A DNA stretch of 47,710 bases from a virus. Within the stretch, counting starts at the first letter, position 1; each line of letters begins with the position of its first letter. The notes beneath the pieces are model-generated. The model ran no database searches. It was not told the DNA's origin and saw only the letters and a program-made list of their open reading frames with translations. Below, in pieces: positions 1-47,710 of the stretch. The stretch lies in the IMG/VR virus record IMGVR_UViG_3300034013_000487, positions 1-47,710 of that record; one strand, written 5' to 3'. The translations under genes and the position numbers were made by a program.

Positions 1-109
1 CGGTTTCTTCACCGCTACTAGCGCAGATGAAATGAATAAGACACTAACAGAACTACAAAAGATTTCTAAAAATGTTGTAGCACATATGAGAAAGGTAGAA
101 CAAAACTAA
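1..109 (+). CDS. C-terminal end of a small unknown protein (partial)
   Basis: An open frame enters from the left edge (first whole codon at position 2) and stops at 107-109. The visible 35 residues are polar and helical, with Lys- and Glu-rich ends (TELQKISKNVV, MRKVEQN). I do not recognise the family. Its TAA overlaps the ATG of the next gene (TAATG), so the two are probably translationally coupled in one operon that begins outside the window. Confidence 0.6.
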   Translation, partial: GFFTATSADEMNKTLTELQKISKNVVAHMRKVEQN

Positions 110-291
110 TGTCATACGCATACTCTTACCAAACTAACTCAATAGATAAATATGAGTCAATCCAATCCGATATATCGGACGCATACGCTTACCTTGATGA
201 GGTAGATGAGGAACAACCTCCCGTTGATGACTTTGATGATGTTGATGATGACGAATTAGCAAAAGTATTCGCACTAAGTTGGGATAACTAA
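109..291 (+). CDS. Small acidic protein, unknown function
   Basis: A 60-residue protein. Its N-terminal third is Tyr/Ser-rich and its C-terminal half strongly acidic, with runs of Asp such as VDDFDDVDDDEL. The start overlaps the preceding stop codon. Very acidic small early phage proteins sometimes mimic DNA or bind basic host proteins, but nothing here proves that. It is followed two bases later by a membrane protein gene of the same operon. No family recognised. Confidence 0.6.
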   Translation: MSYAYSYQTNSIDKYESIQSDISDAYAYLDEVDEEQPPVDDFDDVDDDELAKVFALSWDN

Positions 292-293
292 TA

Positions 294-449
294 ATGACAA
301 TAAGCGGAATACTATTAGAACTAAACGACTACGGATTAGAGTTAGATAGTTTCTTAGGGGCTATCTATCTACCTTGGCACACTATTATTCTTACTGCCCT
401 AGCGGTAGTAGCGTATAAGGCTTATAAGAAATGGAGTAATCGTAAATGA
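294..449 (+). CDS. Small single-pass membrane protein
   Basis: A 51-residue protein with a hydrophobic segment at about residues 29-41 (HTIILTALAVVAYK) followed by a basic tail (KAYKKWSNRK). This fits one membrane helix with a cytoplasmic C-terminus. The ATG lies just after the TAA of the upstream gene, and the stop overlaps the next ATG (ATGA). Function unknown. Confidence 0.6.
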   Translation: MTISGILLELNDYGLELDSFLGAIYLPWHTIILTALAVVAYKAYKKWSNRK

Positions 450-556
450 CTACTAATCGCATACTAACTACGCTAGTCCAATTAGGTATCGGTATCCCCG
501 CCCTAATTATGCTACGCCTAGTAATTCGTGATCTAATTCACAATAAATTACGCTAA
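446..556 (+). CDS. Small hydrophobic protein
   Basis: A 36-residue peptide with a central hydrophobic stretch (LVQLGIGIPALIMLRLVI) and a basic end (HNKLR). It starts inside the stop of the preceding membrane protein gene (ATGA overlap). It may act with its neighbour as a pair of small membrane proteins, but no family is recognised. It is the last gene of this operon. Confidence 0.55.
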   Translation: MTTNRILTTLVQLGIGIPALIMLRLVIRDLIHNKLR

Positions 557-706
557 CGCTACGGCGTGTCGGCTTGACAAAGTCAAGCTGGCCCGCAAAG
601 GCACGGGGTCGGGCGTGTCGTTACGGATACGCTACCAAACCCCTTGAATTTTGTGAGATTTATCACATAAAAAGATTTACCGAAATACGGCGTGTCGATT
701 GGTAAA
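557..706 (+). promoter_or_regulatory. Composite intergenic control module 1
   Basis: This gap holds three copies of GGCGTGTCG (563-571, 612-620, 689-697) and an inverted repeat GCTTGAC/GTCAAGC (572-589) that may help terminate the upstream operon. It also holds a variant of the bipartite element TTACGG-N15-CCTTGAA (621-648). A CRP-like palindrome TGTGA-N6-TCACA follows at 652-667, three bases after the bipartite element. The -26 box of the promoter begins 39 bases downstream of the palindrome. The same arrangement recurs at 1356-1411, 3863-3909 and 5742-5788. Confidence 0.6.
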
Positions 707-728
707 TGTCGGTGCGTTCGTGTATAAT
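707..728 (+). promoter_or_regulatory. PafBC/RecA-NDp-like promoter P1
   Basis: TGTCGG (707-712), a 10-base spacer, then TATAAT (723-728). It matches TGTCRgtg-N8-TAnnnT, including the GTG after TGTC. No -35 hexamer is needed in this promoter class. The transcript should start near 735 and carry the leader AACAACGAAAGG before the ATG at 761. Confidence 0.75.
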
Positions 729-760
729 TCCTACTATAACAACAACGAAAGGTCGTTAAA

Positions 761-889
761 ATGACACTTGAAGAATACAAGGCGCACGTAGAGGCGCAAC
801 GCAAGGCTAGCCTTTTAAAGGCTATCGCAACAATGTCAGAGGCTAATGATAAGATGTCCTCTCTATTCAATACTAAGGAGGCAGAATAA
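761..889 (+). CDS. Small helical protein, unknown
   Basis: A 42-residue, probably all-helical protein with mixed charge (MTLEEYKAHVEAQ at the start). The start is fixed by promoter P1 and by the Shine-Dalgarno GAAAGG ten bases before the ATG. It is the first gene of a four-gene operon running to 1301, and its TAA is followed directly by the next ATG (TAAATG). No family recognised. Confidence 0.7.
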   Translation: MTLEEYKAHVEAQRKASLLKAIATMSEANDKMSSLFNTKEAE

Positions 890-1012
890 ATGGGTTATGT
901 AGAAATCTTTCGCATAGATGATGAGGGTGCTGGCTGGGTAGATTTATCCGAGGCAACACCTAACGAATTACTAGATTTAGAAATCGGTTTATTTCAAGAA
1001 GGGGCTATCTAA
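890..1012 (+). CDS. Small acidic protein, unknown
   Basis: A 40-residue acidic protein (begins MGYVEIFRIDDEGAGW) with a predicted short beta N-terminus and helical C-terminus. GGAGG lies just upstream, inside the end of the preceding gene. The stop overlaps the next ATG (TAATG). Second gene of the P1 operon. Function unknown. Confidence 0.65.
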   Translation: MGYVEIFRIDDEGAGWVDLSEATPNELLDLEIGLFQEGAI

Positions 1013-1206
1013 TGAAATCAGAATTGGAAAGAGATTTAGAAATCAAGGAAAGTTTTATTGATTTGCTAAATGATGTTTATCCTACTGTAAAGATTGGTTA
1101 TTCAACTTTTACTCCCGCCGAGATTTTGGAATGTTGCGACCCAATCGCATTTTCTATCGGACTAATTGAACACGAAGATTATTTAGCAGAAATGGAAAAC
1201 GAATGA
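1012..1206 (+). CDS. Small conserved-looking phage protein, unknown
   Basis: A 64-residue acidic protein with helix-rich ends and one Cys pair (ECCDP). The start overlaps the upstream stop, and the ATG of the next gene lies within its last codons. The middle (STFTPAEILECCDPIAFSIG) resembles many small actinophage proteins built around a PAEIL-type helix, but I cannot assign a function. Third gene of the P1 operon. Confidence 0.7.
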   Translation: MKSELERDLEIKESFIDLLNDVYPTVKIGYSTFTPAEILECCDPIAFSIGLIEHEDYLAEMENE

Positions 1207-1301
1207 GCGACTTATTCGGATTTGAAAAATCAATTCAATTAGATCATCTTAGCGATGAGCAAATAAATCAGCTAGAGGAAATCTTAAAAGATTTTCAATA
1301 A
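1203..1301 (+). CDS. Very small acidic protein
   Basis: A 32-residue peptide (MSDLFGFEKS start, IKDFQ-like end) that overlaps the preceding gene by four bases (ATGA). It is short but has the codon use and coupling of its neighbours. Last gene of the P1 operon. Function unknown. Confidence 0.5.
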   Translation: MSDLFGFEKSIQLDHLSDEQINQLEEILKDFQ

Positions 1302-1459
1302 CTAGCGGCGTGTCGCCTTGACAAAAGGTGATCCGCCCGCAAAAGCACGGGGTCGGGCGTGTCGTTATGAAAGAGTTATAAAACCCCTGGAATTTTGTGA
1401 GATTTATCACATGGCTTGAGCGTCTCAATATTTGGAATTACTGGCTAGTAATGTGAAAA
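1302..1459 (+). promoter_or_regulatory. Composite intergenic control module 2
   Basis: A near copy of module 1. It has GGCGTGTCG at 1307-1315 and 1356-1364, and a GC-rich hairpin candidate around 1335-1358. The bipartite element TTATGA-N15-CCTGGAA spans 1365-1392. A perfect CRP-like palindrome with the same N6 (GATTTA) as module 1 lies at 1396-1411. The stretch from the second GGCGTGTCG copy to the palindrome is nearly identical to 612-667, so modules 1 and 2 share a recent duplication. Confidence 0.6.
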
Positions 1460-1481
1460 TGTCAGTAGGCTCGTGTATAAT
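1460..1481 (+). promoter_or_regulatory. PafBC/RecA-NDp-like promoter P2
   Basis: TGTCAG (1460-1465), 10 bases, TATAAT (1476-1481). The leader AACAAACGAAAGAAGG precedes the ATG at 1517. An apparent open frame from 1432 reads straight through this promoter and is rejected as a gene. Confidence 0.75.
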
Positions 1482-1516
1482 TCCATACATAACAACAAAC
1501 GAAAGAAGGTCTGCCA

Positions 1517-1723
1517 ATGGCTACCAAACTCTATACAATCGAAAGCCTACTTGTAGGGAAAAACTATCGCTCAAACTCTCGCCACTTTTCAGGCGAAATT
1601 GTTTCTGCAAAACCTCGCCCAGCAATTTGGTATGGCGATAAAACCGAAGCCTTTTTAATTGAGGTTCGCACAGGTGGTCTGCGAAATAAATTCGCAACAA
1701 TCGCAGTAAAGGTCGGTGAATAA
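1517..1723 (+). CDS. Small beta-rich protein, unknown
   Basis: A 68-residue basic protein, beta-rich by inspection (IVSAKPRPAIWYGDKTEAFLIEV). It starts 36 bases after the -10 of P2 with a strong GAAAGAAGG Shine-Dalgarno. It ends one base before the TTG start of the next gene. It could be a small SH3-like or OB-like fold, but I cannot identify it. Confidence 0.7.
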   Translation: MATKLYTIESLLVGKNYRSNSRHFSGEIVSAKPRPAIWYGDKTEAFLIEVRTGGLRNKFATIAVKVGE

Positions 1724-1724
1724 T

Positions 1725-1889
1725 TTGGCTACTGTAATAGATAAAAATGAATTTTATTTTATTTGGGATTTATTATTTGTGTGTTGTGATGAACACCAAT
1801 TCAAATACCAATGCCGAAATTGTGAGGAAATAATGGGTTGTCAATTTTGCGAATTTGACCCTTATGCGAAATGCGAGTGTGATGAATAA
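1725..1889 (+). CDS. Cys-rich zinc-binding-type small protein (TTG start)
   Basis: A 54-residue protein whose only reasonable start is TTG at 1725, directly after the upstream TAA. It has an aromatic N-terminus (FYFIWDLLFVCC) and a Cys array (CRNCEEIMGCQFCEF and CEC) that looks like a zinc ribbon or double knuckle. Its stop overlaps the next ATG (TAATG). Function unknown. Two adjacent tiny Cys proteins suggest a pair. Confidence 0.55.
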   Translation: MATVIDKNEFYFIWDLLFVCCDEHQFKYQCRNCEEIMGCQFCEFDPYAKCECDE

Positions 1890-2026
1890 TGATAAACTCA
1901 GTAATGCGTATAGATTGTTCAGAGTGTAATTCTACTGGACTAATCTTTTTTGGCGATAACAATAATTTTGATGTCGAAACTTGCGATTGCGATTTCGGCA
2001 AAGAGCAAGACTCATTTTTTAACTAA
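1889..2026 (+). CDS. Small Cys-pair protein, probable zinc knuckle
   Basis: A 45-residue protein with two Cys pairs, CSEC at residues 10-13 and CDC near residue 33. It begins in the stop codon of the preceding gene. After its TAA comes CTAACGAAAGGG, the ribosome-binding leader of the next gene. Function unknown. Confidence 0.55.
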   Translation: MINSVMRIDCSECNSTGLIFFGDNNNFDVETCDCDFGKEQDSFFN

Positions 2027-2040
2027 CGAAAGGGAAACTA

Positions 2041-2247
2041 ATGTATAAAGTAACTTGCCAGTATGATTTTGAGGAGAGCCCTCATTGGTCTGCTAACTAC
2101 GAAGATGAATTCGAAGCGTGGAAATCTTTTTTCTCATTCACCGATTGGGGAATGGCTAACGAATACTCAACTGTAAATATTTACACACCAGCATTGAAAT
2201 GCTACACAAAAGTTTTCTATCGTAGCGGAATGGTGGTAGCAAAATGA
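2041..2247 (+). CDS. N-terminal half of a two-part family also found fused at 25200-25709
   Basis: A 68-residue protein. Its central part (EDEFEAWKSFFSFTDWGMANEYSTVNIY) aligns by eye with residues about 58-90 of the minus-strand protein at 25200-25709, which reads PIDAVNAYNEYQDWGFAKKFLTVTLY. There the same domain is fused to a second domain that this operon encodes separately as the next gene. Its end overlaps that gene by four bases. The Shine-Dalgarno is AACGAAAGGG. Biochemical role unknown. Confidence 0.7.
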   Translation: MYKVTCQYDFEESPHWSANYEDEFEAWKSFFSFTDWGMANEYSTVNIYTPALKCYTKVFYRSGMVVAK

Positions 2248-2435
2248 TGACACGCAAGGATTATGTCGCAACCGCAGAAATTCTAAAGTATGCAAGCGAT
2301 AAAATGCACCCCGCTTTATTTTCTAAAATCGTAAATGATTTTGCTCAAATGTTTGCGGTTGATAATGAACGATTTGATGTAAAACGATTTCACGAAGCGA
2401 GTGGGTATCATGTTCCTAACTTCACTTCAAGATAA
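2244..2435 (+). CDS. C-terminal half of the same two-part family
   Basis: A 63-residue helical protein. YVATAEILKYASDKMHPALF and FAQMFAVDNERFDVKRF match, in order, YYIAARILSEAKEGMTEEVY and FALLFSHDSYRFDPERF of the fused protein at 25200-25709. It overlaps the previous gene (ATGA), so the two halves are translated together. The shared helix-turn-helix-like core occurs in many actinophage proteins of unknown function. Confidence 0.7.
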   Translation: MMTRKDYVATAEILKYASDKMHPALFSKIVNDFAQMFAVDNERFDVKRFHEASGYHVPNFTSR

Positions 2436-2541
2436 AGTAAAACGAATTCAGGAATTGCGCCGCAGTAATGCGGCGCAACCTGTTCGTAATAAAAAGAAAT
2501 ACACACGCAAGATCAAACACAAAAATAAATATTCAGAGTAG
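2410..2541 (+). CDS. Small, very basic protein
   Basis: A 43-residue protein with about 15 Lys/Arg residues (IQELRRSN, RNKKKYTRKIKHKNKY). It starts inside the end of the preceding gene in another frame. The composition suggests nucleic-acid binding, but there is no motif. Last gene of the P2 operon. Confidence 0.5.
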   Translation: MFLTSLQDKVKRIQELRRSNAAQPVRNKKKYTRKIKHKNKYSE

Positions 2542-2640
2542 CGCATAAATATGCAGCTGCCCTCTCTTTTGTGGGGGGTCCAGTGTGAATTACGTCACAT
2601 TTTAAAAATACCCTGAAAATTCGGCGTGTCGATTTTGATC
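2542..2640 (+). promoter_or_regulatory. Composite intergenic control module 3
   Basis: A perfect CRP-like palindrome TGTGA-ATTACG-TCACA sits at 2584-2599. Its centre contains the first half (TTACGT, 2590-2595) of the bipartite element, whose second half CCTGAAA is at 2612-2618 (N16). One GGCGTGTCG lies at 2623-2631, ten bases before the promoter box. Here the palindrome overlaps the upstream half-site, instead of following the downstream half as in modules 1, 2, 4 and 5. Confidence 0.6.
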
Positions 2641-2662
2641 TGTCAGTCCATTCTGCTATACT
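2641..2662 (+). promoter_or_regulatory. PafBC/RecA-NDp-like promoter P3
   Basis: TGTCAG (2641-2646), 10 bases, TATACT (2657-2662) with an extended -10 TGC. The leader AACCAACGAAAGG precedes the ATG at 2691. It carries the full ten-base complement of the loop of the small RNA candidate at 9134-9284. Confidence 0.75.
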
Positions 2663-2690
2663 TGCCACTTAACCAACGAAAGGCTAACTA

Positions 2691-2900
2691 ATGGATAATT
2701 TTACTGTTGCTTGCTTGAACTATGAAATTTGTGGTGCTCAAGAAACTTTTGATAACGATGCAGAATATGAAATTTATGGCGATGACTATATTTGTGCTGA
2801 ATGCTATGCATCTGAGGAAATGGAATTCTTTGAAACTATAGGCTGGTCTGATAGCGACGCTCTTGCTTCCGCTGGCCACGGTATGGATGAGGATTACTAA
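2691..2900 (+). CDS. Small acidic zinc-ribbon-like protein
   Basis: A 69-residue acidic protein with Cys residues in a ribbon-like layout (ACLNYEIC near residues 8-14, ICAECYA near 36-42). The start follows P3 with a GAAAGG Shine-Dalgarno. The stop is followed by one base and then the start of the GP88 protein. The Cys pairs suggest a structural zinc. Function unknown. Confidence 0.7.
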   Translation: MDNFTVACLNYEICGAQETFDNDAEYEIYGDDYICAECYASEEMEFFETIGWSDSDALASAGHGMDEDY

Positions 2901-2901
2901 T

Positions 2902-3651
2902 ATGTCAGACGTCACCGCTATAATTACCCCTATGAAACTGAAACGCTCCAACGATAGAAAGGTGGCTAACCTTGTCACAAAAAATGGAAAGCAAGCCGCA
3001 ATTGCGAACACGTTCGGTCTCCCTGCTGGAAAGGCTTACTCATGCCCTGGTGCCACTAGTATTTGTGAGAGCGTTTGCTACGCAGGAAAACTTGAAAAGC
3101 TATTCCCAGGAGTAAAAACTAATCTGCTCCACAATTGGGCCCTACTTAAGGACGCCGATAGCGAAACCATGGTCCGCCTATTAGAAGAGATGATTGTTGA
3201 TTTTGTCACTGATTGTGATAAGAAGAATGCGCCAAAGTTATTCCGTATCCACTGGGACGGGGATTTCTTTAGCGATACTTATACATATGCGTGGAAGACT
3301 GTTATTGAAAACCATTCCGATATTCAGTTTTGGGTGTATACACGTGTAAAGTCTGCAGCGCTTATTATCAAGGATGTTGCTAATCTTTCACTGTACTATT
3401 CTACGGATGATGAAAATAAAGAAATAGCATTCGATTTAAAAAAGAATTCTAAGGTCCGCCTGGCCTACCTTGGAAAGACATTTGCTTCAACCGAAGACAC
3501 AATGAAAGAGTTAACGGGCAAGCCTGGCGCTAAGTGTCCTGAGAATATGAAAAGCATTCCGCTAATCTCTAGCAATGGGTCCGCATGTGTATCTTGTGGT
3601 CTCTGTGTTTACGGTAAAGCCGATATTAGATTTTCTGCGAGTAAAAAATAA
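2902..3651 (+). CDS. GP88-family protein (actinophage gene product 88)
   Basis: A 249-residue protein that I recognise as the gene product 88 family of mycobacteriophages. The diagnostic stretches are TFGLPAGKAYSCPGATSIC, CYAGKLE, FRIHWDGDFFS and FWVYTR, with a Cys-rich end (CVSCGLC). The conserved Cys residues suggest a bound metal or iron-sulfur cluster. The activity of the family is not known to me. I chose ATG 2902, directly after the preceding stop. The longer frame from 2863 would add 13 residues that lie over the upstream gene. Confidence 0.8.
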   Translation: MSDVTAIITPMKLKRSNDRKVANLVTKNGKQAAIANTFGLPAGKAYSCPGATSICESVCYAGKLEKLFPGVKTNLLHNWALLKDADSETMVRLLEEMIVDFVTDCDKKNAPKLFRIHWDGDFFSDTYTYAWKTVIENHSDIQFWVYTRVKSAALIIKDVANLSLYYSTDDENKEIAFDLKKNSKVRLAYLGKTFASTEDTMKELTGKPGAKCPENMKSIPLISSNGSACVSCGLCVYGKADIRFSASKK

Positions 3652-3800
3652 TGATTGATATTATTGGATCTGTTATTGCAATTATATTAATTGCATTCTT
3701 GTGCTCACCAATTGTGTTGGCCGTGTACATGTGGAATGGGGCCAAAATAGATAACGATGGTGACGGGAAAGAAGATTTGCCTAATCGTTGGGATAAGTAA
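3651..3800 (+). CDS. Small membrane protein with EF-hand-like Asp motif
   Basis: A 49-residue protein. Residues 3-27 form one transmembrane helix (IIGSVIAIILIAFLCSPIV). The tail carries DNDGDGKEDLPNRWD, which matches the calcium-binding loop pattern DxDxDGxxD of EF-hand and dockerin motifs. It begins in the stop of the GP88 gene (TAATG). Function unknown. The calcium loop would face away from the N-terminal helix. Confidence 0.65.
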   Translation: MIDIIGSVIAIILIAFLCSPIVLAVYMWNGAKIDNDGDGKEDLPNRWDK

Positions 3801-3801
3801 C

Positions 3802-3854
3802 GGCGTGTCGAGTTGACAATTGTCAGCTCGGCCCCCAATATTGTGGGGGTTTTT
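3802..3854 (+). terminator. Rho-independent terminator after the P3 operon
   Basis: CCCCC (3832-3836) pairs with GGGGG (3845-3849) and is followed by five T. Just upstream lie one GGCGTGTCG (3802-3810) and a palindromic GAGTTGACAATTGTCAGCTC-type hairpin (3810-3829). This is the clearest terminator of the first 5 kb. Confidence 0.8.
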
Positions 3855-3942
3855 CCACAGGCTTACGAGAGTTATCCACAGACCCTGAAAATTTGTGATT
3901 AATCTCACAAAAGCTGCGACACGCCGAGAATGGATTAGGTAA
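3855..3942 (+). promoter_or_regulatory. Composite intergenic control module 4 with DnaA-box-like site
   Basis: The bipartite element TTACGA-N15-CCTGAAA spans 3863-3890. Inside its spacer sits TTATCCACA (3872-3880), the consensus DnaA box. A perfect CRP-like palindrome TGTGA-TTAATC-TCACA (3894-3909) follows after three bases. An inverted GGCGTGTCG copy (CGACACGCC) lies at 3917-3925. The promoter box begins 33 bases after the palindrome. Confidence 0.6.
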
Positions 3943-3964
3943 TGTCAGTGCCCTATGCTAAAAT
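3943..3964 (+). promoter_or_regulatory. PafBC/RecA-NDp-like promoter P4
   Basis: TGTCAGTG (3943-3950), total spacer of 10 bases, TAAAAT (3959-3964) with an extended -10 TGC. The leader CAACCAACGAAAGG precedes the ATG at 3993. Confidence 0.7.
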
Positions 3965-3992
3965 ACTCTTATCAACCAACGAAAGGTAATCT

Positions 3993-4217
3993 ATGTCTAA
4001 TCTAATGACAGTTCCACACACAGTAACTTTCGAGGCCAGTATTGACCTTGATAAAATACCTGCTAACTTACTACCTGCATTACTAAAACTTAATGAAACA
4101 GATTTACTTACTATGTGTAAGGAAGCAACACTACACGCACTTACTGAGTCTAATTTATTAAAAATTGCTAATGAAAATAACACTTGGGCTGAAGTAACAA
4201 TTAAGGAAGGTAACTAA
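3993..4217 (+). CDS. Small protein, unknown
   Basis: A 74-residue protein. The N-terminus (TVPHTVTFEASIDLDKIP) looks like a beta strand with a repeated polar pattern, and the rest is helical (NLLPALLKLNETDLLTMC). The start follows P4 with a GAAAGG site. Two bases separate its stop from the next gene, which has its own AAGGAAGG site. No family recognised. Confidence 0.7.
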   Translation: MSNLMTVPHTVTFEASIDLDKIPANLLPALLKLNETDLLTMCKEATLHALTESNLLKIANENNTWAEVTIKEGN

Positions 4218-4219
4218 CA

Positions 4220-4486
4220 ATGGGAAATAACACTGCGCTAGATTTAGCAAGCGAGTTCGATTTAGAACAAGGTATCGCTTATCACTTACAGGGTAATCAT
4301 TACCCGCCCGTTCCACTATCTATGGTGCAACCTTGCATCGAGGCTATTGACGCTTGGTGGGAAGAAGATTCAGATAGGCTGATCGAAATGCCTGAAGGCG
4401 TATCTTATCGTGGAGATAAGTTCGCACCCGCTCACGCAATAATTGACCAACACCACCTCCACGCTTGGCTACAAGAAAGTGACTAA
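4220..4486 (+). CDS. Small acidic protein, unknown
   Basis: An 88-residue acidic protein rich in His and Trp (HLQGNHYPPVPLS, WWEEDSDRL, DQHHLHAWLQ). The Shine-Dalgarno is AAGGAAGG at the end of the preceding gene. Several clustered His residues could bind metal, but no catalytic motif is clear. Last gene of the P4 operon. Confidence 0.7.
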   Translation: MGNNTALDLASEFDLEQGIAYHLQGNHYPPVPLSMVQPCIEAIDAWWEEDSDRLIEMPEGVSYRGDKFAPAHAIIDQHHLHAWLQESD

Positions 4487-4531
4487 GGTCACACAATAAG
4501 TTTCTCAAATACTGAGATAGGGCTAGACAAA

Positions 4532-4553
4532 TGTCAGACCCCAATGTTATACT
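4532..4553 (+). promoter_or_regulatory. PafBC/RecA-NDp-like promoter P5
   Basis: TGTCAG (4532-4537), 10 bases, TATACT (4548-4553) with an extended -10 TGT. Its leader (AACAAAGAAAAGAGG) is the only one that lacks the CAACGAAA box. No CRP-like palindrome is seen upstream. Confidence 0.7.
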
Positions 4554-4581
4554 ATCCACCTAACAAAGAAAAGAGGCAAAA

Positions 4582-4764
4582 ATGACAATAGATAATCATC
4601 TGTATCAGGTTGGCGATTTATTCACCACCCTAAAGTCAAAGAAAACTGGTGTGATTAAGGAAATCCACCCACAGGCATCTGGCTCGGTGCGTGTGCTACT
4701 AGAAATGCCAACGAAGGAAACTCGTTGGACTTCGGTATCCGCTAAGACACTACTAGGCGCATAG
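4582..4764 (+). CDS. Small beta-rich basic protein, unknown
   Basis: A 60-residue protein with alternating beta pattern (VGDLFTTLKSKKTGVIKEI, SVRVLLEMPTKETRWTSV). Its size and layout recall small SH3-like or KOW-like folds that bind nucleic acids or proteins. That is only a structural impression. Single-gene transcript from P5. Confidence 0.7.
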   Translation: MTIDNHLYQVGDLFTTLKSKKTGVIKEIHPQASGSVRVLLEMPTKETRWTSVSAKTLLGA

Positions 4765-4842
4765 CCTAAATCGAAACAGGGACAGTTTAGGAAAGTATCT
4801 AGTCCAATGTCGTAAGTAAGAACTTTCCTCCCTTCGGGGAAA
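4765..4842 (+). other. Structured intergenic sequence with UUCG hairpin
   Basis: GGAAAGT (4790-4796) can pair with ACTTTCC (4822-4828) across a long loop. Right after it, CCC-TTCG-GGG forms a stable UUCG tetraloop hairpin (about 4830-4839). This sits immediately before promoter P6. It may terminate the P5 transcript, although it lacks a clear T-run. Confidence 0.35.
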
Positions 4843-4864
4843 TGTCAGACCCCCCTGCTATACT
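4843..4864 (+). promoter_or_regulatory. PafBC/RecA-NDp-like promoter P6
   Basis: TGTCAG (4843-4848), 10 bases, TATACT (4859-4864) with an extended -10 TGC. The spacer is nearly the same as in P5 (ACCCCCCTGC against ACCCCAATGT). The leader contains CCAACCAACGAAAGG before the ATG at 4900. Confidence 0.75.
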
Positions 4865-4899
4865 ATCCATAACAACAACCAACCAACGAAAGGTATCAA

Positions 4900-5316
4900 A
4901 TGTCAAGAGCAATCACAGTAAAGGTGGCAACACCTAAAGTAATCAAGGCACTAGAAACTCGTCTAGCAACACTAGAAAAAGACTATGCTAGTCAAACAGC
5001 AAATGAAGCAAAGTATCAGAAGGCAGTAGAAGCGTGGCGTAAGGAAATTGGAAAGTGGGCTATTGCCAACTTCTCAAAGGCTGAGAACCTTCGCACAAAC
5101 TATCGCAACTGGAACAACACTCTCAATGTTGATTTTGACATCATCACAAAGGAAGGCAACTTCCCTACTGAACCTGAAAAGGATTTTGAGGTTATCCATC
5201 AGCACAATTATCGTGAGATGAAAGAGGACATTACAAATGCTCTCACCATCTTAAAGATGACAGATGAGGAAACAGTAAATGCTTCTACAATGAAGCAGAT
5301 TGCTAAGTATCTCTAA
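4900..5316 (+). CDS. Helical, coiled-coil-like protein, unknown
   Basis: A 138-residue, mostly helical protein. Residues about 12-60 look like a coiled coil (VIKALETRLATLEKDYASQ, KYQKAVEAWRKEIGKW). The middle is polar (NLRTNYRNWNNTLNVDF), and a C-terminal helix pair ends TMKQIAKYL. This type of protein is common in actinophage early regions and I cannot assign a function. Transcribed from P6. Confidence 0.75.
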   Translation: MSRAITVKVATPKVIKALETRLATLEKDYASQTANEAKYQKAVEAWRKEIGKWAIANFSKAENLRTNYRNWNNTLNVDFDIITKEGNFPTEPEKDFEVIHQHNYREMKEDITNALTILKMTDEETVNASTMKQIAKYL

Positions 5317-5439
5317 ATAATTTGGGGGGCAGAACTAAAGTCCTGAACCCAATCGTTCTCGCATAACGCTAAATTGCGAACGACCTGAGTAAGTCGCCAA
5401 ACTGCTCTCCTTCGGGAAACTACTAACAAAGGTAATACA
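5317..5439 (+). other. Structured intergenic region, possible leader or attenuator
   Basis: No PafBC-type promoter lies here. CGTT(CT)CGCA at 5354-5363 can pair with TGCGAACG at 5375-5382, giving a bulged 8-bp hairpin. CTCC-TTCG-GGA near 5407-5416 is another UUCG hairpin like the one before P6. The gene at 5440 is therefore probably read through from P6 via this element. Confidence 0.35.
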
Positions 5440-5700
5440 ATGGCAAATCGTTTCAGAGTAGAAATCTACGATGCAAACAAACTTAATGACATCACGATTT
5501 ATTCGGATCAAGGTGTTGATAAAGAATATTTAACTGAATTAGTATTCAGCAACATCAGAAACTTTAGCGGAAAGATTAACGCTTATGTTTTTGATAACGT
5601 GAAGAAAAAGAAAACAACTGCAATGTTTCTTGATGAGAGCACAGTTGAATTTAATAAGAACTTAATTAAAAATGCGACAAAGGTAGAGGTGGGGATTTAA
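5440..5700 (+). CDS. Small protein, unknown
   Basis: An 86-residue mixed alpha/beta protein (FRVEIYDANKLNDITIYSD at the start, NLIKNATKVEVGI at the end). It has a weak AAAGG site before the ATG. Nothing in it matches a family I know. Terminal gene of the P6 unit. Confidence 0.7.
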   Translation: MANRFRVEIYDANKLNDITIYSDQGVDKEYLTELVFSNIRNFSGKINAYVFDNVKKKKTTAMFLDESTVEFNKNLIKNATKVEVGI

Positions 5701-5826
5701 TCTCCAGCTCGGCCCCCGCTTTTGAGGGGTTATCCACAACGTTACGACAACCTGTGGATAACCCTGAAAGTTTGTGAGAATGATCACACCGCACAATTCG
5801 GACAAATGACTATCTAATCTAGACAA
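5701..5826 (+). promoter_or_regulatory. Composite intergenic control module 5 with paired DnaA-box-like sites
   Basis: A short CCCC/GGGG hairpin lies at 5712-5729. TTATCCACA (5730-5738) and its inverse TGTGGATAA (5753-5761) form an inverted pair of DnaA-box consensus sites. The bipartite element TTACGA-N15-CCTGAAA spans 5742-5769, and the perfect CRP-like palindrome TGTGA-GAATGA-TCACA is at 5773-5788. The promoter box begins 38 bases after the palindrome. Confidence 0.6.
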
Positions 5827-5848
5827 TGTCAGTGGCACCTGTTATACT
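5827..5848 (+). promoter_or_regulatory. PafBC/RecA-NDp-like promoter P7
   Basis: TGTCAGTG (5827-5834), total spacer of 10, TATACT (5843-5848) with an extended -10 TGT. The leader ATCAAACGAAAGG precedes the ATG at 5879. Confidence 0.75.
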
Positions 5849-5878
5849 TACAACTAATCAAACGAAAGGTAAAAAATA

Positions 5879-6883
5879 ATGGCTCATAATCTAGAAATGG
5901 AAAACGGCGAAGTTGCTTTCGCTCTCCGTGGCGCACCTGCTTGGCACAATCTAGCAAATCGCATCTTCACACAAGATGAAGAAGTAACTACACAATCTAT
6001 GCTTGAAGAAGCAAAGTTGGCTAATTGGAATGTTCGTTTATCTCCAATCACCGAGCACATTCCAGAATCTTGGAATGATGTTTCTACTGCATCTCTTGTC
6101 ATTCGTGATAACCCATTCAATGGCGGAACTGATGTTCTTGCAACTGTTGGAAAGCGTTACAAGCCTGTGCAGAATGAAGAACTATTCGCATTCGCTGATG
6201 CAATTCACGATGCCAATGCTGATTGCCGTTGGGAATCTGCTGGCTCACTCAAAAAGGGTAAAGTTGTTTTCGGCACTGTGGACATTCCTCGCACAATGGT
6301 GCTTGACCCACAAGGCGCTAACGATGAAACTAAACTCTATCTAATTGTTTGGACATCTCATGACGGGTCTGTTGCCGTTCAGGCAGCCGTTACACCTGTT
6401 CGTGTTGTTTGCCAAAACACACTTAACCTTGCAATGAAGAATGCTAAGCAATCTTTCAAGATTCGCCACACTCAATCTGTTGAAGGTCGCATTCAGGTTG
6501 CTCGTGAAACTCTTGGGCTTGCTCTTGGTTATTTCGATGAGTTTGAAGTTGAAGCAAAGGCGCTTTACTCTCAGGCAATTACTGATGCTCAATTCTCTAA
6601 GTTGATTCAGACAATTTATCCTAAGCCTGAAAAAGATGCTAAGGGTGCAATCAAGAAGTGGGAAAACAAAGTTGTCCTGCTTGACGATTTGTATCACAAC
6701 TCACCAACCAATGCTAACATCAAGGGAACTAAGTGGGGTGCATTTAATGCACTTACTGAGCGCCTTGATTACTATCGTTCAGGTCGTGGCAATGGTGAAA
6801 CTCTTATGGCAGGTGCATCAGGATTTGACCCTGTTCTAACTGCTGAGAAAAACAAAATCAAGAAATTGGTTTCTGCTTTCTAA
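5879..6883 (+). CDS. DUF932 phage/plasmid-like protein
   Basis: A 334-residue protein with the features of the DUF932 (phage/plasmid-like TIGR03299) family. The N-terminus is MAHNLEMENGEVAFA, followed by the conserved APAWHNLAN. FNGGTDVLATVGKRYKPVQ and the region TPVRVVCQNTLNLAM are also typical. The family is widespread on phages and plasmids and its biochemical role is not settled. The start is fixed by promoter P7 and a GAAAGG site. It is the largest gene of the plus arm and stands alone in its transcript. Confidence 0.85.
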   Translation: MAHNLEMENGEVAFALRGAPAWHNLANRIFTQDEEVTTQSMLEEAKLANWNVRLSPITEHIPESWNDVSTASLVIRDNPFNGGTDVLATVGKRYKPVQNEELFAFADAIHDANADCRWESAGSLKKGKVVFGTVDIPRTMVLDPQGANDETKLYLIVWTSHDGSVAVQAAVTPVRVVCQNTLNLAMKNAKQSFKIRHTQSVEGRIQVARETLGLALGYFDEFEVEAKALYSQAITDAQFSKLIQTIYPKPEKDAKGAIKKWENKVVLLDDLYHNSPTNANIKGTKWGAFNALTERLDYYRSGRGNGETLMAGASGFDPVLTAEKNKIKKLVSAF

Positions 6884-6930
6884 TTAAAAAAAATCCTGAG
6901 CATGATTTAAAACTGCTCACATTTTTTCTT
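6884..6930 (+). other. Short spacer, possible terminator
   Basis: GAGCA(TGATTTAAAAC)TGCTC at about 6898-6918 forms a five-base stem followed by ACATTTTTTC. It may stop the DUF932 transcript just before the tRNA. Confidence 0.5.
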
Positions 6931-7004
6931 GGTCTGTTAGCTCAGTTGGTTAGAGCGCTACCCTGTCACGGTAGAGGTCGACGGTTCAAGTCCGTTACAG
7001 ATCG
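6931..7004 (+). tRNA. tRNA-Asp (anticodon GTC)
   Basis: The cloverleaf can be drawn. The acceptor GGTCTGT pairs with ACAGATC with one G-T wobble. The D arm is GCTCAGTTGGTTAGAGC. The anticodon stem CTACC/GGTAG encloses loop CTGTCAC with anticodon GTC, and the T arm GACGG/CCGTT encloses TTCAAGT. CCA is not encoded. It is the only tRNA of the plus arm. An open frame from 6946 crosses it and is not a gene. Confidence 0.93.
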
Positions 7005-7036
7005 CAAATCGCCCGCAATGTTAAGGGAACCAAAAC

Positions 7037-7069
7037 TGTGTTACGACTCACATAAAAAATCCCCTGAAA
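7037..7069 (+). promoter_or_regulatory. Composite intergenic control module 6
   Basis: A CRP-like palindrome with one mismatch, TGTGT-TACGAC-TCACA, lies at 7037-7052. The bipartite element TTACGA (7041-7046)-N16-CCTGAAA (7063-7069) overlaps it, the same nested arrangement as module 3. Promoter P8 begins 11 bases after this element. Confidence 0.5.
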
Positions 7070-7080
7070 TCTATTGCATA

Positions 7081-7102
7081 TGTCAGTGGCGTCGTGTACA
7101 AT
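7081..7102 (+). promoter_or_regulatory. PafBC/RecA-NDp-like promoter P8
   Basis: TGTCAGTG (7081-7088), total spacer of 10, TACAAT (7097-7102). The leader ACAACAACGAAAGAGG precedes the ATG at 7132. Confidence 0.75.
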
Positions 7103-7131
7103 ACTCCTATACAACAACGAAAGAGGTAAAA

Positions 7132-7557
7132 ATGTCAGAACGTATGAAGGGCTACTCAGGCAATGTCCTGGATGGCAAAAAGCTTGCTAAGATTGCAAAC
7201 GATATCTACCGTGTACAATATAGCAATGACTTTAGCGAATGCACGGTTGATAACTTATTACTAATTGAATTAGAAGAGAAGAACGTTTTCGGGGATCCTA
7301 AATATGCGGTCCTATGCTCTGAAGGTGTAGGCTGGGAACAGGATACATATGGTTGCATAGAAATCCCTACCAATATTGGACAGATGGGTCTATGGAATGG
7401 CCGTGTCTTTATCTCCGTAGATACTGTTAAGTCTTGTCAGACTATCTTTAAAGAAGATGTATCAGATTACATTAGAACCTTTGGGTCCCGCCTGGATTCA
7501 AATTGCTCCCTATGGCAGTCCAAAATGTCAGTGACACCTGCTACAATACTCGCATGA
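7132..7557 (+). CDS. Protein of unknown function
   Basis: A 141-residue protein with mixed alpha/beta pattern (KIANDIYRVQYSNDFSECTV, YGCIEIPTNIGQMGLWNGR, VFISVDTVKSC). I use ATG 7132, placed correctly after P8 and GAAAGAGG. The frame is open back to 6946 but that part covers the tRNA. Its 3' end carries promoter P9, and its stop overlaps the next ATG (ATGA). Confidence 0.75.
   Translation: MSERMKGYSGNVLDGKKLAKIANDIYRVQYSNDFSECTVDNLLLIELEEKNVFGDPKYAVLCSEGVGWEQDTYGCIEIPTNIGQMGLWNGRVFISVDTVKSCQTIFKEDVSDYIRTFGSRLDSNCSLWQSKMSVTPATILA
7526..7547 (+). promoter_or_regulatory. PafBC/RecA-NDp-like promoter P9, leaderless
   Basis: TGTCAGTG (7526-7533), total spacer of 10, TACAAT (7542-7547) with an extended -10 TGC, entirely inside the preceding gene. 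A start site seven bases after the -10 falls on 7554, the A of the next ATG. The transcript would therefore have no leader and no Shine-Dalgarno. Confidence 0.65.
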
Positions 7558-8210
7558 CCAACGAACTAGTATCAAGCAAATATACATTTGTCTGCGACCC
7601 AGATGAATGTGATTGTCTAATTGAATTAACATCATCTGACGGGTTTGGATTCCCATCGGGTGTGACAGAACTCACATGTCCATGTGGCCGTAAGACTACC
7701 TTATTGTCAGTGGAGCATGCTACAATTGCACCAACAACAACGAAAGAGGAACAAATGGAAACAACAACACCTGCAGTAACAGTCCCTGATACATACAACT
7801 CAAATCTATTGGTTACCTATAAAGTAATCCGTGGCTACTCAGATGCAGAATATGCAACTGATAAGGTTGCATCTATCGAGTGGGATTTACATAATGGCCG
7901 TCAATCACAAAAGCGTGTAACCACTCTTCTATCTCAAATTGATGCCGTCAAAGATATCATTACTGAATCATATGCTGATTCAAGCGACCAAGAAACACTT
8001 CAGGCAATTGCTGAAGCGCTAGATATTTCTCTAACACGAGAAGTTGAGTGGTCTGCAACAATTGAAGTTAGCGGAACATTAACAATTGATTTACTTGAAA
8101 GCACAGTTGATGATGTCGAACAAGAAATCTATGACAATCTTTATGTTGATTCACAAAACGGTCAGATTGAAATTGTTGACACTGAAGTTACGAATGTGCG
8201 TGAAAACTAA
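7554..8210 (+). CDS. Two-part protein: Cys ribbon domain plus acidic domain with internal start
   Basis: The frame encodes 218 residues. Residues 1-50 hold a zinc-ribbon-like part (FVCDPDECDCL, LTCPCGRK). Residues about 68-218 are an acidic alpha/beta domain (VTYKVIRGYSDAEYATDKV, ATIEVSGTLTIDLLEST). The link between them is encoded by promoter P10 and its leader. A second ATG at 7755 follows P10 with a GAAAGAGG site and would give a 151-residue shorter product. Either a fusion protein, or two nested proteins, is made. The families are not recognised. Confidence 0.7.
   Translation: MTNELVSSKYTFVCDPDECDCLIELTSSDGFGFPSGVTELTCPCGRKTTLLSVEHATIAPTTTKEEQMETTTPAVTVPDTYNSNLLVTYKVIRGYSDAEYATDKVASIEWDLHNGRQSQKRVTTLLSQIDAVKDIITESYADSSDQETLQAIAEALDISLTREVEWSATIEVSGTLTIDLLESTVDDVEQEIYDNLYVDSQNGQIEIVDTEVTNVREN
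7705..7726 (+). promoter_or_regulatory. PafBC/RecA-NDp-like promoter P10, inside a coding frame
   Basis: TGTCAGTG (7705-7712), total spacer of 10, TACAAT (7721-7726) with an extended -10 TGC. The leader ACAACAACGAAAGAGG precedes the in-frame ATG at 7755. Promoter and leader are translated as part of the longer protein. Confidence 0.7.
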
Positions 8211-8422
8211 TGTACTTTGAACTTACTGCTCCCGATAGGTTGTCCATGGAGATGGCCTATTGGGATGCACAAATCACAGGGCTTGACCCTGAAGCAATGT
8301 CACCGTTGACTTTCAACATTGGAACTGGTAGTATTGAGAAAGTAAGTCGTATTCGTGATAAGTATAACTTGACAGAGTCCTACTGGTCAGACAGAGAAGC
8401 GACAGGATACAAGGAGAGATAA
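8210..8422 (+). CDS. Small protein, unknown
   Basis: A 70-residue protein (begins MYFELTAPDRLSMEMAYWD, ends SDREATGYKER). Start and stop both overlap neighbours as TAATG. The C-terminal half (NIGTGSIEKVSRIRDKYNL) has the look of a small alpha/beta domain. No family recognised. Part of the P9/P10 operon, which seems to run to 9126. Confidence 0.65.
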   Translation: MYFELTAPDRLSMEMAYWDAQITGLDPEAMSPLTFNIGTGSIEKVSRIRDKYNLTESYWSDREATGYKER

Positions 8423-8568
8423 TGTCAGATTATAAAGATGGTTTTACAGACGGGTATAAATTTGCTCGTGAGGAACTAATGGAAAAGTTAGCAGAGATTG
8501 ATATTGCTGACATTGACTCTTGGATTCTTGACCGTCTTTCAGAGATGATTGAAGGTAATCAACTATGA
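8422..8568 (+). CDS. Small acidic helical protein
   Basis: A 48-residue protein. The first part (DYKDGFTDGYKFAREELMEKL) resembles short phage proteins with a DGYxxGY-type helix. The second half is acidic and helical. AAGGAGAG precedes the start, and the stop overlaps the next ATG. Function unknown. Confidence 0.65.
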   Translation: MSDYKDGFTDGYKFAREELMEKLAEIDIADIDSWILDRLSEMIEGNQL

Positions 8569-8756
8569 TGGCTGAATGGCTTAAGTGTGATCAATGTGCG
8601 GCACAAGCTATGTGGGAAGCAAAGAAAGACGCCATGTCTCTTTATTTCTGCGGACATCATAAGAATGCACAGGGCGAGTCTCTTGTGGACTGGGCCCATG
8701 AAATGGTACAATTACTCAACTACGAAAAAGAACACCAACTAGAAACGGCGGAATAA
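8565..8756 (+). CDS. Small zinc-ribbon-like protein
   Basis: A 63-residue protein with a treble-clef-like Cys/His set: CDQCAAQA at residues 8-15, then YFCGHH at 28-33. Similar 'CDxC...CxHH' small proteins are frequent in actinophages and are taken to bind zinc. The start overlaps the preceding stop (ATGATG). Function unknown. Confidence 0.7.
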   Translation: MMAEWLKCDQCAAQAMWEAKKDAMSLYFCGHHKNAQGESLVDWAHEMVQLLNYEKEHQLETAE

Positions 8757-8757
8757 A

Positions 8758-9126
8758 ATGGGCGACAGAGCAAACTTTGGATTTAAAGATTCCAAGGACA
8801 ATATTGTATTTCTATATGGACACTGGGCGGGGCACCGAATGCTAGAAAATTTAGCGGATGCTGTAAGCGCTGCAGAGCCACGTTGGCAGGACGAATCATA
8901 TGCAACACGTATTGCTATCTCACAATTAATTAAAGACGAATGGGCTAGCGAAACAGGGTGGGGCATTACAGTAAATGAATTAGCAGACAATGAGCACAAG
9001 GTCCCTATTATTGATTGGAAGAATCAAACGTTTACATTAATGGAAGAGGACCTGAAGACAGTTGTATTTAGTACAACACTGGATGCATTTGTAGCCAAGT
9101 ATTCCAGTCAACCAAGTATGGTATAA
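8758..9126 (+). CDS. Conserved phage protein of unknown function
   Basis: A 122-residue protein starting MGDRANFGFKDSKDNIVFLY followed by GHWAGHRM. This opening (GDRANxxF...I.LY.HW.G) is widespread in phage and plasmid hypothetical proteins. The His and Trp residues are striking but no activity is established. Its last codons contain the -10 element of the candidate small RNA downstream. Confidence 0.75.
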   Translation: MGDRANFGFKDSKDNIVFLYGHWAGHRMLENLADAVSAAEPRWQDESYATRIAISQLIKDEWASETGWGITVNELADNEHKVPIIDWKNQTFTLMEEDLKTVVFSTTLDAFVAKYSSQPSMV

Positions 9127-9127
9127 T
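9106..9127 (+). promoter_or_regulatory. Degenerate PafBC-like promoter for the small RNA candidate
   Basis: AGTCAA (9106-9111), 10 bases, TATAAT (9122-9127) with an extended -10 TGG. The core GTCA stands at the same distance from the -10 as in P1-P13. Transcription would start near 9134, just before the first hairpin. Confidence 0.5.
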
Positions 9128-9133
9128 TAATCC

Positions 9134-9284
9134 AGGACCTATGGTCTTGGTTTTAATATAGAAATGAAATGGTGCGTCTAACTAGTCTACGGGCCAGGCG
9201 CTAAGTAAAGCGGTTTATTTCTTTCGTTGGAAATCTAGCAGCCATATTCATAACCCCCCAGCTAATCCTGGGGGGTATTCTTTT
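9134..9284 (+). ncRNA. Candidate small RNA with a loop complementary to the common mRNA leader
   Basis: The 333-base gap 9127-9459 has no open frame in its first half but shows ordered structure. CCAGGACC/GGTCTTGG pairs at 9132-9150. GCGTCT (9174-9179) pairs with AGGCGC (9196-9201). TAAA/TTTA pairs at 9206-9217. ATTTC (9217-9221) pairs with GAAAT (9230-9234) around the loop TTTCGTTG (9222-9229). A strong terminator closes it. The bases 9221-9230 (CTTTCGTTGG) are the exact reverse complement of CCAACGAAAG in the leaders after P3, P4 and P6; nine of ten match those after P1, P8, P10 and P11. A trans-acting regulator of these leaders is the natural reading, untested. Confidence 0.55.
9254..9284 (+). 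terminator. Strong Rho-independent terminator
   Basis: CCCCCCAG (9254-9261), loop CTAATC, CTGGGGGG (9268-9275), then TATTCTTTT. It is an eight-base GC-rich stem, the best terminator in the plus arm. It closes the small RNA candidate. Confidence 0.88.
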
Positions 9285-9317
9285 GCCCACAAAAGATATG
9301 AGGGTATCAGATCTCTT

Positions 9318-9392
9318 TTAAGAAGTCAATATAAAATACCCTGAAATTCTGTGATCTTGACCACAAAGCTTGGGGATGTGGTGTGTATCACA
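9318..9392 (+). promoter_or_regulatory. Composite intergenic control module 7
   Basis: The bipartite element is a variant, TTAAGA-N16-CCTGAAA (9318-9346). Three bases later comes a CRP-like site with one mismatch, TGTGA-TCTTGA-CCACA (9350-9365), and then a second, TGTGG-N6-TCACA (9377-9392). P11 begins 18 bases after the second site. This is the only module with two CRP-like sites. Confidence 0.5.
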
Positions 9393-9410
9393 CGATATTC
9401 CCTATACAAA

Positions 9411-9432
9411 TGTCAGTGGTCCATTGTATAAT
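9411..9432 (+). promoter_or_regulatory. PafBC/RecA-NDp-like promoter P11
   Basis: TGTCAGTG (9411-9418), total spacer of 10, TATAAT (9427-9432). The leader ATATCAACGAAAGG precedes the ATG at 9460. Confidence 0.75.
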
Positions 9433-9459
9433 TAGAACATATCAACGAAAGGATATAAA

Positions 9460-10236
9460 ATGCCAAATTGGTGTTATAACACATTAACTATCCAAGGACC
9501 TAAGTCTGAGGTAGATATGATTAAAGATAGACTGAATGCTCCATTTACATTAGCCCAAGAAACATTTGGTATGGGTGATATTTCTACTATGGGATTTCCT
9601 ACTAAGATTGAACAGGTATCTTATTCTAATCCCGTTTTTTCTTTTAACAACATTCATTCATATAAGGATGACGGCATTACTGATGAAGAGTATGCATGCC
9701 AGCCTAATCGTGGTGACATAGATATTCAGAATGACCCTGATTGGTTCCGCAAATCTATTGAAATTGCTAAAGTGTCTAAAGATTGGTATTCATGGAATAC
9801 TACCAACTGGGGAACAAAATGGGATGTAGCCGTCCGTGACGGTGATAAATATCCTGAAACAGAATTGCTTGAATATAAATCAGAAGGTGATGACAACTGG
9901 GTTGTATATAAATATGAGACTGCTTGGTCACCTGCTGTAACTATCTTAACTAAACTAAGTAATCTTGTTCCTAACTGCCTGCTTACATTAGAGTTTGAGG
10001 AAGAAACAGGTTGGGGTGGGGAATATGAGATTGTCCGTGGTGAAGTAAAAGAATTGGCTGAATGGGAGAACCGTTGCTATGCTTGCCAGTCTTTTGATTG
10101 TGTTGAGTATTGTGAGAATGACTGCGGTGAATTCTGCTCAGAATGTAACCAAGGCTCTTGGCAAGATGAAGAGGCTATGAAAGAATGTCAGACCCACATG
10201 GTATTATTAACCCCTACAGAAAAGGTGGAAGCATGA
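9460..10236 (+). CDS. Api92-like / DUF1281-type protein
   Basis: A 258-residue protein that begins MPNWCYNTLTIQGP. This signature (MPNWCxNxLxIxG) belongs to the Api92-like ferredoxin-fold family (DUF1281) of phages and plasmids. The body contains WNTTNWGTKWDV and EEETGWGGEY, also typical. The C-terminus adds a Cys cluster (CYACQSFDCVEYCENDC, CSEC), a probable zinc-binding tail. The family's function is unknown. The start follows P11 and GAAAGG. P12 lies in its last codons. Confidence 0.85.
   Translation: MPNWCYNTLTIQGPKSEVDMIKDRLNAPFTLAQETFGMGDISTMGFPTKIEQVSYSNPVFSFNNIHSYKDDGITDEEYACQPNRGDIDIQNDPDWFRKSIEIAKVSKDWYSWNTTNWGTKWDVAVRDGDKYPETELLEYKSEGDDNWVVYKYETAWSPAVTILTKLSNLVPNCLLTLEFEEETGWGGEYEIVRGEVKELAEWENRCYACQSFDCVEYCENDCGEFCSECNQGSWQDEEAMKECQTHMVLLTPTEKVEA
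10186..10207 (+). promoter_or_regulatory. PafBC/RecA-NDp-like promoter P12 (weaker)
   Basis: TGTCAG (10186-10191), 10 bases, TATTAT (10202-10207), inside the end of the preceding gene. The short leader ACAGAAAAGGTGG precedes the ATG at 10233. The -10 is further from consensus than the others. Confidence 0.55.
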
Positions 10237-10463
10237 GTTTCTTAGAGAATGAAAACCAAATGGTAATAGACGCAGAGTATTCTTATATCGGTGAGCAATT
10301 AGTAGAAGATTGGGTTAATTCTAATTTAGATGAAGGCCAACTATTTGCAGACTATCGATTTGCTGAAATGTGCGAAAGCAATTATCTAAAAGGTAGGTTC
10401 AATCAATTTTATGATTTGAAACCCGAAGACCAATACTACATAGAGTGGGATGAGGAGGCATAA
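10233..10463 (+). CDS. Small acidic protein, unknown
   Basis: A 76-residue acidic protein (begins MSFLENENQMVIDAEYSYIG, ends YIEWDEEA). I use ATG 10233, which overlaps the preceding stop and follows AAAGGTGG. The frame open from 10185 would extend over the promoter. First of a run of overlapping tiny genes to 10930. No family recognised. Confidence 0.7.
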   Translation: MSFLENENQMVIDAEYSYIGEQLVEDWVNSNLDEGQLFADYRFAEMCESNYLKGRFNQFYDLKPEDQYYIEWDEEA

Positions 10464-10639
10464 TGCTAGGCTACACCAAAGAGGATTTAGATCAAATGAG
10501 CAATGCTGTACATGACGCAAAGCTTTTTTATATTATGAAGTCAGATGTAACCCAAGTTGACCAAGACCCTTTAGTTGAAGGTTTGTTGAAAGCAAATGAT
10601 TTCCTACAGGGATTATGGGCAGAAGGGTATTTTGACTAA
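10463..10639 (+). CDS. Small helical acidic protein
   Basis: A 58-residue protein (MLGYTKEDLDQMSNAVHDAK at the start, LWAEGYFD at the end). It starts within the preceding stop (TAATG) after GAGGAGG. YTKEDLDxMxxAVxDAK-type openings are common in small actinophage proteins. Function unknown. Confidence 0.7.
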   Translation: MLGYTKEDLDQMSNAVHDAKLFYIMKSDVTQVDQDPLVEGLLKANDFLQGLWAEGYFD

Positions 10640-10755
10640 TGCATAAACATCATTGGGAATGCACAGACACACCAGGTATCTTTATGTGCCATGCAGAAGG
10701 AACTATTGGATACTTTAATAGTTTAATTAAACAGATTGTTGAAGACAATGACTAA
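10639..10755 (+). CDS. Very small Cys/His protein
   Basis: A 38-residue peptide (MHKHHWECTDTPGIFMCH...) with Cys and His spacing CxxxxxxxxCH that could form a zinc site with the HKHH start. The start overlaps the preceding stop (TAATG), and its end overlaps the next gene by eight bases. Function unknown. Confidence 0.55.
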   Translation: MHKHHWECTDTPGIFMCHAEGTIGYFNSLIKQIVEDND

Positions 10756-10930
10756 ATCATCATACTTCCTAGAGTATATGAAACTTCATTTAATTAGTCT
10801 TGAACAAGACTTAGAAATGAATCCTGAATCTATCAATGTAATTGATATCCCAGGACAAATTGAAGCAACCAGGCATTTATTGTCAGTGGCAACTGATATA
10901 ATGAACTCTACTAACGAAAGGGTATATTAA
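10748..10930 (+). CDS. Small helical protein, unknown
   Basis: A 60-residue protein (MTKSSYFLEYMKLHLISLEQ at the start). Two helices are likely. I use ATG 10748 rather than a TTG at 10736. P13 and its leader lie inside the last 50 bases, so the C-terminus (MNSTNERVY) is encoded by a promoter and ribosome-binding region. Confidence 0.6.
   Translation: MTKSSYFLEYMKLHLISLEQDLEMNPESINVIDIPGQIEATRHLLSVATDIMNSTNERVY
10881..10902 (+). promoter_or_regulatory. PafBC/RecA-NDp-like promoter P13
   Basis: TGTCAGTG (10881-10888), total spacer of 10, TATAAT (10897-10902) with an extended -10 TGA, inside the end of the preceding gene. The leader TCTACTAACGAAAGGG precedes the ATG at 10930. Confidence 0.72.
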
Positions 10931-11208
10931 TGGATATGACTATGGAAGACATTGGGCTCCCGCCCCATTTGCAACGCTTGGTTAATGCAGGTGTTAGTGG
11001 ATTAGATATAATGCACGGTGAACTAAAAAATCTAATGTTAATTGCTGAGCAAGACCTAGCAAGCGCATTAGAGCAAGAAGAACTATCAGAAGAAGCAATG
11101 GATTCTATGGTCCGCACAGAATGTGAGGGACGACTAGACACCTTGGTCGAACTCTATCAATTAACCTATCAATTATCATTTGCGATTGGAGCACGTAATG
11201 AAGCCTGA
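10930..11208 (+). CDS. Helical acidic protein, unknown
   Basis: A 92-residue, all-helical acidic protein (LPPHLQRLVNAGVSGLDIMH, LASALEQEELSEEAMDSM). The start overlaps the preceding TAA and follows GAAAGGG after P13. The overall layout recalls small phage proteins with a VNAGVSGLD helix turn, and no function is assignable. It overlaps the next gene by 11 bases. Confidence 0.7.
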   Translation: MDMTMEDIGLPPHLQRLVNAGVSGLDIMHGELKNLMLIAEQDLASALEQEELSEEAMDSMVRTECEGRLDTLVELYQLTYQLSFAIGARNEA

Positions 11209-11515
11209 AGATAAAGATAAATTAAATGAATGTTTAAAGATTCTCGACAGCACCGACCTTGGCCTGTCGCTAGTGTGGCTGTGGACATGGTCCACAATTA
11301 ACAACATCTTTGAGGATGAGACCTACAAGCAGAACTGCACCATAGACGACATGTGGGACCACCTCTGTGAGGCCGTGGAGGCTGGTATGGGCTTCTCCCT
11401 AGAGTACGGGGCGGAACAGCACAATGATGACGTCCTTGAATGGATGATGAATCGTGAATACATTGTGGACACAATGTTTGAAGAAGACGATGAGGAAGAA
11501 GACGAAGATGAGTGA
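11198..11515 (+). CDS. Acidic protein with poly-acid tail
   Basis: A 105-residue protein. The body is helical with several Trp residues (LVWLWTWSTINNIF, IDDMWDHLCEAVEAGMG). The tail is almost purely Glu/Asp (FEEDDEEEDEDE). I use ATG 11198 because the frame extending to 11180 overlaps the upstream gene more. The 11290-11420 region is clearly richer in G+C than its neighbours (GTGGGACCACC-type codons), so it may have been acquired separately. Function unknown. Confidence 0.65.
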   Translation: MKPEDKDKLNECLKILDSTDLGLSLVWLWTWSTINNIFEDETYKQNCTIDDMWDHLCEAVEAGMGFSLEYGAEQHNDDVLEWMMNREYIVDTMFEEDDEEEDEDE

Positions 11516-11621
11516 CGACTGCATTTGCCAAGAGGGTAAAAAAGCACATCCGAAGTGTACATATCCTCCTTGCATTGAAAACGGACTAAAGGAAGGATAC
11601 GGGGAATATGAAGATGAGTGA
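11508..11621 (+). CDS. Very small Cys-rich protein
   Basis: A 37-residue protein with CIC at residues 5-7, C17 and C22 (KCTYPPC), a possible single zinc site. The start lies inside the preceding acidic tail, and its stop overlaps the next gene by eight bases. Function unknown. Confidence 0.55.
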   Translation: MSDDCICQEGKKAHPKCTYPPCIENGLKEGYGEYEDE

Positions 11622-11754
11622 CAACTATATTAATGATCAGTTAAACACAGCCCAAAAGCTTTTGTGGGGTGGATCTGAGACTGAGAATATTGAGGCGCAT
11701 AACATCATTGCTAAATTAATCAGTGATCGTATTGAACAAGCAGATCTTACGTAA
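11614..11754 (+). CDS. Small helical protein, unknown
   Basis: A 46-residue helical protein (MSDNYINDQLNTAQKLLWGG at the start, IISDRIEQADLT-like end). Starts inside the previous gene. Probably the last gene of the P13 operon. No family recognised. Confidence 0.55.
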   Translation: MSDNYINDQLNTAQKLLWGGSETENIEAHNIIAKLISDRIEQADLT

Positions 11755-11770
11755 GGGCCAAATTCGGCGG

Positions 11771-11831
11771 TTACGACACAATTAAATAAACTCCTGAAAC
11801 TATTTACAAAATTGCAAATAGTTGATATAAT
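11771..11831 (+). promoter_or_regulatory. Consensus sigma-70-type promoter with bipartite element (module 8)
   Basis: TTTACA (11803-11808), exactly 17 bases, TATAAT (11826-11831): a normal housekeeping promoter, unlike P1-P13. The bipartite element TTACGA-N16-CCTGAAA (11771-11799) ends just before the -35. It drives the Lsr2-type gene, so that gene is likely expressed without PafBC. Confidence 0.75.
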
Positions 11832-11861
11832 AAATAAAACATCTCTTGAAAGGGGATTCAA

Positions 11862-12011
11862 ATGACAACAAAGCGTGAATATCTAAAGCAGCAAGGCATC
11901 ACAGTAGGTGTACGTGGGCGCTTCTCGGGAGCAGCCAAGGTAGCTCTAGCGGAAGCTGTAGCCAAGGGCGTTACATTTACTGCAGAGACTTCAGCTAACA
12001 AGGCTAAGTAA
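11862..12011 (+). CDS. Short Lsr2-type DNA-binding protein
   Basis: A 49-residue protein. REYLKQQGITVGVRGRFSG matches the C-terminal DNA-binding domain of Lsr2, the actinobacterial nucleoid protein. In Lsr2 the RGR core enters the minor groove of AT-rich DNA. The oligomerisation domain is missing, so this is only the binding module. It might compete with host Lsr2 or act on phage DNA; that is inference. AAAGGGG precedes the start. Its own consensus promoter and terminator make it a single-gene unit. Confidence 0.6.
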   Translation: MTTKREYLKQQGITVGVRGRFSGAAKVALAEAVAKGVTFTAETSANKAK

Positions 12012-12019
12012 TCCAGGGT

Positions 12020-12063
12020 GGAGGTCGGGGCTTCGTTGGTCCTTGACCTCCTCTCTTATTTTT
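12020..12063 (+). terminator. Rho-independent terminator after the Lsr2-type gene
   Basis: GGAGGTC (12020-12026) pairs with GACCTCC (12045-12051), followed by TCTCTTATTTTT. The loop contains a second partial pairing (GG...CC). Confidence 0.75.
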
Positions 12064-12096
12064 GGTACAATTGACAGTTAGGCGGAAGGCGGACAT

Positions 12097-12462
12097 ATGA
12101 AAACACCAGAAATCAAAGTAGCAGAATCATTAGTTAATCTAATGGATGACCATTGGTTTAATCCAACAATGTTTGGTCGATATTTGGCGGAACAGCCATT
12201 GTATACAATTGACCGAGTTATGGAAATGGTTGTATCAGTTATATCAGAACAAGCAAAGATATATGATGTATATCTAAATAGGGGTACATCTTCTGAAGGT
12301 CTACTATTAGCCAATGAACTGAATGAATGTATCAAGGCTTATCAACAAGATAACAATTTAAACAATCTTAAGTTACCGTCCCGTTCTTACAAAGTAAAAC
12401 GGGAGGAACCAGTAAGAGCAAATATATTTGGATGGAAAGAAGAAGAAGATCCATTCAGTTAA
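12097..12462 (+). CDS. Protein of unknown function
   Basis: A 121-residue protein. The first 75 residues are helical (VAESLVNLMDDHWFNPTMFG, LYTIDRVMEMVVSVISEQA) and the end is basic and aromatic (FGWKEEEDPFS). The Shine-Dalgarno GGCGGAAGGCGG precedes the ATG. Upstream, TTGACA at 12072 has no good -10 partner. It is the last gene of the plus arm. Confidence 0.72.
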   Translation: MKTPEIKVAESLVNLMDDHWFNPTMFGRYLAEQPLYTIDRVMEMVVSVISEQAKIYDVYLNRGTSSEGLLLANELNECIKAYQQDNNLNNLKLPSRSYKVKREEPVRANIFGWKEEEDPFS

Positions 12463-12526
12463 GTATAGGCATATACCAATGAATATGAGAATGCCTGGTT
12501 AGATAGATAAACATATCTAGCCCAAA

Positions 12527-12559
12527 TTATCCACAGGGTTATCCACATCCTGTGGATTT
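12527..12559. repeat. Cluster of three DnaA-box-like sites
   Basis: TTATCCACA at 12527-12535 and 12539-12547 in direct orientation, and the inverted near-copy TGTGGATTT at 12551-12559. The second and third also form a 7-bp hairpin with a T-run (to 12562), so the sequence can serve as terminator of the gene at 12097 as well. Confidence 0.6.
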
Positions 12560-12913
12560 TTTGTATACTGTGGGCATGAGGGCAACATTTTGCTTTTACG
12601 ACACATGATCCAAATCCCTGAAATTTCTAGCTCATGGGCCAAATTTTCTATTTACGAAGCCTTGACAAAAATCCCTGAAAATGCTACACAATAATGTCTA
12701 TATGATTAATTATACATTATGAATGTCGACAAATGTGTAGAGAATATAGCAAAATAGATCAAAATTCCTCATGAAATCTATTGACAAATATGGATCAATA
12801 TGCTGTGAATTTAGGCTATTGACATTACGTTAAGTATATGGGATGCTCAATTACATATGTATGTTTAACTATATATAACTATAGTATATGATATGCTATC
12901 TATAGTATAAATT

Positions 12914-12943
12914 CTCCACTATGCTCCACTTTACTCCACTATA
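12914..12943. repeat. Three tandem 10-bp iterons
   Basis: CTCCACTATG, CTCCACTTTA and CTCCACTATA follow each other with no gap. The repeat length equals one helical turn, so a bound protein would contact the same face three times. Confidence 0.55.
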
Positions 12944-12989
12944 TAAGCCTTTAAAGGGCTATTAGAGAGGAGATAAATGGGAGGGGGAT

Positions 12990-13010
12990 ATAGGAGTTAG
13001 CTCCTATTTT
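12990..13010 (+). terminator. Hairpin terminator facing the minus arm
   Basis: ATAGGAG (12990-12996), loop TTAG, CTCCTAT (13001-13007), then TTT. It is oriented to stop plus-strand transcription before it enters the minus-strand genes. Confidence 0.5.
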
Positions 13011-13013
13011 GCT

Positions 13014-13196
13014 CTATTTACAGCTGACGCAGTAATATGGAGCACGAAGGTTATCTGGAGCAATGTATCCAGATCGAGCACATTTGGCACATGTAGCCTT
13101 AATTAGATTAGATTGCTCTATATCAAAGGTAAATGATCTTGTATAGTACAGTTTAGTAACGTACCACGTTATTAGTATTGCTAGTATAGTTATCAT
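13014..13196 (-). CDS. Membrane-anchored zinc-ribbon protein
   Basis: A 60-residue protein. Residues 1-19 are a membrane helix (MITILAILITWYVTKLYY). Residues 35-59 carry CAKC and CVSC pairs, a zinc ribbon. A -10 hexamer TACAAT at 13203-13208 stands six bases before the ATG, so the transcript is probably leaderless. It is the last gene of the minus arm. Function unknown. Confidence 0.65.
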   Translation of the reverse strand: MITILAILITWYVTKLYYTRSFTFDIEQSNLIKATCAKCARSGYIAPDNLRAPYYCVSCK

Positions 13197-13202
13197 TGTT
13201 CT

Positions 13203-13208
13203 ATTGTA
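13203..13208 (-). promoter_or_regulatory. -10 element of a leaderless transcript
   Basis: TACAAT on the minus strand. Its last base is seven positions before the A of the ATG at 13196. The -35 region is weak (TTCAAT at spacing 18). Confidence 0.45.
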
Positions 13209-13394
13209 TCATTTCTTCTTGGTTCTATTGAAGACATCTCGTAATAGTTCTATTGGTGAGGTTAGGACTTCTTCTTCCAGCCCGCCGTATTTGTGCAGAA
13301 TCCTCAACAGGATCCCCGCTAAAAACAGATCATCAGCAAATGCCGTCCATGGGAATAGTATATCAAATAGGTCAATTGGTACAGATAGGTACAT
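13209..13394 (-). CDS. DUF1232-like small membrane protein
   Basis: I place the start at ATG 13394 (61 residues); the frame is open further, to a TTG at 13403. PIDLFDILFPWTAFADDLFLAG is a good match to the DUF1232 (YkvA-like) core, where a PIDxIPD motif is followed by a short hydrophobic turn and DDL. Such proteins are small membrane-associated proteins of unknown role. The basic C-terminus (VFNRTKKK) follows. Not clearly in an operon with its neighbours. Confidence 0.6.
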   Translation of the reverse strand: MYLSVPIDLFDILFPWTAFADDLFLAGILLRILHKYGGLEEEVLTSPIELLRDVFNRTKKK

Positions 13395-13499
13395 AACGCA
13401 CAAAACGGCTATGATCTTGATATGGATAGGGCATCTATCAAATTGAGCTTTATATGGTCTAAATAGAAGGTTTAGTCTTTTAATTGAATTGCCCGTTTG

Positions 13500-13691
13500 T
13501 CATCTATTTGGTCCGAATACGGGAGTTATTGTTGGATGCATGTCATCATCATCTGACCATTTGCCTGTTGAATATCCTATTTGTGGATTGGGCATATCAT
13601 CACCCATAGCACCACAATTAAAGCATGTAATTTGACCATCAATATCTAGTTGATAGTCACATCCATATTTAGTACAAAGGGCATCGCTCAT
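13500..13691 (-). CDS. Small zinc-ribbon protein
   Basis: A 63-residue protein. C6 and C11 (CTKYGC) and C23/C26 (CFNCG) form a ribbon-like metal site, and the rest is acidic and flexible. The promoter TTGTCA (13721-13726 complement), 17 bases, TGC-TATAAT (13698-13703) ends exactly six bases before the ATG, so the transcript is leaderless. The 13446-13499 gap below it holds nothing I can identify. Confidence 0.65.
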   Translation of the reverse strand: MSDALCTKYGCDYQLDIDGQITCFNCGAMGDDMPNPQIGYSTGKWSDDDDMHPTITPVFGPNR

Positions 13692-13697
13692 TCATTT

Positions 13698-13726
13698 ATT
13701 ATAGCATTTATGTCAGGTACTGACAA
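13698..13726 (-). promoter_or_regulatory. Sigma-70-type extended -10 promoter, leaderless
   Basis: Minus strand: TTGTCA, 17 bases, TATAAT preceded by TGC. The predicted start is 13691, the A of the start codon. A TGTCAG lies here too, but 16 rather than 10 bases from the -10, so it does not fit the plus-arm class. Confidence 0.65.
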
Positions 13727-13764
13727 TGGGGTCTCTAATTTTCCGCTTCACTTTTTCGATTTCA

Positions 13765-14205
13765 CTATCTGTCAAAATTGAGCATTAGATCATCATTGTC
13801 TAATTTGTAGTATTGTATATATTTGACTTCATCTATGATTTTATGGCATAACGCTGTGTCTATCATCTGATCTGAATAGCTACTGGTAATTGGTTTAGCT
13901 GAGAAATAGACCACATACTTTATATCTGGGTACTTTGTTTTAATTAGGGATCCATTTGCTATGGCCTTCTTTACATTGTCAGTTCTTTGGGCCCCTGGAC
14001 GCTTCTTATCCTCATCGTGCCCGCCTTTAGACTCAACATGCAGAGTAGTCATCCCGTCTCCAGATGCTACAAAGTCAACCTCACAGCCCGTTCCAGGCAT
14101 GTACACGTCTTTCTTAATCTTTGTATAGCCACGCTCTTTGAGATCCTGTAGGACTAAGCCTTCAAACTCATCTCCTGAGCGTTTAGATTCAGATTGAAAG
14201 TTCAT
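13765..14205 (-). CDS. Predicted PD-(D/E)XK-fold nuclease
   Basis: A 146-residue protein. SGDEFEGLVLQDLKERGY at residues 10-27 supplies the helix Glu. CEVDFVAS at 41-48 gives the catalytic Asp, and HVESKGG at 56-62 the E-x-K. This is the order seen in restriction-endonuclease-fold and Holliday-resolvase-like nucleases. The role could be DNA repair, host DNA degradation or competitor exclusion; nothing near it decides. It appears leaderless (TACAAT six bases before the ATG). Confidence 0.68.
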   Translation of the reverse strand: MNFQSESKRSGDEFEGLVLQDLKERGYTKIKKDVYMPGTGCEVDFVASGDGMTTLHVESKGGHDEDKKRPGAQRTDNVKKAIANGSLIKTKYPDIKYVVYFSAKPITSSYSDQMIDTALCHKIIDEVKYIQYYKLDNDDLMLNFDR

Positions 14206-14211
14206 ATAGTA

Positions 14212-14217
14212 ATTGTA
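14212..14217 (-). promoter_or_regulatory. -10 element of a leaderless transcript
   Basis: Minus-strand TACAAT ending exactly six bases before the ATG at 14205. Confidence 0.45.
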
Positions 14218-14233
14218 CTATATTGATATAATT

Positions 14234-14431
14234 TTAGTCAACTACTTCATGCTCTAATTGCTTGCCTATTGCTGCAGCTTTCTTTCGTATCTTCTCAGCT
14301 GATGCTATTGTATGTTCAATTGATTTTTGAAAGGATTTGCACATCTTGCATAGATCGAGCATATCTGGATAGTTTGCCCAGGCTGCTCTATTTGTCTCTA
14401 TTGAACATGTCTTGCACATTGGTGTAGCCAT
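14234..14431 (-). CDS. Small Cys-rich helical protein
   Basis: A 65-residue protein. CKTC at residues 6-9 and CKMC at 28-31 could bind zinc, and the C-terminal half is a basic helix (IASAEKIRKKAAAIGKQLEH). Upstream on the minus strand, TATAAT near 14472 and the inverted repeat AAGGGAGATTTCCCTT in a 40-base leader precede a GAAAG site. Function unknown. Confidence 0.65.
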   Translation of the reverse strand: MATPMCKTCSIETNRAAWANYPDMLDLCKMCKSFQKSIEHTIASAEKIRKKAAAIGKQLEHEVVD

Positions 14432-14485
14432 TGTAGTTCTTTCTCTAATAAAGGGAAATCTCCCTTATAGAACTATTATACACCT

Positions 14486-14770
14486 TTAGGCTTCCCCGCC
14501 TTCTTCGTGCCCCAGAGGGCTATCACTCACTCCATATCTATCTGGATCGTCTAGTATCTCTTGCAGTAGCCCCACAGGCACATTGTGGCCAGCCTTGATA
14601 TGTTCTTTTATATGAGTGATCAAATGTCCATCATCATGTATTTCTTCAGACAATGAAAACAATGAATACTCATCTGTACGTTCATTGAGCCAACACGCTT
14701 GACATTCGATCCATCCACCAACATGTGGATAAATATAGATATCGCTGTCAGAAAATCTGGCGTATGCCAT
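14486..14770 (-). CDS. Conserved phage protein of unknown function
   Basis: A 94-residue acidic protein beginning MAYARFSDSDIYIYPHVGGW, with CQAC at residues 23-26. Proteins opening with MAYARFSDSD are frequent in actinophages and carry no known function. A possible metal site combines the Cys pair with HITHIKEHIKAGH-type His residues (middle). The start overlaps the stop of the small upstream gene. Confidence 0.7.
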   Translation of the reverse strand: MAYARFSDSDIYIYPHVGGWIECQACWLNERTDEYSLFSLSEEIHDDGHLITHIKEHIKAGHNVPVGLLQEILDDPDRYGVSDSPLGHEEGGEA

Positions 14771-14871
14771 TACATTGCTTTCTTAACTTTGTTTAGGGCT
14801 CTATGAAACTTGATATATCTAATTGGGTTCTTCCAAAATTTAAGTGGAAGCTTTATCTTCTTCTTTGCCAT
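14770..14871 (-). CDS. Very small basic protein
   Basis: A 33-residue protein, strongly basic (MAKKKIKLPLKFWKNPIRY... KVKKAM). The strong site GGAGGA lies seven bases before the ATG, and the stop overlaps the next start (TAATG). Membrane-surface or nucleic-acid binding is possible. No family. Confidence 0.6.
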   Translation of the reverse strand: MAKKKIKLPLKFWKNPIRYIKFHRALNKVKKAM

Positions 14872-14881
14872 TGTATCCTCC

Positions 14882-15112
14882 TTATAAATGTATCTTATTC
14901 ACAGGCTCTTTGGACCAGTGGATGTATGATTTAATATAAACTACAGCATAAGCAATAGCTGAAAATATAAACCCGTATTGTTTAGTTATTAAAGCATATG
15001 TTATCCATAGACATTCATTAAATAGAAGAACAAACCATCCCCATTTATCTTTTCTGCCTACGAAATATATACCCGCTACACCAATTACTGCCAATATCCA
15101 TGACCAAAACAT
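14882..15112 (-). CDS. Small multi-pass membrane protein
   Basis: A 76-residue protein with three probable membrane helices (ILAVIGVAGIYFVG, FVLLFNECLWITYALI, FIFSAIAYAVVYIK). The arrangement recalls short PnuC-like phage membrane proteins, but it is too small for a transporter on its own. TACAAT six bases before the ATG suggests a leaderless transcript. Confidence 0.7.
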   Translation of the reverse strand: MFWSWILAVIGVAGIYFVGRKDKWGWFVLLFNECLWITYALITKQYGFIFSAIAYAVVYIKSYIHWSKEPVNKIHL

Positions 15113-15116
15113 ATAT

Positions 15117-15644
15117 TTATTGTACCATTTCTTTTTTTACATCAAAAAACAGGATTATGTTAGCTCTTTCTCCACTTATAACCTTATTTACTGAGTGTGG
15201 GTAATTATCATCACCTTTAAAATAAACTAATGTACCTACTTCTGGCTTGTAGGCAGTTGAATTGTCTCCGCTATCGTCATCATAAAATAAAATTTCCCCA
15301 CCATCGTAGTCATCAGTTAGATATAATAATGCAGAATATCCTATTACACCATATCCATCTACACCGCCGTATGCATCTGTGTGATAGCCAAGATCATCGC
15401 CCTCACATAATACCTGATACAAAACTCTATTAATTGAAATTTGATCTTCTGGAAAACCAAATTGATTTTGAATATTTTCAACAATTGATTTAATTGCAAC
15501 ATAAACTTCATGAGTTAAATCAAATGGATATATTTGCTTGCTAAGCTTGCCCATAGGGTTAAGCTCTACTTCTCCCCTTAAAAACATATTAAGGTCTTTA
15601 GCCAATTCTTTTGAAATAAAGTTGTCTACCAATGTTGGTTGCAT
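15117..15644 (-). CDS. 2-oxoglutarate/Fe(II) oxygenase (prolyl 4-hydroxylase-like)
   Basis: A 175-residue single-domain enzyme. The iron-binding residues are H88 and D90 (GYHTDAYGG) and H150 (NYPHSV). R160 would bind 2-oxoglutarate. YLTDDYDGGEILFY is the typical beta strand between them. Such enzymes hydroxylate protein or small-molecule substrates using O2 and 2-oxoglutarate. The substrate is unknown. It is one of five members in this window. A TATACT -10 with a 26-base leader and AAAGAG precedes the ATG. Confidence 0.85.
   Translation of the reverse strand: MQPTLVDNFISKELAKDLNMFLRGEVELNPMGKLSKQIYPFDLTHEVYVAIKSIVENIQNQFGFPEDQISINRVLYQVLCEGDDLGYHTDAYGGVDGYGVIGYSALLYLTDDYDGGEILFYDDDSGDNSTAYKPEVGTLVYFKGDDNYPHSVNKVISGERANIILFFDVKKEMVQ
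15119..15124 (-). promoter_or_regulatory. -10 element of a leaderless transcript, inside the upstream gene end
   Basis: Minus-strand TGG-TACAAT, ending six bases before the ATG at 15112. It overlaps the last codons of the oxygenase gene. Confidence 0.45.
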
Positions 15645-15792
15645 TTTTTCTCTTTTCTATATAAGATATAAGTATATCATTAAATGGATCAACGTAGTTG
15701 ACTAAATTGTCTCTACCGCCGCCGATTTCACTAATTGCGATCTGATTTTCATGAACCTGAAATATTCTTAGGAATAATTCGCTTAATTTCAT
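15598..15792 (-). CDS. Small protein, unknown
   Basis: A 64-residue protein (MKLSELFLRIFQVHENQIAI start, NIGRQLYFKRIG end). It overlaps the start of the oxygenase by 47 bases and the end of the upstream zinc-ribbon gene by 44 bases. That is more overlap than usual here, so it is less certain, but residue composition and start are reasonable. Confidence 0.45.
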   Translation of the reverse strand: MKLSELFLRIFQVHENQIAISEIGGGRDNLVNYVDPFNDILISYIEKRKNATNIGRQLYFKRIG

Positions 15793-15907
15793 ATAAACAG
15801 TCTGGGCATTCGCCCTTGTACAACCATTTGCCTGAATCTAAGATAACCATTTCGGTTAACCTTCCTTCTACATTCTTATTACAAGGAACGCAGAAAGCAC
15901 TCAACAT
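15749..15907 (-). CDS. DUF5679-like small zinc-ribbon protein
   Basis: A 52-residue protein. FCVPCNKNV at residues 5-13 and GECPDCLYEIKRI at 32-44 form two CxxC knuckles around a short beta hairpin. This fits the DUF5679 pattern (CVxC...GxCPxCG...). Structural zinc is likely and the function unknown. Confidence 0.65.
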   Translation of the reverse strand: MLSAFCVPCNKNVEGRLTEMVILDSGKWLYKGECPDCLYEIKRIIPKNISGS

Positions 15908-15912
15908 TACTG

Positions 15913-16182
15913 TCAATGAGCATCCGCTTCACGGAGCCATTGATCTTCCCATAAACCCATCAACGATTCGTTACCAATATCATCAAAGTAGTAACGCTTA
16001 GAATTAATATTGTAAGTCCATCCGTACCATCTATCTCCTTCTGACCATGTTAGATTAGTTGGCCCTTCTTTTTCATACTCCCATGTTGATCTATCTACAG
16101 ATTGATATAGTCTCACTTCATCAAAAACTGCCTTGCGGAGTGGATCCCATTTAAATATTCTATTAACTAACCAATTAATCAT
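15913..16182 (-). CDS. Aromatic-rich protein, unknown
   Basis: An 89-residue protein, rich in Trp and Tyr (STWEYEKEGPTNLTWSEGDR, WYGWTYNINSKRYYFDD). The composition suggests a small beta-sandwich, perhaps carbohydrate-binding, but no family is recognised. The start overlaps the end of the next upstream gene. Confidence 0.6.
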   Translation of the reverse strand: MINWLVNRIFKWDPLRKAVFDEVRLYQSVDRSTWEYEKEGPTNLTWSEGDRWYGWTYNINSKRYYFDDIGNESLMGLWEDQWLREADAH

Positions 16183-16282
16183 TATCCTCTGTATCCTTTT
16201 CCCATGTAAGCTTTCCGTCTTTATACACTGGCCAATATCCCAACGGACGCCAGTCCATTTTCATAATCTTTGGCTCTTTCAT
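16175..16282 (-). CDS. Very small protein
   Basis: A 35-residue protein (MKEPKIMKMDWRPLGYWPVY start). TATACT stands exactly six bases before the ATG, as in the other leaderless genes. It overlaps the following gene by eight bases. Function unknown. Confidence 0.55.
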   Translation of the reverse strand: MKEPKIMKMDWRPLGYWPVYKDGKLTWEKDTEDND

Positions 16283-16288
16283 ATATTG

Positions 16289-16294
16289 AGTATA
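16289..16294 (-). promoter_or_regulatory. -10 element of a leaderless transcript
   Basis: Minus-strand TATACT ending six bases before the ATG at 16282. Confidence 0.45.
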
Positions 16295-16444
16295 CTATAT
16301 ATTAGGGGGGCCGTCAATAGTCTTTAGGCGCTCCTGGCTCTCATGATACTGTAAATGAAAATCCATTAGTTGATACGTGACGGCACAGAAACAGATTGAG
16401 CAATGTGTTAGCCACTGAGACTTATCCTCCCAGTGTTTAGCCAA
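16295..16444 (-). CDS. Small Cys/His protein (TTG start)
   Basis: A 49-residue protein. HCSICFC followed by HLQYHESQERL at residues 14-40 looks like a zinc finger of the C-x2-C...H-x3-H kind. The start TTG at 16444 directly follows a small hydrophobic frame (complement 16445-16513, 22 residues) that may or may not be a gene. Apart from that frame, nothing else is seen in 16445-16533. Confidence 0.5.
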   Translation of the reverse strand: MAKHWEDKSQWLTHCSICFCAVTYQLMDFHLQYHESQERLKTIDGPPNI

Positions 16445-16533
16445 CTACTTTATTCCCCTTAATTTTTTATACTCTTTAATAAAAGCAATTGATGTAATTA
16501 TTACTACTGACATTCACATAATTGAATAAAGTA

Positions 16534-17145
16534 TCATAGGAATTCACCAGTAAAATTAACATTTGCGCTTAATCTAAATTGAGATGTGTGCGGGTAGCTC
16601 CAACTATGAAACCTGTCTGAGTAGAATATAGCGCATGCTCCAGCTTTAGGGTGTATCTCTTTAATTATACTAAGATCTTCTACCGTTGTCTTTTTCCCAT
16701 CGTACATCTTGTTATAAAGGGTTGTAGGGCCTTCTGAGTCATTAATATAGTACATGAAAGAGAACCCCCCAAACCTTCCATTAAGGTCTGTGTGGATTGG
16801 CAGAGTCCTTTGATCGCTATTCTTTACTGTCAGGTTAACTCTTACTCTTAAAAATTTATCAACACGAATATTATACTTATCTGCAAAGGCATTTAATATC
16901 TCTGATAAGATAGGGGTAGATAGACTTGGCATTCCTAGAATAGATTTGTCTCCAAGAAGTATCAGACCATCTTGTGTTTGATCGGTATCTATACCAGACA
17001 GTCCGTCAGTTTCTGCCCCAACAGTTTCCTGCATATAGTAAGGCATATTCATAAATATTTTTTTATATTTCTCTATTTGTTCTTTGCTAAATATGTCTTC
17101 GTCATAGATATACCCTGGGTCTACCAAAAGGTGTTCGTTGCTCAT
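16534..17145 (-). CDS. 2-oxoglutarate/Fe(II) oxygenase
   Basis: A 203-residue enzyme. H118 and D120 (PIHTDLNG) and H180 (FHSWS) are the iron ligands, and R191 (QFRLS) the 2-oxoglutarate ligand. The MYYINDSEGPTTLY strand fits the fold. It is distinct from the prolyl-hydroxylase-like paralogues, since the strand before the second His lacks the GGE motif. Substrate unknown. TAGGAT six bases before the ATG allows a leaderless transcript. Confidence 0.8.
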   Translation of the reverse strand: MSNEHLLVDPGYIYDEDIFSKEQIEKYKKIFMNMPYYMQETVGAETDGLSGIDTDQTQDGLILLGDKSILGMPSLSTPILSEILNAFADKYNIRVDKFLRVRVNLTVKNSDQRTLPIHTDLNGRFGGFSFMYYINDSEGPTTLYNKMYDGKKTTVEDLSIIKEIHPKAGACAIFYSDRFHSWSYPHTSQFRLSANVNFTGEFL

Positions 17146-17182
17146 GTATATATCCTACTATTTCTATTAGTTTATTGCAATA

Positions 17183-17320
17183 CTAGCTGACGTAAAAATT
17201 TCTCATATGAGCCTTACATACGGAAATTATTGTTGCCCCTAGCTGATCCCAGTAAATACCTGGCTCACTACAAAAATGACATTTGTCATCGTATGGTTTA
17301 TTAACATCAGTCGTGTTCAT
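17183..17320 (-). CDS. Small zinc-finger-like protein
   Basis: A 45-residue protein starting at ATG 17320. The longer frame to 17374 would overlap the upstream gene by 68 bases, so the shorter start is preferred. CHFCSEPG and CKAHM form a C-x2-C...C-x2-H site common in actinophage small proteins. Function unknown. Confidence 0.6.
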   Translation of the reverse strand: MNTTDVNKPYDDKCHFCSEPGIYWDQLGATIISVCKAHMRNFYVS

Positions 17321-17528
17321 ATCTATCTTTAATTCTCCTCCACCTTCCCCATTGGGTAGGTACATCGAGTCCAATATACTCCTGGCCAGTTTCTAAGTCA
17401 ACAAGAAGCCATTTTCCAGGAGCTTTTGTATGAATTGTTAAGTTAACAGCCTCTTCAAATTCGTGAACTTCTGCTCCTTGATACATTTTAGGTAAAAAGG
17501 TGTAGACATTGTTAAGTAATTTTCTCAT
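17307..17528 (-). CDS. Small beta-rich protein, unknown
   Basis: A 73-residue protein (MRKLLNNVYTFLPKMYQG start). NLTIHTKAPGKWLLVDLETG is an SH3- or KOW-like beta pattern. A TATAAT lies nine bases before the ATG, leaving a leader of about three bases. Function unknown. Confidence 0.65.
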   Translation of the reverse strand: MRKLLNNVYTFLPKMYQGAEVHEFEEAVNLTIHTKAPGKWLLVDLETGQEYIGLDVPTQWGRWRRIKDRYEHD

Positions 17529-17549
17529 ACAGATACTATTATATCTTAT

Positions 17550-17693
17550 TTAAACTGCTAATTCCCTTGGTAACATTATTTCGCATTTGTCACAGTAGTC
17601 ATAAATAGATCCAGTGTACGGACATTGCCCAGCTTCAATTAAATTATGCCCATTAAAGTAACATTTAATTCTGTTAAAGTAATGACTAATCAT
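17550..17693 (-). CDS. Small zinc-binding-type protein
   Basis: A 47-residue protein from ATG 17693, overlapping the CDGSH gene by eight bases. C9, CPYTG and CDKC positions plus H15 give a zinc-ribbon layout (KCYFNGHNLIEAGQC, YDYCDKCEIM). It resembles the DUF1660-like group of small phage proteins. Function unknown. Confidence 0.6.
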   Translation of the reverse strand: MISHYFNRIKCYFNGHNLIEAGQCPYTGSIYDYCDKCEIMLPRELAV

Positions 17694-17817
17694 CTTGCTT
17701 TTCTTTATCCCAAGGTGGAGGCTCAACTGGAGGTCTGCCATGTGACCCATCGCATACTGGATAGGACAAAGACCTACCGCATTGACACATTACTACTGCT
17801 GGATATTTTGTAGCCAT
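17686..17817 (-). CDS. CDGSH iron-sulfur domain protein
   Basis: A 43-residue protein carrying the full CDGSH signature at residues 11-26 (CQCGRSLSYPVCDGSH): C-x-C-x2-S-x3-P-x-C-D-G-S-H. This domain binds a redox-active [2Fe-2S] cluster with three Cys and one His, as in mitoNEET. The protein is little more than the domain. It starts in the stop codon of the AhpD gene, which follows AhpC, so the three form a redox operon. A role in peroxide or iron-sulfur handling during infection is inference. Confidence 0.85.
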   Translation of the reverse strand: MATKYPAVVMCQCGRSLSYPVCDGSHGRPPVEPPPWDKEKQDD

Positions 17818-18329
17818 TATGCTGAAAGTATCTTTGATAAAGCGTTAATTGTTGCAGATATTCTACCGATATCTCTTAACTGCTCCACTGTGTATCCCTC
17901 TTCTTTTAATGTCTCATAATGTGCTTTTACACAAAAATGACACTTTCCTATAATAGATGAGGCTAGCGAGTAGGCTTCAAACTTTGCCTTTGTAGTTCCG
18001 CCATGAGTTGCAATAGCATTCATTCTTAGCTGTGCTGGTAACCCTTTAAGATTTGCATCGTCTGCCATTTCTATAAATGGATACCAAACATTATTTTGTG
18101 CCATGATTGCGCCAGCAGTAAGGGCTGCATTTTTTTCGACCTCATCCGTTGCATTTGCAACAATAAAAGTTAGCAGCTTAGAATTGCCAGTAGAAAAAGC
18201 AGCAGATATTGAAAGATACAATGCATGTTCTGGATCAATAGTTGATCTGTTTATCACAGCATCAAGATTTAATCTAATATCTTTTGCATACTCTGGAAGA
18301 TTTTCGTTTAGCTGTCCTACCCAAGACAT
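17817..18329 (-). CDS. ahpD: AhpD-type alkylhydroperoxidase
   Basis: A 170-residue protein with the AhpD active site CHFCVKAH (C130, C133, H137). In actinobacteria AhpD is a helical disulfide reductase that returns electrons to the peroxiredoxin AhpC. Length and position right after ahpC match the bacterial operon. The stop overlaps the start of the CDGSH gene, and its own ATG touches the stop of ahpC. Probably acquired from an actinobacterial host. Confidence 0.92.
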   Translation of the reverse strand: MSWVGQLNENLPEYAKDIRLNLDAVINRSTIDPEHALYLSISAAFSTGNSKLLTFIVANATDEVEKNAALTAGAIMAQNNVWYPFIEMADDANLKGLPAQLRMNAIATHGGTTKAKFEAYSLASSIIGKCHFCVKAHYETLKEEGYTVEQLRDIGRISATINALSKILSA

Positions 18330-18865
18330 TATAGCGTTTCTCCACCAAGAGGTCTATTGCATGCACAAAGCTCACCAGTTTGGAGGGCATCTAGAACACG
18401 CAATGCTTCTCCTGCATTACGACCTACATCTAAGTTGTTGCATGTTACGTGCTGAATAATGTTATCTGGATCTATAATAAATGTTGCACGGTATGTTACG
18501 CCAGATGTGTGATGTACCCCTAGATCATTTGCTAAGGCATGTGATGTATCTGCAAAAGACCATGAGTTAGTTTTCTTAAGATCTTCATGAGCATTTCTCC
18601 ATGCAATCTTACAAAACTCGTTGTCTACCGATCCAGTCATAAGAACTGCATCTCTATCATTAAAGTCATTTACTAGTGCATCATAGGCAACAATTTCTGT
18701 TGGGCAAACAAATGTAAAATCTTTTGGATAGAAAGCAATAATCTTCCATTTTCCTGGGAATGAATCCTGCGTCAACACTTCAAATGAGCTATCTTCATAA
18801 GATAAAGCTCCTGGCTTAACTCCAGTTACTGCGAAGTTGCCTAATTTCTCTCCTACTGTTTTCAT
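18329..18865 (-). CDS. ahpC: AhpC-type 2-Cys peroxiredoxin
   Basis: A 178-residue peroxiredoxin. The peroxidatic Cys is C54 in FYPKDFTFVCPTE, and C167 and C169 (ELCACNRP) are the candidate resolving residues, as in actinobacterial AhpC. It reduces H2O2, alkyl peroxides and peroxynitrite with AhpD as partner. Full length. No OxyR-type site is visible. The start overlaps the stop of the short gene upstream. Confidence 0.93.
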   Translation of the reverse strand: MKTVGEKLGNFAVTGVKPGALSYEDSSFEVLTQDSFPGKWKIIAFYPKDFTFVCPTEIVAYDALVNDFNDRDAVLMTGSVDNEFCKIAWRNAHEDLKKTNSWSFADTSHALANDLGVHHTSGVTYRATFIIDPDNIIQHVTCNNLDVGRNAGEALRVLDALQTGELCACNRPLGGETL

Positions 18866-18951
18866 ATTACTACCGAATCTAATACAATGTCTACAGCATC
18901 ATCCAATGATGTAGTGTGTTCTTTGGAACAATTACCGCATTCTTTGCACAC
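18862..18951 (-). CDS. Very small Cys-rich protein (GTG start)
   Basis: A 29-residue protein (VCKECGNCSKEHTTSL...). C2, C5 and C8 with a His could bind a metal. It starts five bases after the preceding gene and overlaps ahpC by four bases. It sits between two credible genes without gaps, which supports it, but it is very short. Confidence 0.45.
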   Translation of the reverse strand: MCKECGNCSKEHTTSLDDAVDIVLDSVVI

Positions 18952-18953
18952 GG

Positions 18954-19160
18954 TTAAACTTTCTTTCTGCCGCTTTTCTTTGGAGGTCTAGGTACTAAGC
19001 TAGTCTCTCTTCGTATCCCATGTTTATTTGTATCAATCTTAACACCTTGTCTTGGATACCTTTTAGGTGTACTTGTGCTTGTGACAGCACCAGCTGGTGC
19101 ACCAGCATTTGCTGGTGGCACCATGCCAGTACCATCTTCTTTTTTTAAACTATCTGACAC
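18954..19160 (-). CDS. Small basic protein (GTG start), unknown
   Basis: A 68-residue protein. The middle is Ala/Thr/Pro-rich and flexible, and the end basic (RRETSLVPRPPKKSGRKKV). The GTG at 19160 overlaps the stop of the upstream gene. It looks like a disordered nucleic-acid- or virion-binding protein. No family. Confidence 0.55.
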   Translation of the reverse strand: MSDSLKKEDGTGMVPPANAGAPAGAVTSTSTPKRYPRQGVKIDTNKHGIRRETSLVPRPPKKSGRKKV

Positions 19161-19291
19161 TAATCTATGTCCTGTCCATTTGCGCCTTTTGGCTCTGACA
19201 TTTCGTGTGTCGATGATTCTTCTATTTCCACAGACATCATTCCTGACGCTGATCCAACAGAGTTAGACTGACAACCGCATTCAATACACAT
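19160..19291 (-). CDS. Small Cys-containing acidic protein
   Basis: A 43-residue protein (MCIECGCQSNSVGSASGMM start) with C2, C5 and C7. TAATG overlap with the upstream gene. One of a run of very small overlapping genes between 18862 and 19622. Function unknown. Confidence 0.5.
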   Translation of the reverse strand: MCIECGCQSNSVGSASGMMSVEIEESSTHEMSEPKGANGQDID

Positions 19292-19470
19292 TAGTTGCAG
19301 TTCTCACAATCTTTTACTGCACATTCGGCATCGCCTCTTGTGTCTCTAGTGCATTCTGCTCCAGACTTAGCTGGGGCTGCAACTGGTGCAACTGCAGGTG
19401 TTGCTACTACTGCTGCTACTACTGCTTCAACTGATGGAGCAATAACTTCTTCTTTATCAAATAGACCCAC
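19291..19470 (-). CDS. Small Ala/Val-rich protein with Cys tail (GTG start)
   Basis: A 59-residue protein. The first half is Ala/Val-rich (VEAVVAAVVATPAVAPVAAP) and the end holds four Cys in CTRDTRGDAECAVKDCENC. This suggests a flexible linker plus metal-binding tail. It starts at GTG 19470, just after the stop of the next gene upstream. Function unknown. Confidence 0.5.
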   Translation of the reverse strand: MGLFDKEEVIAPSVEAVVAAVVATPAVAPVAAPAKSGAECTRDTRGDAECAVKDCENCN

Positions 19471-19472
19471 TT

Positions 19473-19622
19473 TTACTTTGGGCCCTGTGCTGATGCTTGG
19501 TTAGAAACATCTGTTGCTGGAAATGCAGCTGCTGGTGCCTCTGTGTAGTTTTCTGTTGCCCATGGTGATGATCCTACTGGCTTTGTTTCGTTAAATCCTT
19601 TTAAATCTTTTCCGTCTGACAT
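19473..19622 (-). CDS. Small protein, unknown
   Basis: A 49-residue polar, Ala-rich protein (MSDGKDLKGFNETKPVGSSP start). ATAGGAG precedes the ATG. First gene of the 18862-19622 run. A TATAAT near 19680 (minus strand, with TGC before it) is the likely promoter. Confidence 0.55.
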   Translation of the reverse strand: MSDGKDLKGFNETKPVGSSPWATENYTEAPAAAFPATDVSNQASAQGPK

Positions 19623-19738
19623 GTTGTGCTCCTATAGGTTATTTATTTAAACGGGACTAGTATTCCGCTTATGGATCTATTATAGCATTTGGTTGATTAA
19701 AACCTACTCGTTGCTATTTTCCCGTCCATATCATGGCT

Positions 19739-19987
19739 TTATTCCTCTATCTGTGCCCAAGCCGTTGCTCTATGCATGCCAGAATATTTACAAGGGCAAG
19801 CAATTCTGAATGGCCCCTCAAACTTAAGCCTTGTTTTAATATCAATTTGAGTTAAGCAATCTGGGCATATAAACGTTGCGGATACCCAAGGCCCAGCTAT
19901 TGGATTATTTTCTTCAATCTGCTTTTTGTATGCTTTATCTAATTCTATTGCTAAAAGTGTTTGCTCTTTAAGGTCTTCTTTTTTCAA
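19739..19987 (-). CDS. Zinc-ribbon protein (TTG start)
   Basis: An 82-residue protein. The N-terminal 30 residues are a charged helix, then CPDC at 41-44 and CPC near residue 65 form a zinc ribbon. It starts with TTG overlapping the stop of the preceding gene (TTGA). Function unknown. The 116 bases after it (19623-19738) hold only the promoter noted for 19473-19622. Confidence 0.65.
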   Translation of the reverse strand: MKKEDLKEQTLLAIELDKAYKKQIEENNPIAGPWVSATFICPDCLTQIDIKTRLKFEGPFRIACPCKYSGMHRATAWAQIEE

Positions 19988-20103
19988 TTTTTATATTTTT
20001 CGTTATAGTGTTCTTTGCAGATTTCTATCATTTTAGAATCTGTAGTTGTTATATACTTAGACTGTTGTTGACAATCTTTAATCTCACAAATGTGATCGGG
20101 CAT
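19984..20103 (-). CDS. Very small zinc-finger-like protein
   Basis: A 39-residue protein with C6, C11, C31 and H34 (MPDHICEIKDCQQQSKY and ICKEHYNEKY). This is the C-x4-C...C-x2-H pattern of many tiny actinophage zinc proteins. Coupled to the next gene by a four-base overlap. Confidence 0.6.
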   Translation of the reverse strand: MPDHICEIKDCQQQSKYITTTDSKMIEICKEHYNEKYKN

Positions 20104-20106
20104 TAG

Positions 20107-20247
20107 TTACTTTGAACCTTGTGCTTTCTGTCCTCTATAACCAGTTTTTTTAATATTCATTGATCCTGGTTTTTTTTGACCGCTGGCGTATGTGGCAGCC
20201 TGTCTTTGTGCTAATGCACGTTGCATTTTTTCTAAATGTTTTCCCAT
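20107..20247 (-). CDS. Very small basic protein
   Basis: A 46-residue protein, basic and Gln/Ala-rich (MGKHLEKMQRALAQRQAATY start). It starts in the stop codon of the DUF2061 gene. Function unknown. Confidence 0.55.
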   Translation of the reverse strand: MGKHLEKMQRALAQRQAATYASGQKKPGSMNIKKTGYRGQKAQGSK

Positions 20248-20465
20248 TATTTAACCTTATGTCCAAACTTTGACCAAAGTCTTTCATGTAAAAAATACCC
20301 GATCATTTCACATGCCGTGTAAATAATAGCAAATGTACCAGCATACTCCCAATGAGCTTCGCCAGTTATAGCCTTTTCAAAGAAATAGACTATCGTGCCA
20401 ACAAATCCAATATGAACTGCTGGCCAAGTAATTGACTTATATAAACTTCTTTTGTTTGATTCCAT
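20247..20465 (-). CDS. DUF2061 membrane protein
   Basis: A 72-residue protein with the DUF2061 pattern: a K-S-I-T-W opening, two membrane helices (VHIGFVGTIVYFFEKAITG and FAIIYTACEMIGYF), then YFLHERLW at residues 57-64, the family hallmark. Members are small predicted membrane proteins of unknown function found in bacteria and phages. TAGAAT six bases before the ATG indicates a leaderless transcript. Confidence 0.8.
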   Translation of the reverse strand: MESNKRSLYKSITWPAVHIGFVGTIVYFFEKAITGEAHWEYAGTFAIIYTACEMIGYFLHERLWSKFGHKVK

Positions 20466-20471
20466 AATCCA

Positions 20472-20477
20472 ATTCTA
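20472..20477 (-). promoter_or_regulatory. -10 element of a leaderless transcript
   Basis: Minus-strand TAGAAT ending six bases before the ATG at 20465. TTGCCC lies 17 bases upstream, inside the neighbouring terminator hairpin. Confidence 0.45.
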
Positions 20478-20485
20478 TCATTTAA

Positions 20486-20525
20486 TTATTAAAGGGGCAA
20501 GACCTAAGTCCTGCCCCTTTAATTG
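20486..20525 (-). terminator. Bidirectional Rho-independent terminator
   Basis: AAAGGGGCA (20491-20499) pairs with TGCCCCTTT (20512-20520), flanked by A-rich and T-rich runs on both sides. It ends the transcript of the secreted protein at 20533-21567. Confidence 0.85.
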
Positions 20526-20532
20526 AAGTTAT

Positions 20533-21567
20533 TTACTTCTTTAATGCTACCTTCAACTTAGGGAACTTCTTGTTCCATTTAGTTGCAAGCGCATTGTATT
20601 CCGCCTTGTACTTTGCTGCTGCTGTTGCAGTAGCAAGATCAGATGCTGCTTTAGCAGTTACTGCTGCTGATTCTGCTGCTGCCTTGTCGGCTGCACGTCC
20701 AGCCTTTTCTGCTGCTAGTGCTGCATTAGCTGTTGCTAGTGCTTGATTTGCTGCTGCAAGTTCTGCATTCTTTGCTGCAAGTTCTGCTGCAATATCACGA
20801 ACTACAATTGTAGCGCTTACAGAGCCGACTGGTGTTGCTAGGCCTGTTACGGCTGTAGCTACAGTTGCATATGCAACTACTGTGATTGAGCCAGTTGCAG
20901 GAACTGTTACAGTTTGCTCCTTGGTTCCAAGAGTTGCTACTGCTGTGTCTGTTGTCAGCGCTGTTGCCAATGCTGCTCCTGAGCTTGAAACCAAAGTATT
21001 AATTGTGGCCCCACCCTTTAGATTACCAAACACGTCGTATCCAGACACCTTAAGCACCTGTGATGTGCCTGCTGCTGCTGATGCAGGAGCAGTTAGTGTA
21101 ATTGAGTTCAAAGCACCTGCGGTACCTTGTACATAATAAATTGTTGTAGTTCCAGCACGAGTAATCGATACTGATCCTACTGATGTGCTCTTAGTATATA
21201 CATAAAAGTCTGCTGAGTTTCCAGTTCCTGTTGAAACTGAAAGTGTTGAAGAACCGTTTGATGCAGTTACTGGCGCTGCTGATGTTGCTAGAGCAGGAAC
21301 AATTGTTGCATTAACTGCAACTGCTGTTACTACTGTGCCTGTGTCTACTGATGTCACGGCAATCTTCAATGCATCTGCTGCATCGATGCTGTTATCTGCT
21401 GGTACTGGTAGTGCTACAGGGGTTGTTACTACTGTTCCACCTGTTGCTGCAGATCCCGCCACCGTTAGTGTGACAGTTCCAGCGTTAGCGTTAGCTGCTG
21501 GTGATACAAGCATTGTGCTAGTCAGGGCTGCAGCGATGATTAGCGTTACTTTCTTAAATGAGTTCAT
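20533..21567 (-). CDS. Secreted protein with beta domains and Ala-rich coiled coil
   Basis: A 344-residue protein. Residues 1-28 are a Sec signal peptide (basic start, hydrophobic core, ANANA cleavage site). Residues 30-250 are Thr/Ser/Val/Ala-rich, bacterial-Ig-like beta sequence (KVSGYDVFGNLKGGATINT is typical of a Big-type domain). Residues about 255-315 form a heptad-like coiled coil of Ala/Lys/Glu, followed by a basic end. Strong GGAG site. The layout is like the cell-surface proteins of freshwater Actinobacteria, so host origin or an envelope-acting role is likely but unproven. Confidence 0.72.
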   Translation of the reverse strand: MNSFKKVTLIIAAALTSTMLVSPAANANAGTVTLTVAGSAATGGTVVTTPVALPVPADNSIDAADALKIAVTSVDTGTVVTAVAVNATIVPALATSAAPVTASNGSSTLSVSTGTGNSADFYVYTKSTSVGSVSITRAGTTTIYYVQGTAGALNSITLTAPASAAAGTSQVLKVSGYDVFGNLKGGATINTLVSSSGAALATALTTDTAVATLGTKEQTVTVPATGSITVVAYATVATAVTGLATPVGSVSATIVVRDIAAELAAKNAELAAANQALATANAALAAEKAGRAADKAAAESAAVTAKAASDLATATAAAKYKAEYNALATKWNKKFPKLKVALKK

Positions 21568-21614
21568 TTAATTTATTCTCCTTATTTCCTCTGCCTCTTG
21601 ATGAGAACAGAAAT

Positions 21615-21815
21615 TTAGTTTAGTTCTATTACTTTTACTTGGAAAGAGCACGGATCTCCGCCTTCATCCCACTCTTGCATTTCTTCTTCTGTCATTGGCG
21701 GACCATCATGTGTATTACAAAATACATCTGATATCCAGCCTCTGTCATAACCATTCTTGAGCCATATTTCAAACTCTACATGATTAATGTATCCTTCTTC
21801 ATCTTCTAGATCCAT
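21615..21815 (-). CDS. Small acidic protein, unknown
   Basis: A 66-residue acidic protein (NHVEFEIWLKNGYDRGWISD, PPMTEEEMQEWDEGGDP). The opening half resembles small phage proteins with a YDRGWIS loop and a single Cys/His pair (FCNTHDGP). It overlaps the end of the thioredoxin gene by ten bases. Function unknown. Confidence 0.68.
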   Translation of the reverse strand: MDLEDEEGYINHVEFEIWLKNGYDRGWISDVFCNTHDGPPMTEEEMQEWDEGGDPCSFQVKVIELN

Positions 21816-22108
21816 TCTGAAAGCTCCTCAAGCATTACGTGCTTGGGCTTGGCGCCAACAATAGTTTTAATTGGCTTCCCAGACTTAAATAGTACCATAT
21901 ATGGGATAGTGGTTACAGAGTATTCTGCTGATTTGATTGGATTCTCATCAACATTTAACTTTCCAATCCATAATCCACGCTCATTTGATATCTCATCTAG
22001 TATAGGAGACACCTTTTTGCATGGACCACACCATGGGGCCCAAAAGTCGATAAGAACTAAGTTGTGTGACTCAAGAACTTTATCAAAACTTTCATCTGTA
22101 ACAATCAA
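21806..22108 (-). CDS. Thioredoxin
   Basis: A 100-residue thioredoxin with the classical WAPWCGPCKK active site (C27, C30) and the cis-Pro loop TTIPYMVLFKSG. It reduces protein disulfides. Phages use thioredoxins for nucleotide reduction or as polymerase partners, but neither is visible here. The start is TTG at 22108 after GGGAGAG. It lies 3 kb from the AhpC/AhpD cassette and could supply it. Confidence 0.92.
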   Translation of the reverse strand: MIVTDESFDKVLESHNLVLIDFWAPWCGPCKKVSPILDEISNERGLWIGKLNVDENPIKSAEYSVTTIPYMVLFKSGKPIKTIVGAKPKHVMLEELSEWI

Positions 22109-22109
22109 C

Positions 22110-22319
22110 TTACTCTCCCTTTAATTCATCCGCTGCTTTATTAAATTTATTCATAAATGTTTGGATTACCCAAACTGCGGTTTCTCCTGCATTAACTGAC
22201 ATCGCTTTTGAAGCATCTTCAGTTCTGTCTTCAATAGCAAGGGCGTTGTACCATTTCTGGTACAACTCCTCACCAATCTCTTTAATAATTTCTTCAAGTA
22301 CGGTTAGCTTGTTATCCAT
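22110..22319 (-). CDS. Small helical protein, unknown
   Basis: A 69-residue helical protein (MDNKLTVLEEIIKEIGEELY start, FMNKFNKAADELKGE end). It starts in the last codons of the subtilase gene and ends one base before the thioredoxin. No family recognised. Confidence 0.68.
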   Translation of the reverse strand: MDNKLTVLEEIIKEIGEELYQKWYNALAIEDRTEDASKAMSVNAGETAVWVIQTFMNKFNKAADELKGE

Positions 22320-23457
22320 TTAGTCGTGCTAACTGCGCTGATTTGTATGCAGCAAGCTTATCTGCTGCTGCTTTTACTGTAGCATCATATTCTGCTTGTG
22401 CTACTGCAATTGCCTTGTCAATCTCAGCCTTTAAAGCGGTTTGTGCTGCAACTTTTGCTGCTGCATCAGACGCTGCTTTTTGTGCAGCAAGTTCTGCTGG
22501 TGTGGGACCGACTGCAACAGGCTTGTATGCAAGCGCTCCGTTAATATTGATCAATTTATTAAAAGTACCCTGTCTTCCAACTGTAGAAGATGTGGTCGAA
22601 CGAAAGGCATTTAGCAATTGATCATATGTATATGAAGGATTTGCTGACTTTAGCTGAATCCATTGCGCTCCCGCTACTTGAATTGAAGCAGATGATCCTG
22701 AGATATTTTTTGCAATATTACCGACTCCAGGAACTGTAAAGAATCCTGGTGCAAAGAAATCTAGTTTTTCAATGTCATTGTTGCTATTAACTGAAATTTC
22801 ATTTTGCTGGTCCACATAACCAACGGAAATAGATTCATCTAGGCATGCTGGCCAATCGATGCGCTTGTAGTCACGGCCATTGCCTGAAGGGAAAAATGTT
22901 GGAATACCCATAACGATCAAATCTTTAACTGATTGCTGAGTTATTGGAGTTTTTGGACAATAATCTGTTCCTGCTGGTCCAAGGTTATGCATTCCTTGAG
23001 ACATTGTAACTGCCTGAATGTTGTACTTTGACGCATTGGCCTTTACCCAATTAAGAGCGTTATAAACCGCTGCTTCTCCTGCAACTTGTCTCAATCCAGT
23101 TGAGCTATTCCCAATAATTTTAATAAAAACAATGTTTACGTTTGGGTTAGTTCTTACAAATACAGATGTCATTAGTGTTCCATGATCAAATCCACCCAGC
23201 TTAATTAGATTTGCTGGCATAGATGCTGCGCCAGAGCCCTCCATAAAGGACTGACCGTTAGGACATGTTGTCCATTCTAGAATACAAACTTCTTGAATAA
23301 TTTTACCTTGAAATGCTGGTAGTGATGTGTCAATTGCTGTATCTAAGATAGCAACTGCTGGCGTTGAACCTGTGCGGTTCTGTATTCCCGCTGCATGAGC
23401 GGTTGTAGGTACGGCTAGTGTGATTGCGATTAACGCAGTTATTAGTTTTTTATTCAT
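22312..23457 (-). CDS. Secreted subtilisin-like serine protease (S8)
   Basis: A 381-residue protein. Residues 1-23 are a signal peptide (ends TTAHAAG). The catalytic triad is D39 (VAILDTAID), H92 (FDHGTLMTS) and S256 (SGSSAS, in place of GTSMA). SGNG at 191-194 supplies the oxyanion Asn. Residues 315-380 are an Ala-rich coiled coil like that of the secreted protein at 20533, which ties the two together. There is no propeptide, so it may act on host envelope proteins or process the neighbouring secreted protein. TAGAAT six bases before the ATG suggests a leaderless mRNA. Confidence 0.85.
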   Translation of the reverse strand: MNKKLITALIAITLAVPTTAHAAGIQNRTGSTPAVAILDTAIDTSLPAFQGKIIQEVCILEWTTCPNGQSFMEGSGAASMPANLIKLGGFDHGTLMTSVFVRTNPNVNIVFIKIIGNSSTGLRQVAGEAAVYNALNWVKANASKYNIQAVTMSQGMHNLGPAGTDYCPKTPITQQSVKDLIVMGIPTFFPSGNGRDYKRIDWPACLDESISVGYVDQQNEISVNSNNDIEKLDFFAPGFFTVPGVGNIAKNISGSSASIQVAGAQWIQLKSANPSYTYDQLLNAFRSTTSSTVGRQGTFNKLININGALAYKPVAVGPTPAELAAQKAASDAAAKVAAQTALKAEIDKAIAVAQAEYDATVKAAADKLAAYKSAQLARLNG

Positions 23458-23463
23458 AACATA

Positions 23464-23469
23464 ATTCTA
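23464..23469 (-). promoter_or_regulatory. -10 element of a leaderless transcript
   Basis: Minus-strand TAGAAT ending six bases before the ATG at 23457. Confidence 0.45.
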
Positions 23470-23487
23470 CTAAATAATATCAGAATG

Positions 23488-23667
23488 TCAAGGGGTTTCA
23501 GTGGGTCTTTTATACCATTTTCCGCTGTCTAGCGATTCTGTAGGCTGCATAGGAGCCATGCCTTGTGTTTCTAATAAATTAGATATACTTAAAGTAAGCA
23601 ACTCAATGTGCATTTCCATTCTAACAACAGCCATTTCAAGCTGTCTCAATCTTTCTGACTTTCTCAT
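23488..23667 (-). CDS. Small helical protein, unknown
   Basis: A 59-residue protein. Residues 1-40 are a leucine-rich amphipathic helix (SERLRQLEMAVVRMEMHIEL, LTLSISNLLETQ), probably a coiled coil, with a polar tail. It starts four bases before the end of the preceding gene (ATGA). Function unknown. Confidence 0.62.
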   Translation of the reverse strand: MRKSERLRQLEMAVVRMEMHIELLTLSISNLLETQGMAPMQPTESLDSGKWYKRPTETP

Positions 23668-24035
23668 TCTTGTATCTCTCTGTCTAGTAGTGTTGGTGCT
23701 GTTGCCATGCTACCGCAATTGGCACATTCCATATCAAGAAAGTATGTTGCTATTTCAAATTCTTCAAAGATAACCTTTACGTTCCATATATTGCATCCGC
23801 AAGGACATAGATGGGTTGGTGCTCCCCTTAAGTCCATGGCATGATCATAATTTTCTGGCTTCAAGTCTGTTATATCTATTGGGTATTTTCTTTGCTGGGA
23901 CTCTGACTCTTGTTCCTCTAACTTGTTTATGTAGTAAATTCCAACAGTATATCTAGCCTTGAACCATTTGATTAAAGATATGATAAAAAATGCTATAAGT
24001 ATTGACGCAACAGTCTTCATAAACCAATTATACAC
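23664..24035 (-). CDS. Membrane-anchored zinc-ribbon protein
   Basis: A 123-residue protein. Residues 5-24 are a membrane helix (FMKTVASILIAFFIISLIKW). CPCGC near residue 78 and CANCG near 105 form a zinc ribbon. The start touches the stop of the proteasome-like gene. Function unknown. Confidence 0.7.
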   Translation of the reverse strand: MYNWFMKTVASILIAFFIISLIKWFKARYTVGIYYINKLEEQESESQQRKYPIDITDLKPENYDHAMDLRGAPTHLCPCGCNIWNVKVIFEEFEIATYFLDMECANCGSMATAPTLLDREIQE

Positions 24036-24592
24036 TAAATTTGGATGTATGTATAGGGGGCTGCTACGCTCATATTAAACTCAGTTGCTGCTTCTAACGC
24101 AGCCTTTAGTCTAAGTCTAGGGTTTCTTTGCTTCTTTGTTGCATGCAGGGCTCCAAGCGCTATCATTCCCCCACTGCCTTCTGCCATATAGTTTACAACA
24201 TTCTCTCCAACATGAAAGTCTTCATCTATTGTAAAGAGTCTTCCGCAAACCCCAACTATAAAAATACCGCCAGTGTCTTCTTCAGAAGAAGATCCAATAC
24301 TTCCGTATCCACCATCTTTAAATGCAACTTTAACAGAATCAATAAACTTAGTTCTCATAAACTTATCTAATCCAGAATTAGTTTTTGTCGGAGTATATTT
24401 TGGTGGAGTCCACGAGTATTGAAGAATCTGACCCATTCTAAAAGAATCAGTAAATGCAATGCCATACTGCCCAACTTTAAAAACTTTAGGCTCTTTTCTT
24501 GACAGTATCCAGCCAGTTTTATCATCTGATGCGGCGTGATCGGAACCCATATATACGGTTCCGTTTTGGGCAATGGCTACTATGCAGGTCAT
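24035..24592 (-). CDS. Proteasome-beta/HslV-like Ntn hydrolase
   Basis: A 185-residue protein with the proteasome beta fold signature. It has MTCIVAIAQNGTVYMGSDHA at residues 1-20, with T2 becoming the N-terminal nucleophile after Met removal and D18 at the conserved position 17. A Lys lies near residue 33 (SRKEPKVFKV), and EGSGGMIALGALHAT at about 138-152 is the conserved GSGG helix. It lacks a propeptide. Single-subunit phage members may form self-compartmentalised proteases or plain N-terminal amidohydrolases; the substrate is unknown. TATACT six bases before the ATG suggests a leaderless mRNA. Confidence 0.75.
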   Translation of the reverse strand: MTCIVAIAQNGTVYMGSDHAASDDKTGWILSRKEPKVFKVGQYGIAFTDSFRMGQILQYSWTPPKYTPTKTNSGLDKFMRTKFIDSVKVAFKDGGYGSIGSSSEEDTGGIFIVGVCGRLFTIDEDFHVGENVVNYMAEGSGGMIALGALHATKKQRNPRLRLKAALEAATEFNMSVAAPYTYIQI

Positions 24593-24598
24593 ACTATC

Positions 24599-24604
24599 AG
24601 TATA
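24599..24604 (-). promoter_or_regulatory. -10 element of a leaderless transcript
   Basis: Minus-strand TATACT ending six bases before the ATG at 24592. Confidence 0.45.
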
Positions 24605-24624
24605 CTATTTTTATATTTGTAGTG

Positions 24625-24933
24625 CTAGTCCTCATCGGAATGCATTTCTATATGGGTTAATTTAAGCATAGTTCCTTCTAATTCTGCCTTGACACGAATT
24701 AATTCCTGTAAGGCTTCAAAATATTTATCTTTCCACTCATTCAGATCTTTCTCTAATTTATAGAGCTTAATCTGAAGGTCCTTGATTTCTAGTAATAGCT
24801 GGTCGTGTGCTTTATCTGCTAATTGTGCAATTTTATCTTTTTTTACTCGCCTAGAGTTTATCCACGCAGTAAATACACCACTTATAGATGCAGCGAACAG
24901 AGTTATTAGTATCTGAGTTATAGAGATATTCAT
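24625..24933 (-). CDS. Membrane-anchored coiled-coil protein (possible inner spanin-like)
   Basis: A 102-residue protein. Residues 5-25 form one membrane helix (ITQILITLFAASISGVFTAW), then a basic stop-transfer and a long coiled coil (IKDLQIKLYKLEKDLNEWK). This is the layout of an i-spanin or another membrane-tethered coiled coil. Lysis genes are 2-6 kb away, so the spanin idea is weak. TATAAT lies ten bases before the ATG. Confidence 0.65.
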   Translation of the reverse strand: MNISITQILITLFAASISGVFTAWINSRRVKKDKIAQLADKAHDQLLLEIKDLQIKLYKLEKDLNEWKDKYFEALQELIRVKAELEGTMLKLTHIEMHSDED

Positions 24934-24963
24934 TATATCTATAATTATACCTTATTATTTATG

Positions 24964-25200
24964 CTAAATTAATAATTCAGACGCCGTTATGTCTAGTCCA
25001 ATATACTTCTTTTTTGCAATATATTCTTTAACATGCTCAGCACCATATTGCCTGCCAGCCAAAATAATTATCCATCTTGGCTCAATTTTATTTTCCGTAC
25101 AGGATTTGCAAAGAAGTAAATTAATTGGCATAAGCAATGATTTTTTTGTTGCAAGCTCATTTTTACTTTTATTACAAGAATAACATAGCACTTTATCCAT
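24964..25200 (-). CDS. Small zinc-binding protein
   Basis: A 78-residue protein. CYSCNKSK at 6-13 and CKSCTENK at 31-38 are two zinc knuckles. The C-terminal half (GAEHVKEYIAKKKYIG) is an alpha/beta tail seen in several actinophage small proteins. The start overlaps the stop of the preceding gene. Function unknown. Confidence 0.7.
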   Translation of the reverse strand: MDKVLCYSCNKSKNELATKKSLLMPINLLLCKSCTENKIEPRWIIILAGRQYGAEHVKEYIAKKKYIGLDITASELLI

Positions 25201-25709
25201 TATTCCACCGCCTTTGTCATTGAAGATTTGCAGTTAGCAAAAAATCTTTCTGGGTCAAACCTGTAGCTGTCATGAGAGAAAAGTAGTGCGAATTGTCTTA
25301 CCAGCTCATTATAAACTTCTTCTGTCATTCCTTCTTTTGCCTCAGACAAAATTCTTGCTGCAATATAGTACTGATGTCTCTCAAATACACACTCTCCAGC
25401 CGATGGTGCATGAAGCACTTTTTCTTCAATATCTCCATTGGTCATGTACAAAGTAACTGTTAAAAACTTTTTTGCAAATCCCCAGTCTTGATATTCATTA
25501 TATGCATTTACTGCATCTATTGGACTTGAGAACCTGTATAAAGATCTGTGCGGAGTCTCTCCATCTCTTGATATGCCAACCATGAATGTATTGTTTTTTG
25601 TTTTATCATATCTGTTTGCATGCCATTTTTCTAAATTATCTACTATGTTTTGATTTACTGGAGCAATCCTATGAATTCTTGGTTGCTCGTTTGGCTGATC
25701 GTAATTCAT
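25200..25709 (-). CDS. Fused version of the two-part family at 2041-2435
   Basis: A 169-residue protein. Residues about 45-105 (SLYRFSSPIDAVNAYNEYQ, WGFAKKFLTVTLY) match the plus-arm gene 2041-2247. Residues 110-160 (HQYYIAARILSEAKEGM, FALLFSHDSYRFDPERFF) match gene 2244-2435. It therefore joins in one chain what the early arm encodes as two overlapping genes. The function is not known. It overlaps the neighbouring gene by four bases. Confidence 0.72.
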   Translation of the reverse strand: MNYDQPNEQPRIHRIAPVNQNIVDNLEKWHANRYDKTKNNTFMVGISRDGETPHRSLYRFSSPIDAVNAYNEYQDWGFAKKFLTVTLYMTNGDIEEKVLHAPSAGECVFERHQYYIAARILSEAKEGMTEEVYNELVRQFALLFSHDSYRFDPERFFANCKSSMTKAVE

Positions 25710-26020
25710 CTTCTTCCTCCTGGCTTTCCTTCAAGCTCTACTCTAACGCCATATGATTCCAAAATATTTTTTACCATTTCTACATACTCTATAACTCTGA
25801 CTCTCATTGAGCCGTCGTATTGTGCAAAATTATCTTCGTAAAGCCTTATTGCTAGGAAATCTGGATACTTTACAATATCCATCTGTAAGTTTCCGTCTGG
25901 CTTCTTTAGCTCCCTTATTTTAAGTGCCATATCCTTATTATAAAATGTTGGCTTATTTGGTTCACCAGTCCACTCATTGACACCATATTTAAAATGATCT
26001 TTATTTTTATCAATAAACAT
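25706..26020 (-). CDS. Protein of unknown function
   Basis: A 104-residue alpha/beta protein (DMALKIRELKKPDGNLQMDI, FLAIRLYEDNFAQYDGSMRV) with a basic C-terminus (LEGKPGGRR). It overlaps the WhiB gene by 11 bases. The opening recalls small phage proteins built around a NGDMALKIREL motif, but no role is known. Confidence 0.68.
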   Translation of the reverse strand: MFIDKNKDHFKYGVNEWTGEPNKPTFYNKDMALKIRELKKPDGNLQMDIVKYPDFLAIRLYEDNFAQYDGSMRVRVIEYVEMVKNILESYGVRVELEGKPGGRR

Positions 26021-26321
26021 GCTTTTCCTTTATTCTTTTCCATACTTCTTTTGTCTTATGTGCATTTCTAACCTTGTCATTAGATCCAGAATTTAAATAA
26101 ACTCCACCCCATACTCCATAATCACTATTTGCTACACCACTGTCATAGCATAACTTAATAACTGGGCATGATAGGCATGCCTCGTCTATGCTTTTTGCTA
26201 TATTGATATCTACTTCATACTTATCAAAGAAAAGATTGGTGTCCATTCCCAAGCAAAGAGCTAGCTTGTACCAATCTAAATTATCTTCATCTACATTTAA
26301 GCTATTTAAAATATTTGACAT
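26010..26321 (-). CDS. WhiB-family [4Fe-4S] transcription factor
   Basis: A 103-residue protein from ATG 26321. C23, C49, C52 and C58 (CLSCPVIKLC) follow the WhiB pattern, followed by GVWGGV at 69-74, the conserved turn. WhiB proteins bind a redox-sensitive cluster and the sigma-A region 4, and are confined to actinobacteria and their phages. A longer start at 26387 is possible but overlaps the upstream gene more. In phages they can replace or block host WhiB regulators. It could relate to the unusual promoters of the plus arm; that is speculation. Confidence 0.85.
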   Translation of the reverse strand: MSNILNSLNVDEDNLDWYKLALCLGMDTNLFFDKYEVDINIAKSIDEACLSCPVIKLCYDSGVANSDYGVWGGVYLNSGSNDKVRNAHKTKEVWKRIKEKHVY

Positions 26322-26535
26322 ATCGTTTTGGCAGTTCCCAGATTCCTTCACGGCTGACAGAAATCTTTTCTGCCTTACCCCAAGCATCTTTCCTATACAT
26401 GCCTTTTACATCAGTATAGCCGCCACTATCTTTTTTCCAAATTACAAGATCATAGTTATTCCAAAATGATTCTTGTAATTTTGTTTGAGATCTTTTAATA
26501 AAAACCTCAACACCTTTCTCCGTTAGATGTAACAA
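26302..26535 (-). CDS. Small protein, unknown (probable TTG start)
   Basis: A frame of 77 residues from TTG 26535, which has AAAAGG eight bases upstream. The frame open beyond this point runs over two tRNA genes. It contains KRSQTKLQESFWNNYDLVIW and KGMYRKDAWGKAEKISV and looks like a small alpha/beta protein often found beside tRNA or WhiB genes in actinophages. Function unknown. It overlaps the WhiB gene by 20 bases. Confidence 0.5.
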   Translation of the reverse strand: MLHLTEKGVEVFIKRSQTKLQESFWNNYDLVIWKKDSGGYTDVKGMYRKDAWGKAEKISVSREGIWELPKRYVKYFK

Positions 26536-26555
26536 ATTACTTTTACCTTTTCTAG

Positions 26556-26637
26556 TACCCGAAGTCGGACTTGAACCGACATGCGATGAAGCAACAAATT
26601 TTAAGTCTGTCGTGTATACCGATTCCACCATTCGGGC
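26556..26637 (-). tRNA. tRNA-Leu (anticodon TAA)
   Basis: Class II tRNA with a variable arm. The acceptor GCCCGAA pairs with TTCGGGT (one G-T). The anticodon stem ACAGA/TTTGT encloses CTTAAAA, anticodon TAA. The T arm GTCGG/CCGAC encloses TTCAAGT. Five bases separate it from tRNA-Asn. CCA is not encoded. Confidence 0.92.
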
Positions 26638-26642
26638 GTACG

Positions 26643-26715
26643 CTGGTCCACCAGGTCTCGATCCTGGGACATCCAAATTAACAGTTTGGCGCTCTACCAA
26701 CTGAGCTATGGACCA
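26643..26715 (-). tRNA. tRNA-Asn (anticodon GTT)
   Basis: The acceptor TGGTCCA pairs with TGGACCA. The D arm is GCTCAGTTGGTAGAGC. The anticodon stem CCAAA/TTTGG encloses CTGTTAA, anticodon GTT. The T arm is CCAGG/CCTGG. The first of a two-tRNA transcript with tRNA-Leu. Confidence 0.93.
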
Positions 26716-26742
26716 TTACGCACAAAACCGCTGTACTATGTA

Positions 26743-26772
26743 AGTATACACGGGAAACAGCGGGTTTGTCAA
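26743..26772 (-). promoter_or_regulatory. Consensus promoter of the Asn-Leu tRNA pair
   Basis: Minus strand: TTGACA (26767-26772), 18 bases, TATACT (26743-26748). The start would be near 26736, about 20 bases before the tRNA-Asn. It is the closest match to a host housekeeping promoter on the minus arm. Confidence 0.75.
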
Positions 26773-26775
26773 CGA

Positions 26776-26919
26776 CTATTTAGTTGTTATTTTAACGATA
26801 TTAACTTTTTTAATTTCGTCATCTATATTAAAAATATCATGAATATATTCTGATGCATCTTCTGTATTAAAGGCTTCTACTTCAACCTCAACATCTAATT
26901 TAATGCGATATTTATTCAT
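26776..26919 (-). CDS. Small acidic protein, unknown
   Basis: A 47-residue protein (MNKYRIKLDVEVEVEAFNTE start). The YRIKLDVEVEVEAFNTEDA pattern is a beta-alpha-beta opening common to many tiny phage proteins of unknown role. TATAAT stands exactly six bases before the ATG, so a leaderless mRNA is likely. Confidence 0.65.
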   Translation of the reverse strand: MNKYRIKLDVEVEVEAFNTEDASEYIHDIFNIDDEIKKVNIVKITTK

Positions 26920-26925
26920 AGTATA

Positions 26926-26931
26926 ATTATA
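26926..26931 (-). promoter_or_regulatory. -10 element of a leaderless transcript
   Basis: Minus-strand TATAAT with TGA before it, ending six bases before the ATG at 26919. Confidence 0.5.
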
Positions 26932-26934
26932 TCA

Positions 26935-27225
26935 TTACTTAGCAGCTTTTTTATCTACTGCTGAAAATGCTGCATTAATTTCTGCTACAGTTAATTTGCC
27001 ATCATCTAGGAAGCCTCGTGCAAGCCTTTCAACTACGGTGGCAACGCCAAGAGTCCCAGCTAATATTACTGCTTTAGCTGTGCTAATTCCTACTACTGCA
27101 CCTGCTCCAATTACTGATAATCCAGATGCTGCAAATACTGCAATTATTCGCATAATAATATTATTGATGCTTGCAATTGCTCCTGATCCTACTTGTGTTG
27201 GCTCTTCAATATATGCTTTTGCCAT
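26935..27225 (-). CDS. Membrane protein, possible holin
   Basis: A 96-residue protein with two hydrophobic segments (IIMRIIAVFAASGLSVIGAG and AVVGISTAKAVILAGTLGVA) and an EF-hand-like tail (LDDGKLTVAEINAAFSAVD). Size and topology fit a holin. It stands with a second small membrane protein next to the adhesin and near the endolysin. GAGGAG site. Holin assignment is by context only. Confidence 0.6.
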   Translation of the reverse strand: MAKAYIEEPTQVGSGAIASINNIIMRIIAVFAASGLSVIGAGAVVGISTAKAVILAGTLGVATVVERLARGFLDDGKLTVAEINAAFSAVDKKAAK

Positions 27226-27227
27226 TA

Positions 27228-27410
27228 CTACTCCTCATTTCTATTTCTAATCGGATATGTGATTGCCCATGCAATTAATGTACATATAATTGCATACCCC
27301 ACTATGGTCTTTGCTGAGCCATCAAGAACTACCCAGGCAATAAACATACCTAGAAGTGTCCATAGCTGGTCAATCATATCTTGAAGTACTCTTTTAATAT
27401 AATTAATCAT
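27228..27410 (-). CDS. Small two-helix membrane protein, possible holin or antiholin
   Basis: A 60-residue protein with two membrane helices (LWTLLGMFIAWVVL and IVGYAIICTLIAWAIT) and charged ends (IRNRNEE). MINYIKRVLQDMIDQLW is typical of actinophage proteins annotated only as membrane protein. The pair with the preceding gene suggests a role in lysis. It overlaps the adhesin gene end by eight bases. Confidence 0.62.
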   Translation of the reverse strand: MINYIKRVLQDMIDQLWTLLGMFIAWVVLDGSAKTIVGYAIICTLIAWAITYPIRNRNEE

Positions 27411-30144
27411 TTTTTCTTCTCCTTATTCCCTTAGAGTCGCCAGAGGCTCCTCCTCCACTTGATCCACCTGAGTTCCCGCCAGAACCTCCCGTAGATCCTC
27501 CAGTGGAACCTGTCGCAGCTCCAACAGCATTTAACGCTGCTCCTGCTGCTACAACTGTTGCTACAACCATTTCGGTTGCTTCTTCTCTTTCGCTTTCTGT
27601 CATATCTGCGCCTATGCTACCCAATGCTTCTAATGCTGCTCCAGGGTCATTAAATAATTCTGCTGCAAATGCTGCTGGGTCGGAAACTAGTTCTACTTGA
27701 ACGGCAACCTCTGCTGCAATAACAACAGCCTCACCATTTTCGGATGTACGAACATCAACTGGTGTCTGTGGTGGTAGATCTGCTAATTTAATTCCAGCTT
27801 CGGCTACCTGTTCTTTACTAAGATTTTCACCTTCTGGAACTGATTGAATTAACGCATCAGCAACAATATCTTTTTCTGCTTCAGATAATTTACCATCTGA
27901 ACTAGCCAATGCAACAATTGCTGCAACATCTTCTTTTGATACTTCTCCATCTGACGCAAGTGCTTCTAGTACAGCTTCTTGATCTGCTACAGAAACTTTG
28001 CCATCTTCTGCCAATGCTTCAATTAATTGATCAGTTTCTTTTGCATCAATCTCTCCATCTGCTGCCATAGATTCTGCAATTGCATCAACCTCTTCGCTAT
28101 CAATTTTTCCATCTGCTAATGCATCATCAACTGTATTAGTTACATCTTCTTCTGATCCCGTCACAGGCTCTGTGTCTACTGGCTCTGTTTCCACAGGCTC
28201 TGTGTCTACTGGCTCTGTTTCCACAGGCTCTGTGTCTACTGGCTCTGTTTCCACAGGCTCTGTGTCTACTGGCTCTGTTTCCACAGGTGTGGTATCAACT
28301 GGTTCTGTTTCCACAGGTGTGGTATCAACTGGTTCTGTTTCCACAGGCTCTGTGTCTACTGGCTCTGTTTCCACAGGTGTGGTATCAACTGGTTCTGTTT
28401 CCACAGGTGTGGTATCAACTGGTTCTGTTTCCACAGGTGTGGTATCAACTGGTGTGGTAGTTACGGGTGTAGTGTCTACAGGTGGCACGACTACGGGTGT
28501 AGTGTCTACAGGTGGCACGACTACGGGTGGTTCAACTGGTGTAGGTGGAGCAGGAGCTGGTGCAGGAACTGCATTAATTACTGCTTGTGCGGTAGCAACA
28601 ACCGTTGGTGCTGCCAATACTGTTTCTACTGCTGTTGAAACAACTGAAATATCTGCTACTTTTGTAGTTAATGTTGTAGTTGCTGTTGTTAATGCAGTCA
28701 CAGTGTTTGCAGAAACAGTAGCGATTACAGGAATTGCTACTGCGGCCGTTGTATTTGCTGTATTTGTTGCAACAATCGCCGTAACTGCTGAGTTTAATGT
28801 AGCAATTTGTGCATTTGCTGTATCAATTGCCGCTAGTACTGTTGCATTGTCTGGATCAGGAGTAGGTGTAAATGCAGCACCTTGATTAATTGTTCCAGTA
28901 AACCCTGTAGTAGTGCTTGTATTAGCAATAGCTGTTACGGCACCCCCAGTTGTCTCTCTTACATTAAACCTAGCGCCATTTGGTATTGGTCCAGTCACGC
29001 TTACATCTGCTTGCCATGCGCCATCTGCTGGGTTAACATCGGCATTAAATCGAACTTGAGTCATCTGTGTCTCGGCAGTAGTAAGAGGATATACTCTAAG
29101 GTCCCACGCAATAGATAGAGTATTGGTTGTTGTTGAATAAGTAATACCAGATCCATTACTCCATGTAGTCCAGTCATACCCCGCTACAGAAATTGAAGGG
29201 GCATTAGGCGTTGTATGATATGTACTACCTTCATTTACTCCAAAGGTAATAGTTGCATTAGATCCTACGTAAACATTATTATATGTGACTCCACCCATTT
29301 GTAAATTAAATGGAAGGTTCATGCGGATACCCGCATCATCTGTATTTGCTAAAACATTTGATGTTGTTCCAACTGTGGCTACCAAAGCATTGACTGCATC
29401 TTGAGCATTATTAATAGCAACATTTGCCTGAGTTAATTGTGTCTGTGCCTCTGTAGTTGCAGTAGTTACTGCTGCTACCGCCGTGGTTGCCGTTGCTACT
29501 GTGGCAGTTGCGGTATCTACTGTTGCCTGAGCTACCTGTATTGCAGTAGAGGCTGTTGCGGCCTGTGCTACTTCTGTTGTAATTGCGGTGGCCACTTGAG
29601 TAACGGTGGTTGGCGTTTCCGTCATTAAAGGGGTTGCTGTTGCTATAACTGTTGCGGTTGCAGATTCAACTACTGGGATTGCTGCCGTTACGGCAGTTTG
29701 GGCTACAACAACTTCTGGGGTTTGAGTTGTAGCACTTACTGGGATCGCTGCTACTGCTTGGGTAACGGCTGTTACAGCTGATGTAACTCCCTGTGTAACC
29801 GCAGTTGCTGTTTCTACCGCCGTAGACACATTTGATACTTCTGATACCGCAGTAGTTGCTGCAGTGACCGCAGTATTTGCTTCAGCTACGGCTGCATTAG
29901 ATACTGTTACTGCTTGGACAGCTGTTGCTATTGTTACTGTTGCCGTGTCTGAGGCCTGTGCTGCTTGTGCTACTTCTGTTGTTGCTGTTGCAAGCGCTGT
30001 ATTAACTGCTGACTGTGCGGGACTTACTACAACTTGTTCGGATGGTTGTGGCACATCCTCAGCATAAGCAAGGCTTGGACCGAAAAGAAAAAGCCAGCCC
30101 ACAATAAAAAGGCTGGTTAAAAAGTACTTAATCCTTTTGGTCAA
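27403..30144 (-). CDS. Large secreted repeat protein, probable adhesin or surface fibre
   Basis: A 913-residue protein from a TTG start with AGGAG upstream. Residues 1-28 are a signal peptide (SLAYA cleavage). Residues 30-260 and 450-540 are Ala/Thr/Val heptad-like repeats. Residues 265-440 form a globular beta region (VYVGSNATITFG). Residues about 548-670 are Pro/Val/Glu/Thr repeats (PVETEPVDT units). Residues 680-790 carry five EF-hand-like repeats (ADGKIDSEEVDAIAE), and the end is Gly/Ser-rich with a basic tip. Such a secreted, repeat-rich protein could coat the host cell or be a virion fibre. It stands between lysis genes. Confidence 0.75.
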   Translation of the reverse strand: MTKRIKYFLTSLFIVGWLFLFGPSLAYAEDVPQPSEQVVVSPAQSAVNTALATATTEVAQAAQASDTATVTIATAVQAVTVSNAAVAEANTAVTAATTAVSEVSNVSTAVETATAVTQGVTSAVTAVTQAVAAIPVSATTQTPEVVVAQTAVTAAIPVVESATATVIATATPLMTETPTTVTQVATAITTEVAQAATASTAIQVAQATVDTATATVATATTAVAAVTTATTEAQTQLTQANVAINNAQDAVNALVATVGTTSNVLANTDDAGIRMNLPFNLQMGGVTYNNVYVGSNATITFGVNEGSTYHTTPNAPSISVAGYDWTTWSNGSGITYSTTTNTLSIAWDLRVYPLTTAETQMTQVRFNADVNPADGAWQADVSVTGPIPNGARFNVRETTGGAVTAIANTSTTTGFTGTINQGAAFTPTPDPDNATVLAAIDTANAQIATLNSAVTAIVATNTANTTAAVAIPVIATVSANTVTALTTATTTLTTKVADISVVSTAVETVLAAPTVVATAQAVINAVPAPAPAPPTPVEPPVVVPPVDTTPVVVPPVDTTPVTTTPVDTTPVETEPVDTTPVETEPVDTTPVETEPVDTEPVETEPVDTTPVETEPVDTTPVETEPVDTEPVETEPVDTEPVETEPVDTEPVETEPVDTEPVTGSEEDVTNTVDDALADGKIDSEEVDAIAESMAADGEIDAKETDQLIEALAEDGKVSVADQEAVLEALASDGEVSKEDVAAIVALASSDGKLSEAEKDIVADALIQSVPEGENLSKEQVAEAGIKLADLPPQTPVDVRTSENGEAVVIAAEVAVQVELVSDPAAFAAELFNDPGAALEALGSIGADMTESEREEATEMVVATVVAAGAALNAVGAATGSTGGSTGGSGGNSGGSSGGGASGDSKGIRRRKND
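28165..28445 (-). repeat. 30-bp tandem repeats encoding PVETEPVDTE/T
   Basis: About nine in-frame copies of a 30-bp unit (10 residues) with two alternating variants, ending in degenerate 15-bp units to 28470. The near-identity suggests recent expansion, and copy number is likely to vary between relatives. Spacers are absent, so this is not a CRISPR array. Confidence 0.85.
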
Positions 30145-30154
30145 TTAGGATCTC

Positions 30155-30192
30155 CTAAGTAAAACAATATTTTTGTTTACTTAGTAATTATA
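30155..30192 (-). promoter_or_regulatory. Promoter and long inverted repeat before the adhesin gene
   Basis: Minus strand: TGC-TATAAT (30187-30192) followed by CTAAGTAAACAA (30173-30184) and its inverse TTGTTTTACTTAG (30155-30167). The second arm runs into AGGAG, the ribosome-binding site. The repeat could act as operator DNA, or as an RNA hairpin limiting access to the site. Confidence 0.5.
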
Positions 30193-30210
30193 GCAGAATG
30201 TTAGTTTAAA

Positions 30211-30399
30211 CTACTTAGGATTATCTGTTTTATAAAATCCATTGCCCTTAAACTGTATGCCAAAAGGAGTAAAGTGTCTAGTCATTTCTGAGTCACACTC
30301 TACACACGTGTAGCCTGGATCTTCATCTTTAATTGATCTATGAGTTGACATTGTTGGGTGTGCATCATCATATGAACACTTGTATTCGTATACTGGCAT
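30211..30399 (-). CDS. FmdB-like small zinc-ribbon protein
   Basis: A 62-residue protein with MPVYEYKC at the start and CVECDSEMTRHF at 32-43, the layout of FmdB-type CxxC regulatory proteins. The first Cys pair is reduced to a single Cys (CSYDD). Tail FKGNGFYKTD is also typical. Regulatory or zinc-structural, function unknown. The start overlaps the stop of the nuclease gene. Confidence 0.75.
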   Translation of the reverse strand: MPVYEYKCSYDDAHPTMSTHRSIKDEDPGYTCVECDSEMTRHFTPFGIQFKGNGFYKTDNPK

Positions 30400-30806
30400 T
30401 ACTTACCGCTCTTTTTCCTCGCTTTAGCTAAAGCATCAAAATCTTTTACTTTAGTATCTCCTAGGTATCCCCAAGCATGCCCGTCCGTAATCATCTGCTC
30501 ATTTATAGATATGGTTTGATCGTCAATAAATAGCCATCCAAGTATTCTTCCATACTTTTCTGAGGAGTCCATCTTTTCAGTTTTTATCTTTACATTTTTT
30601 GCATCTTTTAATTTAGACTTAAGGTATTCTTTTGCCTCAAGACCTAACTTTTTTTCCGCAAGATCTTTTGTTCTTGATTCTGGAGTGTCTATTCCAGCTA
30701 GTCTTACCCTAGAAGCGAACAGGATATCAAAACCAAGGTCGATGAGGACGTCAATTGTATCCCCATCGACTACACCCTCTACTTTTCTAACATAGTATTC
30801 GTACAT
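30399..30806 (-). CDS. Staphylococcal-nuclease-like thermonuclease
   Basis: A 135-residue SNase-fold nuclease: DGDT at 14-17, RLAGIDTPE at 35-43 with R35, D40 and E43, and KYGR with R87, the residue set of the staphylococcal enzyme. Calcium-dependent cleavage of DNA or RNA is expected. No signal peptide, so it acts in the cell. It may degrade host DNA or help recycle nucleotides. The ATG overlaps the endolysin stop. Confidence 0.9.
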   Translation of the reverse strand: MYEYYVRKVEGVVDGDTIDVLIDLGFDILFASRVRLAGIDTPESRTKDLAEKKLGLEAKEYLKSKLKDAKNVKIKTEKMDSSEKYGRILGWLFIDDQTISINEQMITDGHAWGYLGDTKVKDFDALAKARKKSGK

Positions 30807-31417
30807 TACTTAATCTTCTTTGGTGCTACTTTTTTTGCAGCTGGCTTATCTGGTGCTGCTTTCTTTGCTGGTGCGGGTGCCAACTTATTTAAAAGAGGTG
30901 CATTTTCTTCTCCAGCATATACTGGTCTGCCCCAACCAACAACTGCATTAAGTAGCTTTTTTTTGTTATCCTTTACATAGGCACGAGTTTTTTCAACACA
31001 CATTCCACCATTGCGCTGATCTCCTTTTGCTGTTCCAGAAGTATTTCCCTCAATAACCTGAATTGTTCCGTCTCCATTATTTTTAATGCATAGGCCAACA
31101 TGTGAAATGCGATTTACGCCATCATCTGGAAAATCAAAATAGATCCAGTCGCCAGCCTGTGGGTCGTCATTACGTGCATCTGACCAACGTCCTTCTTTCT
31201 TAAACTGATCGGAGGCTGCTACTGTTGATGCCGACTTTGGAAACTTTGCTACACCAGCTGTGAAAGCACACCAAGAAACAAACGATTGACACCATGGCTG
31301 GAAGTTAACCTTCATCCATGCACCATACTTTGTTTCATTATCTTTTGGACCCTCAATAGTTCCAACTTCTTTTTTTGCAACTTCAATAATTGCTTCTAAA
31401 CTTCCTTTTGCTGCCAT
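30806..31417 (-). CDS. CHAP-domain endolysin
   Basis: A 203-residue protein. The CHAP domain spans residues 8-165, with the catalytic C43 in PWCQSFVSWC and H106 in ISHVGLC. DWIYFDFP and VIEGNTSG are also typical. The C-terminus is a basic Ala/Lys/Pro tail that could bind the cell wall. It would cleave peptidoglycan amide bonds at lysis, with a holin from 26935-27410. Site TAGGAGA. Confidence 0.88.
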   Translation of the reverse strand: MAAKGSLEAIIEVAKKEVGTIEGPKDNETKYGAWMKVNFQPWCQSFVSWCAFTAGVAKFPKSASTVAASDQFKKEGRWSDARNDDPQAGDWIYFDFPDDGVNRISHVGLCIKNNGDGTIQVIEGNTSGTAKGDQRNGGMCVEKTRAYVKDNKKKLLNAVVGWGRPVYAGEENAPLLNKLAPAPAKKAAPDKPAAKKVAPKKIK

Positions 31418-31430
31418 TTTATTTCTCCTA

Positions 31431-32114
31431 TTATCTACTTAGATTATTTATATGTAATATAGAGAGCGTTTCTATATTTACATGTTCTGGTACCATGAGC
31501 GCCCATCTGATTGCATCCGCAACATCTTCTGGGTTTAAACAATTGTGCCTGTCACGATCACCACGACTATTTACATTGCCTGGCGCTATCTCTGTGACTC
31601 TAATATTTTTATCCAATAATTCAAATCTTAATATTTCTGCAAGTGCTACTTCTGCATGCTTTGCAACCGTATAGCTACTTCCTCCACGATAAACAAAGTG
31701 GCCAGCCATTGATGTAATTAGTACAACGTTTCCTCCACCATTTTTTATCATTGATGGTGCTACAGTTTTTGTCATATCCATTGCACCAATAACATTTAGA
31801 TCATAAGCTTTTTTCCAGTTATCAACATCATCATTTAATATGTTATTTGGCAAATTAAATCCACCACCTGCATTATTAACTAACGCATCTATTTTTCTAT
31901 CATAGATATACTTGCCAAAATTTTCTACTTCTGATCTATTTGTTATATCCATTTGGTAGACCTCTATATTGTCTGATTCTATGGACTTAAGCTCATCTAT
32001 ACTTCTTGCAATTGCTATAACATGAAAATTATTTTCTGCAAGCAGCTTTGCTGTTGCCTTGCCTATGCCAAATGAGGCTCCAGTCACTACTACGGTTTTC
32101 TTTAAATTTTCCAT
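31431..32114 (-). CDS. Short-chain dehydrogenase/reductase
   Basis: A 227-residue classical SDR. TGASFGIG at 11-18 binds NAD(P). NNAGGG is near residue 80. The active-site Ser is in LITSMAG, with Y and K in SYTVAKHAE. The substrate is not evident. SDRs next to a carbamoyltransferase and SGNH enzymes could act on a sugar or on a small molecule. TATACT lies seven bases before the ATG. Confidence 0.88.
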   Translation of the reverse strand: MENLKKTVVVTGASFGIGKATAKLLAENNFHVIAIARSIDELKSIESDNIEVYQMDITNRSEVENFGKYIYDRKIDALVNNAGGGFNLPNNILNDDVDNWKKAYDLNVIGAMDMTKTVAPSMIKNGGGNVVLITSMAGHFVYRGGSSYTVAKHAEVALAEILRFELLDKNIRVTEIAPGNVNSRGDRDRHNCLNPEDVADAIRWALMVPEHVNIETLSILHINNLSR

Positions 32115-32143
32115 AAATCCCAGTATACCATTTCTATCAATTA

Positions 32144-32887
32144 TTATATAGTCTTTGCTATATGCCTGACTATCTTTTCATAGTACTTTTGAGTCATATG
32201 GTCATTTAATAAAATCTTTAAAGGTTTTTTAGGCTGCATGTATGGCTCAATCATGTCTGTACCTAGTATCTCATCCACCCTTATCGGGGCCTCCAGCCCT
32301 CTTTCTAGGCATTGTTTTCTAAGCTCCTCTACAAACACTAGGTGCTGCTCATATCTCCGCTCAAATTCAATGTCTGGGTCGCTTGAATTAATTCTCCACC
32401 CATTGGTTATAATGCATATAAATTGTGGAAGAGGTTCCATAAATACAATACGACATTTGTCAAACTTATTTAAAACATTATCAATGTATCTAGATACAAC
32501 ATCTTCTGCTGACTTGTAATTGTTTAAATGGGTCTGAGGTAGCCAGTTCCTAATATCAATGTATCCTAGCCAAGGCACAACTATATTGCCTTCTACATTC
32601 CAATTATCAAGAATATATTTCTGTGTCCCGCTTGCAAAGTTATTAAAATCATAGTTTAGAGCAGATCTTCCAGGGTGAGAAGACATCCATATTTTAAGCT
32701 TAGAGTCTTCGTACATTCTCAAGGAGTCTCTGAGCCATACTTCGTTGCCATCCAATATATATCTGGTTACATAATTCTGCTCTGAGTCTTTAAATTCCAA
32801 CCCAACATTTTCTCTTAAGAATACGTCTGGCACACAGTTGCCAAGCTTTGCTGTGTGTGAATCTCCCACTATTAATATATTTGTCAT
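32144..32887 (-). CDS. SGNH/GDSL-hydrolase-like protein
   Basis: A 247-residue protein. VGDSHTAKLGN at residues 7-17 supplies the Ser of the GDS motif. GYIDIRNW and the acidic-His end (LNDHMTQKYYEKIV) could complete the catalytic site. Enzymes of this fold remove or transfer acyl groups. It is one of two SGNH-like genes flanking the tRNA/carbamoyltransferase block. Substrate unknown. GGAG precedes the ATG. Confidence 0.68.
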   Translation of the reverse strand: MTNILIVGDSHTAKLGNCVPDVFLRENVGLEFKDSEQNYVTRYILDGNEVWLRDSLRMYEDSKLKIWMSSHPGRSALNYDFNNFASGTQKYILDNWNVEGNIVVPWLGYIDIRNWLPQTHLNNYKSAEDVVSRYIDNVLNKFDKCRIVFMEPLPQFICIITNGWRINSSDPDIEFERRYEQHLVFVEELRKQCLERGLEAPIRVDEILGTDMIEPYMQPKKPLKILLNDHMTQKYYEKIVRHIAKTI

Positions 32888-32910
32888 TATATCTCCATTA
32901 TACTATTTTG

Positions 32911-32983
32911 TGTCCCCAGATGGTATCGAACCATCGACCCGCAGATTAAAAGTCTGCTGCTCTACCAGCTGAGCTATAGGAAC
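32911..32983 (-). tRNA. tRNA-Lys (anticodon TTT)
   Basis: The acceptor GTTCCTA pairs with TGGGGAC with two wobble pairs. The anticodon stem GCAGA/TCTGC encloses CTTTTAA, anticodon TTT. The T arm GATGG/CCATC encloses TTCGATA. One base separates it from tRNA-Arg. Confidence 0.93.
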
Positions 32984-32984
32984 G

Positions 32985-33056
32985 TACCCCTGGCTGGGAT
33001 CGAACCAGCGACCTACAGATTAGAAGTCTGTTGCTCTTCCGCTGAGCTACAAAGGT
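32985..33056 (-). tRNA. tRNA-Arg (anticodon TCT)
   Basis: The acceptor ACCTTTG pairs with CAGGGGT (two G-T pairs). The anticodon stem ACAGA/TCTGT encloses CTTCTAA, anticodon TCT. The T arm GCTGG/CCAGC encloses TTCGATC. AGA is a favoured codon in AT-rich phage genes, so this tRNA may raise its supply. Confidence 0.92.
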
Positions 33057-33057
33057 G

Positions 33058-33131
33058 TGCGGCAGGTAGGACTCGAACCTACGATTACCGAATTATGAGT
33101 TCGGGGCTTTAACCAACTAAGCTACTGGCGC
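33058..33131 (-). tRNA. tRNA-Met (anticodon CAT), acceptor mismatch
   Basis: The acceptor GCGCCAG pairs with CTGCCGC except for one C-C at the fourth position. The anticodon stem CCGAA/TTCGG encloses CTCATAA, anticodon CAT. The T arm GTAGG/CCTAC encloses TTCGAGT. It could be elongator Met, or Ile after lysidine modification. Its 5' 23 bases lie inside the end of the carbamoyltransferase gene. First of the Met-Arg-Lys cluster, with one-base gaps. Confidence 0.85.
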
Positions 33132-34551
33132 CAGTTAGTATATTATATCCATAATGAGTCTGCCAGTCAATAGCATCTTTATCATTATTTAACAATGGTT
33201 GTCCTTTTATGTTTAAGCTTGTATTTAATAAAACTGGCACTCCTGTTTTTAAATAAAATTTATTTATTGCTCTATAAAGACCAGGATGCTGCTCTCTTGT
33301 AACAGTTTGTACTCTTGATGTGCCATCCGCATGCACAACCGAAGGTATCTTTTCTGGCTGTAAGCACTTGACAGTGTACTGCATATATGGGCTTTCAAAA
33401 TCCATATCAAACCATTTGTGTGCGTGATCCGCAAGAACAACTGGTGCGAATGGCCTAAACAATTCTCTTTGTTTAATTAAATTCACTTTATCTTTAATGT
33501 TTGGATCCCTTGGATCAGCAAGTATACTCCTATTGCCAAGTGCTCTGGGTCCGTATTCAGCTCTTCCTGTTGCTACGGCTACGATTCCGTCTTTCAATAT
33601 GCCGTCCAAAATTTTCTGAACAGGGTACTCTCCACCAAGGTCATAGCCAAGATAAGGAGTCTTCCAGTCAAGATGCTTTCCATATAGGGCTGCTGCTGCG
33701 CCTAAAGAACTACCAGCATCACCAGGGTTGGGCATTATCCAAATCATATCAAATATTTTCCACAGCAGTGTATTTGCGGATGAGTTTAGTGCACATCCAC
33801 CCATGAATACTAAATTATTTTTGCCAGTTAAACTTTTTGCCATACGCATAAATTGATTTAGCCTTTGCTCGTATACCATTTGTACTGCTGCTGCTATATC
33901 AAATTTATCTTGTTCTGAAATCCAACCCCAGTCAGTTATTCCTTTATGAAAATTATATTTTTGTTTATCATAACTTGGGAAATATTCGTCTACTTTTTTA
34001 TAATACTTTTGCCAGTCTCCATAGGCAGCCATCCCCATCATAATATATTCTTCTTGGTTTGGCATAAGTCCAATCAACTGAGTAAAGGCTGAATAGAATA
34101 ATCCAAAACTAACTGGATAGTTCTGCTTATACTTAAGTTTAATCTTGTCGCCCTCACCAACCCATATTGTTGAGGTATTAAACTCACCAATTGCATCTAA
34201 GACTACAATACATGCATCATTGAATGCGCTTGTATAGTACCCTGCTGCTGCGTGAGAGTAATGATGTTTGAAGTAGTGTACTGGAACATCTAAAGGAATG
34301 TTTGGCTTCCAGTCTGCTGCTCCCCCTCTTAGCATTATTCTGGATTTTTTAAGCCAAGGCTTTTCATAATAGGCTATAGCATCTGGTGTTCCATAGTTTA
34401 ATGCATCTAAGATAATTTCTTTGTTGTTATACCAATCATTTTTTTGTTTACTATATCTTTCTGCATGCCCCGCAAAAAGTATCTCGCCATCTTTAATTAA
34501 AGAGACGGATGCATCGTGAGAAGTTTCATTAATTCCTAATATTATAGTCAT
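33109..34551 (-). CDS. NodU/CmcH-type O-carbamoyltransferase
   Basis: A 480-residue protein. ILGINETSHDASVSLIKDG at the start, HHYSHAAAGYYTSAF near residue 95 and GPRALGNRSILADPRDP near residue 345 are the hallmarks of the NodU/CmcH carbamoyltransferase family, which uses carbamoyl phosphate. Known members decorate Nod factors, cephalosporins and other small molecules. Phage members have been tied to carbamoylated bases in DNA. The actual acceptor is unknown. The stop codon lies inside the tRNA-Met gene. Confidence 0.88.
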   Translation of the reverse strand: MTIILGINETSHDASVSLIKDGEILFAGHAERYSKQKNDWYNNKEIILDALNYGTPDAIAYYEKPWLKKSRIMLRGGAADWKPNIPLDVPVHYFKHHYSHAAAGYYTSAFNDACIVVLDAIGEFNTSTIWVGEGDKIKLKYKQNYPVSFGLFYSAFTQLIGLMPNQEEYIMMGMAAYGDWQKYYKKVDEYFPSYDKQKYNFHKGITDWGWISEQDKFDIAAAVQMVYEQRLNQFMRMAKSLTGKNNLVFMGGCALNSSANTLLWKIFDMIWIMPNPGDAGSSLGAAAALYGKHLDWKTPYLGYDLGGEYPVQKILDGILKDGIVAVATGRAEYGPRALGNRSILADPRDPNIKDKVNLIKQRELFRPFAPVVLADHAHKWFDMDFESPYMQYTVKCLQPEKIPSVVHADGTSRVQTVTREQHPGLYRAINKFYLKTGVPVLLNTSLNIKGQPLLNNDKDAIDWQTHYGYNILTGASSLVG

Positions 34552-34637
34552 TAGTAAATAAACCTAGGCTTATCTTTATTTTTTTTTCTAGTAATTTTTC
34601 TTATTATTGTATAAATAAAATATTTAATTTTTATCAT
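34551..34637 (-). CDS. Very small basic peptide
   Basis: A 28-residue peptide, strongly basic (MIKIKYFIYTIIRKITRKKN start). It overlaps the upstream gene by 14 bases and the carbamoyltransferase start by one (TAATG). It looks like a real coupled small gene but could be chance. Confidence 0.4.
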   Translation of the reverse strand: MIKIKYFIYTIIRKITRKKNKDKPRFIY

Positions 34638-35664
34638 GCAGGGACCTTTCAAAAGCTTCTGCGATATGTATATGTTTGTGGACTGGGAAGTGCCCCCTTT
34701 GACCGATTTTAAACTCATCGTCCATTGCTATATTAAAATTTTTTTTATACTGGTTTTTAAAATCTTCATGGCAGTTAATCAAAAGATTATCTTTGTCTTT
34801 GCCTTTAACAGATAGGTCGTATTTATAAAAAGAATTGGAATCTATTTCTATTGGGTCGTATTTATAAAAAGAATTGGAATCTATTTCTACACCATCATAC
34901 CAATTTTTTTGTTCTAAATATACGTAGTCTTTAAAATCCATTTTACTAATATTATCATTTAAATAAGAGTCTTGATCGCCATCCCAAGTGCCCCAACGAA
35001 AATTGATTTTATTTAATTTGCAATAAATCTCTAGCATTCTTATATAATCAAGATTTATTGAAAATAATAATTCAGACGGAATAATGTCTTCAGCAATATG
35101 AGGGGCTTTAGAATACTTTACATCTTTTTCTGGATTGAAGTGGTTTGGGACCAGAGAATACTCTCTTCTGCCATACTTATCCTTTTCGTATCTACTTTTC
35201 ATAAATTCTATTCTAGACTTCATTTGAATTCTTGTAAACTCTGGAAACAAACAAAATAAAAATTCTGGGTTTCCGTAAGTTTTAAAAAATCCTATCAGAT
35301 TTTGAACAATAATCTGGGTGCTAGCTCCGCTAATACTTAAGTTATAGGAGTCTAGTCCTAGGGTTTTTGATAAAATATTCCCCCACACTCCATCATTTAC
35401 CACACCCTCGCCAACTGACTGTGAGCATCCCGCAAAAACCATCCTTCTATTTTCTGCAAATTCTTCTGTTCTGTAACCCATAGAATTTAATGAATATACT
35501 TCCTTATTATCTTCTGGTGTCCAGGAAAGCTTAGAGTTAATGTTATATAAATAATAGCCTTTTGGCACTTTCATTATTTCATAGCTGGAATTCTTCCAAT
35601 TAAATTTATCATTAACAAAATCAGAAAATTCTTTTCCTATAGCACTATCAGATTGTTTTTCCAT
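34624..35664 (-). CDS. SGNH-hydrolase-like protein with tandem 13-residue duplication
   Basis: A 346-residue protein. VFAGCSQSVGEGVVNDG near residue 80 is an SGNH-type first block (Gly, Cys, Ser with no Asp), and YNLSISGASTQIIVQNL follows as the second block. An acidic-His end (GHFPVHKHIHIAEAF) could complete the site. Around residues 260-285 it contains two identical 13-residue units (EIDSNSFYKYDP / EIDSNSFYKYDL) from a fresh DNA duplication. Acyl transfer or hydrolysis is likely, target unknown. Confidence 0.65.
   Translation of the reverse strand: MEKQSDSAIGKEFSDFVNDKFNWKNSSYEIMKVPKGYYLYNINSKLSWTPEDNKEVYSLNSMGYRTEEFAENRRMVFAGCSQSVGEGVVNDGVWGNILSKTLGLDSYNLSISGASTQIIVQNLIGFFKTYGNPEFLFCLFPEFTRIQMKSRIEFMKSRYEKDKYGRREYSLVPNHFNPEKDVKYSKAPHIAEDIIPSELLFSINLDYIRMLEIYCKLNKINFRWGTWDGDQDSYLNDNISKMDFKDYVYLEQKNWYDGVEIDSNSFYKYDPIEIDSNSFYKYDLSVKGKDKDNLLINCHEDFKNQYKKNFNIAMDDEFKIGQRGHFPVHKHIHIAEAFERSLHDKN
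34815..34889 (-). repeat. 39-bp in-frame tandem duplication
   Basis: The 36 bases at 34815-34850 recur without change at 34854-34889. The repeat unit is 39 bp, or 13 codons, so the frame is kept. A recent slippage event. Confidence 0.9.
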
Positions 35665-35888
35665 TAAAAGTCTTTTTCTACTATGCTTTGTACGTACTCA
35701 GAAAAATGTTTTCTAATTGATCCCATTGGCCTTGAACCAAAAGACTCCCAAATTCTTTTATACTCAACAATATTTGAAAACGTTGTTGGGCACACTACAT
35801 TTCCATTATACTCCTTAAGTACGGTTGGTAGAGGAACATGCTTAGTGCAGCACTTACATTCTTTTGCTTTTTCTTGGTATTCGCTCAT
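35664..35888 (-). CDS. Small Cys-containing protein, unknown
   Basis: A 74-residue protein with CKCC near residue 11 and a single later Cys (VVCPTTFSN). The rest is polar and helical (IVEYKRIWESFGSRPMGSI). It overlaps the terminase gene end by four bases. Conserved-looking, function unknown. Confidence 0.65.
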   Translation of the reverse strand: MSEYQEKAKECKCCTKHVPLPTVLKEYNGNVVCPTTFSNIVEYKRIWESFGSRPMGSIRKHFSEYVQSIVEKDF

Positions 35889-37687
35889 ATTATTTGCATC
35901 CTGTCCATTGCTTCTTTTAAGTCTTCAGGCATTCTTGGTGCTCTGATCATATTGTAAGATGTTATATCAGGGTCATCTTTTGCCCCAAAATCATTGTCGT
36001 AGTTCATCGACTCATATGTATGTATATTTATTTCTTGATTATTATCAAATCTAGTTCTGCTAATTGAATTAAATATTGCACCACAAGTAGCATCGGCTAA
36101 GTCTTTGGAACCTTTTCTTGGGTGATCCACTTTGTCTCTCATTATTCTAAGCTGGCAAAGCTCATCTATAAGCAGAGGTATGTGTGGGCCAATAAGTCTT
36201 TCTTCCGCAACGATCATAGCCATATCATCATAATGTTTTTTAGCGACAGACAGAATCTCTGTATTGATGCCATATTGTTTTAGTTGTTGCATCATATCAT
36301 GAGAGTTCCATCTGTCAAAGGTACATGCTGCTATATTGAATCCCCTTGTTTTAAGAGACAGAATATAGTCTTTTACTTCAGTAAAATCTACAGATTTATC
36401 TGGGGTCGGGGTCCAGTATCTAACAGCGTCAATCTCCACAATTGGAGCGGGCTGTGAATAGGTGTCTGTTACTTTAACATTGACCCACCTATTAACGTGT
36501 GCCATAGTAACGGCACAATGGTCATGCTTCTGCGCTAAGTCTACGTGGATATAATATTTTTTATCTGGGTCTGGGAGAAACCACTCCTCCAGTCTTCCAA
36601 ATGTATCTACTGCTATTTGTCCTACGCTAAAAGCTTTTTCTACTTTTTCTCTTGATTTAAAAAATGCATCAACTGCGTCAGGTGGCATGCAAGCAAATCT
36701 TGATAAAGCGTCTGTTGGGTTTGTATAGAAGGCTGTCTTAAAGTCATCAATTTTTCTAACTGGGTTGATCTCCCAAGTCGGGCGCTTAATAGCATATACT
36801 TTAGGTATCTTGTAAGATATGATATGGTCTTCTTCCCACTGTATTTCAAATTCATTTCCTGCTGTTCCGTCTGGAAGCTCTTCGTACATCTTAAATTTAT
36901 GATCCCTGATTACAGTTTCTTTTTCTCCTACAACTGCATCATATCTTTGCTGTATATAATCGTTCTTAAATCTAGGGAATGAAAGAAGAATGACTTTGCC
37001 AAAATCTGGGAAACGGGAGTCTACCGATGCCCTATACATATCGTATACAGCGCTACCTGTTTTTGCTTGATCGTGACCAGTTGTATTGTCTATAGCAAAA
37101 CCAGAAATCTCATCTAGGATAACAACTATAACATTGTATCCTTCCCACGCCTCTCTTTCCGAGTGCCCAGAATGAACTGTGATTGCCTTGTCAAACTGGA
37201 TTTCAGATGCCTTTGCATAGTATTTACCAACAAACCATGGAGACTTGTCTATGCGGCTTCTAAAGCCTTTAAAAAACACATTGCTTGCTTGCTGCGAGTT
37301 TATAGCAATATTAATAATATCAATCGAGTCACCAGGAGGCTTGCCATAATATGTTGCTGGGTCTTTTAAACATAGTAGTAAATAAACTATGTAAGCTACA
37401 GCAATTGTTGAGCAATAATCTTTTCCAGAGCCTTTGCCTAGCTGTGCTACAACTTCATTAGCAGTTTGTTTAAATCTAGTGGCACCTTCTTCTTCGCCAA
37501 ATAATTTTTTTAGCGTGGACTCTTTATAAATCTGAGAGCTTTTTTCAATTAAAGTGTATTGATACTCTGATAGAGGCGGCAACCCCAAGTAGTTTGGATC
37601 ATTTACAAATGTCCTTAAATCTACTGGCTTTTCTTCAAACTCTTCGCCGTCCAGAATATCTATTAGGTCAGAAAAATCAAAGCTCAT
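35885..37687 (-). CDS. terL: Terminase large subunit
   Basis: A 600-residue DNA-packaging motor. LGKGSGKD at 83-90 is the Walker A-type motif, and VVILDE at 188-193 is Walker B with catalytic Glu. KVILLSFPR near 230 fits the coupling motif. The C-terminal nuclease begins at YIHVDLAQKHDHCAV near residue 382. It forms a ring on the procapsid portal, cuts concatemers and drives DNA in with ATP. The small subunit candidate lies 580 bases upstream. No portal or capsid gene follows, which is unusual. Confidence 0.93.
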   Translation of the reverse strand: MSFDFSDLIDILDGEEFEEKPVDLRTFVNDPNYLGLPPLSEYQYTLIEKSSQIYKESTLKKLFGEEEGATRFKQTANEVVAQLGKGSGKDYCSTIAVAYIVYLLLCLKDPATYYGKPPGDSIDIINIAINSQQASNVFFKGFRSRIDKSPWFVGKYYAKASEIQFDKAITVHSGHSEREAWEGYNVIVVILDEISGFAIDNTTGHDQAKTGSAVYDMYRASVDSRFPDFGKVILLSFPRFKNDYIQQRYDAVVGEKETVIRDHKFKMYEELPDGTAGNEFEIQWEEDHIISYKIPKVYAIKRPTWEINPVRKIDDFKTAFYTNPTDALSRFACMPPDAVDAFFKSREKVEKAFSVGQIAVDTFGRLEEWFLPDPDKKYYIHVDLAQKHDHCAVTMAHVNRWVNVKVTDTYSQPAPIVEIDAVRYWTPTPDKSVDFTEVKDYILSLKTRGFNIAACTFDRWNSHDMMQQLKQYGINTEILSVAKKHYDDMAMIVAEERLIGPHIPLLIDELCQLRIMRDKVDHPRKGSKDLADATCGAIFNSISRTRFDNNQEINIHTYESMNYDNDFGAKDDPDITSYNMIRAPRMPEDLKEAMDRMQII

Positions 37688-38286
37688 TTTACACCCAATG
37701 GGACATCAATATATACAAAAATTTTATTAGAGTGTGTATATCTTATATCGCTTTCTAAGGCCAGCACCTCATGAGATATGTCTGATCTATGAATTAGCAT
37801 ATCACCCTTTTCTGGCTTGTATTGCATTCCAATCTCTGGGTATGATATCTCTGCGCCATCATAATCATTAAAATAAAATATAACGCCATGGGTAGTATAT
37901 TCAGCTGGGTATACGGTATCGCCCTCTTTTACACTTAAGTTAGCTTCAAACAAATGAATTGAGTCGTGGTTATCTTTATGAAGATTCCATGTCTGACCTT
38001 TTATAAATTTTACAAGGCTAAGATTTTCTCCAAGATAAAAATCTTTTTTTAAAATAGATTTTAAATGGTTGTGTACTGGAAGTAGGTGGCTTATTTGTTT
38101 CTTAGTAGATTTATACCAATCTCTTTCAAACCACATGTTGTCTGGGATGCTACTTGCAACACCAGTAATAGAATCACAATCCTGATCAGAAATAAATTTT
38201 TTATATACCCATATGCCATCACTTAATTTTTTAAAATTGTCTACGCTTGCAGAAAATGGAAATGTATTAGACAACATCTGACTCAT
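37684..38286 (-). CDS. 2-oxoglutarate/Fe(II) oxygenase between terminase genes
   Basis: A 200-residue enzyme. H103 and D105 (NLHKDNHD) and H172 (ISHEV) are iron ligands, and R182 or K188 the co-substrate ligand. YFNDYDGAEISYPE is the typical strand. It overlaps the terminase gene by four bases and the small-subunit candidate by 20, so the three are co-translated. An oxygenase inserted between terminase subunits is unusual. Substrate unknown. Confidence 0.82.
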   Translation of the reverse strand: MSQMLSNTFPFSASVDNFKKLSDGIWVYKKFISDQDCDSITGVASSIPDNMWFERDWYKSTKKQISHLLPVHNHLKSILKKDFYLGENLSLVKFIKGQTWNLHKDNHDSIHLFEANLSVKEGDTVYPAEYTTHGVIFYFNDYDGAEISYPEIGMQYKPEKGDMLIHRSDISHEVLALESDIRYTHSNKIFVYIDVPLGVK

Positions 38287-38803
38287 GAATCAGAACACTC
38301 TCAACAATACCTGTTATCTGAGATAATCTTTTTGCAACATCTAGCTTGCATTTAGGGCACCCAGCAGTCACTTCTTTTAGGATTCCAACAAGGATGTCTT
38401 GCTTTCTTTCAGTTTCGGCAATTTGAGATGCAATTTGAGTATTCTCTAATACACCTACAGATTGAAGCATAGCTATTCTTTTTGTTTCAATGTCTGCAAT
38501 TAGCTTTAGGGCCCCTGCTTTTACGCTGAGCTGTCCTTGGGTATCTGCATCCTCTACGGTCTTCCAGGCTTCTTTGATTAGCATTGCATAATGTTCGTCT
38601 GCTCCAGAGATTGCCTCTCTTGCACGATCTCTTAAATTGGTATCGTTATGGACTACAGACTTCCACTCATCAACATATTCAAGAACCTCTTTTCTAGAGA
38701 ATCCTGTATTGGTGGCTATTTGTGTTGCGGAGTTGCCCTTTAGCAGTTCTTGAACAACCCTGTTCATTCTGTCAAAGTGTACCGCTGGCTCTAATTCGCT
38801 CAT
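38267..38803 (-). CDS. Probable terminase small subunit
   Basis: A 178-residue protein with an N-terminal helix-turn-helix (LLKGNSATQIATNTGFSRKE) and a long helical middle. A Cys pair (CPKC) is near residue 147. HTH plus coiled helices just upstream of terL is the usual layout of TerS, which recognises the packaging site. The identity rests on context. TATAAT six bases before the ATG suggests a leaderless mRNA and a new transcript at the terminase module. Confidence 0.7.
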   Translation of the reverse strand: MSELEPAVHFDRMNRVVQELLKGNSATQIATNTGFSRKEVLEYVDEWKSVVHNDTNLRDRAREAISGADEHYAMLIKEAWKTVEDADTQGQLSVKAGALKLIADIETKRIAMLQSVGVLENTQIASQIAETERKQDILVGILKEVTAGCPKCKLDVAKRLSQITGIVESVLIHESDVV

Positions 38804-38809
38804 ATATAA

Positions 38810-38815
38810 ATTATA
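38810..38815 (-). promoter_or_regulatory. -10 element of a leaderless transcript for the terminase module
   Basis: Minus-strand TGG-TATAAT ending six bases before the ATG at 38803. Confidence 0.5.
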
Positions 38816-38830
38816 CCATGTTTTAGTTGA

Positions 38831-39157
38831 CTAAGACTTGTTAGCAATTTTAAGAAGAATTAGATAGCCAATTAGATCATCAATATCATTATCGCCAGGA
38901 AATGCTTTATCGTTTTGAATTCTATTTAATTTATCATCAATGCGGACACGAATCTGTTCTGTTGAATCCGCCTTGGAAAATATGCGAATTGGATCTAGTG
39001 CTGAGTTTCCGTATGAGATATTTTTCTTTATAAGCATCTCTGAAATCTCTAAACACTCTCTAATGATCTTGTGGCCAGAAGGAGCATCTGTTGCAATTAA
39101 CTGAAGGTCTGTTATCCAAGCCTGATATCCGCCATCTTTATTTGGGTACTCGCTCAT
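38831..39157 (-). CDS. DUF1599 / nucleotide-modification-associated-like protein
   Basis: A 108-residue helical protein from ATG 39157 (the longer frame overlaps the HTH gene). KKNISYGNSALDP, IRVRIDDKLNRI and DDIDDLIGYLILLKIA match the all-alpha family grouped as DUF1599/Nmad1, which is related to MazG-like and dUTPase-like folds and often found with modified-base pathways. Possible role in nucleotide pool control. In an operon with the HTH and RuvC genes. Confidence 0.72.
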   Translation of the reverse strand: MSEYPNKDGGYQAWITDLQLIATDAPSGHKIIRECLEISEMLIKKNISYGNSALDPIRIFSKADSTEQIRVRIDDKLNRIQNDKAFPGDNDIDDLIGYLILLKIANKS

Positions 39158-39300
39158 TTTTTTCTCAACAATCCAAACTCTTGTAAATATCTCTGTATGG
39201 TCATAGCAGAGACCCCGCACTCTTTACCTATTTCTGTAACTGTTTTCTTTTGAACTATGTATCTTCTATATAGCCAATCTTTACTTTGATAAAGCTTCAT
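39154..39300 (-). CDS. Small helix-turn-helix protein
   Basis: A 48-residue protein that is little more than one HTH: YRRYIVQKKTVTEIGKECGV and SAMTIQRYLQEF make helix, turn and recognition helix, as in resolvase- or homeodomain-like DNA-binding domains. It overlaps RuvC and the next gene by four bases each. It may be a small regulator or a DNA-recognition partner. Confidence 0.7.
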   Translation of the reverse strand: MKLYQSKDWLYRRYIVQKKTVTEIGKECGVSAMTIQRYLQEFGLLRKK

Positions 39301-39863
39301 CGCTTAGTAAGCACCTGGTTGCTGTAGTGTGCAATACCAAAGCTATCCGCAACATCAAAATCTATAATTTCTAAACCATATTTTTTATTAAAGTAATCAG
39401 CAGTTCTTTGCTTTCTCATATTTCTTAACTGATTTTTATACCAAGATTCCGCATACCCTGGATTAGCTAGTCTTATTGCAGACTTCTCATCTTTCGTAGG
39501 ATTTTTGTTGCCAATGTACGCCTGCCACGAGGATGGACTAATAGTAATAACCTTAGCACCAGTAGACATAAGCTCAGCAATAACAACTCCATAGACATAG
39601 GACAATTTTATCACAGCATCAGGTGATCTGACAAGTATGGCACCTTCAACAGCAATATAATCACTCTTCAGTTCATCTAACATCATAGCCATTTTATTTT
39701 TAGCGTCGTGAATTTTTTCATATATATCTTCGCCTACAAGATTAATCTTTCCCCATTTAAGTGGGACGTCATCTTCCATTAAACAAAAGGCTATAGAGTT
39801 AGTTGAGGCATCTATACCTAAAACCCTATTTGCCCTTGTCTTTATTAGGCTAGCTAATTTCAT
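39297..39863 (-). CDS. RuvC-like Holliday junction resolvase
   Basis: A 188-residue RNase-H-fold nuclease. D18 (LGIDAS), E73 (AVEGA) and D170/D173 (DFDVADSFG) form the acidic site in RuvC order. SPSSWQAYIGNK and KKYGLEIIDFDVADS are typical. It resolves branched DNA before packaging. Neighbours RecA, Cas4/RecB-like nuclease and polymerase support a recombination role. Confidence 0.88.
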   Translation of the reverse strand: MKLASLIKTRANRVLGIDASTNSIAFCLMEDDVPLKWGKINLVGEDIYEKIHDAKNKMAMMLDELKSDYIAVEGAILVRSPDAVIKLSYVYGVVIAELMSTGAKVITISPSSWQAYIGNKNPTKDEKSAIRLANPGYAESWYKNQLRNMRKQRTADYFNKKYGLEIIDFDVADSFGIAHYSNQVLTKR

Positions 39864-40128
39864 CTATAATATCCTGTAACAATTTTCTAGACTTTGAATT
39901 AGTTTCTTTTAGGCATGAAGAGCATACATCATCAGAGTTATACCTGCTTAGCTGGGACTTACATTTTTTACAAAGCCTGACTGCTCCTTTTTTAATAGCC
40001 TTTTTTTCATAATACTTTTGCATAATTCTTTTGTTTGTTGCAACCCTGCAGCACTCATCTGAACAATACTTTTGATTATGTGTCTTAGAATCAAAGTCTT
40101 TAGCGCATTCTGTATTGGCACAAATCAT
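39850..40128 (-). CDS. Zinc-finger protein, unknown
   Basis: A 92-residue basic protein. Cys residues at 3, 8, 22 and 26 (YCSDECCRVATNKR) form a first zinc site of the kind found in HNH-associated fingers. CKKCKSQLS and CSSCLKE form a second. Probably DNA-binding. It overlaps RuvC by 14 bases and the nuclease gene by four. Confidence 0.7.
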   Translation of the reverse strand: MICANTECAKDFDSKTHNQKYCSDECCRVATNKRIMQKYYEKKAIKKGAVRLCKKCKSQLSRYNSDDVCSSCLKETNSKSRKLLQDIIDEIS

Positions 40129-40916
40129 ATTTTAGGAACCTTATATAAATCTATTTCTACTGTGCCAACGGGACCAGAGTTGTCATAGCATGCCTTTTTA
40201 ACTGGGCAATATGTGCATGGCATCTTTGACTTAGTTGATCCTGATGGCCTTACTGGTAGGTCTCCATTCTGAAAGTTATCCCAGACCTGCTCCATCCAAG
40301 AAAATGCTTCTTCGATTATTGCTTTATTTTTATCATTCATTGATATTGGAATAATCAATATCTCTTGAGTGTTTTTGTTTTCGTACAGAAAGAATCCTTC
40401 TTTGGCATTCTTTAACTTCATATAAGTTAATAGTTGAAGCATGTGGTTTGCTGATGACTTCATCTCTGATTGTCTGGTATCCCATACCTCTTGCTTTGCC
40501 GTTTTGATTTCACCAATTACAGTCTCGCCATCGTACTCCATAATTAAATCTATAAAGCCTCTAATGGGAGGATACTCATTAATAATTTCCTCTTCTTCCG
40601 CTTTCCACTCTGGCATTGTAGCAATAAGCTTTTGAAGTCTTTCGTGAGCCTGGGTTCCTTGTGCCATATTGGCAACTGCTACGGCATCGTTGTCATCAAT
40701 GAATACTGCACCAGAAAAAGCCATATACCAATATCTAGGGCATGTTCCGTGCCCATATCCAAGTGAGCTTGGGCTAAATGACTTCTTTGTCATCTGTCCG
40801 TCTGCTCTTTTGGTATTACGATATGACTCGTCAAGCAATGACGCAAACTTTTCTGGGTCAAAGAACTTTCCAGTATGTTTCTTAAACTTAAGGTTCTTTA
40901 CAATATCTCTAGCCAT
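40125..40916 (-). CDS. Cas4/RecB-like PD-(D/E)XK exonuclease with Fe-S cysteines
   Basis: A 263-residue nuclease. H91 (QAHERLQ), D123 (GFIDLI), E136 and K138 (GEIKTAK) form the active site. C59 together with C234, C237 and C243 (CTYCPVKKAC) matches the iron-sulfur site of Cas4 and AddB-type nucleases. It would resect DNA ends for RecA-mediated recombination. There is no Cas1 or CRISPR array nearby. Confidence 0.85.
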   Translation of the reverse strand: MARDIVKNLKFKKHTGKFFDPEKFASLLDESYRNTKRADGQMTKKSFSPSSLGYGHGTCPRYWYMAFSGAVFIDDNDAVAVANMAQGTQAHERLQKLIATMPEWKAEEEEIINEYPPIRGFIDLIMEYDGETVIGEIKTAKQEVWDTRQSEMKSSANHMLQLLTYMKLKNAKEGFFLYENKNTQEILIIPISMNDKNKAIIEEAFSWMEQVWDNFQNGDLPVRPSGSTKSKMPCTYCPVKKACYDNSGPVGTVEIDLYKVPKI

Positions 40917-41255
40917 TTATGAGTTATACCTAACGACATACTTAAGTGCATCTACAAGTTTGTCTATGGACTCCTTTACTGAATAATAAACGTTCTTCTT
41001 GTTGTTATTTACAGTTCCCGCTTTATCTTTAGCAATGGTTGAATACACAGAAGACATTACCGCAAACTTAGTAGACATTGCCTGCAGCTCCATAATAAGC
41101 ATAGGGGCTTTTGCTGAAGGAACATCTGGTGTCATCAATAGCTTTACAACAATAGCCAATGCTTTGTCTAAGTGCTCATCTTGCATATACTCATGCAGAT
41201 CATTAAACTCTGTTATATCACTAATCAGCTGTAGAGTATTCTTATCTTCCGCCAT
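40917..41255 (-). CDS. Helical protein, unknown
   Basis: A 112-residue helical protein (LHEYMQDEHLDKALAIVVKL, MELQAMSTKFAVMSSVYST). Such proteins are common beside the Cas4-like nuclease in actinophages. It could be a partner or a structural DNA protein. AAAGG site. No function known. Confidence 0.7.
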   Translation of the reverse strand: MAEDKNTLQLISDITEFNDLHEYMQDEHLDKALAIVVKLLMTPDVPSAKAPMLIMELQAMSTKFAVMSSVYSTIAKDKAGTVNNNKKNVYYSVKESIDKLVDALKYVVRYNS

Positions 41256-41346
41256 TTTTAATCCTTTTGTCCCATTTGTCTATGAATAATCCAAGTGGAT
41301 ACCCAATAGTAAATCCTAGCATTAATCCTAATAAAAAGATAGTCAT
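41242..41346 (-). CDS. Very small membrane protein
   Basis: A 34-residue protein with one membrane helix (IFLLGLMLGFTIGYPLGLFI) and a basic tail (KWDKRIKNGGR). The ATG overlaps the stop of the oxygenase gene, and its end overlaps the next by 14 bases. Function unknown. Confidence 0.6.
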   Translation of the reverse strand: MTIFLLGLMLGFTIGYPLGLFIDKWDKRIKNGGR

Positions 41347-42299
41347 TATATCAACCTTCCATCTATATAAGTGCTGTTACTGCTTTCAATATAAACTTTG
41401 ATTGCTGGGTAATCGTAGGGATCTTGTCCGTCAATCAAAACCATTCTTTCGTTGCTACCATTATTAACTTCATCATTTTCTCTGTCTTCTTGCATTGATT
41501 CCCATTTTGCAAGACCGTATGTATCTCTTCCTTGTATCCATTTTTCAGACCCATCATAGTACCAAGATATAAATACACGCAAAAGATATTTATTACTACC
41601 GCTTACAACTGGCTTTGCGGCATGCCAAAATGGATGGAAAGAAGGAAATATTGTCATGTCTCCAGCCTTTGGCTTATAGGTAATAAGTTTATTTTCTTTG
41701 TCGTTTAAAAACTGTATTTCCCCACCTTCATAGTCATCGTTTAAATATATAGTTAAAGAAAGCATTTGTTTAAAGCCAGGCTCGTCTTCATGGTATCTAG
41801 AGCTATCCGAATGAAAGTTTATTGCAAAATCTTTATCTGGGTATATGTTGTGTTTTAATGCATCAATTTGTTGCAGGGTTAGTTTTCTTTTAGAATTATC
41901 TGGTTCTATATGAGAAATATATTCTGTAGAGAGCCCAAAGTTTTTAACATAATCAGGCCACTCTACAACATTTTTCCATTCAGACATATAGTCATTAAAA
42001 ACAAAATCAATTACATTTACAATTTCTTGTTTTGTTTTAATCTGCTCAAATATAGTTTGTTTTTTTAACTCATCTTCTTCGGAGGACATTAATTTTTTGC
42101 CAACAAGATCGGGAGCAAAGTTAGTCATTATTCCAAAATCATACCACTTTACCCAGTCACGAATAAACCCTTTACCAGAAGGCTCGTGCTGATCCTTTAT
42201 GTCTCCTTCTGAAATTTTAATAATATTTAAAATATTTTCAACATTATTAAACAGCCCTTTGTATACATTAATACCAGGCAATAAATTAATTTTTTCCAT
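41346..42299 (-). CDS. 2-oxoglutarate/Fe(II) oxygenase, tandem copy 2
   Basis: A 317-residue protein. The catalytic C-terminal domain has H163 and D165 (NFHSDSSRYH), H226 (FWHAAK) and R241 (LLRVF). YLNDDYEGGEIQFLND is the hallmark prolyl-hydroxylase strand. Residues 1-130 are a second domain shared with the next gene. It is a tandem paralogue of 42299-43270, with the same C-terminal end (YIDGR). The target may be a phage or host protein or a sugar. Start touches the upstream stop. Confidence 0.87.
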   Translation of the reverse strand: MEKINLLPGINVYKGLFNNVENILNIIKISEGDIKDQHEPSGKGFIRDWVKWYDFGIMTNFAPDLVGKKLMSSEEDELKKQTIFEQIKTKQEIVNVIDFVFNDYMSEWKNVVEWPDYVKNFGLSTEYISHIEPDNSKRKLTLQQIDALKHNIYPDKDFAINFHSDSSRYHEDEPGFKQMLSLTIYLNDDYEGGEIQFLNDKENKLITYKPKAGDMTIFPSFHPFWHAAKPVVSGSNKYLLRVFISWYYDGSEKWIQGRDTYGLAKWESMQEDRENDEVNNGSNERMVLIDGQDPYDYPAIKVYIESSNSTYIDGRLI

Positions 42300-43270
42300 T
42301 ACATAGATCTTCCATCTACGTAGATGTGGTTTTCTTTAGATACTTCAATTTTAATAGAAGGATTTACATCTTGCCATTTTGTTCCTTCAATTCTAACCTC
42401 ACGGTCATAGATTCCAGTAGATACCTTTTCTTGTACGCTATCATCTACCATTTGCAACCACTTTTCTTCTCCATGTTTTTCTATTCCCTCAAACCATTCT
42501 TTTGAACCTGGGTAGTTCCATTGTGCAAAAACTCTAACAAAAACTTTCTTGTTTCCTTCAGTTACGGCTTTAGCTGAGTGGAAGTAAGGTATACCAGAAG
42601 GGAAAACGGTTACATCTCCTACAGCTGGCTTGTATGTAACAACCTTTGGAACTTCGTCAATTTCATTTAAAAATTCAACTTCACCACCAGTATAATCGTC
42701 ATTTACATAGATAGTAATTGTTATAATCTGTTGTGATCTTGGCTGACCAACTCTGTGCTTGTGTGCATCTGTGTGAAATGTAATTGCTAGATTTTTTTCT
42801 GCATGGATGTCATGCTTAAGAATTTCTATCACAGAATAATGCATTCTTCCAGCACCATCCTCATTTAGCTTCCAGTTGTCTATGTACTCTGGCCAGTATC
42901 CAGATTCAGACCACTCATTAATATAGTCTTTAAATACAACTGAAAATATAGCATAAAGTTTTTCTCTAAACTCGTATAAAAACTTTATGTTTTCATCATT
43001 AATATCTTCTGGCATTTTTTTAAAGTTATAAAATGTTTTTTTACCAAAAGTATGCCAAGGAACCCATTCATTTAAAGGGGAAATATCTTCCATTTCTTTT
43101 GGCAAAACTCCGTGGTTATCGCCTCTTGTTGATAGTTCTTCGTGAGTAATCTCAAATTGGCTTGTGTCATTTTCATACAAATCCATTAAATTATAAAATC
43201 TTTTTAGCTCTTCTTTATTAAACATATCTTTGTATATAACTACTTGTGGCATTACTTGATATTTATTCAT
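42299..43270 (-). CDS. 2-oxoglutarate/Fe(II) oxygenase, tandem copy 1
   Basis: A 323-residue protein. H166 and D168 (TFHTDAHKHR), H231 (YFHSAK) and R246 (FVRVF) are the site. YVNDDYTGGEVEFLNE corresponds to the strand of its paralogue. The two copies align over their full length but have diverged clearly, so the duplication is old and both have been kept. The end is YVDGRSM. It overlaps the preceding gene by eight bases. Confidence 0.87.
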   Translation of the reverse strand: MNKYQVMPQVVIYKDMFNKEELKRFYNLMDLYENDTSQFEITHEELSTRGDNHGVLPKEMEDISPLNEWVPWHTFGKKTFYNFKKMPEDINDENIKFLYEFREKLYAIFSVVFKDYINEWSESGYWPEYIDNWKLNEDGAGRMHYSVIEILKHDIHAEKNLAITFHTDAHKHRVGQPRSQQIITITIYVNDDYTGGEVEFLNEIDEVPKVVTYKPAVGDVTVFPSGIPYFHSAKAVTEGNKKVFVRVFAQWNYPGSKEWFEGIEKHGEEKWLQMVDDSVQEKVSTGIYDREVRIEGTKWQDVNPSIKIEVSKENHIYVDGRSM

Positions 43271-43568
43271 GATGTTCCTCCCAGAACTCTATTAACTCTT
43301 CTAAAACTGACCACTCTATGATCCCTAGCCTAACCTTAGACTCGGACCCTATAATAATTTTTAAAGCTGGATGCATGTCTCTATCGACCCTAAACGTGTC
43401 TGTGCATATCTTTGCCCAGTTATCTTTGTTTAAAGTGAATGAAGATCCAGCCTCTTTATAATCAACAAGAAACTTTTTCCATTGTGCATCACCTTTCTGA
43501 TAGTCTCCCCTACCAGAATTCTTTTGTGCTTTTGCACCGTCTCTTTTTACTTCTGATCTTTCAGACAT
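43263..43568 (-). CDS. Protein of unknown function
   Basis: A 101-residue protein. The first third is basic and flexible (MSERSEVKRDGAKAQKNSGR), the rest helical (WKKFLVDYKEAGSSFTLNKD, WSVLEELIEFWEEH). A basic tail plus compact domain beside RecA suggests DNA work, but no family is recognised. Confidence 0.68.
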   Translation of the reverse strand: MSERSEVKRDGAKAQKNSGRGDYQKGDAQWKKFLVDYKEAGSSFTLNKDNWAKICTDTFRVDRDMHPALKIIIGSESKVRLGIIEWSVLEELIEFWEEHHE

Positions 43569-43765
43569 TATCCAACCGTATACCTTGTCTCATGCCCGTC
43601 TTTACATTTCCAATACATTTCCATTGTTTGATTATTGAATTGATATGAATCAACGTATAGATCACATTTAGAGCACGGTCTCATATTTTCTATACTCTCA
43701 ACTCTATTATCAAATACTGGTTCTTCTGCAATAGGCTTATTTAAAAATTCGTTAAGATTTGGCAT
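43568..43765 (-). CDS. Small zinc-ribbon protein
   Basis: A 65-residue protein from ATG 43765, which has GAGG nine bases upstream. CSKC near residue 31 and the later Cys-His pair (WKCKDGHETRYTVG) form a C-x2-C...C-x3-H ribbon. It overlaps the RecA end by 14 bases. Function unknown. Confidence 0.66.
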   Translation of the reverse strand: MPNLNEFLNKPIAEEPVFDNRVESIENMRPCSKCDLYVDSYQFNNQTMEMYWKCKDGHETRYTVG

Positions 43766-44756
43766 CAATATCCTCAATTAGTTTATCAACAACTTCTGGG
43801 TTGTCTCTTAAATAAGCAACAGCCTTTGCACGTCCCTGTAGTCTTTCTCCATTAACTGTATACCAGGCTCCACCTTTTTCAACCGCTCCAACCATTTCTG
43901 CAACATCTAAGGTCTCTCCAACTAGGTCTACACCTAGTGACTCTCCTTGGTAATAGAAATCGTACTGTCCAGATAAGTTAGGGGGGCCGAGTTTGTTGTA
44001 ATCAATAATCCAATTGACTGGTCTGCCAACCCTTTGTTCAATAATTTTGTCACCAACTTTAATGCCAGCTTTGATAGCATTAGCTTCAGCCTCAGAAGAC
44101 CAAAGTTTAATGACGGTGGAAGAGAAGAACTTGACTGCCATTCCTCCTGTCGGTATGTGGGAGGCATGCATAGATCCAAACTGATTTCTCTGTTGTGAGA
44201 TGAGTACCAATAGTGTGTTCTTGTTTGCATAGTTTAACATCTTGACTGCGTGAGTCATATCCTTTGCTTCAGCGCCGATTTGCTTTGTGTCTTGCAAATC
44301 TTTCATTTCATTTCCATCTTTTTCAAAATAAATTGCTGGGAGTAGCGCTGATATAGAATCAACTACAATAATATCAACACCAGCGTCCATCAACTTAGTA
44401 GCAACATCTACCATATCATTAACTGTTTTAGCTGTGGAATAGATAAGGGAAGAGGAATCTACTCCGAGCATCTCTGCCCAAGACTGATCGTATGAAGCCT
44501 CAGCATCAATCCAAGCACAAGTCTTTCCTTCTTTTTGTGCAAGCGCAATCATTTGTAAACAGAATGAAGACTTTCCAGCAGACTTATTTCCCCATACCAG
44601 AACTTGTCTTCCGTATCCAAGGCCGCCTTTTAATGCCATGTTGAGTCCAATACTTGGCGTCTTCTGCTTTTCAACTTTTACATCTTGCGCTGCTTTTACT
44701 CTTGCTCTTGTTTTTGGATCTAATCCTGCTAGGATTTCATCAATCGCTATAGTCAT
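43752..44756 (-). CDS. RecA-like recombinase
   Basis: A 334-residue RecA homologue. GNKSAGKSS at 56-64 is Walker A, and VDIIVVDSIS with D133 is Walker B. KQKTPSIGLNMALKGGLGYG is the canonical RecA opening. LISQQRNQFGSM corresponds to the loop region that contacts DNA. It binds ssDNA and promotes strand exchange. Its own promoter is probably the TATAAT near 44778 with a 27-base AGAGAG leader. Whether it can serve as a LexA coprotease is unknown. Confidence 0.93.
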   Translation of the reverse strand: MTIAIDEILAGLDPKTRARVKAAQDVKVEKQKTPSIGLNMALKGGLGYGRQVLVWGNKSAGKSSFCLQMIALAQKEGKTCAWIDAEASYDQSWAEMLGVDSSSLIYSTAKTVNDMVDVATKLMDAGVDIIVVDSISALLPAIYFEKDGNEMKDLQDTKQIGAEAKDMTHAVKMLNYANKNTLLVLISQQRNQFGSMHASHIPTGGMAVKFFSSTVIKLWSSEAEANAIKAGIKVGDKIIEQRVGRPVNWIIDYNKLGPPNLSGQYDFYYQGESLGVDLVGETLDVAEMVGAVEKGGAWYTVNGERLQGRAKAVAYLRDNPEVVDKLIEDIDAKS

Positions 44757-44786
44757 TTATTCTCTCTCTTTTATACAATTATATCA

Positions 44787-45176
44787 TTAAAATAAATTGC
44801 CGTGAAGCATTGGTCTTACTTTATTTTTTTCCATTTTTTTAAATAGGACTTCATCTAGGCTGTTCTCTACAAATCCACCATTACGCATTGAAGCATATAG
44901 ATCAAGAGTTCTAATTAGAATATCAACCATCTCTTCTACAATTTCTTCAGAGCCCTTATTCTTTCTCATTGCCTCAAGAACCTCTGTAACTTCAGAGTGA
45001 ATTAGTGCTATCTTACTTCCAAAAACATCAAAGTTTTTTGGCTTATCCCAAAATCCTTTTTCAATAGCAGTCTCATGAAGTAAAGCAGAAAGAACATCCA
45101 GTCCAAAATCTGTTACTAGTTCTATTTCTTTATTCGAAACTTTCAATGAGCTGGTCGTTATTGAATCCTGGACCAT
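44787..45176 (-). CDS. MazG-like nucleotide pyrophosphohydrolase
   Basis: A 129-residue all-alpha protein. E62 and E65 (SEVTEVLEA) and E82 and D85 (EEMVDILIRTLD) form the metal-binding ExxE...ExxD site of the MazG/dUTPase superfamily. The tail KMEKNKVRPMLHG is typical of the phage group. It hydrolyses nucleotide triphosphates, perhaps dUTP or (p)ppGpp-related pools. It overlaps the preceding gene by 47 bases. Confidence 0.86.
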   Translation of the reverse strand: MVQDSITTSSLKVSNKEIELVTDFGLDVLSALLHETAIEKGFWDKPKNFDVFGSKIALIHSEVTEVLEAMRKNKGSEEIVEEMVDILIRTLDLYASMRNGGFVENSLDEVLFKKMEKNKVRPMLHGNLF

Positions 45177-45636
45177 CTTGGTTTTCCTCCTTAACGTATG
45201 GAAACTGCCTCTTGTATGTACTATTACCCCATCCTTGAATATTCCAAGGTCTTCTAATTGAAAAAAACCCTATGCAATTTCCTTCTTGAATCATCCTATC
45301 TCCCTCTTCTTCATTACATAATCTGAACTTTACCTTGTCTGTCTCCTGATCATACTGAACAAGGACATGGCCTCCTAGATCTTTAATGTAATCTGTGTAG
45401 CTTTCATCATAAGGGTTTATATTTTCATCGTTTTTAATAGGTTCTGAGTTTCTAATTGGCATCATATCTTCTCGATTAAAAGCAGCTTGCGGCATTTGGC
45501 TAAGCATAAAACCCAAAAGAATTGAAGAGTTTAGTTTCTGATAAATATCTGTAACGTCTGATTTTCTTTCGTTTACTACATCTTCTCTAACATGCTTGCC
45601 GTCAGAGGTGTACACGTCATCATCATTAGTTGTCAT
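45130..45636 (-). CDS. Tandem family member D (168 residues)
   Basis: A protein of a four-copy family. Shared blocks are YQKLNSSILLGFMLSQM, TDYIKDLGGHVLVQYDQETD and IGFFSIRRPWN. The N-terminal helix and the central DYIKDLGGH motif align with member B (45823-46248). It has an extra C-terminal tail (KEENQDGPGFNND). The family is not one I know. Confidence 0.72.
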   Translation of the reverse strand: MTTNDDDVYTSDGKHVREDVVNERKSDVTDIYQKLNSSILLGFMLSQMPQAAFNREDMMPIRNSEPIKNDENINPYDESYTDYIKDLGGHVLVQYDQETDKVKFRLCNEEEGDRMIQEGNCIGFFSIRRPWNIQGWGNSTYKRQFPYVKEENQDGPGFNNDQLIESFE

Positions 45637-45823
45637 CTTTATCCTTTAGCTTAAACTTAAACGATTGATTATCCGAATCGTAATCAACCTGCAGTTCTTT
45701 ATCAACAGTTGCCGCATCTAAAAATAATTTGCTTGGCACTATAATTTCTTTATGTATCTCTAAAATTGCAACTAATATTTTTGAAACATTAAGAGATGCA
45801 AAAATATCTTGTTCTTCTGTCAC
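45626..45823 (-). CDS. Tandem family member C, short form
   Basis: A 65-residue member. FASLNVSKILVAILEIHKE corresponds to the N-terminal helix of the family and LQVDYDSDNQSFKFKLKD to the strand pair after the missing DYIKDLGG block. It is a shortened copy that overlaps both neighbours by one to eleven bases. Confidence 0.66.
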   Translation of the reverse strand: MTEEQDIFASLNVSKILVAILEIHKEIIVPSKLFLDAATVDKELQVDYDSDNQSFKFKLKDKDDN

Positions 45824-46248
45824 TATCTTTCCTCCTGATTTTGCTTAATGCTGTGGACATTCCACGGCCTTCTTATTGAAAAAAATCCTACAGAATTGCC
45901 TTTTATTTGAGAATCAATTCCTTCTTCTCTAGTTGTTAAAGTAAGCAATACGTCGTCTGACTGCGGATCATATTTTACAAGAACATGCCCGCCAAGGTCC
46001 TTGATATAATCAAAAAAATCTTCATCGTACGGGTTAACTGATGTATTGTTGGGTGCAATTTCGTATTCATTAATTTGAATGACTTCATCTCTCTTAAAAG
46101 ATATTGTTCCAAAATTTTGAAAAATCATTGTAAGTAGAGTTGAGGCATTTAGTCTATGAAAGACTTCCTCTATCTCAGAGTTTCTTTTGTGACACTCATC
46201 TTTTGTTAAAGTAATTCCGTCCTCTAAATATATGTTATGAGTGGGCAT
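45823..46248 (-). CDS. Tandem family member B (141 residues)
   Basis: Complete copy of the family. FHRLNASTLLTMIFQNFGTI, FDYIKDLGGHVLVKYDPQSD and VGFFSIRRPWNVHS are almost the same as member D. The surrounding residues have diverged. Function unknown. Start overlaps the end of member A. Confidence 0.72.
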   Translation of the reverse strand: MPTHNIYLEDGITLTKDECHKRNSEIEEVFHRLNASTLLTMIFQNFGTISFKRDEVIQINEYEIAPNNTSVNPYDEDFFDYIKDLGGHVLVKYDPQSDDVLLTLTTREEGIDSQIKGNSVGFFSIRRPWNVHSIKQNQEER

Positions 46249-46594
46249 AGTCGTTCCATCTAGATCTCAAGCAGACATAGCCAAGATCATTACCGATTCC
46301 TGACCTCGCCTCTGCTTCTTCTTTTGACATTAAATTAAAAGTAAATATTTGATTATCAAAATCATAATCTATTTGTGCATATCCTCCTCGCTCTTTAATG
46401 TAATCCATGTATGTATCCATGTAGGTGTCTATTGCATCAAAATCTTGAAGATCTTCTGGCTTATGATAATTCATAATTTTATCTAGCTCTTTTTTTGGAA
46501 TTGACACTGGTCCGACTGATTTTAATACGGCTGTAAGCAAATTAGTTGCATTAAATCTTTTTACTAACTTCTCTAGCTCGGTGGGTTCGTTCAT
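46235..46594 (-). CDS. Tandem family member A (119 residues)
   Basis: The most upstream member. VKRFNATNLLTAVLKSVGPV and MDYIKERGGYAQIDYDFDNQ align with B and D, while the end (LGYVCLRSRWNDYAH) matches IGFFSIRRPWN. The AGAGG site overlaps the end of the polymerase gene region. Confidence 0.7.
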   Translation of the reverse strand: MNEPTELEKLVKRFNATNLLTAVLKSVGPVSIPKKELDKIMNYHKPEDLQDFDAIDTYMDTYMDYIKERGGYAQIDYDFDNQIFTFNLMSKEEAEARSGIGNDLGYVCLRSRWNDYAHS

Positions 46595-46634
46595 ACAAGT
46601 CCTCTTTCATGTTTAATAAATTCTTTTGTATTTG

Positions 46635-47710
46635 TCATAGTATTTCCTTAATGTTTAAAGTTCCGTCATCTAGCTTTGCTAGTTTGACTTTACATTTCAT
46701 GCCTTCACGCATTTTAGCAAGAGTCATTTTATACATTGCTGGGAAAGCAATTGCTCTAGTTAAGTTCTTGTCTTTATCTGAGAGAACTATGTGACTCATT
46801 TGCTTACCAGCCTTTGTTGTGTATGGAGTAAAGTTTACCACAATGTACTCGTCTTCTTCAAGGTCGTATTTTTTTCTATATAAATAGTCTACAAAAAGGT
46901 CGGTGGAGTCTGGGTTTATATCAGAAACCTTAATGTACCTTGCAATTCTATTATCCCCGACAAGGATAAAGTACATTTGTCCTGTTTCAATTTGTGTCTG
47001 CTCTGTGTGGAATAAACCTATTGATCCAGTCTCATCTACCAGCTCTACTCTTGCCCAGCCGTTTCCTCGTTTAATAGACTTAACCATTCCAAACATAACA
47101 AATGATCCCAGGTCATCAAACTCTTCAATTGGTCTTGCCTGTGCTTTAATTCTTGGCGGAATGCCTTCAAGATTAAATGTTGGTATACCTAGGTATTCGT
47201 AGTAATTGTCTTTTTCATTTCCTTGCCTTTTGTTATCAGTAAACGCAGCACCGCCGATGGAGTTAAGAGCAGCAATAGCACGGCTATTAATGCCAGAACC
47301 CTTTTTCGATGCCTTATCAATAAAGTCAGAATAGTCACTGAACGGTCTTCTTTCTATTATCTTGTTTGCAATGCTGTCTGAAATAAACTTTACTTCAGCC
47401 AATCCAAATCTAATTGCGTTATCTTGTAGTGAAAAATAAACCTGAGATTCGTTGATATGGGGGAGTAATACTTTTAGGCCAAGTCTCTTTGACTCAATTA
47501 AATATTCCGTTCTTGCATCTTTATCATTTTCGTTTTTAAGAACTGAAAACATGAACTCAAGAGGATAATAGGACTTAAGCCAAGCAGTATAATAACTAAG
47601 CATAGAGTAAGCAACAGCATGGGAACGGTTGAAAGAATAACCAGCATGCGCTTCAAAGTCGTGCCAAAGCGCCTCTGCTTTTTTCTTAGTAATGTGTTCT
47701 GAAGCCCCAG
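46635..47710 (-). CDS. dnaE: DNA polymerase III alpha subunit, C-terminal part
   Basis: The frame runs off the right edge, so only the last 358 residues or so are seen. FNRSHAVAYSMLSYYTAWLK near the edge is the conserved C-terminal block of bacterial replicative polymerases (DnaE), and SIANKIIERRPFSDYSDFID follows. An OB-fold region (FVMFGMVKSIKRGNGWARVE) ends the protein. It is the phage replicase and probably uses host clamp and loader. It reads leftward into the four-copy family. Confidence 0.93.
   Translation of the reverse strand, partial: GASEHITKKKAEALWHDFEAHAGYSFNRSHAVAYSMLSYYTAWLKSYYPLEFMFSVLKNENDKDARTEYLIESKRLGLKVLLPHINESQVYFSLQDNAIRFGLAEVKFISDSIANKIIERRPFSDYSDFIDKASKKGSGINSRAIAALNSIGGAAFTDNKRQGNEKDNYYEYLGIPTFNLEGIPPRIKAQARPIEEFDDLGSFVMFGMVKSIKRGNGWARVELVDETGSIGLFHTEQTQIETGQMYFILVGDNRIARYIKVSDINPDSTDLFVDYLYRKKYDLEEDEYIVVNFTPYTTKAGKQMSHIVLSDKDKNLTRAIAFPAMYKMTLAKMREGMKCKVKLAKLDDGTLNIKEIL

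Follow-up and report, generated by a model that had tools for sequence, protein, structure and literature searches.

Replicases of the C family (DnaE) are common in actinophages, and to our knowledge the holoenzyme partners of these phage enzymes are largely unknown. The C-family polymerase core of DNA polymerase III has a very small accessory protein, the theta subunit (HolE; Hot in phage P1). The DNA analysed here, referred to below as the window, is a virus contig of 47,710 bases that carries part of a DnaE gene. The nearest DnaE proteins among cultured phages are those of Streptomyces phages of the Stanwilliamsviridae (51-58% identity). These phages carry a gene of 63-65 aa, annotated as "hypothetical", in the slot next to DnaE (86 + 38 records). 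In the Boydwoodruffvirinae the slot gene is phrog_12174 (Braelyn gene 79, Yaboi gene 83 and Tomas gene 85); like gene C of the window described below, these genes are short (63-65 aa) and have the same core pattern, and they follow DnaE directly, with MazG and RecA further on. Unlike in the window, they are single copies, and long paralogs were not found. In the Loccivirinae (BillNye gp174 and MeganTheeKilla gene 60), the same slot holds a gene of 63 aa with a similar pattern (FLAAAVEEAGGEIRIPYD...), and BillNye has a dUTPase where the window has MazG.

The slot gene was absent from two more distant phages with DnaE beside RecA, Rhodococcus phage E3 and Mycobacterium phage Mikro, the latter having a release-factor gene at that place; DnaE as a class therefore does not need such a gene. 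The slot gene is already in databases as an unnamed hypothetical protein and is thus not wholly unseen. We found no paper on it, and its coupling to DnaE, the unity of its cultured and uncultured forms and the existence of paralog cassettes appear to be undescribed in the literature searched.

Gene order in the window

The genes of the locus are as follows.

46635-47603, minus strand: 3' part of the gene for a DnaE-type (C-family) DNA polymerase (phrog_405, 2.7e-41; HHH_6; OB fold)
46235-46594, minus strand: gene A, 119 aa, a long paralog with profile matches to B, D and C
45823-46248, minus strand: gene B, 141 aa, a long paralog with sequence matches to D and A
45626-45823, minus strand: gene C, 65 aa, GTG start, the conserved core member, with a strong Shine-Dalgarno sequence (AGGAGGAAAG)
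45130-45636, minus strand: gene D, 168 aa, a long paralog (profile match) inserted between C and MazG
44787-45176, minus strand: MazG-like nucleotide pyrophosphohydrolase, 129 aa (PF03819, 4.8e-5; phrog_3301, 1.5e-20)
43752-44756, minus strand: RecA-like recombinase, 334 aa, assigned by synteny with the annotated gene in BillNye, Braelyn, Yaboi and Tomas

On the minus strand, the order DnaE, A, B, C, D, MazG, RecA is tightly packed, with overlaps of 14 nt between A and B, 1 nt between B and C, 11 nt between C and D, and 47 nt between D and MazG. Clear Shine-Dalgarno sequences lie upstream of A, C and MazG. The gene that adjoins DnaE in the window is A, not C; it starts 40 nt beyond the DnaE stop and has its own ribosome-binding site (AGAGGA). 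The DnaE frame continues beyond the contig end; in contig L004, which is identical, it is seen at its full length of 1095 aa (2327-5614). The window DnaE is 57% identical to its counterpart in Streptomyces phage BillNye. In some relatives, an extra ORF of 112-134 aa from another family lies between DnaE and A and starts on the DnaE stop (L007, 5293-5661; L008, 5320-5658; L017, 1658-2008; L019, 2833-3237). It has a conserved C.C..CITNDVLQ.[FY]I motif near its end and is absent from the window.

Elsewhere in the window, a carbamoyltransferase with both domains (PF02543 and PF16861; 33109-34551, minus strand) is an unusual cargo that may serve modification of DNA bases or of the surface. Two adjacent genes of similar size occupy 41346-43270 (minus strand); the one at 41346-42299 matches a 2OG-Fe(II) oxygenase (PF13640), and the one at 42299-43270 looks, by eye, related to it. 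A protein of 913 aa (27403-30144, minus strand) is very acidic (pI 4.05); part of it is repetitive and extensin-like, and it has a weak match to a TerB-like domain. Six tRNA genes are present: Leu and Asn (26555-26715, minus strand), Lys, Arg and Met (32910-33131, minus strand) and Asp (6931-7005, plus strand).

Homology, motifs and database matches of the family

A sequence-only reading of the window had proposed four adjacent homologous genes between the polymerase and MazG, and this was borne out, with the genes at the expected positions on the minus strand. Among the window proteins, B matches D at 1.1e-34 and A at 1.3e-15. Profiles were built from the orthologues of one type each, with the other types left out. 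The A profile recovers B (1e-21), D (2.5e-18), a fifth type, E (1.7e-7), and window C (0.009); the C profile recovers E (1.3e-5) and window A (3e-5); and the E profile recovers A (1e-6) and window C (1.5e-4). In profile-profile comparison (hhalign), C matches all long paralogs with a probability of 98%. By these sequence and profile searches, A, B, C and D are homologous well beyond chance. Type E is a long paralog situated directly before RecA, with MazG or C on its other side, in L018, L019, L067, L093, L100 and L107.

All types have in common a core made up of a helix, a G-[IV]-x-[IV]-P strand, a second helix and a beta hairpin. Two further elements mark the long paralogs (A, B, D and E): a DYIK..GG segment and, at the C terminus, a G[FY]xxxRxxW motif. 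The motifs that had been ascribed to the window genes are only partly general: C has just the helix and the YD hairpin and lacks the DYIK..GG and GFFSIRRPWN blocks. The exact strings DYIKDLGGHVLVxYD and GFFSIRRPWN hold for B and D only, A reading DYIKERGGYAQIDYD and LGYVCLRSRWN. Because the last 16 codons of D overlap the MazG start, the tail that D has in common with C of relatives is the MazG gene in another frame. Gene fusion or paralogy was accordingly rejected for the tail common to D and to C of L007 and others, the DNA showing the overlapped MazG start.

The homology extends to cultured phages. Against the Boydwoodruffvirinae slot protein, hhalign gave P values of 1.5e-7 with the A/E profile and 2.2e-5 with the C profile, compared with best values of 0.06 and 0.007, respectively, in 60 column-shuffled controls. 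Among 394 ORFs of Streptomyces loci, the slot genes were the only matches of the family HMM (Bmoc, 2.3e-4; Braelyn, 0.006). On the strength of these profile comparisons, we consider the family homologous to the Boydwoodruffvirinae slot gene. The Loccivirinae slot genes rank as the top two among 696 ORFs with E values of 0.8 and 2.4, which are not significant alone; hhalign gave P 0.001. Direct searches see less of this relationship: window A-D have no PHROG match at E<1, and phrog_12174 was matched directly by the relative L191 alone (0.084). An apparent second copy in Braelyn was rejected as an antisense match. In 50,697 phage records, tblastn with A-, B-, C- and E-type queries returned chance matches only, and a scan of genome contigs for the family gave no match.

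The earlier reading had not recognised the family, and the AlphaFold2 and profile checks agree with it in that no known sequence family or fold was matched. The model of C (pLDDT 78, pTM 0.49) has three helices plus a beta hairpin; that of B (pLDDT 80, pTM 0.71) has a C-like core, extended by a helix at the N terminus and a helix-strand at the C terminus. With these medium-confidence models, Foldseek found nothing at E<0.001 in PDB or BFVD. The helix-strand-helix-hairpin order might suggest a winged helix, but this idea was dropped, as no match backs it. The PDB sequence search gave no match, its best hit being a tail-tip protein at E 0.14. Nor did A-D or other family members have a credible match in Pfam, PHROGs, NCBIfam or PADLOC. 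The hits to phrog_1264 were set aside: 19 of 31 C members matched it weakly, at best at 0.0013 and over 35 of 110 positions, and window C did not match.

The conserved core gene and its exchanged paralogs

When viral contigs were scanned with C orthologues, 80 loci were recovered, most with C alone. To avoid searching with the answer, a second scan was seeded only with the C-terminal third of DnaE. A family member was present on the downstream side of DnaE at 80 of 80 loci, which are interrelated and not independent trials, with a worst E value of 3e-6. One copy was found at 73 of these loci, two at 3, three at 3 and four at 1. The start of the member overlaps the DnaE stop in a 4-nt ATGA at 71 loci and by 1 nt at 3 more, giving 74/80 at which the two codons overlap. 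In contigs of up to 115 kb, scanned over their whole length, family members are confined to this one locus. MazG was not found between DnaE and RecA in L075, L084, L106, L108, L110 and L114; together with the dUTPase of BillNye, these six contigs indicate that the nucleotide-pool gene of the slot is replaceable.

In a tree of the cores, drawn without branch support values, the short members all fall in one clade, separate from the long ones. Gene C of the window is the orthologue of the single DnaE-coupled gene of most relatives. The description of C as a shortened copy thus has the direction reversed: far from being a degenerate copy, C is the conserved core, and A, B, D and E are longer minority paralogs that are gained, lost, moved and exchanged. 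The link to replication, previously suggested from the position behind the replicase, is supported, all the more so because the core member is coupled to DnaE almost universally.

The arrangement A-B-C-D occurs in the window, L004 and L006, and A-B-C in L007-L017, where D is absent from the place it has in the window. L018 has A-D-C-MazG-E, with D before C, and L019 has A-B-C-MazG-E; C-MazG-E is found in L067 and L093, and C-E in L100 and L107. L103 carries two further long copies ahead of C. The comparison of the window with L006 is instructive as to how these arrangements change. The DNA of the two is 82-100% identical on both flanks and 52-67% identical over A, and the proteins are 52% (A), 94% (B), 97% (C) and 99% (D) identical. 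Window A is closer to A of L014 and L017 (81-84%), and L006 A to that of L018 (81%). Judging from these alignments, gene A is swapped whole by recombination between near-identical phages. B, too, undergoes whole-allele exchange among phages that are otherwise nearly identical. In phages with 98% identity in the C-terminal third of DnaE, identity in A and B is 52-60%; this speaks against a tight interface of the long paralogs with that part of DnaE.

Selection was gauged by gene-wide dN/dS (Nei-Gojobori), for which many pairs are near synonymous saturation; the medians are 0.15 for A, 0.09 for B, 0.15 for C and 0.04 for D (one pair), and 0.10, 0.04 and 0.05 for the neighbours MazG, RecA and DnaE. 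These values are well below 1, so gene-wide positive selection is unsupported. Of the arms race that had been suggested for the tandem copies, positive selection is therefore unsupported at the level of whole genes (dN/dS 0.04-0.15), and the allele exchange at A and B and the variable copies leave room for diversifying or anti-host roles.

Possible roles of the family

In the reading to which we give most weight, with a probability of roughly 45%, the small acidic protein C is translated together with the phage DnaE replicase and is a partner of that enzyme, and A, B, D and E are diversified versions of C. C is best explained in this way because it is kept at DnaE across the sampled clade, is mostly translationally coupled to it, is independent of MazG and is acidic. 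The 102 short members have a median pI of 4.26 and a net charge of -8.6, and all types are acidic (pI 4.2-5.0, net charge -5.5 to -13.5) relative to a median pI of 5.79 for the window genes; binding to protein is thus likelier than binding to DNA. Through translational coupling, C would be made in step with DnaE. From this genomic coupling we infer a physical partnership: C probably binds DnaE or the holoenzyme and would adjust its activity, processivity or interaction with host factors. The long, diversified copies may act on the replicase as C does or compete with it for one interface; they are exchanged as cassettes among related phages. Theta (HolE) offers a works-like analogy only, both proteins being very small beside a C-family polymerase; theta, which binds epsilon, lacks the coupling to dnaE that C has, and for HolE likeness there was no PDB sequence match and no Foldseek match at E<0.001.

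The main rival, which we regard as unlikely, is that the family acts on the host. Its members would be acidic early proteins, DNA mimics or inhibitors, that block a nuclease, a restriction or defence system or a replication factor, the core having a universal target and the long paralogs variable ones. The strong negative charge would fit, as would the copy-number variation and the cassette exchange of A, B and D. In phage T7, small acidic host-takeover genes lie behind the polymerase gene, which counts for this rival, and T7 gp5.9 and Ocr-type proteins may be likened to the family in being small, acidic and near a phage polymerase. The start codon of C-type genes, however, is fused to the DnaE stop, unlike in those proteins, and such near-universal ATGA coupling is unusual for a host-takeover gene; the low dN/dS also speaks against it. 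DNA-mimic anti-restriction proteins are strongly acidic, as the family is, but the trait is not specific, and no fold or sequence of a known DNA mimic was matched in solved structures with the medium-confidence models. Against known anti-phage defence families (PADLOC-DB), there was no significant match over most of a model; the sole match, PDC-M09B, was rejected, as it covers about 50 of 486 positions, concerns A only and also occurs in three control genomes.

Less probable still is a role in the nucleotide-pool arm (regulation of MazG or dUTPase) or in RecA-dependent recombination, rather than at DnaE. In nearly all relatives, the family does have DnaE on one side and MazG or RecA on the other, with E-type paralogs directly before RecA. 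With 65 taxa, the rate co-variation of the family pointed to DnaE rather than RecA (partial r 0.49 vs 0.05), but in smaller sets with more controls it did not, the partial correlations with RecA and MazG being equally high. Yet C persists where MazG was not found (L075, L084, L106 and L110) or where a dUTPase stands instead (BillNye), and its reading frame overlaps that of DnaE, not RecA. We give least credence to the idea that A, B, D and E have no replication role and are selfish or fitness-neutral morons expanding in a highly expressed operon slot. Extra copies occur at just 7/80 DnaE loci and vary in location and number, as morons might, but purifying selection (dN/dS about 0.1) and conserved motifs show that the proteins are functional.

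A replicase partner remains our preferred reading for C. The long paralogs are weakly linked to DnaE in sequence, so that they may instead have roles directed at the host. Extended to the clade, it is possible, if doubtful, that the Stanwilliamsviridae and their uncultured aquatic relatives have an unrecognised co-translated subunit of the C-family replicase, and that some of them have evolved interchangeable paralogous subunits by which the replicase is retuned or protected from host to host. The swapped paralog cassettes mark a variable part of the replication operon in near-identical phages. Since the DnaE-fused gene, so far overlooked, is present in cultured Streptomyces phages, the question is open to bench experiment.
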